Assembly (NCBI GenBank): GCA_949743265.1
Contig: CATJSX010000096.1
Location: 1 to 46,133, forward strand
Source: an uncultured Peptococcaceae bacterium
GTDB lineage: Bacteria; Bacillota; Peptococcia; Peptococcales; Peptococcaceae
DNA: 46,133 nucleotides
Direction of reading: 5' to 3'
Shown: positions 1 through 46,133 of the stretch, piece after piece
How positions within the stretch are numbered: the stretch's first letter is position 1
Layout: every line of letters begins with the position of its first letter
The notes under the pieces: model-generated
Databases searched by the model: none
Seen by the model: only the letters and a program-made list of their open reading frames with translations
What the model was told of the DNA's origin: nothing
Position numbers and translations under genes: made by a program

Positions 1-39
1 CCTTTCTGAGGTTTCTGCTTTTCTTTTTTGCTATAAAAG

Positions 40-63
40 GTATCTATAGACGCCTATAGATAC
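40..63. promoter_or_regulatory. 24-bp palindrome, candidate operator upstream of the sulfotransferase gene
   Basis: Two perfect 10-bp arms (GTATCTATAG and CTATAGATAC) flank the 4-nt spacer ACGC. The palindrome ends 30 nt before a -10-like TATACT at 94-99, which has only a poor -35. Size and symmetry suit a dimeric repressor or activator site. No regulator gene is visible in the window, so the cognate protein is unknown. Confidence 0.5.
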
Positions 64-155
64 AGTCAAATTCTCTGATAGAAAAATATGTGCTATACTA
101 ACAATAGTTGCAACGACAATTATTATTGACATGACTATTTTGAGGAGGTTTTTAG

Positions 156-2039
156 ATGACACAAACAGTTTCTTATCAAAAGCTCGAACATATTCTAACC
201 CAGCAGGCTAAAAATGAAACCGCTTTTTTGACAGAATTTGAAGCAGGACATTTTACACTGACTAATCCTTTGGTCAAACTGAATCCTTATCTTTTAGCGC
301 CATTGACAGCAATGGTTTTATTTGAAACGCCTTCTCCAGCGGAAGTAACTGTCACCATCAAGGGAAAAGAAACAGCTGGTGATATTACGCATCGTTTCCC
401 TAGCAATACCAAACATATTTTACCAATTTATGGTTTATATGCAGACTATAGCAACACCGTTGAACTACTACTTTCTACCGGCGAAAAAACCGTGATTAAA
501 ATTCAAACGGAACCGCTAGATCCTGCCGTACCAGTAGCGACATATTGCCGCTGTGAATCAGCAGATTATATGGGCGATAACGTTATGATTTTGACCGCCG
601 CTATGCGCGCTAAACCGGTAGCTTATGATTACAAAGGTGATGTTCGTTGGTATTCTAGTCACAATTTCGCTTTTGACTGCAAGCGCCTGCCTAATGGACA
701 TATTTTAATTGGCACAGAACGGTTAGTGGGTATGCCATATTACACGACAGGGATTTATGAAATGGCAATGAGCGGCAAAGTATTCAAGGAATACCGTTTA
801 CCTGGCGGCTATCATCATGACGAATTTCCATTGGAAGACGGCAATATTTTAGTCTTAACGCAAGATTTAAATTCTAATACTGTTGAAGATATGTGCGTTT
901 TGATTGATAAAAACACTGGCGAGATTATAAAAAAATGGGATTATAAAAATGTATTGCCACAATATCCTACTGCTGGTTCCGGCTCACAGGACGAACATGA
1001 CTGGTTTCATAATAACGCCGTTTGGTATGACAAAAAAACTAATAGCTTGACCTTATCTGGTCGTCATCAGGACGCTGTAATCAATTTGGATTATGATAGT
1101 GGTAAATTAAATTGGATTATCGGCGATCCAGAAGGCTGGCCTGAAAATATGCAGTCATATTTCTTTAAACCGGTCGGAGACGGGGAATTCGACTGGCAGT
1201 ATGAGCAACATGCTTGCGTCGTTTTGCCTGATGGCGATATCATGATGTTTGATAACGGTCATTGGCGTTCTAAAAACAAAGAACATTATATACCTAATAG
1301 TCAAAACTTCTCTCGAGGCGTTCGCTATAGAATCGACACCGATAAAATGGAGATTGAACAAATTTGGCAGTACGGCAAAGAAAGAGGCGCAGAATTTTTC
1401 TCTCCATATATCTGTAATGTCGAATATTACAATGAAGGGCACTATTTAGTTCATTCTGGCGGTATTGGCTATGAAGACGGTAAAACTTGCGAAGGCATGG
1501 CTGTTATGCTTTCGGTAAATCCCGGCGACCATGTCTATACTTTTAATTCAATTACTTGCGAATTGGTTGACGATAAAATAATGTTTGAACTTCATGTACC
1601 CGCTAACTGCTATCGCGCCGAAAAGTTGCCATTATATTATGCCAACGAAACGGCAGAACTTGGTCAAGGACAGCTATTGGGCAATCTGGGAATTACAAAA
1701 GAAACCAAAGCTAAACTGCCAGCCTCAAGCGGCGAAATGATTCCTGACCATTATGAAGCACGCTTGATTGAAGAAGAAGACCGTATTCAATTTAGCGCCA
1801 TTTTTTCCGAAGGCGAATACGCATTGCTGGCTTTAATTGGCGAAGACGGCAGCCAACATCAATACATGATTTCTACCGTTTCGCATCATTTTGAAGCCAT
1901 GTGTGTAGGCACATTCCAAAAAGAAAATCCACAAGATATTGATATGTTTGTTAACAAAGAAGGCTTATCTGGCAAATACACTGTAAAAGTACAATGCGAA
2001 GATAAATTATACGAAACAGGTATCACTATCGAAGCCTAA
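156..2039 (+). CDS. assT: Arylsulfate sulfotransferase (AssT family), cytoplasmic type
   Basis: This 627-aa protein resembles bacterial arylsulfotransferases, which move a sulfuryl group from one phenolic sulfate ester to another phenol by a ping-pong mechanism through a histidine intermediate, without PAPS. Residues expected for the active site are present: HHD at 220-222, His285 in DWFHNN, Arg303 in SGRHQD and His352 in YEQHA. The 285-to-303 spacing equals that of His356/Arg374 in E. coli AssT; His352 would be the transiently sulfated residue. The rest looks like a beta-propeller with repeated aromatic/Asp/Gly blade motifs. Unlike periplasmic AssT, it has no signal peptide: the N-terminus is polar. 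A GAGGAGG ribosome site precedes the ATG. The gene stands alone between a palindrome and a terminator, with no DsbA/DsbB-like partner beside it. Family assignment is firm; the natural substrate is unknown. Confidence 0.88.
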   Translation: MTQTVSYQKLEHILTQQAKNETAFLTEFEAGHFTLTNPLVKLNPYLLAPLTAMVLFETPSPAEVTVTIKGKETAGDITHRFPSNTKHILPIYGLYADYSNTVELLLSTGEKTVIKIQTEPLDPAVPVATYCRCESADYMGDNVMILTAAMRAKPVAYDYKGDVRWYSSHNFAFDCKRLPNGHILIGTERLVGMPYYTTGIYEMAMSGKVFKEYRLPGGYHHDEFPLEDGNILVLTQDLNSNTVEDMCVLIDKNTGEIIKKWDYKNVLPQYPTAGSGSQDEHDWFHNNAVWYDKKTNSLTLSGRHQDAVINLDYDSGKLNWIIGDPEGWPENMQSYFFKPVGDGEFDWQYEQHACVVLPDGDIMMFDNGHWRSKNKEHYIPNSQNFSRGVRYRIDTDKMEIEQIWQYGKERGAEFFSPYICNVEYYNEGHYLVHSGGIGYEDGKTCEGMAVMLSVNPGDHVYTFNSITCELVDDKIMFELHVPANCYRAEKLPLYYANETAELGQGQLLGNLGITKETKAKLPASSGEMIPDHYEARLIEEEDRIQFSAIFSEGEYALLALIGEDGSQHQYMISTVSHHFEAMCVGTFQKENPQDIDMFVNKEGLSGKYTVKVQCEDKLYETGITIEA

Positions 2040-2047
2040 TATTTGAT

Positions 2048-2083
2048 AAAGTCACCGACTTATGGCGGTGGCTTTATTTTTTT
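2048..2083 (+). terminator. Intrinsic terminator after the sulfotransferase gene
   Basis: A 10-bp stem (AAAGTCACCG with CGGTGGCTTT, one G-T wobble) with an 8-nt loop is followed by a run of seven Ts just after the stop codon. Confidence 0.8.
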
Positions 2084-2341
2084 AAAATCACCATCAACCC
2101 GTAAAACAAATGCCGCAAAATAAATTTTTCTACAAAACCAAAAAATATTCACACTACTGGCAAACGTGCACATTATCAATTTTTCATTGCACATATAGGA
2201 AATGTTAAAGATTGTTCTATTGCTAAAGATATTTGATAAAATCGACTCCATAATCTTTTGCTTGTTTTTTAATTTTTTCGGAAAACAGCATCAAAATCAA
2301 TAAAAAGGATTGATATATTTTGGTGCAAAATTGGGTTGTAT
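2084..2341. other. AT-rich intergenic stretch with no gene seen
   Basis: No ribosome-site-led reading frame or convincing RNA structure is visible between the terminator and the typA promoter. The only short frame on the minus strand lacks coding character. Confidence 0.5.
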
Positions 2342-2369
2342 TTGGTAAAAATAAGGGCTAAAATATACT
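2342..2369 (+). promoter_or_regulatory. Candidate sigma-A promoter for typA
   Basis: TTGGTA at 2342-2347 and TATACT at 2364-2369 are separated by 16 bp. The site lies 28 nt before the ATG of typA, which fits a short leader. Confidence 0.45.
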
Positions 2370-2397
2370 GTTGTGATTATTTTTGAGGGGGATACTT

Positions 2398-4218
2398 ATG
2401 CAGCAGGAAAAGATTAGAAATATAGCGATTATCGCACACGTCGACCATGGCAAAACGACTTTGGTAGACAAGCTGCTGAGCCAATCGGGCACTTTTCGGG
2501 CTAATGAGCAAGTAGCTGAACGAGTAATGGATTCCAATGATTTGGAACGTGAAAAAGGTATCACCATTTTAGCGAAAAATACCGCAATCCATTATGGTGA
2601 TTATAAAATCAATATTGTTGATACACCGGGACATGCTGATTTTGGCGGTGAAGTCGAACGAATCATGAAAATGGTCGACGGCGTGCTTTTAGTTGTCGAT
2701 GCCTTTGAGGGCTGTATGCCGCAAACAAGATTTGTCTTAAAGAAAGCATTGGCGCAAAAGCTGACCCCTATCGTCGTCATCAATAAAATGGACCGAGAAT
2801 TTGCCAGACCATTAGAAGTCGTTGATGAAGTATTGGATTTATTTATTGATTTGGGCGCTGAAGAAGATCAGTTGGAATTTCCCGTTATTTTCGCTTCAGG
2901 AATCGCCGGCATCGCAACAAATGATTTGGCAGTGGAAGCTGTGGATTTAAAACCGCTATTTGAAGCTATTGTTAACCATATTCCGGCGCCATCTGGCGAC
3001 AGCGAAGGTCATTTGCAAACGCAAATTACATTGATGGATTACAACGATTTTCTAGGACGAATCGCTATCTGCACCATTAAACGAGGTAAAATCAAAACGA
3101 ATACGCAGGTTTCCGTCATGAGCCGCGATGGCAAAGCGCGCAACGTTCGCATTAACAAACTATACGGTTTTCAAGGATTGAAACGATACGAAATTGAAGA
3201 AGCCAGCGTAGGGGAAATTGTAGCCATTGCCGGTTTAGGAGAAATCAACGTCGGCGAAACAATTTGCGAACCCAATCATTTAGATCCTCTGCCATTTTTA
3301 AAAATTGAAGAACCAACGCTGGAAATGAGCTTTATGATCAACAATTCGCCATTTGCCGGCAAAGACGGCGACCCCGTAACCAGCCGCAAGTTAGCCGCCC
3401 GTTTATTTAAAGAAATGGAAACCGATATTGCGCTTAGAGTATCAGAGACCGATAGCGCCGATATGTTTAAGGTAGCCGGTCGAGGCGAATTGCATCTATC
3501 TATTTTGATTGAAACCATGCGTCGCGAAGGTATGGAATTTCAAGTGTCTAAACCACAAGTTGTTATCAAAGAAATTGACGGTCAAAAATACGAGCCTTAC
3601 GAATATTTAACCGTTGACGTTCCAGAAGAACATATGGGACCGGTAATGGAAAAATTAGGACAGCGTAAAGGCGAAATGGTTAATATGAGCAATTTTAACG
3701 GTCAAGCTCGTATAGAATATTTAATTCCCGCCAGAGGTTTAGTGGGATTCCGCACAGAATTTTTGACCGATACCAGAGGTTATGGCATTATGAACAGCAG
3801 TTTCGACAGCTATAAACCTTATTCCGGCGCTATTGTTGGTCGTCGTTCCGGTGCGTTAATTGCTTTCGAAACAGGAACAACGACCGCTTATGGGTTATTT
3901 CCTGCCGAAGAGCGCGGCGTACTCTTTATCGGACCGGGCGTTGACGTTTATGAAGGCATGATCGTTGGCGAAGGAAACCGCGATCAAGATATTGCCGTTA
4001 ATGTCTGCAAAGGTAAAAATCTGACTAATATTCGCTCTGCCGCCAAAGATGATACTGTACGCTTAAAAGGCTGCCGCGAAATGTCTTTGGAAGAATGCAT
4101 TGCCTTTCTCAATGACGATGAATATTTGGAAGTCACACCCAAAAATCTGCGTTTGCGAAAACGATTTTTAAAAGCCAGTGACCGCGCCAAATATGCTAAT
4201 CGTCATAAAAACAGCTAA
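2398..4218 (+). CDS. typA: Ribosome-associated GTPase TypA/BipA
   Basis: TypA/BipA is a translational GTPase of the EF-G/LepA superfamily that binds 70S ribosomes and supports 50S assembly and stress or cold adaptation. The 606-aa product has all G motifs: AHVDHGKT at 13-20, the switch-I sequence REKGITI at 51-57, DTPGH at 75-79 and NKMD at 129-132. Domain II, the EF-G-like domains III and V, and the TypA-specific C-terminal domain follow, giving the normal family length. The start is the ATG at 2398, because GAGGGGG lies 6 nt upstream. A TTG at 2383 would sit inside that ribosome site. Monocistronic, with its own promoter and a strong downstream hairpin. Confidence 0.97.
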
Positions 4219-4265
4219 TTTTTTATCCAGTCGATTACTGCCTAGCGCCGTTATCTTATATACCC

Positions 4266-4310
4266 AAAAATGGGGTCGGTTAGAACATTCTTCTAACCGA
4301 CCCCATTTTT
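4266..4310. terminator. Bidirectional terminator between convergent genes
   Basis: A perfect 20-bp inverted repeat (4266-4285 and 4291-4310) with a 5-nt loop carries A5/T5 runs at its outer ends. It lies between typA on the plus strand and the convergent minus-strand gene, so it can terminate both transcripts. Confidence 0.9.
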
Positions 4311-4397
4311 ATCCGCGCAGCTCAAAACAGCATAGCTTGTTTTAGTACGCAAATTTTTGCGATACCATCTTTATTCTTTTCGCTTTCACCATGCAAA

Positions 4398-5276
4398 TTA
4401 TTTTTGCGTCATGGTTAAGATTTTTACCTGCGTTGGTTTGGCTAACTCTCCCGTATAAGTCAAGGTCACTGACGAGCCAATAAACAATTCCTGACAATCA
4501 CTTTTATCAGCTTCCATAGTTCCTAAACTGTAATCCTTATCATTGACCGTAATCTTAATGGAGTTTTCTGCGATTTCTTTAACCGTTCCTGTAACGGTTT
4601 TGACTGTTTTTTTCTCTTGTTTAATAGCAGTCGCTTTTAAACTTTCGGGCACATTCAGATTTCCTGTATAACTAAGCGCTGCATAAGTGCCAATGATTAA
4701 ACCATTAGCTTCTCGTTTATCCGCTTTGGCTGTATCAAAACAATATTCTTTGCCATCTAAAGCCAATAACGTTAACGTATTTCGGGTTGCAGCAGTAATT
4801 GTTCCTGCTATTTTTTTGGTCTGCGATATTCTAATGACATTATTAGCTTCTTCTGCCAGCGTCACTCCAAAAATTTTGCTAAAAAATAACGACGGCACAT
4901 AAACTTTGCCATCTTTCAATTCTGAGGCAGCTTGCAGTTCATAGATCATATCGTCATCAATCAAATACTGATCCTCGCCTATAAAAATCTTGCCTGAAGT
5001 ATTATCATCACTGACAATGACAACTTGTTCTTTACCATAGTATTTCACGGTATAACCCAACAATTCAGCCACTTCTCGTACAGGAAGCAGATAAATGTGT
5101 TCGCCATTCTCATAAATTGGATTATTGACTTTTACGCCGTTAACAATAGCTGTATAATTCAATTTTTCGGGATAAATAACTGTCTCACTAATTTCTTCTG
5201 CCCCGTAAGCCGGAGCAATGATCAGCATGGCGCTAGCTAAAATAGTACTGACTATGCCGCTTATCTTTCGATTCAT
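4398..5276 (-). CDS. Secreted copper-amine-oxidase N-terminal-domain protein with two C-terminal repeats
   Basis: This 292-aa protein begins with a signal peptide (basic start, hydrophobic core to about residue 24, probable cleavage after AYG-A). Residues about 45-152 match the copper amine oxidase N-terminal-like domain, a cell-surface module common in Clostridia and Negativicutes that is unrelated to oxidase activity. The markers are YLLPVREVAELLGY and VYVPSLFF. Two similar segments of about 60 residues follow (157-219 and 229-289). Each has GT(I/V)...L....Y....A(D)K......IG....L.YTG, so they look like tandem small beta domains. Function is unknown; an envelope-binding or scaffolding role is inferred. 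It has a consensus promoter and an AAGGAGG ribosome site, and is transcribed alone. Confidence 0.8.
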   Translation of the reverse strand: MNRKISGIVSTILASAMLIIAPAYGAEEISETVIYPEKLNYTAIVNGVKVNNPIYENGEHIYLLPVREVAELLGYTVKYYGKEQVVIVSDDNTSGKIFIGEDQYLIDDDMIYELQAASELKDGKVYVPSLFFSKIFGVTLAEEANNVIRISQTKKIAGTITAATRNTLTLLALDGKEYCFDTAKADKREANGLIIGTYAALSYTGNLNVPESLKATAIKQEKKTVKTVTGTVKEIAENSIKITVNDKDYSLGTMEADKSDCQELFIGSSVTLTYTGELAKPTQVKILTMTQK

Positions 5277-5296
5277 TAAAATCCCTCCTTGCTATT

Positions 5297-5325
5297 ATTA
5301 TAGTATAGACGACGACATTTGTCAA
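5297..5325 (-). promoter_or_regulatory. Perfect-consensus sigma-A promoter
   Basis: Reading the minus strand, TTGACA at 5325-5320 and TATAAT at 5302-5297 are exactly 17 bp apart. The promoter lies just upstream of the ribosome site of the secreted copper-amine-oxidase-N-domain gene, so strong housekeeping expression is predicted. Confidence 0.8.
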
Positions 5326-5541
5326 AAAGTTCCTTTTCTAACCAAATATAAAATAAAAAGAACCTCTGTCAAGATGGCAAGCCGATACTTCGACAAAATG
5401 TGCGAGGCACAGATTCGTGCAAAAACCAAAACAACCTAAATGACCACACATAATTCCCCCACAGTCAAAACGTGTTTTTTCATGACATTTTACCAAACCT
5501 TTATGTTCTTATTTCATTGCACTATCTATTTTATTCCTATT

Positions 5542-6762
5542 TTAATTTTGTTGCAATCCCAACGGCGCAATAGCGCGGTCTAAGATATTATTTAACGCCG
5601 AAAGTAAAACGCCGTAATTGACAACCGGCACTTGAGCGTTTGCCAATGAGTTTAGTCGATAAAGCATTTCTTGACGATTGAGCATACAGCCGCCGCAATG
5701 AATGACCAGTTTGTATTGACTTAAATCTTCGGGATATTGATTGCCGTTGACAAACGCAAAATCCAAAGGTCCGCCTATTCTTTTAGCCAGTAACTGAGGA
5801 ATCTTAACCGTACCAATATCATCTTTTTGTTGATGGTGAGTGCAGGCTTCAGCAATCAAAATTTTATCATGAGGTTTCAAGGTATCAATAATTTTAGCGC
5901 CAGCCGTCAACAGCGCTAAATCGCCTTTATAACGCGCCATCAAAATCGAAAAAGACGTTAAAGGAACATCTGTCGGTAAAATAGCGGCAACTTCGCCAAA
6001 TGCTTGCGAATCGGTAATGACCAAATCCGGCGGATTTTTCAGCTTAGTCAACGTATTAGCCAAATTTTGCGGCTGACAAACTATCGCTTGAGCATCATGA
6101 TCGAGAATATCCCGCAAAACTTGAACTTGCGGCAAAATCAAACGACCTTTTGGTGCCGCTTCGTCAATAGGCGTAACCAAAAGAACGATTTGCTCAGGCG
6201 CAATCAAATCGCCGATAATGGTTTGACCCTTGTTTTGCGGTTCAAGACTTATCAACTTTTGCAGCAATTCATCAATATTTTGTTTTTGCAAAGCGCTTAC
6301 AGCAACGACGGGAATATTAGGGTAAGCCGCTTGAAATTGGCGCAAATTTTCACGCCAAACAGTTTCAGCACAACCGTCAATTTTATTAAAAACGGCGATA
6401 ACTGGCAATTGTCGTTGTTGTACATCGTTTAATAACATCCGTTCCAGTTGATCATAACCGTTTTTAGCATCAATAACCAGAAGAACGACGTCCGCTTTGC
6501 TTAAAACAGCTTTTGATTTTTTGACGCGCATTTCTCCTAAAGAGCCACTGTCGTCAAGACCGGCAGTGTCAATAAACATGACTGCTCCTAGTGGCAAAAT
6601 TTCCATTGCTTTATAGACCGGATCTGTTGTAGTGCCGGCAATCGGCGATACCAGCGCTACTTCTTGTTTGGTTATCGCATTGATAAGACTTGATTTGCCA
6701 GCATTGCGTTTGCCGAACAAAGCGATATGCACGCGAGAACCTTTAGGCGTTGTATCCATCAT
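5542..6762 (-). CDS. hydF: [FeFe]-hydrogenase H-cluster maturation GTPase HydF
   Basis: HydF is the scaffold on which the diiron subcluster of [FeFe]-hydrogenase is assembled before transfer to apo-HydA. The N-terminal GTPase domain shows the P-loop GKRNAGKSS (17-25), DTAGLDD and NKID. A dimerisation domain follows, and the C-terminal [4Fe-4S] site reads C307-x-H309, then about 45 residues, then H355-C356-x-x-C359, matching the HydF pattern. The 406-aa length is normal. It is the last gene of a minus-strand operon, 30 nt after hydE and preceded by an AAAGGAGAGG ribosome site. HydG and the hydrogenase itself must be encoded elsewhere. No clear terminator was seen downstream. Confidence 0.96.
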   Translation of the reverse strand: MMDTTPKGSRVHIALFGKRNAGKSSLINAITKQEVALVSPIAGTTTDPVYKAMEILPLGAVMFIDTAGLDDSGSLGEMRVKKSKAVLSKADVVLLVIDAKNGYDQLERMLLNDVQQRQLPVIAVFNKIDGCAETVWRENLRQFQAAYPNIPVVAVSALQKQNIDELLQKLISLEPQNKGQTIIGDLIAPEQIVLLVTPIDEAAPKGRLILPQVQVLRDILDHDAQAIVCQPQNLANTLTKLKNPPDLVITDSQAFGEVAAILPTDVPLTSFSILMARYKGDLALLTAGAKIIDTLKPHDKILIAEACTHHQQKDDIGTVKIPQLLAKRIGGPLDFAFVNGNQYPEDLSQYKLVIHCGGCMLNRQEMLYRLNSLANAQVPVVNYGVLLSALNNILDRAIAPLGLQQN

Positions 6763-6792
6763 AACCTCTCCTTTTTAATTAACGTTAAACTT

Positions 6793-7845
6793 TTATTGCT
6801 GAAACTGCGCTTTGGGACTGTGACCAAAATCTTGACCGACTGTGCGATTTTCTCCTTCAATCAAAGCAATTAGTCGGCGACGTGTTTCATTGATCGGATC
6901 AGGCGAAGACGCTTTGTTGGGATAAATAGCATAAAAAGCGCGAAACTCCTGCGGACTAACATTGGGCATAATCACATTAGCGCCAGCACGCAATGATAAT
7001 TCGCGACCATTAGGCGCCAGCGTTGCCAAAGAAGTCGTTGCTGGCAACAATACTAAAGGCATGATAATTCGTGCAACAGCAATCATTTTCAACGTCATAG
7101 CAACACTACCTGATGTATAATTTCCTAACGGTGTATCGGGATGAGGAATAAAAGGACCAATCCCGCTCATATCCACATCCATTTGTCGCATCAGTTCCAA
7201 ATCTCGGGCAAGAATGTCCAATGTCTGCATTGGCAAGCCAACCATTGAACCGGAGCCTAGTTGGTAACCTAGTTCTTTTAAATCCTGTTGACACTGCAAA
7301 CGGTCTTTTAACTTTTTGCCGGGACGAATGGTTTGATATAGTTTTTCATCAGCGGTCTCTTGCTTGATCAAATAGCGATCAGCGCCAGCATCACGCCACA
7401 ATTGATAAATGTCTCGACTATATTCGCCAAAAGACAGCGTTACTGCAACGCCCATTTTTTTAACTTCACTGGTAATACGGGCAATATCTTCCGGTGAAAA
7501 GTGGACGTCTTCACCGCCTTGCAAAACCAATGTCCGATAACCGCATTGGGCTGCCAAACGAGCAGTTGCCAAAATATCGTCTTCGCTGAGACGATAACGA
7601 ACAGCATTGGTATTATCGGCTCGCAAGCCGCAATAATGACAATGCTGACGACAATAATTGGTAAACTCAATGATCCCTCGCAAATGGACATCGCTGCCGA
7701 CATTTTGCTGTCGTACCCAATCAGCATGAGCGAACAACAACTGACTTTCCTGCTCATCAGCCGCTAAAAGACTTTTAATGTCTTGGTGAGTTAATTCTTG
7801 TCCTTCTTTCGCTCTTTCTAACGCTCGTAAAAATGCTTTCTCCAT
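6793..7845 (-). CDS. hydE: [FeFe]-hydrogenase maturation radical SAM enzyme HydE
   Basis: HydE is a radical SAM enzyme that acts with HydG and HydF to build the azadithiolate-bridged diiron site of [FeFe]-hydrogenase. The 350-aa product carries the SAM-cluster motif C65-x3-C69-x2-C72 within NYCRQHCHYCGLR. A BioB/ThiH-like TIM barrel follows, with LQGGED, SFGEYS and the GSMVGLPMQT segment typical of HydE. The start follows a GGAGG site at the very end of the upstream gene (two bases between the genes), so translation is probably coupled. Presence of hydE and hydF implies fermentative hydrogen metabolism. Confidence 0.96.
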   Translation of the reverse strand: MEKAFLRALERAKEGQELTHQDIKSLLAADEQESQLLFAHADWVRQQNVGSDVHLRGIIEFTNYCRQHCHYCGLRADNTNAVRYRLSEDDILATARLAAQCGYRTLVLQGGEDVHFSPEDIARITSEVKKMGVAVTLSFGEYSRDIYQLWRDAGADRYLIKQETADEKLYQTIRPGKKLKDRLQCQQDLKELGYQLGSGSMVGLPMQTLDILARDLELMRQMDVDMSGIGPFIPHPDTPLGNYTSGSVAMTLKMIAVARIIMPLVLLPATTSLATLAPNGRELSLRAGANVIMPNVSPQEFRAFYAIYPNKASSPDPINETRRRLIALIEGENRTVGQDFGHSPKAQFQQ

Positions 7846-7847
7846 AT

Positions 7848-8102
7848 TTATTCCTCCGCTTTATAACTCGTTAGCGCTGAACGAACAAGCAAGCCTTCTA
7901 AAGCGCCTAATTTGCCGCTAAAAGCGCCAATCTCATCATTAGATCCTTCCACAATCAACGATATAATATTAACTGCGCCGTGATGAGGAATTCCCATACG
8001 TCCGATAATCAAATGAGCGTGATGACTAAGCAGTTCGTTAAGCTGCGTCACACTTTCTTTTTTTTGCACAATAATGCCGATTACGCCAATACGTTTTTCC
8101 AT
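7848..8102 (-). CDS. TM1266-type putative iron-only hydrogenase system regulator
   Basis: This 84-aa protein belongs to a small family found beside hydE/hydF/hydG genes and annotated as a putative hydrogenase-system regulator. It has an ACT/NikR-C-like fold. Visible markers are the N-terminal RIGVIGIIVQ strand, a GRMGIPHHGAVNIISLIVEG core and the ending GALEGLLVRSALTSY. It has no DNA-binding domain of its own, so how it would regulate is unknown. The start chosen is the ATG at 8102, with AAAGGGTGAG 5-8 nt upstream. An in-frame ATG 24 nt earlier lacks a ribosome site. First gene of the hyd operon, behind a structured leader. Confidence 0.88.
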   Translation of the reverse strand: MEKRIGVIGIIVQKKESVTQLNELLSHHAHLIIGRMGIPHHGAVNIISLIVEGSNDEIGAFSGKLGALEGLLVRSALTSYKAEE

Positions 8103-8255
8103 GTATTGCTCACCCTTTCTGGTCAATCAAAATGAAATGTGTTGAAAATTTTTGTTTTGCTTTCTCCCGTTTTTCTATTTCAAAAAATTTCTCTTTCCGC
8201 CGCTATTGAAAATGCCCCTATATATCGTCCAATATATGCGCACTAATCAAGCCAA

Positions 8256-8293
8256 TAAAAAAACCACAGTCCCCAAAATCGGCAGACTGCGGT
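8256..8293 (-). terminator. Intrinsic terminator in the leader of the hyd operon
   Basis: On the minus strand the 9-bp stem ACCGCAGTC/GACTGTGGT (one G-T pair) has a 13-nt loop and runs directly into seven Ts. It lies about 155 nt before the first hyd-operon ORF and follows no gene on that strand, so it ends either a small RNA or an attenuated leader. Confidence 0.75.
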
Positions 8294-8441
8294 ATAATAG
8301 CCATAGCGGCAAAACGACTATCCCATATCGTTATTGCGAATCAGCTGCCCGAGCCTTAGGCTGACGCCCTTGGAGAAGGTAAAGCAAAAAATGATATAAT
8401 TCCCCAGTTGATGCTATTGTAGCCGCAACTGTTGAATAACT
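8257..8441 (-). ncRNA. Candidate structured RNA of about 185 nt: riboswitch-like leader or 6S-like small RNA
   Basis: Between a good minus-strand promoter and an intrinsic terminator lies sequence that can fold back on itself. TGCGG plus AATAGC near the 5' end can pair with GCTATT plus CCGCA near the 3' end. Further in, ATATC can pair with GATAT and TTGC with GCAA, closing on a GTCAGC/GCTGAT hairpin. The 3' strand CCGCAG is also the 5' arm of the terminator, so the two folds are mutually exclusive, as in riboswitches. Length and an irregular end-to-end hairpin also fit a 6S RNA. No known riboswitch consensus was recognised. The fold was drawn by eye, not computed. Confidence 0.45.
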
Positions 8442-8459
8442 GCTTTTATTGTATATGAT
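8432..8459 (+). promoter_or_regulatory. Candidate promoter for comEC
   Basis: TTGAAT at 8432-8437 and TATGAT at 8454-8459 with a 16-bp spacer lie about 45 nt before the comEC start. The site overlaps the divergent minus-strand promoter. Confidence 0.45.
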
Positions 8460-8476
8460 AAAACGGCAAATGACAA
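8448..8476 (-). promoter_or_regulatory. Candidate sigma-A promoter for the structured RNA and hyd operon
   Basis: On the minus strand TTGTCA (8476-8471) and TACAAT (8453-8448) are exactly 17 bp apart, each one base from consensus. Predicted transcription starts near 8441, at the 5' end of the self-complementary region. Confidence 0.6.
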
Positions 8477-8505
8477 GATTGTCTTAAGAAAGGATGATTA
8501 AAATA

Positions 8506-10785
8506 ATGCAAAAGATGTATTTAGATCGTTTATTAGTTAAAGCTACTGTAGCTTTTATAGCAGGCATCATCGTCAGCTATTTTAGCGGAAATAAGACGTT
8601 ATTTGTGTTGCTATTAGCTGGTGTTATTTTATATTGGGGCATTCAAAAATTGTCACCGCGTATCCTGTTGTACAGCTTAGCCTTTGTTAGTGGCGGTTTA
8701 CTCATAACGCTAACGTTGGCACAAAGCACAACGCTGACTGCTTATCTTGACCAAACAATCACAGTAGAAGGTCAAATTATCAATAGTCCCATCAATCGGT
8801 ATTACGTTTTACTCCATGTTGATAAAATTAACGGTCAGATTTTAAAGAAGCCGCTCCCAATAATCGTCAGCAAAAGCTACCAAGATGACAGCGACTATCC
8901 TAAAGGCGCTTGGATTGAAGCTGAAGGACTTTTACAAAAACCTGCTTCCGCCACCAATCCCGGCGGCTATGATGAAGCCGCTTATTGGCGCAGTCAAGGA
9001 TATTTTTATCAATTAAAAGCTGCCGACCGTTTATTGGTTAAAACAGGCGCCAAAAACGGGCTGACTGTTATTGGCCATTTCCAACAGCAATTACAGCAAA
9101 AATTAGCGCAATATCTTAGCGAGGAGCATTATGCATTAGCGTTAGCTTTATTATTTGGTGAAAAAGGCGCTATGAACGAAGACTTTTATGACCTCAGTCA
9201 ACAAATGGGCATTGCGCATATTTTTGCAGTATCGGGTCTGCACATGGGTTTTATGATTTCTTTGCTGCTTGTCATTTTAAAACTATTTCATTGGGAGCGC
9301 TCATGGTGGGCGATTATCTTGTTGTCGTTAATCAGTTTTATCTACTGTCTTATGCTTAATTTAACGCCATCATCGCTGCGTGCGGCAATTATGGCTATTT
9401 TAACCTTGCTCTCCTCCCGTTGGATACGTTATCGCGACGCTTATACCGTTATGGCAATAGCAGCTCTAGTTATTTTATGTCTTAATCCCTTATCCCTTTT
9501 TGCTGTAGGATTTCAATTATCTTTTATCACCACATTGGGATTGATTTATTGTTATCCACGTCTCTGGCAAGCGTTATCGTTTTTACCAATACCCAAAGTA
9601 CGACAAGCGCTGGCAGTATCTTTAGCCGCGCAATTAGGCAGTCTACCTTTAGTAGCTTACTATTTCTATCAATTATCGCTGTTAGCGCCTTTGGTCAATT
9701 TATTAGTGGTGCCGTTGATTGGTCTTATTGTTCCTTTATTGTTATTATCACTGACAGCTGCTTTTATCATGCCTTTAGCTGGTAATATATTGTTTTTGGC
9801 TGTCGAAGCGCTTTTTGATATTTTGATTATAGGCCTTGATTGGTTTACTCAGCTATGGGGCACAGGACATTGGTATATTGGTCGCCCCGCATGGTGGGGA
9901 TTAACGGCTTATGGCTTATTTTTAATCATTTGGCGGCAAAATTATCTTGAGTATTTATTGCCAAACAAACGACGAGTGCTGACATTATTGGCGATTGCTA
10001 TCATCATTGCTGGATTTTTGCCATCGAAACCAGCGGCTAATCAGTTGACGTTTCTTGATGTGGGACAAGGTTTTAGCGCTGTTGCTCAACTAACCAATGG
10101 CGACTGTTTCGTGTTTGATGGTGGTTTAAAAAACGACGTAACGGCCAATTATTTACGTTACTGCGGCATCAATACCATTGATGGCATTATTTTATCGCAT
10201 CCCGATGAAGACCATTCCAACGGCATCGCTCATTTACTGCGAGATTTTAAAGTACGCTATTTTTTTGTGGCAGAATCTTTTGCTGACGATGAATTATTAC
10301 AGCCGTTATTGCTTTTAGCCGAAAAACAAAATTGCCAAGTAACATTTATCAAAGACCATGGGGCACTGACCATGAATAACGGCGATTATCTAGCGCTGAA
10401 AGTTTTCGGCAATTATGATAAGAATCATCGCAATAATTTGCAGTTGACAGCATTTTTGGACATACAAGGTCGCCGCGCCGCTTTTCCGGGAGATTTAGGT
10501 GAAAAAGATTTGCTTCAGATGGCAACATGGTTAAAACAAACCGATTTATGGGCAGTACCTCACCATGGCAGTCGCAATTCGCTGGGGGAAAATTTTTATC
10601 AGCAGCTTTCTTTTAAAGGCGCTGTCATTTCTGCAGGCAAAAATAATTTCTATGGTCATCCACATCAAGAAGTTTTGGAGGCTTTAGAAAGTGCAAAAAT
10701 TCCTTATTGGCGGACTGATCAGGCAGGCGCTGTTACTTTTTGGTGGAACGATTCTTCTCTAAACGTAAAAACTTATTTGCAGTGA
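8506..10785 (+). CDS. comEC: DNA internalization-related competence protein ComEC/Rec2
   Basis: ComEC is the inner-membrane channel for single-stranded DNA in natural transformation. The 759-aa protein shows the three-part layout of the family. There is an N-terminal soluble DUF4131-type region between the first helices. A polytopic competence domain follows, with the signature FAVSGLHMGF and many hydrophobic helices (about residues 210-500). The C-terminal metallo-beta-lactamase-like domain has LDVGQG, HPDEDHSNG and PHHGSRNS and is proposed to degrade the non-transported strand. The ATG at 8494 sits on the AAGAAAGG site, so the ATG at 8506 is preferred. No comEA is adjacent. The gene is intact, which suggests but does not prove competence. 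Confidence 0.93.
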   Translation: MQKMYLDRLLVKATVAFIAGIIVSYFSGNKTLFVLLLAGVILYWGIQKLSPRILLYSLAFVSGGLLITLTLAQSTTLTAYLDQTITVEGQIINSPINRYYVLLHVDKINGQILKKPLPIIVSKSYQDDSDYPKGAWIEAEGLLQKPASATNPGGYDEAAYWRSQGYFYQLKAADRLLVKTGAKNGLTVIGHFQQQLQQKLAQYLSEEHYALALALLFGEKGAMNEDFYDLSQQMGIAHIFAVSGLHMGFMISLLLVILKLFHWERSWWAIILLSLISFIYCLMLNLTPSSLRAAIMAILTLLSSRWIRYRDAYTVMAIAALVILCLNPLSLFAVGFQLSFITTLGLIYCYPRLWQALSFLPIPKVRQALAVSLAAQLGSLPLVAYYFYQLSLLAPLVNLLVVPLIGLIVPLLLLSLTAAFIMPLAGNILFLAVEALFDILIIGLDWFTQLWGTGHWYIGRPAWWGLTAYGLFLIIWRQNYLEYLLPNKRRVLTLLAIAIIIAGFLPSKPAANQLTFLDVGQGFSAVAQLTNGDCFVFDGGLKNDVTANYLRYCGINTIDGIILSHPDEDHSNGIAHLLRDFKVRYFFVAESFADDELLQPLLLLAEKQNCQVTFIKDHGALTMNNGDYLALKVFGNYDKNHRNNLQLTAFLDIQGRRAAFPGDLGEKDLLQMATWLKQTDLWAVPHHGSRNSLGENFYQQLSFKGAVISAGKNNFYGHPHQEVLEALESAKIPYWRTDQAGAVTFWWNDSSLNVKTYLQ

Positions 10786-10845
10786 TAGGAAAGTATCATA
10801 GAAAAAAATGAAAAAAAGTGAAAAAAGCTGTCCTTCTTTTAGCGA

Positions 10846-10882
10846 GTTATGTTATAATAAAAACGATAAATTAAGACATAAC
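10846..10882 (+). promoter_or_regulatory. Extended -10 promoter with flanking inverted repeat upstream of the carboxypeptidase gene
   Basis: TGTTATAAT (TG at 10850-10851, TATAAT at 10853-10858) is an extended -10 element with only a weak -35. A 7-bp inverted repeat, GTTATGT (10846-10852) and ACATAAC (10876-10882), brackets the -10 and the expected start point and could be an operator. Confidence 0.5.
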
Positions 10883-10931
10883 GAGCAATAACTATAAAGA
10901 TTTCAGTGAAAATTAAAGGAGAAACTTTTTC

Positions 10932-12284
10932 ATGAAGCAAAAAATTACTTTGGGGCTAATTTTTATCATGATGCTATCAACGCTATTAGTACCTACTGTC
11001 AGAGCCGATGTGATAACAAATAATATCCCGCAAATTGACGCCGTCAGTTTTATCGTCGTTGAAGAAACTTCTGGAGAAGTATTATTTGGAAATAATTATC
11101 AATCTAAAGCAGATATTGCTGATTTGAGTAAAATCATGACAGCAGTATTAGCCATTGAAAAATCAGATATGGACAAAGTAGTTACTGTCGGCAAAATACC
11201 GGAAAATCTACCCGGCGGCATCAACAGCGTTTTTTTGCGAGAAGGGGAAAAGGTCAAAATGGAAGACCTTTTGAAAGCCTCGGTAATTTATTCGGCGAAC
11301 GATGCTACTTATGCTATTGCAGAAGCTGTCGGCGGCAATGAAGAAAAATTCGTGGGACTGATGAACGAAAAAGCGAAAGAAATCGGTATGAAAAACACTA
11401 CTTTCGTTAATTCATATGGACAAAGCAATGATGAAGGCAGTCAACAAAGCCAGTCAACGGCAGAAGATTTAGCAATATTGGGTCGTTATGCTATGAATTT
11501 AGAAAAATATCGGCAACTGGCAGGCAGCAAAAGTTTTGAATGGCGCGGCGAAGCCATGCCCGCAGTTTTTGACAATAAAAATACTTTTATTACCGGCATG
11601 GCAGAAGCAACAGGCGTTAAGAGCGGCTATGACGAACGGGCAAAATATGTCTTGATAGGTTCTGCCAAAAAAGACGGCAGAGAATTGATCGGCGTTATTT
11701 TGGGCAGTTCATCGGAAGCGGTCATGGTGCAAGATATGGCAACGATCATCAATTATGGTTTAAATAATACCAAAATGGTACCAGTGGTACAAAAAAATGC
11801 ATTTGAAGCCAATCTAGTTTTTGGAGAAAACAAACAAACCACTGTAGTTGCTGGTGAAGATTTCAGTTTGATTCGCCCAGCAGAAAGTAATGCTATTATC
11901 GAAATGGCAACGACTTTTGACGATATTGACTTACCCATCAAAAAAGATCAAAAAGTGGGGGTCATTGAAATTAAAATAGATGGTCAAGTTCTGAACCAAG
12001 TACCTTTAATAGCTACTGAAGACGTCAGTGGATCTATCAGCGTTCTTTTTGTCATTACTTGCATTATGACTATATTATACATTATGCAGATGTCTTTACG
12101 TGCAGGACGCATTATCAAAAAAAGTGCTCGCTCAGCGCCGTCACGCAATAACACACCACAACCCAAACAAAGCCAGCTAAACAAAAATACCAAATCGCAG
12201 CAACCTAAAACGCTCAATAATCCGCCACGCAAAAATCTCAGTGACCGCCCCAATCATAATCGCGATCAATCGCCCCGTTTTTAA
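10932..12284 (+). CDS. D-alanyl-D-alanine carboxypeptidase homologue (S11/PBP5 family) lacking the nucleophile serine
   Basis: The 450-aa protein has a signal peptide (to about residue 26) and a PBP5/DacF-type domain. The family normally trims the terminal D-Ala of peptidoglycan stem peptides. The SxN motif (S121-A-N123, in SANDA) and the KTG-equivalent K230-S231-G232 are present. The SxxK motif, however, reads D64-L-S-K67: the usual A-S-x-T-K is A-D-L-S-K, and the codon is GAT. The acylated serine therefore appears to be absent and the enzyme may be inactive. Ser66 is directly next to the Lys and cannot take its place in the standard fold. Near residue 365 there is a membrane helix, then a basic Gln/Asn/Pro-rich tail of about 60 residues predicted to be cytoplasmic. 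An AAAGGAG site precedes the ATG; holA follows after 16 nt. Confidence 0.85.
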   Translation: MKQKITLGLIFIMMLSTLLVPTVRADVITNNIPQIDAVSFIVVEETSGEVLFGNNYQSKADIADLSKIMTAVLAIEKSDMDKVVTVGKIPENLPGGINSVFLREGEKVKMEDLLKASVIYSANDATYAIAEAVGGNEEKFVGLMNEKAKEIGMKNTTFVNSYGQSNDEGSQQSQSTAEDLAILGRYAMNLEKYRQLAGSKSFEWRGEAMPAVFDNKNTFITGMAEATGVKSGYDERAKYVLIGSAKKDGRELIGVILGSSSEAVMVQDMATIINYGLNNTKMVPVVQKNAFEANLVFGENKQTTVVAGEDFSLIRPAESNAIIEMATTFDDIDLPIKKDQKVGVIEIKIDGQVLNQVPLIATEDVSGSISVLFVITCIMTILYIMQMSLRAGRIIKKSARSAPSRNNTPQPKQSQLNKNTKSQQPKTLNNPPRKNLSDRPNHNRDQSPRF

Positions 12285-12300
12285 TAGAAAGGACGCTATG

Positions 12301-13320
12301 ATGGAACAAGATAATTTACATAAGCAACTAAAAAAGGGACAAGTCGCTTCCGTCTATCTGTTTTTCGGCGAAGAACGATTATTATTGAATGAAACGATTG
12401 AACGGTTAAAAAAAATCCTCTTACCCGACGGGTTAGAGGATTTCAATTTTGATCTATTGCCCAGCGAAAAAGCTTCGCCTAAAGCTATCGTTGATTTAGC
12501 TAATACACTGCCCTTTATGGCAGAAAAACGCCTTTTATTGGTCGATGCTGCTATGTTATTTGGTACTGCCAAAGACAGTGCAAAAACGAATGACGAAACG
12601 CTTTTACACTATCTTGATGACCCTAATCCGCAATGCGTTTTAATTTTTAAATGTGGCGACAAAGTGGATAAACGAAAAAAATTGTATAAAAAAGTGCAAG
12701 ACAGTGGTATCGTCGTCGAATTTGCCCCCTTAAAAGGCATTAAACTGGAAAAGTGGATCATTGATTATTTGAAAAACTATGAAAAAAACATTGATAAAGA
12801 CGCTTTAAGCTATCTTAGCGCCATGAATGGCTTTACATTGGAGATTTTAGTAAATGAACTGCAAAAAGTCATTGATTATTGTGGTGATGCGTCTACTATT
12901 ACGATTCAAATGGTGCGACAAATCATTACGAAAACTGTAGAAGCCAATATTTTTGATCTTATCGACGCTATTGGCAATAAAAAAGGACATAATGCTTTAA
13001 ATCTTTTGGAAAACACTCTTTATTTAGGCGAAGCACCATTAAAAATTTTAGCACTTCTGGTGCGACATTTTCGTCTGCTCTTAATGATGAAAGACCTTAA
13101 GACGAAAGGTTATACTGACAATGAGATTAAAGATCGGTTAAAACTCCACCCTTTTGTCGTTACTAAAGGATTACGTCAAGGAGCAGGCTTTAATGAAATT
13201 CAGTTAACTGATTTCTTAGAAAAACTCCTCTTGGCTGAGGTAGAACTGAAATCTTCTTCGACTGAAGGCGGACGATTATTGGAACGATTGATTATTGAAT
13301 TTTGTTACGGCGTTGCTTAA
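12301..13320 (+). CDS. holA: DNA polymerase III subunit delta
   Basis: HolA is the delta subunit of the clamp loader; it opens the sliding clamp for loading at primed sites. The 339-aa protein has the family's N-terminal layout: VYLFFGEERLLLNETI at the start, then LPFMAEKRLLLVD and a helical domain III with LNLLENTLYLGEAPLKILALLVRHFR split across positions about 230-260. Length is normal for Firmicutes. AGAAAGGA ends 7 nt before the ATG at 12301; the ATG at 12298 is the alternative. Upstream comEC and a downstream distance of about 120 nt to the next frame fit the common comEC-holA neighbourhood, here interrupted by the carboxypeptidase gene. Confidence 0.93.
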   Translation: MEQDNLHKQLKKGQVASVYLFFGEERLLLNETIERLKKILLPDGLEDFNFDLLPSEKASPKAIVDLANTLPFMAEKRLLLVDAAMLFGTAKDSAKTNDETLLHYLDDPNPQCVLIFKCGDKVDKRKKLYKKVQDSGIVVEFAPLKGIKLEKWIIDYLKNYEKNIDKDALSYLSAMNGFTLEILVNELQKVIDYCGDASTITIQMVRQIITKTVEANIFDLIDAIGNKKGHNALNLLENTLYLGEAPLKILALLVRHFRLLLMMKDLKTKGYTDNEIKDRLKLHPFVVTKGLRQGAGFNEIQLTDFLEKLLLAEVELKSSSTEGGRLLERLIIEFCYGVA

Positions 13321-13440
13321 GTACTCAAGCCAAAAACAAGTTACTCCGAAAGGTTTTAGGTGAAAGCCCTGCAACGAGGATTGAATACAGATTGGTTTTG
13401 TGCTGTACTTTGATAGGCGTAGTCCGACAAACACCGATTT

Positions 13441-13599
13441 GTGGAGACTATAACAACTGAAAAGAAAAGCATTTGGATCTGCACTCTATTGTTTGGAAAT
13501 ATATTGACAATGCCGAATGCGTTTTTCTTTTATCCCGCATTGTTAATAAGCGTTATTGGCTTGTGCCTTGTTATTAACAGTATGAAAGCGGATAAATGA
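13441..13599 (+). CDS. Small two-helix membrane peptide, unrecognised, possibly a gene remnant
   Basis: A 52-codon frame starts at GTG and ends TGA, 27 nt before the lipoprotein gene. The product has a short charged N-terminus, then two hydrophobic segments (about residues 13-30 and 31-46, including FFFYPALLISVIG) and a charged end. No ribosome site precedes the GTG and the frame is open only from 13423, so this may be the 3' end of a decayed membrane-protein gene. The 120 nt between holA and this frame show no other gene. Low confidence in expression. Confidence 0.35.
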   Translation: METITTEKKSIWICTLLFGNILTMPNAFFFYPALLISVIGLCLVINSMKADK

Positions 13600-13626
13600 A
13601 TTATCCAAAGTTTGTAGAGGAACAAA

Positions 13627-14241
13627 ATGAAAAAGGTAATCTGCATTCTACTCATTACTATGCTTTGCATCTGCCTGCTTTCAGGTTGTAATACAAAACC
13701 AACAGAGGAAGCGCTTGTCGTATACTCTTTCAGCGGAGAAAATGAAATGTTTTCAATTTCGAATGGCGTTATTGTACTGACACCTGCACAAGATATTTTT
13801 TATGGTGGAAATTTTGACGGAGAAATAGCAGACATTCGTGCTTATTCCATGACTTTCTATATCCAATCTGGTAATGACAACATAGTTTTGCTTTCCAACA
13901 GCGTAACGGATATGACAGGCGGAACGATAGCTATTGCTGGTGAAACAGGAAAAGTATCCGGAGATATCCTTAAAAGAGCAAAGGCTGATGATTTGCAGAA
14001 CAACCTTTACTTTGAGCTAAAAACTACCAATTTGAACGGCAAAGAAAACACATACCAGTTACAATTAGCAGTAACAGATGTCACAAAAGCACAAGACAGG
14101 AATTATCAGGGGGGATTTCACCCAAAAGATGAAATCCCCCCTGATAATTCCTGTCTTGCATTCAAGTTGATACGCATTTTTGCGATACAAATCTTTGCTC
14201 TTTTCAGTGCTCAGATAATAGTTTTTCTCGCTTCATTCTGA
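13627..14241 (+). CDS. Predicted lipoprotein of unknown function with hairpin-altered C-terminus
   Basis: The 204-aa product begins with a lipoprotein signal peptide: basic MKK, a hydrophobic stretch, and the lipobox LLSGC with Cys21 as the lipidation site. The mature part (YSFSGENEMFSISNGVIVLTP in spirit, residues 34-55, then repeated beta-strand patterns) looks like an all-beta secreted domain that I cannot name. From about residue 156 the frame runs through a perfect 29-bp inverted repeat and then a hydrophobic tail rich in Phe and Ile. These last 50 residues probably do not belong to the ancestral protein. AGAGGAAC precedes the ATG. The gene sits in an accessory-looking patch between holA and a minus-strand gene, and no terminator follows other than the hairpin. 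Confidence 0.6.
   Translation: MKKVICILLITMLCICLLSGCNTKPTEEALVVYSFSGENEMFSISNGVIVLTPAQDIFYGGNFDGEIADIRAYSMTFYIQSGNDNIVLLSNSVTDMTGGTIAIAGETGKVSGDILKRAKADDLQNNLYFELKTTNLNGKENTYQLQLAVTDVTKAQDRNYQGGFHPKDEIPPDNSCLAFKLIRIFAIQIFALFSAQIIVFLASF
14092..14158. repeat. Perfect 29-bp inverted repeat (hairpin) inside the 3' end of the lipoprotein gene
   Basis: Arms 14092-14120 and 14130-14158 match perfectly over 29 bp and enclose a 9-nt loop. They contain G6/C6 runs. No T tract follows, so it is not a typical intrinsic terminator. It could be an insertion scar, a miniature element or a very stable mRNA 3' end. Confidence 0.9.
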
Positions 14242-14313
14242 GCCAAAAATCAGCGTAACAAACTATAAATAAAAACTCCTTTTAAAAATCCTCTATTCTA
14301 CTATCCTTCTTTT

Positions 14314-15543
14314 TTACTCTGGACAATTCAAATTATCTTGAGCCCACGGGCACCAATAATCACTTAGACTTTCTAAAAAAGTTTTGCCATTGGCGCGATA
14401 CTGATACAAATGCCCCAACATGACCCGTTTAGCTTTGTAGGTGACCATATCAGACCACATTGGTATCCCAATCTGATAAACGCTATGAAGTATACGCAGA
14501 TTCCCATCGCGAACACCCAAATAAAGCATAGCGTGTCCCGGCATATACAATACCGTACCTCTAGGTAATTTTTTGATCAACTTCTCTCGTTTACAATTAT
14601 CCCATTGCGCATCAATTTTTTTCACGCCTTTCATAGCACGCTGATCTCTACTATTGCGTGCCAAAACAAAACTGAACGTCCCAAAAATATCATCAATTAA
14701 GGAAGTGCAGTCACGGTAAGTTCTTTCACCACCCCAACCATAAGGCTCTCCCAATGTTTTCATCGCTTGTTCAGCAATACGTCCTTCTTGAAATGGTAAA
14801 AAACCTTCCTGAAACCGTTCATCATCGGGCAGAGAAATCATCATGGGCACCAATTTGCCTTTTTTGTCACGGCGCGGTAACTGAACGATATATTGATGAG
14901 CGCACTGACCGCGCAAAGGCAGCCTTGTTCCCATTAAAAATTGCTGAGTAAATTGATTATCGCTTTCCTGATAATCAACAGTCGTACGACTAGCAATTAC
15001 CTGTATAAAATCTCGTTCTCCGCACCAACTGCGCCAAGTATCTTCACGACAAAACGCCGCTGCTTCGGTTGGTATCCATCCCCAAGCATGACGATTTTGG
15101 ACAAAAAGCCATTTACCGTCGTTACTTTGATGCCAAATCAAAATAGCTTCTCCTAATTTTAACAACGTCAAAGCAAAACGGTCCAATTCTGCCAGCCACC
15201 GCTCCTTGTAGCTGGGCGCATTAGTGGGAAATAAACGCATTAAACATTGGTCGACAACTAAAGCAAAACGCGCCTCTTGCTCACAAGCAAGCTGTGACCA
15301 TGCCATGGTTTTTTCCAGTTCATCATAAAAAGGTTGGTCAATAAAATGTCCATGACCGTCAAAACGCTGTTCATATAAACAAGGAAGCACAGTCTGATGG
15401 ACCATAATTGCCTCTTTATCCATAGCATAATCGGTATGAAGTAAATCCACGACGCTACTTTTTTGTGCTGCTATATTTTGACGATTATAGCCAGCAATCT
15501 GACATGGCGTCATTAAAATACGACAATCATACAAAAAAATCAC
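14314..15543 (-). CDS. NlpC/P60-family cell-wall peptidase with SH3-like domains
   Basis: The 409-aa product matches multi-domain NlpC/P60 cysteine peptidases of the gamma-D-glutamyl-diaminoacid endopeptidase type: an N-terminal stabilising segment, two SH3b-like domains (about 90-255, with GWIPTE and ending near VPMMISLP), then the catalytic domain. Catalytic Cys279 lies in YRDCTSLID, His337 in PGHAMLYLG, and a further His follows in RILHS. GEPYGWGGE is the usual lead-in to the Cys. No signal peptide or membrane helix is visible, which is odd for a wall hydrolase. The start is uncertain: GTG at 15543 lies almost on the AAAGG site, and a TTG at 15534 is better spaced. Single gene, divergent from the following membrane protein. 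Confidence 0.82.
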   Translation of the reverse strand: MIFLYDCRILMTPCQIAGYNRQNIAAQKSSVVDLLHTDYAMDKEAIMVHQTVLPCLYEQRFDGHGHFIDQPFYDELEKTMAWSQLACEQEARFALVVDQCLMRLFPTNAPSYKERWLAELDRFALTLLKLGEAILIWHQSNDGKWLFVQNRHAWGWIPTEAAAFCREDTWRSWCGERDFIQVIASRTTVDYQESDNQFTQQFLMGTRLPLRGQCAHQYIVQLPRRDKKGKLVPMMISLPDDERFQEGFLPFQEGRIAEQAMKTLGEPYGWGGERTYRDCTSLIDDIFGTFSFVLARNSRDQRAMKGVKKIDAQWDNCKREKLIKKLPRGTVLYMPGHAMLYLGVRDGNLRILHSVYQIGIPMWSDMVTYKAKRVMLGHLYQYRANGKTFLESLSDYWCPWAQDNLNCPE

Positions 15544-15621
15544 ACCTTTGCTCTTTCTTTTGACAGCAAATTATGATATAGTCTTATGCATAGTGATTTC
15601 CATTTAGAAGGGATGTTTTTT

Positions 15622-16113
15622 GTGGTCGATACCTTATTTAATTTTTTTTCTTTTGGCGGTACAACTTTCGCATTGTTTATCATTTCAATGATTCCTATCG
15701 TGGAATTGCGCGGCGCTGTCATTTTAGGAGCAGCACTGCAAATGGACTGGTCTCTTGTGTTTATCGTTTGCGTTATCGGCAATATTTTGCCCATTCCCTT
15801 TATTTTAGCTTTTGGCAAAAAACTCATTCATTGGCTCAAAACGCTTCCTTTATTTAAAGGTTTGACCACTCGTTATGAAACCAGATTATTAAGTAAAGCC
15901 CATCAAGTAGAAAAATATTCCGCTATTGGTTTGTGTTTATTCGTTGCTATTCCTTTACCGGGCACTGGCGCATGGTCTGGCGCTATACTAGCCGCTTTAT
16001 TGGACATGCGAATCCGTCATGCTTTGCCTGCTATTGCCTTAGGCGTAGTAATTGCCGGCGTAATCATGACCATCGGCTCTTATGGTCTTTTCAGCATTTT
16101 TTCCTCTTTTTAA
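15622..16113 (+). CDS. Small multidrug export family membrane protein
   Basis: The 163-aa hydrophobic protein belongs to the putative small multidrug export (DedA-distant) family. Markers are IPIVELRGAVILGAAL, the GNILPIPFIL segment, and AIPLPGTGAWSGA followed by a C-terminal GVVIAGVIM helix. About four to five membrane segments are predicted; the transport activity is inferred from the family name only. The GTG at 15622 is chosen because AGAAGGG ends 9 nt before it; the in-frame ATG at 15613 directly abuts that site. A TTGACA at 15560-15565 may belong to its promoter, but no good -10 follows at 17 bp. Confidence 0.8.
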   Translation: MVDTLFNFFSFGGTTFALFIISMIPIVELRGAVILGAALQMDWSLVFIVCVIGNILPIPFILAFGKKLIHWLKTLPLFKGLTTRYETRLLSKAHQVEKYSAIGLCLFVAIPLPGTGAWSGAILAALLDMRIRHALPAIALGVVIAGVIMTIGSYGLFSIFSSF

Positions 16114-16859
16114 TAGCATATCACAAAACGATTCTTGTTTATGAACAATCAACCTTACATTTTTTCATTTTAAAGCCAATAATCATTTAGGACATATTGA
16201 AAAATGGTAAAAAGCGACTGACTAATTTATCAGAGCAGATACTGACTTTTCAATATGTCTATATATTATGAATAAAATGGAGAAATAGCGTGGTGATAAC
16301 ATTCCCCAAAGTCCAGCTATATTAAACAATTATTTTTGTTCGGAAGACATTATTTTAGACATGAATTATTTACATTATAGACAGCTTTTTAGTCAATATT
16401 TTATCGCTAAAAAACTGCTTGTGCATTCGCAACAGATTTATTCTAAAATCAATCACCGAATCCTAAACCCTATTTTCAAACCTTGTCCCCAAAATCTATA
16501 GCAGAGCAAATGTCTTTTGTTGCTCCAATTATCTAACAAATATATTGTGGCATATTGAACGATAATCAACCCGAAATTTCACTGAATAATTTCCTGCGGG
16601 AATGCATTTTGACGGCTATTTTCACTATCCAATTTTGACAGAGATTTATCACAATAGCATATTAACTTGTTTTGTTTTTAGCAGAAAATTTTGGTGGTGT
16701 TGGTAAATATTTGTCCCAAAACCTTCAGCTGATGAGGTTGCATTGACTACCGTTATTCAGTACAATAGTATTGTCGCCAAAAAGTTCATGTATGATTACA
16801 CTTGAATCACTATAACTTGAAAAAATCTCTTTAACTGTAAATTTTTTACAAATAAGTAG
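16114..16859. other. Long AT-rich intergenic stretch without a supported gene
   Basis: Nearly 900 bases separate the exporter gene from yqzL. Only short frames occur; the best, about 46 codons from an ATG at 16361, has no ribosome site and no recognisable product. It contains the inverted repeat at 16191-16259 and could be the remains of a decayed gene or element. Confidence 0.5.
16191..16259. repeat. 13-bp perfect inverted repeat, 43 nt apart
   Basis: GACATATTGAAAA (16191-16203) and TTTTCAATATGTC (16247-16259) are exact reverse complements. The span is too small for an insertion sequence but could be a miniature-element remnant or an RNA stem-loop. Confidence 0.7.
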
Positions 16860-16888
16860 TTTACTTTTTTTGGAAAACGCGGTATTAT
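16860..16888 (+). promoter_or_regulatory. Candidate promoter of yqzL-recO
   Basis: TTTACT (16860-16865) and TATTAT (16883-16888) are 17 bp apart. The predicted leader of about 105 nt contains an 8-bp stem, AGCTGCAA (16936-16943) with TTGCAGCT (16961-16968). A short repeat, TGTAAA/TTTACA, lies just upstream at 16836-16850. Confidence 0.5.
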
Positions 16889-17001
16889 TGACGTAAGGAA
16901 AGTCTTAACAAGCATACCAAAGCAAAAAAACATCAAGCTGCAACAAAATATAAAGACAAATTGCAGCTGTAAGAAGAGATATAAAGAGGGAGAGGGACAT
17001 T

Positions 17002-17142
17002 ATGCAGGCAAAAGAAGTATTTTGGCATTATTTTCAGGCGACAGGAAGCATCGGTTCTTATTTGTTGGCAAAACAATTAGAGGATCAAGTCCAGTGGTAT
17101 GATGACGCTTTCTTTGATGAGGAGCAGAACGAATTTGAATGA
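17002..17142 (+). CDS. yqzL: YqzL-like small protein
   Basis: This 46-aa acidic peptide has the YqzL pattern: an aromatic start (VFWHYFQATGSIGSYLL), an AKQLE segment and an acidic tail. YqzL is a small Firmicutes protein of unknown function usually encoded directly before recO, as here. A purine-rich GAGGGAGAGGG site precedes the ATG. Its last 8 nt overlap the proposed recO start, indicating translational coupling. Confidence 0.8.
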   Translation: MQAKEVFWHYFQATGSIGSYLLAKQLEDQVQWYDDAFFDEEQNEFE

Positions 17143-17887
17143 TTATTTAACGACGCCGGCAGTAATCTTGCGGGCAATGGATTATAAAGAAGCTGATCAA
17201 CTTTTAACAGTATATACAAGAACAAAGGGAAAAATAACTGTTTTGGCAAAAGGGATAAAAAAAAATGCCAGCAAATTGCGAGGCAGTTTACAGCTATTTT
17301 CATTAACGGAATTAACTTTGGTATTCGGCAAGACTTTTCCCATCGTCATCAATGCTCAATACGAAAACAATTTTGCCGTGATTCGTAGCGATTTTACACG
17401 AATGAGTTATGCCAGTTATTATGCTGAATTGCTTGATCAATTATTGGTCAGTGACGAACAAGATGAAACGCTGTTTCTACTAATTGTACAAACAATGAAC
17501 TTATTGAGCTATATTGATCCTTGGCTTGCCACTAAAGTGCTAGAAATTCGTTTACTAGCACACCTTGGCTATACAATGGAGTTATCGCGATGTCAAATCT
17601 GCGCTCAACCCATTGATATTCGTCAGCCTGTACATGGCATAAATGGTGGCATCGTTTGCCCCCACTGTTTAACCAAAGAAGCAATGTCTACCGTTTTATT
17701 AAACACGGAAAGCATAACCTTATTAAAAGCACTCTCGGCGCTGCCATTTCTGCTAATGGATTATTTAGCATTTTCTTCCGAAGCTCCAAAACAGTTGGAT
17801 GACTATCTTGATTTGCAGCTGGCGTATATTTTAGATAAGCCCTTAAAAACACGTCGTTTCCTACGAAATATCATCGAATCCGTATAA
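17135..17887 (+). CDS. recO: DNA repair protein RecO
   Basis: RecO works with RecR and RecF to load RecA onto SSB-coated single-stranded DNA. The 250-aa protein starts with an OB-fold (TTPAVILRAMDYKEADQLL, then TRTKGKITVLAKG) and a helical domain. It also has the four-cysteine zinc site C153-x2-C156 and C175-x2-C178 found in many Firmicutes RecO. The TTG at 17135 is preferred because GAGGAG lies 10 nt upstream and RecO homologues begin near this point. ATGs at 17099 and 17117 would add a non-conserved extension inside yqzL. Confidence 0.93.
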   Translation: MNDYLTTPAVILRAMDYKEADQLLTVYTRTKGKITVLAKGIKKNASKLRGSLQLFSLTELTLVFGKTFPIVINAQYENNFAVIRSDFTRMSYASYYAELLDQLLVSDEQDETLFLLIVQTMNLLSYIDPWLATKVLEIRLLAHLGYTMELSRCQICAQPIDIRQPVHGINGGIVCPHCLTKEAMSTVLLNTESITLLKALSALPFLLMDYLAFSSEAPKQLDDYLDLQLAYILDKPLKTRRFLRNIIESV

Positions 17888-17930
17888 AAGCTACTCCTTC
17901 GGTTATCCTATCACCAAAGGAGCGATGAGC

Positions 17931-18119
17931 ATGGATAAGATTGATATTTTAATCAAGCTGGGACGCATGGAACCCGACCAAGCACAAAAACTTTTAACCC
18001 AGCATAATCAAGATTTGTCTAGCGCACTGCGTTCATTAGCAGAGCATGACGAGCATTGGTATGAATTAGCAAATCGAAGGATTTGGGCATTGGTCGAAGA
18101 CTATGCCCAAAACAGTTAA
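17931..18119 (+). CDS. Small unknown protein, UBA-like pattern
   Basis: A 62-aa protein, starting at the ATG at 17931, 8 nt after AAAGGAG. Residues about 3-38 (IDILIKLGRMEP..A..LL..H..DLSSALRSL) have the spacing of a UBA-like three-helix fold, and the rest is helical with two Trp. I do not recognise a named family. It lies 43 nt after recO in the same direction, so it is probably co-transcribed. CTCCTT upstream (17893-17898) can pair with its AAGGAG, which might limit translation. Confidence 0.6.
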   Translation: MDKIDILIKLGRMEPDQAQKLLTQHNQDLSSALRSLAEHDEHWYELANRRIWALVEDYAQNS

Positions 18120-18123
18120 CAAT

Positions 18124-18169
18124 GATATTTTGTTGAGCGAAGCGCTCACAATTTTATCAGCAAAATATC
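18124..18169 (+). terminator. Composite hairpin after the recO operon
   Basis: GATATTTTG (18124-18132) and CAAAATATC (18161-18169) form an outer stem around an inner TGAGCG/CGCTCA hairpin. It immediately follows the small unknown gene and is probably an RNA 3' structure rather than a canonical terminator. Confidence 0.45.
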
Positions 18170-18240
18170 TTTACCATATCATTCGTTGATATTAACTACT
18201 ATCACTAAAACAATATTAGTAATAAATGTGTTCCAACCAC

Positions 18241-18281
18241 AAAAAACAACGATGAGCTTTTAGTGCTCATCGTTATTTTTT
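18241..18281. terminator. Bidirectional terminator between recO and chemotaxis operons
   Basis: The 10-bp stem AACGATGAGC/GCTCATCGTT (18248-18257, 18265-18274) is flanked by A6 on the left and T7 on the right. It can therefore end both the plus-strand recO transcript and the minus-strand chemotaxis transcript. Confidence 0.85.
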
Positions 18282-18287
18282 TATTTT

Positions 18288-19526
18288 CTATTCTGCATGA
18301 GTTAATTTATCCCATGTTTCCGAAACAATTTCAATAGATTCCAGATATTTACGCGCAACAACTCGTGAATCCATGCCTAATTTTTGGGCAAATTCATTCA
18401 CAGCGCTCCAGTTACCTTGTTCGTATGCCAGCACCAAATTAAGCAAATCCCCCATAGCTCCACTGCCATTTAATAAAGCATTTTTGATATTATCTTCAAA
18501 CGGTAACTCAGACAGTAATTTTTCCATTGATGTTTTCATCAACACATCAAGAGTAGAAAACATCCCTACTAAATAGCATCCTTCATGCTGATTGTTTAAA
18601 TTAGGGCATTCTTTTGCTAATTCTTGACACAATGCGCCGCGCATAAAAGATAGCCGTAATAATTCGCTGGATTTAGCGCCGGAAATATTTTCAAAACTCA
18701 ACAAGTACAACCAATCTCTCAGCTGGCGGACACCAATAACGACAACAGCTTGCTTGACTGTAGAAACTTTGTTGCGTAAAGCAAAATAGGCTGAATTAAC
18801 CAAACGCAATAACTTATAAGTCATAGCAACATCACTACTAATAATATCAGCAATAGCGTCAGAATCAGGATATTCCACCGACATCTCTTTAATTAAACGG
18901 AAGAAATTAGTTTGATTATATTCACTGCTATGATCATTTTCTTCTATAGTTACATCAGATTCGGCAAAATAAGCACCTTGTACTTTTCTAAAACCAAAAG
19001 TTTTAGCACGCTCCAGATCCTTTGACGAATCAACGCCGAAAGCAATCATTGTTTTTCCAAAACTTTCACAGACAGCTTTAATGCTGTTCAATTCTTGATC
19101 AGAAATTGTTCTTAGATCAAGAATAACATGATCCACCATATTCAATAAATTAAGCGACCGTTGATTAAAAGCAAAATTATTTAAGGCAAATTGATACCCT
19201 TGATTTCTCAAAACTGCAATCTTATCCATCAAAGAATTTTGAATAGCGATTTCATCATCAACACGAATAACTAATTTATCTTTGCTGAATAAACTAGCGA
19301 TATTTTCATTAAGCAGTTGATCAGTAAATGTAATATATGCCGGTTTCCCCTGCATCATCTGTGTGCCTTCCGTACCGGTAAATAATTGAGAAATTGCTCT
19401 AGCAACTGTTTCATTAGTAGCTTCTTCGCCAGCTACTGCCGCTTTTTCTCGATAAAGCAGTGCATAGCCTTCAACATTTTCTGTTTCTATATCAAAAATA
19501 GGCTGGCACACTAAAAATATAGACAT
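18288..19526 (-). CDS. Degenerate EAL plus HDOD domain protein
   Basis: The 412-aa protein pairs an N-terminal EAL-like domain (about 1-190) with a C-terminal HDOD domain (about 195-400: DIISSDVAMTYKLLRLVNSAYF, then VIGVRQLRDWLYLL), as in the YuxH family. The EAL signature is replaced by GYALLYR, so the catalytic Glu is gone and c-di-GMP hydrolysis is unlikely. A sensing or scaffolding role is more plausible. HDOD proteins often sit in motility and signalling operons. Start: ATG at 19526 after GGAGGGG; the longer frame adds a non-conserved basic stretch. Last gene of the chemotaxis operon, 25 nt after the coiled-coil gene. Confidence 0.82.
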   Translation of the reverse strand: MSIFLVCQPIFDIETENVEGYALLYREKAAVAGEEATNETVARAISQLFTGTEGTQMMQGKPAYITFTDQLLNENIASLFSKDKLVIRVDDEIAIQNSLMDKIAVLRNQGYQFALNNFAFNQRSLNLLNMVDHVILDLRTISDQELNSIKAVCESFGKTMIAFGVDSSKDLERAKTFGFRKVQGAYFAESDVTIEENDHSSEYNQTNFFRLIKEMSVEYPDSDAIADIISSDVAMTYKLLRLVNSAYFALRNKVSTVKQAVVVIGVRQLRDWLYLLSFENISGAKSSELLRLSFMRGALCQELAKECPNLNNQHEGCYLVGMFSTLDVLMKTSMEKLLSELPFEDNIKNALLNGSGAMGDLLNLVLAYEQGNWSAVNEFAQKLGMDSRVVARKYLESIEIVSETWDKLTHAE

Positions 19527-19551
19527 TATCGTCCCCTCCAGTGATGTTTTA

Positions 19552-20826
19552 TTATTTACTTCTTGGCGTTTTCGGCGGTTTTTCACCATAAATACAAGCA
19601 GTCAATACATATGCCAGCTGCTGATTGGTTTCCCTAAGTGCTTCCACACGCCATTTACCGCTAGAATGATCCAACACAATCTCTACGCGAAATTTACCGT
19701 TTTTTTCAGCCGCATCAAGACTCTCCTGCAAAGATGTAATCATAGCCGCATCAAGTTCTGACTGTTCATAATGACCCGCCACCACTTGAACTAAATTCTC
19801 TTTGCGAAATTCCACCAAAGCGTCTCTTAACGCTTTGCCTAAATCATAAACCACAAAATCAGTACTGATAGTCGCTTTTTCACCACTAATCACCGGCTCG
19901 CCCACGGTAAACTCAATATCATGAACTTTACTTTGCATCGTCGGCGCTAGAGATTGATAAAAAGGATCATTGGCAATATTTTCGCTGACAAAATCAATAT
20001 CGACTTCGCCATAAGTTGCCATTTTCGCCGTATTATCAGCAACAAATGCCTGCAAATACCGTTCCACAGCAACTTCTGGTTTAGGATGCTGATAGAAATA
20101 CACACCTGCACCGCCAGCACTTCCAACCAACCACAAAACCACAAATAGCAATAAAAATTTCTTTTTAGGATCCATTGGTGGGTGTTGTTGTGCTTTAATA
20201 GCTTTTTGTGCCGCTTTTTTCTCTTTGTCCTTAATTTTTTTCTGTGCTGCTTTTTGTTTTTGCAGCAATTTTTTCTGTTTAGCCGCTTTCTTAGCTTCTT
20301 GTCGACGAATTTTTTCTTCTGCGCGCCATTGAGGATCTTTGCGCTTTGCTTTTTCCTCTTGCTTTTGCAGCTTCTTTTTAGCATTAGCCTGCTCTTTAGC
20401 TATTTTAGCTTTAGCTCTATTTTGAGCATTTTTTAGCTTAAGATCCATCTTTTTCTGCTTTTGTTCTGCTTGCCATTGAGGATCTTTGCGTTGCAACTTT
20501 TCAGCAGTCTTTTTTTCAAGCGCTTTTTGTTTATCTTTTTGACGCTTGACTTTATCTTTTTGTTTTTGCAAACGAGATTTTTCTTTTTGTTGCAATTTTT
20601 TTTGTTGCGCTAAGGCTTTTTCCTTAATTTTTTTCTGTTTTTGTTCTGCCTGCCATTTAGGATCTTTACGCTTAGCCTTTTCTTTTAAACGTTCTTCTTT
20701 CTGCTTTTGTTTTTGCGCTCTTTTCTTTTCTTTATCAGCTAATTGTTTTTGCTTGCGCTGCATTTTCTGCTCAAGTTTTTTTGCTTTTTCCTTTGCTTTT
20801 TCTGCATTATTACGAATGACAACCAC
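19552..20826 (-). CDS. Basic Lys/Gln-rich coiled-coil membrane protein with three KDPxWxAE repeats
   Basis: The 424-aa product has three parts. Residues 1-215 are an extremely Lys/Gln/Glu/Ala-rich predicted helix or coiled coil. It contains three copies of RKDPxWxAE at 53-61, 113-121 and 162-170. A single membrane helix (about 224-245) follows, and then an extracytoplasmic domain (about 250-410) with the alpha/beta pattern of NTF2-like or DUF4878-type lipoprotein domains. Predicted topology is N-in, C-out. I do not recognise the full-length family. It lies between an M15 peptidase-like gene and an EAL/HDOD gene at the end of cheA-W-R-B. The start is uncertain: the only standard start codon, GTG at 20826, overlaps the GAAGGTGG site. 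Confidence 0.75.
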   Translation of the reverse strand: MVVIRNNAEKAKEKAKKLEQKMQRKQKQLADKEKKRAQKQKQKEERLKEKAKRKDPKWQAEQKQKKIKEKALAQQKKLQQKEKSRLQKQKDKVKRQKDKQKALEKKTAEKLQRKDPQWQAEQKQKKMDLKLKNAQNRAKAKIAKEQANAKKKLQKQEEKAKRKDPQWRAEEKIRRQEAKKAAKQKKLLQKQKAAQKKIKDKEKKAAQKAIKAQQHPPMDPKKKFLLLFVVLWLVGSAGGAGVYFYQHPKPEVAVERYLQAFVADNTAKMATYGEVDIDFVSENIANDPFYQSLAPTMQSKVHDIEFTVGEPVISGEKATISTDFVVYDLGKALRDALVEFRKENLVQVVAGHYEQSELDAAMITSLQESLDAAEKNGKFRVEIVLDHSSGKWRVEALRETNQQLAYVLTACIYGEKPPKTPRSK

Positions 20827-20864
20827 CTTCTATCAGCAACATTCCTTTAATCAGTAAAATACTC

Positions 20865-21764
20865 CTACTCTTTCATGTTCATGGCGAAATATTCTTCCAG
20901 CGTTGCTATCCCTTCTTCATGCATACGCCTTGCCACATCTTCTCCTACATATGTAATATGTCCTGGATTATACTGATAGCCAGTAATTGCTGTTTTATTG
21001 GCAGGATAGCGCAGGATAAAGCCATACTGCCAACCATTATCTTTCAACCAAAGAAAAGTATCGCTATATTCAAAATAACCATTCTCCTTTGGCGCATAAA
21101 CGTCTAATGCACAACCCGTTTGGTGTTCGCTATAACCCGCTCTAGCTTTTCGCTTATCAGCTGCTTCGGTTGAAAATTGTTTAACTGTTTCTGCATAAAT
21201 TGTTTTCTGTTCCTCAAAGCCAACATAAGCCGCTTCAATACCAATAGTATATCCCTTAGACTGAGCCGCTTGATTTAACAGGTCAAAGGCTACCTTCGTT
21301 TCAGCGGTTACTTGATGAGTTTCGTCAAGAAGAACCAAATTATTCGGTATATAATTTTCTGGCAGATGATTATATTTGTTCACCAAAATAGGAAAACTAG
21401 CGGTATCCGTAATCTCTTTGGTATTTTCATAAAAAGGTCTATCTAAACCAATGTTAACCTGAAGTTTAACCGTCTCTTCATCCAGCTCAGGATGGAGTTT
21501 GCCGTATACTTCATAACGTTTCTTCCTATCATCCGAAAGCGATTGATAAGCGTCTTTCGTTTCATCTTCCTTTTCTTTTGTTAATACCTCTTCATTTTTA
21601 TCAAACCAAGGGATTTTGGGTATATCAATAGATAAAGCAGGCAGCGAAGGCAAAGAAATTTTTTTATTCAACAGACTATACGATACTGTTGCTGAAACAA
21701 CTAAAATGATGCAAGCAAACAATACTAATATTATTTTTTGCAAAATTTCTTTCATATCCTTCAC
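20865..21764 (-). CDS. VanY/M15B D,D-carboxypeptidase-like protein lacking the catalytic Glu
   Basis: The 299-aa protein is anchored by an N-terminal membrane helix (about 8-28) and ends in an M15B (VanY/LdcB-type) domain. Zinc ligands are His214 and Asp221 in SEHQTGCALDV and His269. In active members the last ligand sits in ExWH (E-P-W-H), but here it reads N266-P-G-H269, so the general-base Glu and the Trp are both replaced. The fold and zinc site probably persist while hydrolysis may not. The alternative is an unusual active site. It begins 19 nt after cheB, so it is part of the chemotaxis transcript, which is not typical for a wall enzyme. Confidence 0.82.
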   Translation of the reverse strand: MKDMKEILQKIILVLFACIILVVSATVSYSLLNKKISLPSLPALSIDIPKIPWFDKNEEVLTKEKEDETKDAYQSLSDDRKKRYEVYGKLHPELDEETVKLQVNIGLDRPFYENTKEITDTASFPILVNKYNHLPENYIPNNLVLLDETHQVTAETKVAFDLLNQAAQSKGYTIGIEAAYVGFEEQKTIYAETVKQFSTEAADKRKARAGYSEHQTGCALDVYAPKENGYFEYSDTFLWLKDNGWQYGFILRYPANKTAITGYQYNPGHITYVGEDVARRMHEEGIATLEEYFAMNMKE

Positions 21765-21783
21765 AACCCCAATAATTTCTCTG

Positions 21784-22923
21784 TTAACAACCCTTTAATC
21801 TTAAATACTGCAAAATCTCTGCAGCAATATTTTCAAGCGCCGCTTGTTTAAGCACAGCACCCCTATTAAACGCTTCCATTGGCATACCATATACTACAGA
21901 AGATTCTTTATCCTGACCGATAGTATAAGCGCCGCTCTCTTTCATTGCCAACAACCCATTAGCACCGTCAGCACCCATACCTGTCATGATAACACCTACG
22001 CCGTCCCGACCTACCGCCGTAGCCATTGATTGAAATAACACATCAACGGAAGGACAATGACCGCTAACTTTTTCTCCTGGCGCACACTTTACAGCGTAGC
22101 CATTTCCCCGTTTAACCACTTGCATTTGTACACCTCCAGGCGCTATCAAAACAAGGCCGGGACGGATCACATCATTATCAGCAGCTTCTTTAACCTCCAA
22201 CGCACAAATTCTATTCATACGCTCAGCAAACATTTTCGTAAATCCCGGAGGCATATGTTGCGTAATGACAATTCCGGGCATTTGCGCCGGTAAACGGCTT
22301 ACAACGCTAAGGATCGCTTCTGTACCGCCAGTAGAAGCGCCTAAAGCAATAACAAAACGAGCGTGACCTAACTTATTATTTACTAATTTAGGCAACAAAG
22401 CAGTTGTTGACTTTGTTTTCGCCAATTCATTTACTGTAGGAGTCGTCGTTTTTTTGTTCTCTATTACTGGTTTCGGCGCTTTTATACTATTAGTATTTGC
22501 TAAATTTACCCGTGCCTTGGGCAATTTAGCAACTGCTGCGATTTTAAGTTTGTTGGCTAAATCTCGGAAGAAATTATTCATTTCTTCCGATTGTTTACTA
22601 TCTGGTTTTTTTACAAAATCAACCGCTCCAGCAGCAAGCGTATCAAATACACGCATATTTAACGAACTAACCATGATGACCGGCAAAGGCGAAGGTCCCT
22701 GCATTAGCTGCTTTAAAAAGTCAATGCCATTCATTTTAGGCATTTCTACGTCAAGCGTTAAAACGTCAGGTTTCAATTTTTGTATCTTAATACTTGCATC
22801 TTCAGCATCAACAGCGGTTCCAACGATCTCTAAAAATTCATACGGTTTCAGTCCGCTGGAAAGAATTTCACGAAAAAAAATCGAATCATCAACGATCAAA
22901 ACTTTTATTCTTTTATTTCCCAA
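21784..22923 (-). CDS. cheB: Chemotaxis response regulator protein-glutamate methylesterase
   Basis: CheB removes methyl groups from chemoreceptors (and can deamidate Gln) to reset sensitivity. The 379-aa protein has an N-terminal receiver with Asp12, Asp13 and phospho-acceptor Asp58 (LDVEMPKMNG), and a linker of about 55 residues rich in Lys/Thr/Ala. The esterase domain carries the Ser197 (GASTGG), His223 (TQHMPPGF) and Asp319 (GMGADG) triad. All catalytic residues are present. It starts at TTG, 2 nt after the cheR stop, with AAAGGTGG upstream. CheA-dependent phosphorylation is the expected control. Confidence 0.96.
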   Translation of the reverse strand: MGNKRIKVLIVDDSIFFREILSSGLKPYEFLEIVGTAVDAEDASIKIQKLKPDVLTLDVEMPKMNGIDFLKQLMQGPSPLPVIMVSSLNMRVFDTLAAGAVDFVKKPDSKQSEEMNNFFRDLANKLKIAAVAKLPKARVNLANTNSIKAPKPVIENKKTTTPTVNELAKTKSTTALLPKLVNNKLGHARFVIALGASTGGTEAILSVVSRLPAQMPGIVITQHMPPGFTKMFAERMNRICALEVKEAADNDVIRPGLVLIAPGGVQMQVVKRGNGYAVKCAPGEKVSGHCPSVDVLFQSMATAVGRDGVGVIMTGMGADGANGLLAMKESGAYTIGQDKESSVVYGMPMEAFNRGAVLKQAALENIAAEILQYLRLKGC

Positions 22924-22925
22924 CG

Positions 22926-23741
22926 TTATTTTTCCACCTTTTTATAAATTGCAGGCATCACATACTCAAACTTAGTTGTTCCTCTAGGAATTGTTTCAGA
23001 ATGTCCGATAAACAAATACCCTCCCGGCTCTAAAACATCATAAAATTTATTGATCAACTTTGTTCTTGTATCTTGATCAAAGTAAATCATGACGTTTCGG
23101 CAAAAAATCAACTGAAATTTCTTCAAAAAGCGGAAGTTTTCCATCAGATTTAACGTTTTAAATTCAACTTCTTTACGCAGTTTATCAATAATCTGAACGT
23201 TATCTTTATCAACCTGTTTGAAATACTGATTACGCCATGCTATTGGTACATCTTTAATCATATCTACCGGATAAATACCCGCTCTGCCTTTCGCCAAAAC
23301 TGATTCCGAAATATCTGTAGCAGTGATTCGCGTATCCCAACTACTCTTTTTAGCGCCAAAATAATCATATAAAGTCATCACTGTTGTATAGGCTTCAGCA
23401 CCTGCCGAACAACCTGCACTCCAAATATGAAACACTTTTTGTAAATGCGTCTTTTCATATTCAGGCAACACTGTGCTTTTTAAATACTCAAAATGCTTAG
23501 GTTCCCGCATAAAAAACGTGTGATTCGTTGTTACTTTATTTAACAAAAGCGTTACTTCTGTTCCTGTTCTATCTCTTTTTAAAATATTGATATAATCAGT
23601 GAAAGTATTGCATTTCTTCTCTGCCAAAACACTAGCTAAACGACCTTCGATTAAAACGCGTTTTTTTTCTAAATCAATCCCATACTGGGTTTTAATGTAA
23701 CGCACCAGTTCGTTAAATTCATTATCATTGATTCGTATCAA
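22926..23741 (-). CDS. cheR: Chemotaxis protein methyltransferase
   Basis: CheR methylates receptor glutamates using S-adenosylmethionine. The 271-aa protein has the small N-terminal helical domain and the SAM-binding domain. Markers are TTNHTFFMREPKHF, WSAGCSAGAEAYT, ATDISESVLAKGR and FCRNVMIYFD. The SAM motif differs slightly from the usual GEEPYS, having GAEAYT. Start TTG at 23741 with AAAGGAAG a few nt upstream; followed after 2 nt by cheB. Confidence 0.95.
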   Translation of the reverse strand: MIRINDNEFNELVRYIKTQYGIDLEKKRVLIEGRLASVLAEKKCNTFTDYINILKRDRTGTEVTLLLNKVTTNHTFFMREPKHFEYLKSTVLPEYEKTHLQKVFHIWSAGCSAGAEAYTTVMTLYDYFGAKKSSWDTRITATDISESVLAKGRAGIYPVDMIKDVPIAWRNQYFKQVDKDNVQIIDKLRKEVEFKTLNLMENFRFLKKFQLIFCRNVMIYFDQDTRTKLINKFYDVLEPGGYLFIGHSETIPRGTTKFEYVMPAIYKKVEK

Positions 23742-23771
23742 TTTTGATCTTCCTTTTTATTAAGATTTTTC

Positions 23772-24230
23772 TTAGTCCTTCAAAACCTTTTCACAATCCA
23801 AAATCAACTGAAACTCTTTGCCACGTTTCGCTACACCCTTTAAAAAATTGCTGCTATAATCCCAATCTGCTTGCGGTGGTTCAGAAATCGCCGTATCAGG
23901 CAGATTTTCCACTTCATCGACACCGTCAACAATAAGTCCAATCGTCATTTCTTCTACTTCTACAACAATGATACAGGTCTTTTTGTCAAAAGGACGAAAC
24001 GCTTTATTAAAACGTAATCGCATATCAATAATAGGCAAAACTTTACCTCTGAGATTGATAATGCCGCTAATATATGAAGGTACTTTCGGCACCTTAGTAA
24101 TATTTTGTACGCCTATAATCTCTAGCACATAACGAATCTCTACGCCAAAACACTGCTCGTCGAGAAAAAAAGTCAGATACTTTCCTTTTAGCAGATCGGA
24201 CGCTTCATTGGTTTGTATATTTTCGCTCAT
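23772..24230 (-). CDS. cheW: Chemotaxis coupling protein
   Basis: CheW links chemoreceptors to CheA. The 152-aa protein is a single CheW domain: FFLDEQCFGVEIRYVLEI at the start, then VPSYISGIINLRGKVLPIIDMRLRF and a GLIVDGVDEV segment, all typical. It lies 37 nt after cheA and 30 nt before cheR in one operon. Confidence 0.95.
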   Translation of the reverse strand: MSENIQTNEASDLLKGKYLTFFLDEQCFGVEIRYVLEIIGVQNITKVPKVPSYISGIINLRGKVLPIIDMRLRFNKAFRPFDKKTCIIVVEVEEMTIGLIVDGVDEVENLPDTAISEPPQADWDYSSNFLKGVAKRGKEFQLILDCEKVLKD

Positions 24231-24267
24231 TATTCTTTTCCCCCGCTCTCATTTATTATCTATCCGA

Positions 24268-26658
24268 TCATTTCAGCAGATTAGCCACATCCAAAATCAA
24301 GCTAATATTGCCGTCGCCTAAAATGGTACAACCGGTAATGCCGTAACTATGCACATCGTAATTATTTAAATAAGCGGGCAACGGTTTAACTACTACTTGA
24401 TATTGTCCCAATAAACTATCAACAAAAATGCAAGCCGCTTTATTATTAACTTCAACCAAAATCAAAATACCTTCTTCAATATCAGTAACGTCAGTATCCA
24501 ATTCATAAATCTGATGAAGTCTAACGATAGAATAACATTCTCCGCGAATCATAACCATTTGATTGCCGTTGATATCTTCTGTCAAATCTTCTTTGCGAAT
24601 CTTAAAGGACTGGCTGATAACCTTGATAGGAATGGTAAAAATTTCTGTCCCGACAGCTACCACCATAGCGTCCATAATAGCTAAGGTTAACGGGATTTTA
24701 AAGACAGTCGACATCCCTTTGCCTTTCTGACTTTCAATATGAATCGTACCGCCGACTTTCTCGATATTCTGTTTAACAACGTCCATACCTACGCCACGAC
24801 CTGAAAACTCGGTAACTTGATCCTTTGTCGAAAAACCGGGCATCATCAAAAGCATATAAGCTTCACGATCGGAATACTCGCTGGGCGCTTTGGTCAAAAA
24901 TCCTTTATCTTGAGCTTTTTGCAGCAATTTCTCTCGATCAAGCCCTTTACCATCATCGCTAACAGTGATGATTATCTCTCCACCAGTATTTTCAGCGGAA
25001 AGCGTAACTTTACCTCGCGGATCTTTGCCTGCTTGAATACGTTCTTCAAGACTTTCAATACCATGATCCATTGAATTACGCACCAAATGCATTAGCGGAT
25101 CGCCAATGCTATCGACAATAGTTTTGTCCACTTCTGTTTCTTCACCGATCAAAATTAAATCGACATCTTTACCTAATTTTTTATTCATATCCCGCACAAT
25201 ACGATTCATCTTTTGAAACGCGCCCGAAACCGATACCATGCGAATAGACATAGAAACATCTTGCAAATCATTGGTCAGTTTCCGCAACTGTCTAGCTGCT
25301 TTAGTAAAGTTCTCCAATTCCAATCCTTGTAAATCAGGACTAGAAGTCACCATTGATTCAGTAATGACCAACTCGCCGACTAAATCCATTAACGTGTCTA
25401 ATTTATTCAAATTAACACTGATTAAACTTTGTTTGATTGCTTTATGACTACCATCGCCTTCGGCAGGTGCTGCTTTTGTTTCTGTCGACGCCGATTTTTC
25501 TGCTTTAGGTTCCTGTGCTTTAGTCGGTTCTTTTTCCGCCGCTACTGCAACTGGCGCTGGTTTACTTTCAGTTGGAGTTGCCTTCGTAGTATCAGCTTCA
25601 GCCGTTTTCACCGAACCATTACTTTGACCGCCTTCAACTGCAAATGACTTAATGTGCAACGCATTCTCAATAACTTCAAGAATCTCTGGTACTTTACTTT
25701 CATCTTCAACGATTAATAAGAAACCTTCATTGATAATTTGCTGAGCCGCTTCACTATTGTTTTCTAATTCTTCGGGAACGGAAACAATCGGCGGATAAAT
25801 TTCAGCGATTTGCTGTAATAACATGAAAGCACGCATATTTTCCATTTGACAGTCATCTTCAAAAAAGACACGAATCATTTGACCGCCATGCTGTTTGTCG
25901 ACTAATTCGCCGCCATTAACTGTAAATCCTTTTATATGAGATTCTTTATGCAAAAAATCAATAATCTGATTTAAATCATATGAAGCTGGTATGGTCATCT
26001 TAAACCCTGATTCCAAAATTTGTTGCGTTGCATTGGCATTGCCTGCCAACTCCGCTGGTTCATGAACGACATCCGAACAAATCTCCCGCAGCTTATTAAC
26101 CAATACCATAGCTCGAATATTTTCCATCTGACAATCGTCTTCAAAGTGGACAACAATGATATTATCGCCATTAGGCGCAGTACTTTTATTTACAGTCGTT
26201 GAAGCATCCGCCGCACTGGATACATCGTCGGCAGGCGTCTCAACGGCAACGCCTTTTAAACGATTGAGAAAATCTGTTACTTTATTTTCCAAAAAAGAAA
26301 TATCTTCACAAAGAGCATCGCCAGCTTCAACTTTTTCTACCTCTTCACGCAAAAAATCGTTAGCTTGAAACACCAAAGTAAACAGCGGTTCATTATGCTC
26401 TTTATCAATACCATTGGTACGGATATACGCAAATAAATCTTCTATGACATGGGCTACTTTAGCAATTTTGTCAAACTCCATCATTGCTGAGGACCCTTTA
26501 ATCGTATGCATGATTCTAAAAATGGAATTGATTTCTTCACTATTAAATTCATTGCTCTTTTCTGCGCCTAACAAAATCTGATCTAATTCCTCTAATAAAG
26601 AATTAGTTTCATATAGATACATCTCAGCCATTGAGTCATTGATTGTATAATCTGCCAT
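24268..26658 (-). CDS. cheA: Chemotaxis histidine kinase CheA with duplicated P2-like domain
   Basis: CheA autophosphorylates on a P1 histidine and passes phosphate to CheY and CheB. In the 796-aa protein, P1 has His51 in MHTIKGSS. Two homologous P2-like domains follow (about 168-250 and 262-344, each with FEDDCQMEN(I/M)RA and ending in FxV(N/E)GG). A linker rich in Ala/Glu/Lys/Thr runs from 346 to 405, then P3 dimerisation, the P4 ATPase (VRNSMDHGIE, DDGKGLD, GRGVGMDVV) and the P5 CheW-like regulatory domain. The start is the ATG at 26658 (ATG at 26661 is the alternative), after GGGTGG. First gene of a seven-gene minus-strand operon. Confidence 0.95.
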   Translation of the reverse strand: MADYTINDSMAEMYLYETNSLLEELDQILLGAEKSNEFNSEEINSIFRIMHTIKGSSAMMEFDKIAKVAHVIEDLFAYIRTNGIDKEHNEPLFTLVFQANDFLREEVEKVEAGDALCEDISFLENKVTDFLNRLKGVAVETPADDVSSAADASTTVNKSTAPNGDNIIVVHFEDDCQMENIRAMVLVNKLREICSDVVHEPAELAGNANATQQILESGFKMTIPASYDLNQIIDFLHKESHIKGFTVNGGELVDKQHGGQMIRVFFEDDCQMENMRAFMLLQQIAEIYPPIVSVPEELENNSEAAQQIINEGFLLIVEDESKVPEILEVIENALHIKSFAVEGGQSNGSVKTAEADTTKATPTESKPAPVAVAAEKEPTKAQEPKAEKSASTETKAAPAEGDGSHKAIKQSLISVNLNKLDTLMDLVGELVITESMVTSSPDLQGLELENFTKAARQLRKLTNDLQDVSMSIRMVSVSGAFQKMNRIVRDMNKKLGKDVDLILIGEETEVDKTIVDSIGDPLMHLVRNSMDHGIESLEERIQAGKDPRGKVTLSAENTGGEIIITVSDDGKGLDREKLLQKAQDKGFLTKAPSEYSDREAYMLLMMPGFSTKDQVTEFSGRGVGMDVVKQNIEKVGGTIHIESQKGKGMSTVFKIPLTLAIMDAMVVAVGTEIFTIPIKVISQSFKIRKEDLTEDINGNQMVMIRGECYSIVRLHQIYELDTDVTDIEEGILILVEVNNKAACIFVDSLLGQYQVVVKPLPAYLNNYDVHSYGITGCTILGDGNISLILDVANLLK

Positions 26659-26802
26659 CATACCACCCACTATTCTTAAATTAATTCGCACTACTCATAT
26701 ATTCAGTCGTACAAATTTCAAAAAACTTAAGTATTATATTCAATTTCCTACAATTTCACCGATTTATATTATATTATCAACTTACACGAGAGGATCTTTG
26801 TT

Positions 26803-28233
26803 ATGACAAATCACATACAGCTTAATCCCCCGCCATTGCCTAAAGAGCCCATACCAGCGCGCAATGACATCATCACCAATCCGCATCATCAGGATGTTTC
26901 CGACGCTTCCAAAGTCGTCAAAACCAATGTTAAGGATGATTATAACCAAAATCAGCCGCAAGAACAAAACTTTGATTTCAACAGCCAGTCTATTCGGCAA
27001 AGGGTGCTCAAGCTGCTCTTAAATAATGAATCAGCCACTCAAGCGGTTAAACGTCTTTTATTAGGCAATGAAGCCCTATTTAATACCAACGCTCTTGACA
27101 GCGCCAAATGGTCACAGTTTTTAGAGCAGTTTTTTCTTTCTGCCGAAGAAATGCCAACTTATTTGAAAGAGCAACTGAGCAATCATTCTCTATTTCAAGG
27201 CAGTTTCTTTGATTTCTTGCGTAACATATTATCAAAATACGGCAATAATCCCGCTATCAAAAACAGCTTGCTCAATGTCTTAAAAACAATGGAGCTATTT
27301 CAAAATCGCCAAAATACATCGGCATTTTTGATTCATAACTTAAACAACCTCTTGCCTTTTTTGAATGCTGATAATCAACGGTCAATATTAGACGCTATCA
27401 ATTATTTACAGCAGAATATGCTGAACGATACGGCTCTGCCTAATGATTTGCAGCGTTCTATTATGGATGCTTTGAGCCAAACTGCATCAAAAAATCGCGA
27501 TAATAGCAATCTGCGCAATATGATCATGCAGGCTATCCATAATCTCTCAAGACTAGACAACAGCGATAAAGCCAGTCTCTTGAGAAGCATTGAAAATTTT
27601 ACCACCACCTTACAGCAATACAGTAAATTAACTGTTGAGCAAAAAGACGCGCTAATGGCAAGCGTCCAGCATCAACTAAATAATGCGGAAGCAACTAACC
27701 ATTCTGCTACTGATCGTATTTTATCCGCATTGGATTTTGGACTTTCTGGCAGCAATCCTTTGTCTATGCAGTTAGCTTCCAGCGGCATTTTAAGCGCATT
27801 ATTATTAAATCACAGCGTTTTGTTACCTTTGATTTACGGTTTTATCCCATTAAAATTGGATAATACGTATCTCTTTTCTGAACTTTGGGCGCACGTTGAA
27901 GATGATGAGGATACATCAAACGGCAAAGACCATAAAAACGATTATTCCGAAAAGAAAAAGACTGTTGTTTTTTTCACTATGGAAAGTTCCGTATTTGGTT
28001 ACATGCAAGGAACACTAGAGAGTCGTCAAAAAAATATTGATCTCCAACTAGAAGCGCCAGATGCAGCCGTCAAAATTCTAAATACGATGAAAGAGCACCT
28101 TGCTCCAACAATAGAAGAACTAGGCTATAAGCTCAATCAAGTGGATATTGTTCCTTTGGAAGTACGTAAGCACTTTATTGACGTTTTCGGCAAAAAAATT
28201 CTAAAGGAGGCTTCTTTAAATGTCCGAGTTTAA
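26803..28233 (+). CDS. YlqG/FliK-like protein paired with an FlhB C-terminal-domain protein
   Basis: This 476-aa protein has a Pro/Asn-rich N-terminus (1-65), a long helical middle rich in Leu, Asn and Ser (65-340), and a conserved-looking C-terminus (about 385-470). The C-terminus contains GYMQGTLESRQKNIDLQLEA and LGYKLNQVDIVPLEVR, resembling the FliK-like C-terminal domain. Its overlap with an FlhB-C-domain gene matches the B. subtilis ylqG-ylqH arrangement. A role in flagellar export or hook control is inferred from this context. An AGAGGAT site precedes the ATG. The divergent gap to cheA (about 140 nt) holds only a weak SigD-like ACCGATTT at 26758-26765. Confidence 0.6.
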   Translation: MTNHIQLNPPPLPKEPIPARNDIITNPHHQDVSDASKVVKTNVKDDYNQNQPQEQNFDFNSQSIRQRVLKLLLNNESATQAVKRLLLGNEALFNTNALDSAKWSQFLEQFFLSAEEMPTYLKEQLSNHSLFQGSFFDFLRNILSKYGNNPAIKNSLLNVLKTMELFQNRQNTSAFLIHNLNNLLPFLNADNQRSILDAINYLQQNMLNDTALPNDLQRSIMDALSQTASKNRDNSNLRNMIMQAIHNLSRLDNSDKASLLRSIENFTTTLQQYSKLTVEQKDALMASVQHQLNNAEATNHSATDRILSALDFGLSGSNPLSMQLASSGILSALLLNHSVLLPLIYGFIPLKLDNTYLFSELWAHVEDDEDTSNGKDHKNDYSEKKKTVVFFTMESSVFGYMQGTLESRQKNIDLQLEAPDAAVKILNTMKEHLAPTIEELGYKLNQVDIVPLEVRKHFIDVFGKKILKEASLNVRV

Positions 28234-28567
28234 AAAACAATTAGATACTCAGATGGCAGTTGCCTTAAAATACAATCCTGACAAAGATAATGCTCCTGTC
28301 GTTATTGCCGCTGGCAACGGCTATCTAGCACAAAAAATTATTGAGTTAGCCAACAAAAATAACGTACCCGTTTATCAAGACAATTCCACAGCATCATTGC
28401 TTTCCAGCTTTGAATTAGGCTCAGAAATTCCCGTAGAACTCTATCAAGTAATCGCTGAAATCTACGCTTATATCGTCAAAGCCGGTCATGAATTGCAAAA
28501 TACTATTGATTTTACGATGTTAGAAGCTGACAGTTTTGAACATCTTGATCCCGAAACACTGCGATAA
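28220..28567 (+). CDS. Stand-alone FlhB cytoplasmic-domain homologue (YlqH-like)
   Basis: The 115-aa protein aligns with the part of FlhB after its NPTH autocleavage site. MAVALKYNPDKDNAPVV parallels FAVALKYQEESNSAPVV in this window's own FlhB, and IPVELYQVIAEIYAYI parallels its last helix. It lacks the membrane domain and the cleavage motif. In B. subtilis such proteins can partly substitute for the FlhB C-terminal half; function here is inferred. It overlaps the upstream gene by 14 nt and has an AAAGGAGG site, so translation is coupled. Confidence 0.82.
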   Translation: MSEFKKQLDTQMAVALKYNPDKDNAPVVIAAGNGYLAQKIIELANKNNVPVYQDNSTASLLSSFELGSEIPVELYQVIAEIYAYIVKAGHELQNTIDFTMLEADSFEHLDPETLR

Positions 28568-28586
28568 TGATTATTATTTATTATAC

Positions 28587-28618
28587 ACCAAAAGCTGTCG
28601 CTTTTGGTATTTTTTTTA
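28587..28618 (+). terminator. Intrinsic terminator after the ylqG-ylqH pair
   Basis: The 9-bp stem ACCAAAAGC/GCTTTTGGT with loop TGTC is followed by eight Ts. Confidence 0.88.
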
Positions 28619-28655
28619 TAAAAAAATTTGGGGCAACCATCTTTTGGCGCCCCAA
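28613..28655 (-). terminator. Intrinsic terminator of the flagellar operon after cheD
   Basis: On the minus strand TTGGGGC (28655-28649) pairs with GCCCCAA (28634-28628) over a 14-nt loop and runs into a T-rich tract. It lies about 50 nt past the cheD stop and tail to tail with the plus-strand terminator. Confidence 0.78.
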
Positions 28656-28702
28656 CGTCCTAGTTCCCTGTTTATTTTCTGTATTTTGCCAACCGTTCCT
28701 CT

Positions 28703-29197
28703 TCAAAGCTGCTTTACTGCACCAAAAGCAGTTTTGACCGTTACTATACCGTTTGACAAATCCATAAAAACGCTGCGCCCATAATTAAGGCCGGTATCCT
28801 CTGCAATAATTTTGATATTTTGTTTGCGCAGCGCCTCTTTAACTGCTTCTACATTGCGCTGTCCAATCTGCCCAACCGATGAATTGCTATTATTATTGTT
28901 ATTATTAAGGGCAAACATTTGAGCGCCTCCAACAATCTTCGCTGACATATAAATCCGTTTTGCGCCAGCTTTTTCCAATTTGCTCATTAAAAGCGGAATG
29001 GCAGTATCAGCAAATTTCATTTGATTATCGCTTGCGCTACCGGTGCTTTTAGGCAATAAAATATGAGATAATCCGCCAATTTGGCTATGCTTGTCATAAA
29101 TGCAGATTCCGACGCAAGACCCTAATGCATAAGTCGCCAATACATCCGGCGCTTTGGATACCGCCAAATCTGAAATTCCAACAACTACATTTCCCAC
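28703..29197 (-). CDS. cheD: Chemoreceptor glutamine deamidase CheD
   Basis: CheD deamidates receptor glutamines and, bound to CheC, feeds back on adaptation. The 164-aa protein has catalytic Cys28 in LGSCVGI and His45 in GLSHILLP, plus KIVGGAQMF and VGQIGQRNVEAV. An Asn/Ser-rich run (about residues 97-107) interrupts the segment after MFAL, a region where homologues are usually short. It starts at GTG, overlapping the cheC stop by one base. Last gene of the flagellar operon. Confidence 0.95.
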   Translation of the reverse strand: MGNVVVGISDLAVSKAPDVLATYALGSCVGICIYDKHSQIGGLSHILLPKSTGSASDNQMKFADTAIPLLMSKLEKAGAKRIYMSAKIVGGAQMFALNNNNNNSNSSVGQIGQRNVEAVKEALRKQNIKIIAEDTGLNYGRSVFMDLSNGIVTVKTAFGAVKQL

Positions 29198-29820
29198 TAA
29201 CTCACGCCCAGTCTTTCCATCAAAGTATTAAGTGATTTCTCTTCTAAAATAAGAATTAATTTTGTGCTAACTTCTTCTTTTGCTTCAGTATTGCCGATAA
29301 AAGCGCCTTCAATTAAAAGAACTTCGTCGCCAATTTCACCGTACTTGATTGCTGGTACGCTTAAAATAGCCCCAGCCATATCGACAGCGATAGCGGGCAC
29401 GCTAATATTGATGTTTAACCCAGTTAAAGACGCTATAGAATTGATATAAGACGCCGAAAGGATATTGCCGATCTCTTGAATAACCGACAAATCCATTTCA
29501 GAAAGCTGAGAAAAATCTTCTACTGCACTACCTAATAAATTATTAATCACCGTATGGGTAAATTCTTTTTCCAAAAGGAACATGATAATCCCCTCCAGAT
29601 CTCCCATGACGTCAATCAAAATGCCCACGATTAGATTTTCTGGACCGCCTAACAAAGCTGCCAAATCATTGTAATGGAGCATATTAACTTTTGGCACCGT
29701 CATATCAATAGGAAGCGCCATCATAGTTGCCAACGCAGTTGCTGCATTGCCTGCACCAATGTTGCCAATCTCTTTTAAGACATCAATCTGTATTTCATTG
29801 AATTCCCCATATTGAACCAT
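29197..29820 (-). CDS. cheC: CheY-P phosphatase CheC
   Basis: CheC dephosphorylates CheY-P and is stimulated by CheD. The 207-aa protein contains both phosphatase signatures: EIGNIGAGNAATAL (Glu17, Asn20) and EIGNILSASYINSI around residue 115. Both active centres look intact. It lies 24 nt after the flgG-like gene and is coupled by TAGTG overlap to cheD, its known partner. Confidence 0.95.
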   Translation of the reverse strand: MVQYGEFNEIQIDVLKEIGNIGAGNAATALATMMALPIDMTVPKVNMLHYNDLAALLGGPENLIVGILIDVMGDLEGIIMFLLEKEFTHTVINNLLGSAVEDFSQLSEMDLSVIQEIGNILSASYINSIASLTGLNINISVPAIAVDMAGAILSVPAIKYGEIGDEVLLIEGAFIGNTEAKEEVSTKLILILEEKSLNTLMERLGVS

Positions 29821-29844
29821 TTATCCCCCACCTTTATTTAGAAT

Positions 29845-30573
29845 TTAACGCAGATTATTGATAGTCTGATCTAATTCATCAGCCAACTGTATGATCCGCG
29901 AATTAAACTGAAATGCCCGCTGAGTCACAATAACCCGCGAAATTTCAGTTGCTACATCAACATTAGAGTTTTCCAGATAACCTTGTTTTAAAGAAGGATT
30001 CATCATTAAATCAGGCAAGCCTGATTGATCGGTCGCTTGATAAAGATTATCACCTATTTTCATTAAACCATATTGATTAGAAAAATCAAAAACACCTAGA
30101 TGTAGTTCCTCATTAGTTGGATGTTTCATCGTTTCTTCATCTAGCATAATAGGTTCTTCCGCTTCATCCAAAACAAAATCACCTTTGGAAGTTACCAAAT
30201 AATTGCCTTCCTCCGTGATCATCGCCCGAAAACTGCCATCGCGGGTATAGTAAATTTCTTCAGTAGAAGCATCTCGTATAGCAAAAAATCCTCGTCCCAA
30301 AATAGCAAAATCATACTCTATGCCTGTGTTCAATAAACCAGCCGGTTCATAATTAACCGCCACTTGCTGACTTTTCACTCCATTACCGGTTCTTACAGGA
30401 TCCAATTCATTTTCTGGACGATTCAAATTCGTATAAAGTAAATCAGTAAAACCCATACGCTCTGATTTAAAAGCAGTTGTGCTAACATTTGCCATATTGT
30501 TGGAGATTACACGCATGGCTTCTTCATTAGCAATAGCGCCGCTGCGAGCGTTGTAAAAAGAACTAATCATCAA
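29845..30573 (-). CDS. flgG: Flagellar distal rod protein, FlgG/FlhP-like
   Basis: The 242-aa protein belongs to the rod/hook (axial) family. It has an N-terminal SNNMANVSTTAFKSERMGF box, a central LGRGFFAI segment and the C-terminal ending QGYLENSNVDVATEIS...RAFQFNSRIIQ typical of FlgG. It is the second of two adjacent rod genes after sigD, as flhO-flhP in B. subtilis, so it may be named flhP by that convention. It lies 12 nt after its paralogue and 24 nt before cheC. Confidence 0.85.
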   Translation of the reverse strand: MMISSFYNARSGAIANEEAMRVISNNMANVSTTAFKSERMGFTDLLYTNLNRPENELDPVRTGNGVKSQQVAVNYEPAGLLNTGIEYDFAILGRGFFAIRDASTEEIYYTRDGSFRAMITEEGNYLVTSKGDFVLDEAEEPIMLDEETMKHPTNEELHLGVFDFSNQYGLMKIGDNLYQATDQSGLPDLMMNPSLKQGYLENSNVDVATEISRVIVTQRAFQFNSRIIQLADELDQTINNLR

Positions 30574-30585
30574 TTATCCTCCTTT

Positions 30586-31338
30586 TTAGCTCATTTTGGC
30601 AATTTCAGTTACGGTTTGCTGTGTCATTTCATCAACCATTTTCATGACTTGACTACAAGCCTGAAAATGACGAGAGCTGGCTATCACATCTGCCATTTCC
30701 TGCGTAATGTTTACATTAGAATGTTCCAACGTCTTTGATTTAATACGAGGCGCTTCATTGATATAAGCATCATCAGGACGTGTGAAAAAGCCTTCGTCAA
30801 TTTTCATCAACGTATTAAGATCATTAACATTTGTCACACCAATTCGCGTTAAAATTTCGCCATTAGCTATGATATCGCCACTAGAAGAAACACTAAACTG
30901 ATCCCCAACTTCTCCAATATTGATGGGCGCATTATTATCATCTAATACATATCCACCGCGAACATGACACAAATAACCATCAGCGCTAAGATAAAACTCA
31001 CCATTTCGAGTCAAATAAGTTTGACCGCCTTCGGTCTGTACACTGAAATAGCCATCTCCCAAAATAGCACAATCAAAAATACGCTCAGTATCATCAAAAC
31101 CGCCTTGCGTATGGTCGGTAAATGGGGTTTGAGCAATATTCATAAAATCGGCATCACCAATCGTGCCCGGATCTTCATTACTCAATCTTGTCAATAACAT
31201 GCCGGCAAAAGTGCTGTTGATGGGAGTATCTTTCTTAAAACCTGCCGTATTGGTGTTAGCGATATTATTGGAACGAATACTCAAATTCTTATTTTCCGTG
31301 ATGACGCCAGAGGTCGCCGTAAAAAAACTTCTGATCAT
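30586..31338 (-). CDS. flgF: Flagellar rod protein, FlgF/FlhO-like
   Basis: The 250-aa protein has the axial-family N-terminus (RSNNIANTNTAGFKKDTPIN), the LGDGYFSV segment and the C-terminal box LEHSNVNITQEMADVIASSRHFQACSQ split over residues about 208-235. It is less like FlgG than its neighbour, so FlgF/FlhO is the better label. Its ATG overlaps the end of sigD by 4 nt, indicating coupled translation. Confidence 0.8.
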   Translation of the reverse strand: MIRSFFTATSGVITENKNLSIRSNNIANTNTAGFKKDTPINSTFAGMLLTRLSNEDPGTIGDADFMNIAQTPFTDHTQGGFDDTERIFDCAILGDGYFSVQTEGGQTYLTRNGEFYLSADGYLCHVRGGYVLDDNNAPINIGEVGDQFSVSSSGDIIANGEILTRIGVTNVNDLNTLMKIDEGFFTRPDDAYINEAPRIKSKTLEHSNVNITQEMADVIASSRHFQACSQVMKMVDEMTQQTVTEIAKMS

Positions 31339-32120
31339 TCTTCTTCATCTCCAAACAAATATTGTTTTAAACTATTTTTCATTTTTTTCAGTGCACAGCT
31401 ATGAATCTGGCACACCCTAGAGGCTGAAATATCCAAGATATAAGCGATGTCCTTTTTCTTTAGCCCTTCGTAATAATACAGCATAATGACCATACGCTCT
31501 TTTTCCGTTAAAAGCGACAAAGAAGCGCTAATAATTTGCTTTAACTCTTCATTTTCCAACTCATAACCGGGCATTTCTTCTTGAGCAATTCCTTGTTCGC
31601 GAAAGCCTTTTACACCATACAGACCAATATCAATCAATTCTTCATAAGAAAGTAAATTAAACGTATGCACTTCGCCCAAAATTTTTTCAATAGCATCGGG
31701 AGGCATTTTCAAATACTGGCTCAATTCTTCTATTGAAGGCGCGTGTCCCAGCGTATTAGTAAGATAATCTGTAGCTTCATTGACTAGCTTAGCCTTCTTT
31801 TTAGAGCGTTTGGCAACCCAATCTTGGTTGCGCACATAGTCAATAATAGCGCCTTTAACTCGAATAGAAGCATAAGACTCAAATTTCGTTTTTTTGGTGG
31901 GATCATATTTTTCCACTGCTTCCAATAATGCAACTGTTCCTTGATTGATCATATCCTCTACTGTTGCGTAATTTTCATAAATCCCTCGCAGCTGATAGGC
32001 GTACACCTTAACGATATAGGCATATTCCATCGCCAAATCATTGCGATAAGCAATATCACCAGTCTGCCAATAGGCTTTCCAAAGTTCCTCTTTTGTTTCT
32101 GACTCTTTTGGCAAAATCAA
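31335..32120 (-). CDS. sigD: Flagellar sigma factor SigD (FliA/WhiG family)
   Basis: SigD/FliA directs late flagellar and chemotaxis genes. The 261-aa sigma-70-family protein has region 2 (YATVEDMINQGTVALLEAVEKYDP, then KFESYASIRVKGAIIDYVRNQDWV), region 3 and region 4 (LTEKERMVIMLYYYEGLKKKDIAYIL, then ASRVCQIHSCALKKM). Length and motifs are normal. It lies directly after flhA (21 nt), without the flhF and flhG genes that usually separate them. Its activity is expected to be held by FlgM, which is not in this window. Confidence 0.95.
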   Translation of the reverse strand: MILPKESETKEELWKAYWQTGDIAYRNDLAMEYAYIVKVYAYQLRGIYENYATVEDMINQGTVALLEAVEKYDPTKKTKFESYASIRVKGAIIDYVRNQDWVAKRSKKKAKLVNEATDYLTNTLGHAPSIEELSQYLKMPPDAIEKILGEVHTFNLLSYEELIDIGLYGVKGFREQGIAQEEMPGYELENEELKQIISASLSLLTEKERMVIMLYYYEGLKKKDIAYILDISASRVCQIHSCALKKMKNSLKQYLFGDEEE

Positions 32121-32141
32121 GGTAATCCTCCTTTACGGCGT

Positions 32142-34226
32142 TCAGCGCTTTAAAGTAATATTACCAACCGCTTGAATCTGGGTGGCATTATCAATTTCAT
32201 TAAAGGACAAAACGATAACGTTAGGGTAAAACTGTTCGGTAATTCGATGAAAATATAACCGCACCACCGGCGAAGTCAAGATGATAGGAATATTCATATA
32301 TTCCTTTGTCTTTTCCAATTGGCTTATCATGCTTTCCATCATCTGCTGAATAATTTCTGGCGCCAAAGACAGATAAGTAGAATGTTCATTTTGTTTAATG
32401 CCCGCAACAATCATATTTTCAATATCAGCATCCAGTGTGATTGCCCGCAAAACGCCATCGTCAGCAAATTTTCGGGTAATTGTTCGCTTTAGCTTCTGCC
32501 GAACGTATTCCGTTAATAGATCAATATCACGAACAGTAGGCGCATAATCGGCAATCGTTTCCAAAATGCTTTCTACATCGCGAATCGGAATCAATTCTTT
32601 TAACAAATTGCTCATAAGCTTTTGCAAATTGCTTTGGCTAATCATAGCTGGCACCACTTCGTCAACCAACGTTTGATTATACTGCTTAACATTATCCAAA
32701 ATCGCACCCAAATCTTGTCGACTAAACAATTCAGCCGCATGATTTTTGATAACTTCTGATAAATGCGTCAGCATAACTGAAAGCGAATCAATGACAGTAT
32801 AGCCATATATTTCCGCCATTTCTTTTTTATCTTCTGTAATCCATTTACTAGGAATCCCATAAGCTGGTTCAATGGTGTCAATTCCGTCAATTTCCATTTC
32901 TACATTACCGGGATCAAGTGCTAGATAGTAATCCACCAAAATCTCGCCTCTGGCAACCTCTTCCCCTTTGAGTTTGATAACATATTGATTGGGATTAAGC
33001 TGTCCGTTATCTCTTAGACGAACCGAAGGAATAACCATCCCCATATCTAACGCAAACTGTCGACGAAACATAACCACACGATCAATAAAGTTACTGCTGT
33101 TATTACCATCAACCATAGGTATCAAACTGTAACCAAATTCCATCTCAATGGGCTCTACCGGCAGAATCGAATAGATATTGTCAATATTGCGGTAAAATTC
33201 CATCTCGCTGACTTCTTCGGGCTCGGGCGCCGCTTCACTATCACCTTTTGTCCCTTCTATCTCTGGAATAATCTCACTTTGTGCTTTTTGCAAACGATAG
33301 CCAAAAAACAAAAGAGCCGACGCCAACAAAATCAACTGAATTTTAGGCATGCCTGGAATCATACACATACACAAAAGTACAATACCGGCAATCATCAGCG
33401 TCATTGGCTGTGACAAAAATTGTTTTGTCGCATCAATGTTCAAATTATTTTCAGATGCTGCTCGCGTTACAATCATGCCCGTTGCAATAGAAATCAATAA
33501 TGCTGGAATCTGTGAAACCAACCCGTCACCAACAGTCGCTATGGAATAAATGGACAATACTTCTGAAAAAGTTCCGCCACCAAACACCATCCCGATAATA
33601 ATACCGCCAATCAAATTGATCAACGTAATGACGATTGAAGCAATAGCGTCCCCTTTGACTAACTTTGTCGCCCCGTCCATAGCGCCATAAAAGTCAGCTT
33701 CTCGCTGAATATCGCTACGCCGCTTGCGGGCTTCCATTTCAGTAATCAAACCAGCGTTCATATCCGCATCAATAGCCATCTGTTTACCAGGCATAGCGTC
33801 CAAAGTAAATCTAGCGGCAACTTCCGAAATACGTTCGGCACCTTTGGTAATAACCAAAAATTGTACCAAAACGATAATGATAAAAATAACGAAACCGACA
33901 ACAATATTGCCTCTAAGCACGAAATTACCAAAAGTGGAAATAACCGCTCCCGCTTGACCGTTTTCTGATAAGATTAAACGCGTTGAGGAAATATTCAGCG
34001 ATATCCGCAATAAAGTCGTAATCAATAGTACTGACGGAAAAATAGAAAACTCCAACGGACCTTTTATGTACATTGTGATCAAAAGAATGATCAATGAGAT
34101 GGTGATGTTAAAAATAAACATCATATCAAGAATAAATGTCGGCAAAGGTACGATAATCAGCGCAATAATCGCGACGACAAAAACGGCTATGGTGTTGTTC
34201 AGAATATATTCCAAAAGTTTTTTCAT
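32142..34226 (-). CDS. flhA: Flagellar export gate protein FlhA
   Basis: FlhA is the large polytopic component of the type III export gate. The 694-aa protein has about eight N-terminal membrane helices enclosing the conserved FHIPEP-type loop (RFTLDAMPGKQMAIDADMNAG), and a large cytoplasmic domain (about 350-694) ending with the LSFNEI segment. Length is normal. It follows flhB after only 7 nt and precedes sigD by 21 nt. Confidence 0.97.
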   Translation of the reverse strand: MKKLLEYILNNTIAVFVVAIIALIIVPLPTFILDMMFIFNITISLIILLITMYIKGPLEFSIFPSVLLITTLLRISLNISSTRLILSENGQAGAVISTFGNFVLRGNIVVGFVIFIIIVLVQFLVITKGAERISEVAARFTLDAMPGKQMAIDADMNAGLITEMEARKRRSDIQREADFYGAMDGATKLVKGDAIASIVITLINLIGGIIIGMVFGGGTFSEVLSIYSIATVGDGLVSQIPALLISIATGMIVTRAASENNLNIDATKQFLSQPMTLMIAGIVLLCMCMIPGMPKIQLILLASALLFFGYRLQKAQSEIIPEIEGTKGDSEAAPEPEEVSEMEFYRNIDNIYSILPVEPIEMEFGYSLIPMVDGNNSSNFIDRVVMFRRQFALDMGMVIPSVRLRDNGQLNPNQYVIKLKGEEVARGEILVDYYLALDPGNVEMEIDGIDTIEPAYGIPSKWITEDKKEMAEIYGYTVIDSLSVMLTHLSEVIKNHAAELFSRQDLGAILDNVKQYNQTLVDEVVPAMISQSNLQKLMSNLLKELIPIRDVESILETIADYAPTVRDIDLLTEYVRQKLKRTITRKFADDGVLRAITLDADIENMIVAGIKQNEHSTYLSLAPEIIQQMMESMISQLEKTKEYMNIPIILTSPVVRLYFHRITEQFYPNVIVLSFNEIDNATQIQAVGNITLKR

Positions 34227-34233
34227 GTTACTC

Positions 34234-35292
34234 TCAATTCCTTTTATTTAATCGATAAATCCAAGCAAACACCTCTGCCACTGCTTGATACTGCTCTGGC
34301 AAAATCTCCTGCCCTATGTCGACCGTATGATAGATTCCTCTGGCTAACGGCGGATTCTCAACGGTAGGCACTGATGCGTTTTCTGCCACTTCAATAATTT
34401 TAAACGCTATATAATCTTGCCCTTTTGCCAAAACAACCGGCGCACTATTGCTTTCTTCTTGATACTTCAAGGCGACGGCAAAATGAGTCGGATTACGAAT
34501 AACAACGTCAGCGTCAGGCACCTGCTGCATCATGCGTCCCATTGCCATTTTCTGCTGCATTTCTCGACGCTTGCTTTTGATGAGCGGATCACCTTCCATT
34601 TGTTTATACTCTTGCTTAACTTCATGCTTAGACATCTTAATCTTTTTTTCATAGTCCCAACGTTGATACAAAAGGTCAAGAATCGCAATGGCAAAAAAAA
34701 CAATGCCAATCTTCCATACTAATCCCAAAACGGCGCTTCCAGTGAAATGACAAACGTCAATAATCGCTAAATTAAACGTATCCGGCAATTGATGAATAGT
34801 ATCCATTACGGTTCCATATATCAATACCCCAATAATGGTGATTTTTAACATCGACTTTAATAATTCTACTTGCGTACGCATAGAAAACATACGCTTAATG
34901 CCTTGCAAGGGATTTAATTTGGAGAATTTAAATTTCAGACTTTCCAGCGAAAAAAGCATTTTGGTTTGAAACATGGTAATGACCACATTGGTCATCATGC
35001 AGATTAACAACATCGGTAAGCTCAGCATCAGTAAGACTCTCAACAAATGGCTCAAAATCGTTCTCGCTTCAGTCATTTCAAAATCGTGCAAACTCTCCGA
35101 GAGGCGAAAAAAATAAACCATCGTTTCAGAGACAAGATCATACATGTACGGAAATAAGAGATTTAAGGCAAAAAACGATACAAAAATAAAAATCGCCGTC
35201 GTAATATCCTTACTTTGAAAAATATTCCCTTTTTTTCGTTCGTCCTGACGCTTCCTAGGGGTGGCTTCCTCTGTTTTATCCTCGTCAGCCAC
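34234..35292 (-). CDS. flhB: Flagellar export specificity-switch protein FlhB
   Basis: FlhB forms part of the export gate and switches substrate specificity from rod/hook to filament after autocleavage. The 352-aa protein has an N-terminal basic segment (TEEATPRKRQDERKKGN), four membrane helices, and the cytoplasmic domain with the cleavage site N267-P268-T269-H270. All key residues are intact. A second, stand-alone copy of the C-terminal domain is encoded at 28220-28567. Confidence 0.97.
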   Translation of the reverse strand: MADEDKTEEATPRKRQDERKKGNIFQSKDITTAIFIFVSFFALNLLFPYMYDLVSETMVYFFRLSESLHDFEMTEARTILSHLLRVLLMLSLPMLLICMMTNVVITMFQTKMLFSLESLKFKFSKLNPLQGIKRMFSMRTQVELLKSMLKITIIGVLIYGTVMDTIHQLPDTFNLAIIDVCHFTGSAVLGLVWKIGIVFFAIAILDLLYQRWDYEKKIKMSKHEVKQEYKQMEGDPLIKSKRREMQQKMAMGRMMQQVPDADVVIRNPTHFAVALKYQEESNSAPVVLAKGQDYIAFKIIEVAENASVPTVENPPLARGIYHTVDIGQEILPEQYQAVAEVFAWIYRLNKRN

Positions 35293-35307
35293 AATGTTCC
35301 CCCCTTT

Positions 35308-36081
35308 TTAGCTGAAAAACTGATAAATTCCACGGCTTAAACTATCCAACAATAACAACAACATACTATCCATAAATTCAGCAATTTCTGGCGTTAGAGA
35401 AAAAATCAGCATAAAGCCCATGAATAATTTCAGCTGAATATTAAGCACGAACACATTGATCTGTGGAATCGCTTTCATCAAAATTCCGACAGCAACTTCG
35501 ACAACAAACTGTACCGCAATAAAAGGCAATGCCAATTTTAAAGCCAGCGTCAAAAGTGTTGCTACAAAGCCGACACAATACATAAACATTTCCTGATGAA
35601 TAACAATATGTCCTGCTGGAATAACCGCAAAAGACTCTACCATCAGATAGATCAAGGTAATATGCCCGTTAGCTAGAAAAAAAGTCAAAATAAACATGGC
35701 ATTGAAAATACTACCAGTTATCGGCATGGATACATTGCTCTGTGGGTCATAAATCTTTGCCATGGCTATCCCTAGCTGCATATCCAATAATTCACCAGCT
35801 ACCATAGCGATTGCTAAGACCCCTGAAACAATATAGCCCATAAAATAACCAATAAACAATTCCTTCAACATAATGATACCCAGTCCTAACCAAGTATCAG
35901 CCTCAATCGTTTGAACCTCCAGAAAGCCAACAGTATAATAAGTCAGCATTATGGTCAGCCCAATACGAAAAGGCGCTGGCACGTTGCTTCTGCCCAGCAG
36001 ATTATTAAAAAATATCATGCCTGTCAGACGCATCATCACGACCAGATAAAATATGATTTCGTCAAGGATAATCTCATCCAT
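35308..36081 (-). CDS. fliR: Flagellar export gate protein FliR
   Basis: The 257-aa polytopic protein has the FliR pattern: MMRLTGMIFFNNLLGRSNVPAPFRIG near residues 16-41, split by the first helices, then ELFIGYFMGYIVSG and an AMVAGELLDMQLG segment. Six or so membrane helices are predicted. FliR joins FliP and FliQ in the membrane core of the export gate. It lies between fliQ (22 nt) and flhB (15 nt). Confidence 0.95.
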   Translation of the reverse strand: MDEIILDEIIFYLVVMMRLTGMIFFNNLLGRSNVPAPFRIGLTIMLTYYTVGFLEVQTIEADTWLGLGIIMLKELFIGYFMGYIVSGVLAIAMVAGELLDMQLGIAMAKIYDPQSNVSMPITGSIFNAMFILTFFLANGHITLIYLMVESFAVIPAGHIVIHQEMFMYCVGFVATLLTLALKLALPFIAVQFVVEVAVGILMKAIPQINVFVLNIQLKLFMGFMLIFSLTPEIAEFMDSMLLLLLDSLSRGIYQFFS

Positions 36082-36103
36082 GCAACTTCTCCTTGAGCTT
36101 TAA

Positions 36104-36370
36104 TTAAAATGTTTTGGTCATCATATCAAAAACACGGTAGGTGAATCCCATCAATTGCTGCATCATCCAAGAACCTGCAATGACCAAAACTAACGCAATA
36201 GCTAACAGCTTCGGCACAAAAGTCAATGTCTGTTCATTGATTTGTGTTGCAGCCTGAAAAATAGAAATCAATAACCCCACGCCCAGCGCTACTGCCAATA
36301 TAGGCGTAGCAACTAAAAGTGTTGTCATTGCCATATCCTGAAATAGAACGCTCAAATCAAGCACTGACAT
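36104..36370 (-). CDS. fliQ: Flagellar export gate protein FliQ
   Basis: The 88-aa protein has two membrane helices and the FliQ core GLLISIFQAATQINEQTL followed by FVPKLLAIA. It forms the export gate helix with FliP and FliR. Order fliP-fliQ-fliR is conserved, with 27 nt to fliP and 22 nt to fliR. Confidence 0.96.
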   Translation of the reverse strand: MSVLDLSVLFQDMAMTTLLVATPILAVALGVGLLISIFQAATQINEQTLTFVPKLLAIALVLVIAGSWMMQQLMGFTYRVFDMMTKTF

Positions 36371-36397
36371 TTCACCTCAATCCCTCATGTGCAGAAT

Positions 36398-37138
36398 CTA
36401 ATTAAATCCTCGCACTAACGTATCAATAAGATAGCTCCAACCGTCAACCAAAATGAATAAAAGCAATTTGAACGGCATCGAAATCATTGCTGGCGGCAAC
36501 ATAATCATCCCCATAGACATCAACGTGCTCGCCACCACCATATCAATAACAATAAAAGGCAAATAAATCATAAAGCCCATCATAAATGCTCGCTTTAATT
36601 CACTAGTCATAAAAGATGGCGCTACCACCGTCAGCGGCAAATCCATCAAATCCTCCGGCATCTCTATATTTGCCAAATTCAAAAATAAATCTAATTCTTC
36701 CGTCTTGGTCTGCGCTAACATAAATTCTTTAATCGGATTGCCCATACGCACAAGCGCCTCTCGACCGTCAATCTCTCCAGCTTCATAAGGTACTATCGCT
36801 TCCGCTTGAATTTCTGTAAATGTCGGTGTCATAATAAATAACGTCAAAAACAACGCAATACCAATCAAAATCTGATTAGGCGGCGATTGCTGCAAACCCA
36901 TTGAATTGCGTAAAAAAGACAGTACAATAATAATTCGCGTAAAACTGGTCATCATGACCAACAACGATGGCAACAAAGTAATCATTGACAATAAAAATAA
37001 TACTTCTAAACTGCCATCTACCGTATTAAGCAAATTATCAATTAAAGGCGCTGCATATACAACCTTAGGGCGAGTCAAGAAAGAAACACTCAAGACTACT
37101 AAAAATCCCTGCTTTTTATTCATCTTGCCCAGCATCAT
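36398..37138 (-). CDS. fliP: Flagellar export gate protein FliP
   Basis: The 246-aa protein carries an N-terminal signal-like helix (residues about 9-30, cleavage likely near VVYA-A). The FliP signatures follow: FTRIIIVLSFLRNSMGLQQSPPNQ (split over about 66-89), PFIVIDMVVASTLMSMGM and MLPPAMIS. Four membrane helices are predicted. The start overlaps fliO by 23 nt but has a good AAAGGAG site; ATG at 37135 is the alternative start. Confidence 0.96.
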   Translation of the reverse strand: MMLGKMNKKQGFLVVLSVSFLTRPKVVYAAPLIDNLLNTVDGSLEVLFLLSMITLLPSLLVMMTSFTRIIIVLSFLRNSMGLQQSPPNQILIGIALFLTLFIMTPTFTEIQAEAIVPYEAGEIDGREALVRMGNPIKEFMLAQTKTEELDLFLNLANIEMPEDLMDLPLTVVAPSFMTSELKRAFMMGFMIYLPFIVIDMVVASTLMSMGMIMLPPAMISMPFKLLLFILVDGWSYLIDTLVRGFN

Positions 37139-37478
37139 CTTGACTCTCCTTTGTTGATCTTAAATTACTACTCTCTTTATACAATTGTGCTAATTTAGTC
37201 TTGAAATTTACTGATGATGCTGTTTCAATAGTCAATTCGCCCTCAATTTTGTCCAGTAAAGCAACTGTTTCATTTGTGACGCCAAGTAAGTATGTATTTC
37301 CTTGAAACTGCATCAACACCAAAAATTTATCTCTGCCAAGCATCGTACGATCAATGATCTTGATCAACCGTCCTCTGCCACCGCCTTGCGCTTGCCAACT
37401 TCCTGCTATCCAATAGATGAGCAGAATAACGCCAATAACAAAAACAAACGCTAGACAAACTGTCAGCACTTTATCCAA
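37116..37478 (-). CDS. fliO: Flagellar assembly protein FliO
   Basis: The 120-aa product has one N-terminal membrane helix (about 5-27) and a small cytoplasmic domain with IKIIDRTMLGRDKFLVLMQFQGNTYLLGV (split over about 39-67), the usual FliO/FliZ motif. FliO helps FliP assemble in the gate. It starts at TTG, with GGGGGA upstream, and overlaps fliP. Residues past about 90 are hydrophilic and poorly conserved. Confidence 0.88.
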   Translation of the reverse strand: MDKVLTVCLAFVFVIGVILLIYWIAGSWQAQGGGRGRLIKIIDRTMLGRDKFLVLMQFQGNTYLLGVTNETVALLDKIEGELTIETASSVNFKTKLAQLYKESSNLRSTKESQDDAGQDE

Positions 37479-37504
37479 TGCGGATTCCCCCAGCTAACCT
37501 TTAG

Positions 37505-37867
37505 CTATTTTAAAATATCGGTAACAGTTTTAATAATACGATCTGGCTTAAACGGCTTAACAATAAAATCTTTTGCCCCTAGCTTAATTGCTTCCACAAC
37601 CATTGCTTCCTGCCCCATTGCCGAACACATAACGACATTAGCACCCGGATAACTGGCTTTGATTTCTTTCAATGCTTCCAACCCGTCTTTATTAGGCATA
37701 GTAATATCCATGATTACCAAATCAGGTTGAAGTTCTGCATATTTTGCCACTGCTTGCGCACCGTCTGAAGCCTCTTCAACCTCACCTAAATTATTTTTGA
37801 TCAGCGTATCTTTGATCATCATTCTCATAAATGCCGCGTCATCCACGACTAAAATCTTATTTGCCAT
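37505..37867 (-). CDS. cheY: Chemotaxis response regulator CheY
   Basis: The 120-aa single receiver domain has the acidic pair Asp9-Asp10, phospho-acceptor Asp54 (IMDITMP), Ser82 in the Thr/Ser position (MCSAMGQ) and Lys104 (VKPF). CheY-P binds FliM and, in Gram-positives, FliY to control motor direction. The gene sits directly after fliY, as in B. subtilis. CheC (and possibly FliY) would dephosphorylate it. Confidence 0.96.
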   Translation of the reverse strand: MANKILVVDDAAFMRMMIKDTLIKNNLGEVEEASDGAQAVAKYAELQPDLVIMDITMPNKDGLEALKEIKASYPGANVVMCSAMGQEAMVVEAIKLGAKDFIVKPFKPDRIIKTVTDILK

Positions 37868-37891
37868 TAAATAAACACCTCAATTTATAAA

Positions 37892-38989
37892 TTATAGTTT
37901 TAATAATTCTTCCCGTCTTAAGATTTCTACAATCCTTACACCAAAATTATCGCCAATGACTACAATATCGCCTTTGGCTATCGGCTGACCATTAACAATA
38001 ATATCAGCAGACGCTCCCGCTTGTTTATCTAACTCAATGATAGTACCTTGAGTAAATTCCAAAATATCTTTAACTTGTCTGGTTGCCTTGCCAATCTCTA
38101 CACTGATTTCTAGTGGTACCGACCGAATCAAATCCAAGTTCTCTGGTATTTCAGTATCCCAGAAATAGCTTTCAGCATCATCAAAGCTTTGCAGTTCTAC
38201 CGGTCGCGTTTCACTATATTCTATCGGCTGGGTTGCAATAACTTTAGCTGGTGCTGGTTGCCGTCTTGGCGGCGGATTTGGTGCCTGTGGCGCCGCTTGC
38301 GGTGGATTTGGTGCCGCTGCTTGCGGCTGTGGTGCAGCCTGTGCCGCTGCTTGCGGTTGCTCTTGTGATATTTCTGGTGCTGTTTCTTCCAGTGCATCGC
38401 CCATAACGCTAGAAATCAAATCACGGGCTAAATCACAAGACATTACACTTAAAAACTTACTGTGAACAACATCTTCAATATCAAAAACAAAATTCACCCG
38501 AACCATATCTTCGTCAGGATCATTTTTGACAAAAGGAACATTAGGCGTTACTTCTACTGGCATTGGCGTCGATATATTAACCGTTCGCCCCAAAAAGTCA
38601 GACAAGGCAGTTGCTGACGCGCCCATCATCTGATTCATTACCTCGCAAATGGCGCTTAAGCCCATTTCATCTACTTCTGCATCAGGATCGGTTCCTAGCA
38701 TGCCACCAGACATGATATTGATGATAACATTCACATCAGTCTTCTTCATGACCATTACATTACTGCCAGAAATACCTTCAACATAAGTAATCTCTACCCC
38801 AACCGCTGGAACCAATTCCATGATCTCAATTTCCGATGCCTTAAGTACCATCACTTCCGGTGTGGTAATATTGACACGTCTATCCAATAATTTCGATACG
38901 GCGGTAGCTGCGGAGCCCATGCTGATGTTTAAAATTTCACCTATAGCAGAGATTTCCATCTCTGTAAAGATTTCTTGATTTTCTCCCAT
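37892..38989 (-). CDS. fliY: Flagellar motor switch phosphatase FliY (FliN-type)
   Basis: FliY combines a CheC-like CheY-P phosphatase with a FliN switch domain. In the 365-aa protein, the N-terminal two-thirds has two CheC-type motifs (EILNISMGSAATAVSKLL and EVMNQMMGASATALSDFL). A linker of about 60 residues very rich in Pro, Ala and Gln follows, then the C-terminal FliN domain (VPLEISVEIGKATRQVKDIL, then GQPIAKGDIVVIGDNFGVRI). The first motif has Glu and Asn at the phosphatase positions. It follows fliM after 2 nt. Confidence 0.95.
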   Translation of the reverse strand: MGENQEIFTEMEISAIGEILNISMGSAATAVSKLLDRRVNITTPEVMVLKASEIEIMELVPAVGVEITYVEGISGSNVMVMKKTDVNVIINIMSGGMLGTDPDAEVDEMGLSAICEVMNQMMGASATALSDFLGRTVNISTPMPVEVTPNVPFVKNDPDEDMVRVNFVFDIEDVVHSKFLSVMSCDLARDLISSVMGDALEETAPEISQEQPQAAAQAAPQPQAAAPNPPQAAPQAPNPPPRRQPAPAKVIATQPIEYSETRPVELQSFDDAESYFWDTEIPENLDLIRSVPLEISVEIGKATRQVKDILEFTQGTIIELDKQAGASADIIVNGQPIAKGDIVVIGDNFGVRIVEILRREELLKL

Positions 38990-38991
38990 GT

Positions 38992-40005
38992 TTACAGCTT
39001 ACCTCTCTTTTCATAGTAATCGATGATTTTGACCGCTTTTTTCTTCTTCTTTACGCCCAGTGCGCCAGTAAACCACGGTTTATCTTCAACGGTCACCATG
39101 ATCGGCATACTGACATTCTGATCCAGTTCAATAACATCACCGACATGCAAAGTTAATACGTCCGCTAAGCTCAGATTGGCTTTCCCCAAAATGGCTTTCA
39201 TCTCTAAAGAACCTTTTTCTACCGACCGCATAATACTACCGCGACTCATTTCATCTGTTGCCGCATCACTTTTTTGATTTTGTTGCTTAACTGCTTTTTC
39301 ATCCAGCTGCTTCAATAAAATTCCCAAACTGTTACCGGACATACAGATATTGATTCTACCGTCTAATTGATTAATCTTCAAGTTCAACATGATGATCAAA
39401 ACAGTCTCGTCAGCATCCATCGTCTGCACCAAACGGGAATTGGTATCAATGCGGCTTAGAGACGGCTCAATAGTAAAATAGTTATTCCACGGCTCTTTCA
39501 TCAAAGTGATGATTTGTTTCAAAACATTTTCTAATAAAGAAAGCTCGATTTCCGTATAATCACGAGTAATGTTATAACCATTGCCACTACCGCCCAAAAG
39601 CCTGTCAATAATTGAAAAAGAAATGCTCTTGGACATTTCCATCAGCAAAACCTGATCTTCAATCTCCTCATCTTCAGGATAAGCAATATTCAAATTCGCC
39701 ATCAGCACCGAATCTTCTAAAGCATTATTAAACTCATAATACTTTTGTTCTTCTATCTGCCCAATACTTGCCTCGCAATACACCCTCAGTATACCAGATA
39801 AGTATGATGCCAAACGACGCGCATAATTCTGATAAACACTGTCAATCAATTTCAGCTGTTCTCGTGTGAAACGCTTAGGACTGCGGAAATCGTATTCTTT
39901 TACCCGCTTTTTAGGGTCATTATCCACAGGATCCATTTCGACTTCACCAGCTTGAATCCCCTTCAAAAGCGCGTCAATCTGATCCTGTGATAAAACATCA
40001 GCCAT
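38992..40005 (-). CDS. fliM: Flagellar motor switch protein FliM
   Basis: The 337-aa protein begins with the CheY-P-binding peptide (LSQDQIDALLKGI), then the CheC-like middle domain with ALEDSVLMANLNI and a YTEIELSLLENVLKQII helix, and ends with a FliN-like domain (ADVLTLHVGDVIELDQ). It forms the C-ring with FliY and FliG. It lies 34 nt after motB, whose presence here displaces the usual fliL. Confidence 0.96.
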   Translation of the reverse strand: MADVLSQDQIDALLKGIQAGEVEMDPVDNDPKKRVKEYDFRSPKRFTREQLKLIDSVYQNYARRLASYLSGILRVYCEASIGQIEEQKYYEFNNALEDSVLMANLNIAYPEDEEIEDQVLLMEMSKSISFSIIDRLLGGSGNGYNITRDYTEIELSLLENVLKQIITLMKEPWNNYFTIEPSLSRIDTNSRLVQTMDADETVLIIMLNLKINQLDGRINICMSGNSLGILLKQLDEKAVKQQNQKSDAATDEMSRGSIMRSVEKGSLEMKAILGKANLSLADVLTLHVGDVIELDQNVSMPIMVTVEDKPWFTGALGVKKKKKAVKIIDYYEKRGKL

Positions 40006-40039
40006 TCATCTCACCTCAACCCCCTATTTTCCGCTTTTC

Positions 40040-40852
40040 TTATGGCGTTTCACCTCCGTCAGGTGCTAATGCTTTATAAACTTCATCAATATCAATATCA
40101 GTCGATGATTTGTCCGAAATATAAATTTCTACTCGACGGTTCTCCGCCCGTCCTTCGTTAGTTTCATTACTTTGAATCGGTCGGTATTTGCCATAACCAA
40201 CGGCAATCAATTTGACCGGATCCATAATATCTTTACTTTCTATATATTCAAGTGCTGCATTAGCCCTGTCAGTAGACAGCTTTCTTGTAGAAATAGTGTA
40301 TTGTGAAAGGGCTGGATTAGTAGCGGTATGCCCGTCGATACGCACCAGCTGAATCTGCTCGGCAATAGGCGCCATTCCTGCGCTTAAAACATCTAAAATA
40401 TTCCTTGCCTCAGGCTGCAAAACCGCACTATCCGCTCCAAAAAACAAATCGCCCCGAAAACGCAAAATAACAAAGCCATCGCCTAAACCTAAGGAAATCT
40501 CTTCCTCCAATCCTTCCTGCTGAACAACCTGCTGCATATACTCATATAAATCAGAAATATCATTGACATCATCCGCTTCTACCGGCGTTTCCGATGTCGC
40601 TAATCCATTCTGATTACCTTCCATACCCGGCAATGTATCGCCTTCTCTGGGTTCTTCATGAATAACAATCTGCGCGGAACGATTTTTGTCAAAAGCCTGT
40701 ATAATCTTTTCCCAGTTTTCTTCTGTAATAGTCGACATGGCATAAAGCAAGATAAAGAAGGTCAGTACTAAAGTGATCATATCGCCATAAGTAGCTAACC
40801 ATGCATCTTTATTCACTTTTTTATCACTAGATCGTTTGGCCATACTGCTCAC
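40040..40852 (-). CDS. motB: Flagellar stator protein MotB
   Basis: The 270-aa protein has one N-terminal membrane helix with the proton-binding Asp in WLATYGDMITLVLTFFILLYAM, split over residues about 18-42. A Glu/Asp-rich linker follows, then an OmpA-like peptidoglycan-binding domain (about 120-250) with IDGHTATNP and GRAENRRVEIYI. It anchors the stator to the wall. It lies 26 nt after motA. Confidence 0.96.
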   Translation of the reverse strand: MSSMAKRSSDKKVNKDAWLATYGDMITLVLTFFILLYAMSTITEENWEKIIQAFDKNRSAQIVIHEEPREGDTLPGMEGNQNGLATSETPVEADDVNDISDLYEYMQQVVQQEGLEEEISLGLGDGFVILRFRGDLFFGADSAVLQPEARNILDVLSAGMAPIAEQIQLVRIDGHTATNPALSQYTISTRKLSTDRANAALEYIESKDIMDPVKLIAVGYGKYRPIQSNETNEGRAENRRVEIYISDKSSTDIDIDEVYKALAPDGGETP

Positions 40853-40878
40853 TCTCCTGAAATATCAACACTCTCGGA

Positions 40879-41673
40879 CTATTCATCTCGCTCACTACCT
40901 GCATCGTCCAATCCGTCAGACATGTTTTCCGGCAAGAATGAGATCAATTTTTCCTCGATTTGTTTGGGATTTTCACCAGCTTGGATCGAGAGTACCCCTT
41001 CTACCACCAATTCCATGCAGAGCATCTCGTGCTCATGCAAAACTTGCAACTTACTGCCTATTGGTGTAAAGAATAAGTTTGCCAATACGCTCCCATAAAG
41101 CGTGGTAATCAACGCCACCGACATTCCTACGCCCAAACTCTCTGGATTAGCGTCGCCGATTTCCGCCAGCATGTTTATAAGCCCAATGACTGTACCTATC
41201 ATCCCAAATGCCGGCGCCAGCGCTGCCGCTCTATCATAAAAACCAATGGTATACTCATGGCGTTGATGAACATAATCTAGTTGCGCATCAAACATTTTAC
41301 GCACACGATCAGCATCATTGACGTCAACAATAGTCATAATACTACTAGCTAAAAATTTACTATCTAACTCAGCCGCCATATCTTCCAAAGAAAGCAACCC
41401 ATTTTTTCTGGCGGCCTTAGCCAATTCGCTAATTTGCGAAATATATTCTGTTGGCAAAAAAGGATCTTTGCCAAAAACCACCCTAAAATGCTTCGGTATT
41501 TGCTTGATGGTATCAAATGGATAGGAAATAAATAAAGCGCCAAAAGTCCCCCCGATAACAATCGCAAGGCTGGGTACATTGACAAAGTCTATCAAACTGC
41601 CACCGCCAGAAACAATCCCGTAACAAACCATGGCGAAACCCAATATAAGCCCTAAAAGCCCGAATATGTCCAT
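40879..41673 (-). CDS. motA: Flagellar stator protein MotA
   Basis: The 264-aa protein has four membrane helices, with ALAPAFGMIGTVIGLINML and VALITTLYGSVLANLFFTPIG (split at 170-205) in the usual helix 3-4 region. A cytoplasmic loop contains the charged residues that touch FliG. MotA and MotB form the ion-driven stator. Placing motA-motB inside the class II flagellar operon, between flbD and fliM, is common in some Clostridia. Confidence 0.96.
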   Translation of the reverse strand: MDIFGLLGLILGFAMVCYGIVSGGGSLIDFVNVPSLAIVIGGTFGALFISYPFDTIKQIPKHFRVVFGKDPFLPTEYISQISELAKAARKNGLLSLEDMAAELDSKFLASSIMTIVDVNDADRVRKMFDAQLDYVHQRHEYTIGFYDRAAALAPAFGMIGTVIGLINMLAEIGDANPESLGVGMSVALITTLYGSVLANLFFTPIGSKLQVLHEHEMLCMELVVEGVLSIQAGENPKQIEEKLISFLPENMSDGLDDAGSERDE

Positions 41674-41724
41674 CGCTATGTCCCCTATTTAAATTTTATT
41701 TTCTTACTGCCTCTGTTGTTGCGG

Positions 41725-41758
41725 CAGTCCGCCAGAAAAAGAATAATTCCGGCGGCTG
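41725..41758. repeat. Hairpin in the flbD-motA intergenic gap
   Basis: CAG-T-CCGCC (41725-41733) pairs with GGCGGCTG (41751-41758) over a 17-nt loop, with one bulged base. The gap of 97 nt is the largest in the operon, so the hairpin could be a processing or partial termination site. Confidence 0.5.
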
Positions 41759-41770
41759 TCGTCACTCGTT

Positions 41771-41959
41771 TTAGAAACGGTTATAAATCTTCCGTTTAAA
41801 GTCAACGACCATCTGCACAACAACGCGGCTGGGTTCTTTAACTACCAGTTTTTTGCCACTGGTAAGCGAAATGACTGTATCCGGTGTTTCTTCAATAGTT
41901 TCTATTAAATCGCTGTTCAATACAAATTCATCGCTGTTAATTCCTGTTAATCTAATCAC
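41771..41959 (-). CDS. flbD: Flagellar protein FlbD (SwrD-like)
   Basis: The 62-aa protein matches the FlbD/SwrD family: MIRLTGINSDEFVLNSDLIE at the start, then PDTVISLTSGKKLVVKE. In B. subtilis the homologue raises stator-generated torque. Here it precedes motA and follows flgE by 25 nt, the usual position. Confidence 0.93.
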   Translation of the reverse strand: MIRLTGINSDEFVLNSDLIETIEETPDTVISLTSGKKLVVKEPSRVVVQMVVDFKRKIYNRF

Positions 41960-41984
41960 TTAACTGCTGCCTCCCTAAATGTGC

Positions 41985-42974
41985 TTATCGTTTCAGGTTA
42001 ACGACTTCTTCGAGCATACTATCAACTACGGAAACAATACGAGAGTTAGCTTGAAAACCGCGCTGCGTCATAATCATATCCGCAAATTCCTGTGAAATAT
42101 CGGTACCAGACATTTCTAAACCACCGGTTTTGATGGTACCCATATTATTAGTACCAGCTTGATAATAATTAACTTCACCTGTATTGCCAGTAGGCTGATA
42201 ATAGCTGTTACCAACCATTTCCAAACCGCTAGGATTGTCAAAATTTGCCATAGCGATAGCCAAACATTCTTCTTTTTCTACTCGATCTTCACCTTCTAAA
42301 GGCAATAATTCGCCGCTACCGTCTGCTGCCAAACCATAACGAATACCATCATTGCCAATACAAGTAATCATTCCGTCAGTGCCAATAGAAATATTTCGAA
42401 TTGGCAATCTACCTTCACCAGCATTGTCACCATCTTCACTTGCATCATAACGAATGGCTACTAATCCTTCGCGGTTTGCTGATTCATCCCCCAAACCGCC
42501 GACAGGTACCCCAAACACTAATTGACCAGTAGAGTCGACAAGAAAACCAGCGGAATCAAAATCAAACATCCCGACACGTGTATAATACAGATTGCCAATA
42601 GCTTCTCCGGTAAATTCATCCAGCTCTTCGCCATCTTCTGAATTTAAAGTCCCAACAATAAATAACCCTTCACCGTTAATATAACAGTCATTAGAATAAC
42701 CTGTATTAGCAAAACCCGTTTTCGCATGATTGGTATCAATGCTAGCAACTTGCGTCCCATAACCAATCTGATATGGATTCAAACCACCCACACCACCAAA
42801 AGTAGCATTAGAACCACCGCCAGAACCCAAATTTTGATAAAAAACATCGCGAAAACTGGCACGTCCTGTTTTAAATCCATACGTACTAACATTGGCGATA
42901 TTGTTGCCGATAACGTCCATTTTTGTCTGATGTGATTTTAACCCTGAAACCGCTGTATATAATGCTCTTGACAT
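41985..42974 (-). CDS. flgE: Flagellar hook protein FlgE
   Basis: The 329-aa protein has the hook N-terminus (RALYTAVSGLKSHQTKMDVIG, then NNIANVSTYGFKTGRASF) and the C-terminal box (GGLEMSGTDISQEFADMIMTQRGFQANSRI), each split here by position. The middle includes GEGLFIV and a variable D1/D2 region with Gly-rich stretches. Length suits a simple hook. flgD, its capping protein, lies 45 nt upstream. Confidence 0.93.
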   Translation of the reverse strand: MSRALYTAVSGLKSHQTKMDVIGNNIANVSTYGFKTGRASFRDVFYQNLGSGGGSNATFGGVGGLNPYQIGYGTQVASIDTNHAKTGFANTGYSNDCYINGEGLFIVGTLNSEDGEELDEFTGEAIGNLYYTRVGMFDFDSAGFLVDSTGQLVFGVPVGGLGDESANREGLVAIRYDASEDGDNAGEGRLPIRNISIGTDGMITCIGNDGIRYGLAADGSGELLPLEGEDRVEKEECLAIAMANFDNPSGLEMVGNSYYQPTGNTGEVNYYQAGTNNMGTIKTGGLEMSGTDISQEFADMIMTQRGFQANSRIVSVVDSMLEEVVNLKR

Positions 42975-43019
42975 TTTTAACCCATCTCCTTAAGAATTTG
43001 TTGTTTTATCTTGTCAACT

Positions 43020-43937
43020 TTATGCTGCTGGCGTAGTTGTTTCAGCACTGCCTGCTTCCCCTTCGTTTCCTGTCGTAGTGTCTTCTACTGGAGGATTGAC
43101 GCTGCCACCGCCAGCATTATTATCTGTACTGCCTTCTGTGCTATTTTCCGTATCGCCGCCAGTATTTTCACCTATTGACGGATTTCCTTCCGTTTTGTCT
43201 GTATTATCCTCGTTCTTATCATTGTCCGTTTTATCGGTGTCTTCTATTTTATCATTTTCTTGCTCGTCATCGTCAGGCCAAATGATGGTAATTTCCTTAT
43301 CTTTTTCAACCAAACCCATGACTTCCAAAATTTGTTCACGACTGTAAGCTTTGCCGTCAATATAGAACAAGGTCTTGCCATCATAAGTCGTCACTTTTTC
43401 AACGATACCTGTAGTAATAATGATATTACCCTTATCGTCTTTTAAGAAATTGCCGTCTTTATCATATTCGCCATAAGCAACTTCACGACCGATTAGTTCT
43501 AAGGCGTCGCCCTTTTCTGGAGTAATTACTTCCATGACTTGTGATAAATCATACTCAACGCCTTCTACCGTAACTTTAGGCGTCCCATTATATAGCGTAA
43601 CGCGTTCGACAGCGCCTTCAACAGTTTCTAATTCGCCTTCTTTATTTTCATAAGCAACAATAACGTCTTTGCCCATAAATTCAAAAGCATAAGAAGTCAT
43701 GGTCATTTCATTCATCTGATCCATGGCTTTGATCATCGCCATTTGTGTCATCTGAGCTAAAAACTGGCTATCGTCGACGGGATTCATCATATCTTGGTTT
43801 TGCAACTGAACAGAAAATAGATAATAAAAATCGTTCAGATCGAAATCATTACTGGTTTTGTTGGCATTCCTACGGGCATTACTGATACTGGTGCTATCAG
43901 TTTCCACAGCAGGCGCGGCAAAATCCATCATACTCAT
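43020..43937 (-). CDS. flgD: Flagellar hook capping protein FlgD with duplicated domain and acidic tail
   Basis: FlgD caps the growing hook. The 305-aa protein has the conserved N-terminus (FYYLFSVQLQNQDMMNPVDD, then FLAQMTQMAMIKAMDQMNEM). Two related Tudor/SH3-like segments follow (about 84-138 and 148-208, each with G(K/R)(D/E)V.VAY...V..V..Y.G...V..(E)G..Y). Its last 85 residues are almost all Asp, Glu, Asn, Thr, Gly and Ser, which is unusual for FlgD. The tail is predicted disordered. It lies 26 nt after fliK. Confidence 0.85.
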   Translation of the reverse strand: MSMMDFAAPAVETDSTSISNARRNANKTSNDFDLNDFYYLFSVQLQNQDMMNPVDDSQFLAQMTQMAMIKAMDQMNEMTMTSYAFEFMGKDVIVAYENKEGELETVEGAVERVTLYNGTPKVTVEGVEYDLSQVMEVITPEKGDALELIGREVAYGEYDKDGNFLKDDKGNIIITTGIVEKVTTYDGKTLFYIDGKAYSREQILEVMGLVEKDKEITIIWPDDDEQENDKIEDTDKTDNDKNEDNTDKTEGNPSIGENTGGDTENSTEGSTDNNAGGGSVNPPVEDTTTGNEGEAGSAETTTPAA

Positions 43938-43963
43938 TTTTCTTCACCTCGTCAGTACTGTTA

Positions 43964-45169
43964 TTAAGCAGTATAATTTAGCAAATCTTCCGTTGTTACA
44001 TCGGCTTCTACTTCTTCATCAGTTTCTTCTTCGCTAAGCAGAACCTTGGCAGTATGCTGTCCATCTTTGCGACTTTGATCAGAGCGTTGATCTTCATTTT
44101 GCTGATCATGGCTAAGATAAGGGCTAACATCCACTTCATTGACAATAACGCCTTCGTTTTCCAGTGTATTTTTCAAATCAGCAATATTGCCTAAAAGCAA
44201 ATTCTGTGCTAATTGATTATGAGTTTCTACTCTGAGCGACAAATGCCCGCTTTCAAAAATCATCTTAACGATTACTTCGCCCAATCGTTCTGGATGAAGC
44301 GTCATTACAAACTGTTGCTGACCGTCTTTCAGATTAGCAACAATTTTATCTGCTACTTGCGTTGTTGTATGACGCTGTAATAAACTAGAGCTATCATTAA
44401 CCGGAATTGTTGTTTCCGCTTCTGTCTGTGTCGTCATTACTTGCGGCGCTCTAGCAGCTGTCTGTGGCGTTTCCTCATGAATCGCTGGCATATCAGCGGC
44501 GACCGTTTCTTTGACGTCCTCTTTTGTTAATGATTGTTGTTCGCTCTGCGCTTCATTGCTATTGGTATTAACATCAACATTTTCTATTTTGACCGTTTGC
44601 TGAATTTGCTCTGGTTGTTGCTCCGGTACGGTTTGAGTCGTTTGTGTCGTATTGACTTTAGGCTGCTGTTCTTCTACCTGCAGCTTAACAGCACTAACGA
44701 CTTCTTCAGAAACGACAACATTCTGAGGCTGAACCGCCTCTACATTTTGTATCATGGGCGCGCTTTCTTCTGCCACTGGTGTAGCAACAAGTGTTGTATC
44801 AACAGGCACGTTAATCATCATCATACTCATTGCTTGCAAAACATTTTCTGCGGGCGCTTCTTCCGCTTTTGGAGCGTCTTTAGTTTCGCCTTCAGTTTTG
44901 TCAGTATTTTCTTTTGCGTCGGTTGCTTCTATATTTTCCGTTTCTTCTTTTTTATCAGCTGGCTTAGATTGATCGACTGTGCTGTCTTTCTGATTAGCGT
45001 CAGTCTTATCGCTCGTTGTTTTATCTTTTGATACGGTATCAGTGGTTTTCTTCGCCAAAATATCAGCAAAATCGCCATTTTGCCCACTACTGGTATTTTT
45101 ACTAGTAGAAGTCTTTTGTTCTTTTGACTGAAGATTTAAAGCGCTTACTTGATTTAAATTCATTAACAA
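43964..45169 (-). CDS. fliK: Flagellar hook-length control protein FliK
   Basis: FliK measures hook length and triggers the FlhB switch. The 401-aa protein has a long low-complexity N-terminal region rich in Lys, Thr, Asp, Gln and Glu (1-280), expected for the molecular ruler. Its C-terminal FliK domain (about 290-360) has FVMTLHPERLGEVIVKM and HNQLAQNLLLGNIADLKNTL. The end is Asp/Glu-rich. It lies 20 nt after fliJ. Confidence 0.92.
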   Translation of the reverse strand: MLMNLNQVSALNLQSKEQKTSTSKNTSSGQNGDFADILAKKTTDTVSKDKTTSDKTDANQKDSTVDQSKPADKKEETENIEATDAKENTDKTEGETKDAPKAEEAPAENVLQAMSMMMINVPVDTTLVATPVAEESAPMIQNVEAVQPQNVVVSEEVVSAVKLQVEEQQPKVNTTQTTQTVPEQQPEQIQQTVKIENVDVNTNSNEAQSEQQSLTKEDVKETVAADMPAIHEETPQTAARAPQVMTTQTEAETTIPVNDSSSLLQRHTTTQVADKIVANLKDGQQQFVMTLHPERLGEVIVKMIFESGHLSLRVETHNQLAQNLLLGNIADLKNTLENEGVIVNEVDVSPYLSHDQQNEDQRSDQSRKDGQHTAKVLLSEEETDEEVEADVTTEDLLNYTA

Positions 45170-45189
45170 CGCTCCTTTTTAGGGAAATT

Positions 45190-45642
45190 TTATCGGCTAG
45201 CGACGCGACCGTAAACGACGAATTCTTCTACTGCTCTTTCTTCTTCTTTAGCAGCCTGCGCTCGGTACGCCGTCCATTCTTTTTCTTTAAGTTTTTCCAA
45301 AGCAGCGACTTCTACTTTAAAGCTGAGCACCTTATCAGTAGCCGCTTTTTTTTCACGCTGCATAGCTTGTTCTCTACGTTTAAGGATATTCTCCTCATCA
45401 TGCAGTTTATTCAAGTAATCATTGTAATATAACATGACCTGTGGCGTTACGCCTCGCAAACGACTTTGCTCATAATTTTCTTTTTGCTCTTGATAGGTTT
45501 GCTGCACTTCTTTGACTTCTTCAAGAATCTGATTCAGTGCTTTAGTCACACGCCCCAAATCGCCCATTGCATTGGTTAATAATTGATTTTTGTACTTCAA
45601 AACACTTTCAAGCGAAAAATGAAAGTTCTTCATTTCATTCAC
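45190..45642 (-). CDS. fliJ: Flagellar export protein FliJ
   Basis: The 150-aa all-helical, coiled-coil protein has the FliJ N-terminal pattern (FHFSLESVLKYKN) and a charged heptad-rich body ending in EEERAVEEFV. FliJ stimulates the FliI ATPase and links it to FlhA. Position between fliI (27 nt) and fliK supports the call, since sequence conservation in this family is low. Confidence 0.9.
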   Translation of the reverse strand: MNEMKNFHFSLESVLKYKNQLLTNAMGDLGRVTKALNQILEEVKEVQQTYQEQKENYEQSRLRGVTPQVMLYYNDYLNKLHDEENILKRREQAMQREKKAATDKVLSFKVEVAALEKLKEKEWTAYRAQAAKEEERAVEEFVVYGRVASR

Positions 45643-45669
45643 CTCTAAGCTAGTTTATTTAGAATATGC

Positions 45670-46133
45670 TTAACCTTTGCCATTAGCTGCATTAACCAGC
45701 GTCTCCATCAATTGCAATGTCTCCTCAAAAGAAAAATCGTCGCCGGTCTTCTGCATCAAAAACGCGTTGATTTCATCAATATGAGCAATAGCTCTGTCAA
45801 CTTTTGGATTACTGCCTTTTTTGTAGGCACCTATGGCGATCAGATCATAATTTTCATTGTAAATCGCCAAAATATCCCTGATCTCTTTCGCCAATTTTAA
45901 TAGTTTTTCATCGCCAATATCATTCATCAAGCGGCTAATACTGGCATTAATATCAATTGCCGGGTATTGGTTACGCTGCGCCAGTGAACGAGATAAAACG
46001 ATGTGCCCGTCTAAAATACCACGCACCGTATCGGCAATTGGCTCGTTAGTGTCGTCGCCTTCTACCAAAACCGTATAAATACCCGTAATAGAGCCTTTTT
46101 CAAAATTACCGCTGCGTTCCAATAGTTTGGGCA
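45670..46133 (-). CDS. fliI: Flagellum-specific ATPase FliI, C-terminal part only (cut by the window edge)
   Basis: About 154 codons of the 3' end are present and the frame is open to the last base. It matches the F1-ATPase-beta-like FliI end: LLERSGNFEKGSITGIYTVL, then DTVRGILDGHIVLSR, and QRNQYPAIDINASISR with RLM following. The Walker A/B motifs lie beyond the right edge. FliI with FliH and FliJ powers substrate delivery to the export gate. Confidence 0.95.
   Translation of the reverse strand, partial: PKLLERSGNFEKGSITGIYTVLVEGDDTNEPIADTVRGILDGHIVLSRSLAQRNQYPAIDINASISRLMNDIGDEKLLKLAKEIRDILAIYNENYDLIAIGAYKKGSNPKVDRAIAHIDEINAFLMQKTGDDFSFEETLQLMETLVNAANGKG

Follow-up and report, generated by a model that had tools for sequence, protein, structure and literature searches.

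A degenerate EAL-HDOD protein and a cationic coiled-coil membrane protein at the end of a chemotaxis operon in a Clostridia-group bacterium

The chemotaxis operon of a Clostridia-group bacterium runs on beyond its four che genes into three more, and the initial annotation proposed that these three form an undescribed module. We asked whether they belong together and whether they belong to motility control. The operon lies in the window, the whole stretch of 46,133 nucleotides analyzed here, which carries a flagellar and chemotaxis cluster. This stretch is contig 96 and comes from a draft genome (G000) totaling 3.0 Mb. The genes are co-directional on the minus strand. The operon starts with cheA (24268-26691), which encodes a histidine kinase containing two P2 stretches (Pfam domains P2, Hpt, H-kinase_dim, HATPase_c, and CheW), followed by cheW (23772-24230; Pfam CheW, 8.9e-36), cheR (22926-23741; CheR, 2.6e-61), and cheB (21784-22923; CheB_methylest, 4.9e-61, and Response_reg, 7.2e-21). 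The additional genes encode an M15 protein, a basic coiled-coil protein (CC), and an EAL-HDOD protein, in this order. The gaps are 19 nt between cheB and M15, 38 nt between M15 and CC, and 25 nt between CC and EAL-HDOD, and no minus-strand terminator-like sites were found in these three junctions. One strong terminator is located at the operon end, where a T-run adjoins a hairpin at 18248-18274 (folding energy -24.3 kcal/mol, z -7.4). These observations confirm the gene coordinates, the gap lengths, and the run-on of cheA-W-R-B as initially annotated. The hairpin is T-rich on both strands and is therefore possibly shared with the convergent recO. An Rfam scan of the window matched no RNA family.

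The last gene (18288-19526, minus strand) encodes a 412-residue EAL-HDOD protein with a pI of 4.8, and its ATG at 19526 is preceded by GGAGG. Pfam places an EAL domain at residues 68-190 (3.5e-12) and an HDOD domain at residues 209-329 (5.5e-22). The model of the protein matches EAL structures (best E 6.5e-9), and the Cj0248 structure 1vqr matches its HDOD domain. In comparison with EAL enzymes of solved structure and with less degenerate relatives, active-site residues have changed as follows: Glu to Ala (YALLYR), Asn to Thr (ITF), the Asp pair to Asn-Asn (LNNF), Lys to Ile (ILD), and Glu to Phe (AFGV), while a Gln and the Arg of the EAL motif are retained. The metal motif xxDDF is thus replaced by ALNNF (19167-19187, minus strand). 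With most active-site residues missing, the EAL domain is predicted to be dead, as the initial annotation had read it. The che-linked relatives in the alignment are degenerate too, although less so than the window copy.

YuxH has an HDOD domain, and we take the EAL-HDOD proteins of the YuxH/PdeH type to correspond to COG3434. The window protein resembles them in length (about 410 residues) and in having EAL followed by HDOD, but the che-linked subfamily is without EAL catalytic residues (most are gone in the window copy) and sits in che or flagellar loci. YuxH/PdeH is described as a c-di-GMP phosphodiesterase that affects motility in Bacillus (PMC12029170, PMC5422440). HDOD proteins change swimming in Pseudomonas, Xanthomonas, and Campylobacter (PMC11813219, PMC11004494), and the statement that the three genes have no known place in chemotaxis is therefore partly wrong. 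GsmR, Cj0248, SadB, and PSPTO_4229 share the HDOD domain and a swimming effect, but the papers describing them (PMC11004494, PMC11813219) give no EAL fusion in a che operon with a CC partner. The open-licence literature found on EAL-HDOD proteins does not deal with chemotaxis operons.

The linkage to che and flagellar genes extends well beyond the window. Among 80 named loci with EAL-HDOD homologs, 38 have at least two of cheA, cheR, cheB, cheC, cheD, fliK-like, and flhB-C within 10 kb, and some of the other 42 are cut by contig ends. A gene for an FtsA/PilM-like ATPase adjoins EAL-HDOD in 27 of the 80. In the EAL-HDOD tree, the window protein is sister to a che-linked Gracilibacteraceae clade (SH-aLRT 97), and the che-linkage label changes 8 times compared with 30.6 in shuffles, a clustering that is eased by near relatives. 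CheA and/or FlhA were found in all 30 checked genomes with the subfamily, whether che-linked or not, which is supportive only, because flagella may be common in these groups anyway. CheB was present in 14/14 genomes with a strong EAL-HDOD match and in 72/100 relatives overall (p ~0.007, uncorrected for kinship). The linkage is not obligatory, because a large Ruminococcus/Oscillospiraceae clade carries EAL-HDOD away from che genes. No strong match was found in G004, a genome of the same family that is 85% complete and has a che operon. We conclude that the window protein is a member of an EAL-HDOD subfamily with a degenerate EAL domain, one that is tied to che and flagellar loci across Oscillospirales-type Clostridia.

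The gene upstream (19552-20826, minus strand) encodes CC, in which a cationic, K/Q-rich coiled-coil arm is followed by one transmembrane helix and an acidic domain (pI 4.95). The arm (residues 1-222) contains 72 Lys and 13 Arg versus 29 Asp and Glu, with a pI of 10.5. The transmembrane helix (residues 224-245; 20092-20157) is a hydrophobic stretch that aligns in all homologs. The initial annotation of a membrane protein with a huge cationic arm is supported by these features, and the positive-inside rule suggests that the arm is cytoplasmic and the acidic domain extracytoplasmic. The arm carries three DPxW repeats, RKDPKWQAEQ (20641-20670), RKDPQWQAEQ (20461-20490), and RKDPQWRAEE (20314-20343), all on the minus strand, and the repeats are retained in the G004 and Gracilibacteraceae homologs. 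The homologs also retain the cationic arm and the acidic domain. No family scored above the cut-off in Pfam and NCBIfam scans of CC. AlphaFold, run on six sequences, gives a mean pLDDT of 79.9 in the C-terminal part, for which the best VIA match is YcdA (4r4g; Z 10.5, rmsd 4.9, 172 aligned) and NTF2-like domains of PBPs score a Z of about 9. Foldseek returned no match with E <0.001, and the G004 homolog matches DUF5105 under the Pfam cut-off. The C-terminal domain probably has an NTF2-like fold. This predicted fold would be the one seen in YcdA/DUF5105 and other NTF2-like ectodomains; what precedes it in CC is a transmembrane helix and a cationic coiled coil with DPxW repeats, in place of a lipoprotein signal.

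CC is a rare protein, seen in seven genomes only. Outside G000 and G004, the 46 class genomes and 398 phylum genomes searched yielded only weak matches to the C-terminal domain, and in G004 the CC gene has no che linkage and lies near unrelated genes. In the Gracilibacteraceae, all five loci from metagenome-assembled genomes have CC adjoining EAL-HDOD with a gene for an FtsA-like ATPase next, and cheB or a longer part of the che operon is present in four of the five. Two of these loci (L134 and L137) contain the entire run cheA-W-R-B-cheW2-CC-EAL-HDOD-FtsA-like, with the same flanks as the window (cheC-cheD, and flhB-C/fliK-like on the opposite strand). The other three are partial, as far as their contigs reach, starting in cheA (L138), at cheB (L135), and inside CC (L136). 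Compared with the full loci, the window has M15 in the position of cheW2, and its FtsA-like gene is located elsewhere, on contig 48.

The M15 gene (20865-21764, minus strand; the true start may be the ATG at 21755) encodes a VanY/LdcB-type domain after a predicted N-terminal membrane helix. It scores 98.1 bits against PF02557 (VanY; 4.5e-28, cut-off 25 bits), and its nearest solved structures are 4ox3 (YodJ) and 4jid. The protein resembles the M15B carboxypeptidases VanY, LdcB, and YodJ in domain, zinc ligands, and membrane anchor, but it lacks the catalytic Glu and the substrate Arg and is encoded inside a che operon. The zinc ligands His, Asp, and His are all present, two in SEHQTGCALD (21102-21131), which retains the motif SxHxxGxAxD, and one in NPGH (20958-20969). 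The latter replaces EPWH, so that the catalytic Glu is changed to Asn and the Trp is lost. AAYVGFEEQ (21207-21233) replaces SGYRSYxxQ, so that the conserved Ser is lost and the substrate Arg is changed to Val. None of the other aligned full-length relatives, which include Gracilibacteraceae copies and Oscillospirales copies adjoining flhB-C, has lost the Glu or the Arg. Sequencing error is unlikely, because the changes of Glu to Asn, Trp to Gly, and Arg to Val each need about two base changes. These residues suggest that the protein is a pseudo-carboxypeptidase, in line with the inactive M15 protein of the initial annotation. Of the wall-binding zinc domain also proposed there, the zinc ligands hold up; wall binding is not visible in the sequence and is suggested by knowledge of the family.

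The origin of M15 differs from that of its neighbors. In six genomes of the same family, M15 homologs adjoin a pnp-like gene with coaX nearby, where pnp (purine-nucleoside phosphorylase) and coaX are names from sequence reading and not from family scans. At the pnp locus of the window genome itself, M15 is absent. The window copy is sister to the pnp-linked enzymes in the M15 tree (90/91), with a branch of 1.12 versus 0.1-0.2 for these sisters, which are intact carboxypeptidases. Grouping it with the flhB-C-linked M15 proteins of Oscillospirales was rejected (p-AU 0.0027, with long branches in play). The pnp-linked sisters, the long branch, and the rejected grouping therefore make it most likely that the window M15 derived from a housekeeping-type carboxypeptidase and that catalysis was lost after or during the move into the che operon. 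The gene thus appears to be a recent, lineage-specific recruit, and its degeneration could also be plain erosion of a gene being lost. M15 genes occur in the EAL-HDOD/flhB-C neighborhood at six loci elsewhere, the Oscillospirales copies being intact. Entry of M15 into this neighborhood is a recurrence of independent events and not common descent.

A neighborhood search found the M15-CC-EAL-HDOD triplet in this genome only; in G004, the triplet is missing from the che operon, whose last gene is phosphodiesterase-like. The initial annotation would be refuted by homologs scattered away from chemotaxis genes in related genomes, and here the three genes differ: EAL-HDOD withstands this check, being linked to che genes in many loci, CC gives a mixed result, and M15 fails it, its closest relatives lying beside pnp and coaX. 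The notion of an undescribed module thus fits CC and EAL-HDOD, joined by an FtsA/PilM-like ATPase elsewhere, and does not fit the triplet. Because both CC and EAL-HDOD end che operons in other bacteria, they are probably real, undescribed parts of motility control. The parts of the tail differ in age: EAL-HDOD is an old che-linked component, CC a rare conserved partner, and M15 a recent dead enzyme.

We favor, with about even confidence, a reading in which EAL-HDOD serves the che and flagellar systems as an adaptor without catalytic activity, CC spans the membrane as the partner through which this adaptor is linked to them, and M15 is a pseudoenzyme that this lineage has added. EAL-HDOD would read a nucleotide or protein signal in the cytoplasm, c-di-GMP being the obvious candidate, and act on the chemosensory or flagellar machinery. 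The basic DPxW-repeat arm of CC could bind the acidic EAL-HDOD or CheA/CheW, and its acidic NTF2-like domain would lie outside the membrane. The opposite charges of the arm (basic) and EAL-HDOD (acidic) make direct contact plausible, although they prove nothing. The membrane-anchored M15 pseudoenzyme may bind stem peptides of the wall and so give the CC/EAL-HDOD pair a contact with the wall.

The strongest alternative, which we consider unlikely although it merits weighing, is that the three genes hitch-hike in the operon: they would be co-transcribed for reasons of timing or by chance insertion and serve general envelope or c-di-GMP roles with no direct part in chemotaxis. The confinement of the triplet to one genome, the M15 relatives at pnp, the unlinked CC of G004, and the large EAL-HDOD clade away from che genes speak for this alternative. 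However, it fits poorly with the recurrence of EAL-HDOD/che linkage in divergent clades, the recurrence of the CC-EAL-HDOD pair in Gracilibacteraceae loci, and the presence of CheA and/or FlhA in every checked genome with the subfamily.

A second alternative is a wall landmark similar to HubP/FimV, proteins linked to chemotaxis or flagella and to wall remodeling (PMC8789113, PMC12918733), in which CC and M15 would fasten chemosensory arrays or flagella at sites on the wall, with EAL-HDOD gating the attachment. This follows the idea of the initial annotation that the set could couple motility state to the wall, for example by array anchoring, polar placement, or motor braking. The plan of CC, with a large charged cytoplasmic arm, one transmembrane helix, and an outside domain, resembles that of HubP/FimV, and a protein of D-Ala-peptidase fold is encoded next to it. 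In Vibrio, HubP brings DacB, a carboxypeptidase, and MotV/MotW, which are motility proteins, to the pole (PMC8789113), and this set is the nearest functional analog of a wall-linked organizer. The independent arrival of M15 genes near flhB-C and EAL-HDOD in Oscillospirales is also consistent with a landmark. But neither LysM nor any other wall-binding domain turned up in Pfam scans of CC, whereas HubP/FimV have a periplasmic LysM; the arm of CC is basic and that of HubP acidic; no homology was found; and CC and EAL-HDOD occur in Gracilibacteraceae loci without M15. We therefore reject CC as a member of the HubP/FimV family and regard the landmark reading as doubtful. Equally speculative is a Gram-positive-type scaffold, HubP-like but of unrelated parts, in which the DPxW arm would hold the array or motor via EAL-HDOD, the zinc-binding pseudo-carboxypeptidase would fix the outside domain to the wall, and the EAL-HDOD/FtsA-like pair would gate on c-di-GMP. 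That M15 is still active with altered specificity and remodels the wall around the flagellar motor is very improbable: the domain and zinc ligands are retained and intact copies adjoin flhB-C/EAL-HDOD in Oscillospirales, but its catalytic Glu and substrate Arg are replaced, unlike in its aligned relatives.

For specialists, the EAL-HDOD/CC pair is of more interest than the triplet. Members of a cell-wall peptidase family have entered the EAL-HDOD neighborhood on more than one occasion, and one of these entrants is a dead enzyme. The degenerate EAL-HDOD subfamily emerges as a candidate for an overlooked accessory part of che and flagellar loci in many Clostridia, with CC, an FtsA/PilM-like ATPase, PilZ, and M15 as recurrent neighbors, and the named loci make its role testable.

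The cheA gene of the window has two divergent neighbors, a FliK-like gene and a gene encoding only the C-terminal domain of FlhB (26803-28567, plus strand), and the match of the latter to TIGR00789 (flhB_rel) is under the family cut-off. The same pair likewise adjoins cheA in most che-linked homologous loci, that is, those with at least two core che/flagellar genes within 10 kb of the EAL-HDOD homologue. A gene for a small lipoprotein-like product is found at 13627-14241 (plus strand) of the window, for which the family search gave zero matches above cut-off.

An FtsA/PilM/MreB-type ATPase carrying additional C-terminal domains (L073:6865-9198 and L239:8659-10683) adjoins EAL-HDOD in 27 of the 80 homologous loci. 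The window's genome also encodes an ATPase of this type, unlinked to EAL-HDOD. The recO gene is the convergent neighbor of the EAL-HDOD gene in the window, and a GTPase gene and recO are located upstream of the EAL-HDOD gene in several Oscillospiraceae-type genomes (L170, L172, L203, L208 and similar). Among class relatives that show no strong EAL-HDOD match, the che genes are flanked by FapA and PilZ proteins (L119:7532-9118 and 15507-16193).

In Gracilibacteraceae che operons (L134, L135, L137, and L138), the interval between cheB and CC, the gene for the basic coiled-coil membrane protein, is occupied by a second cheW (L134:7790-8293), which takes the position of the M15 pseudo-carboxypeptidase gene in the window.
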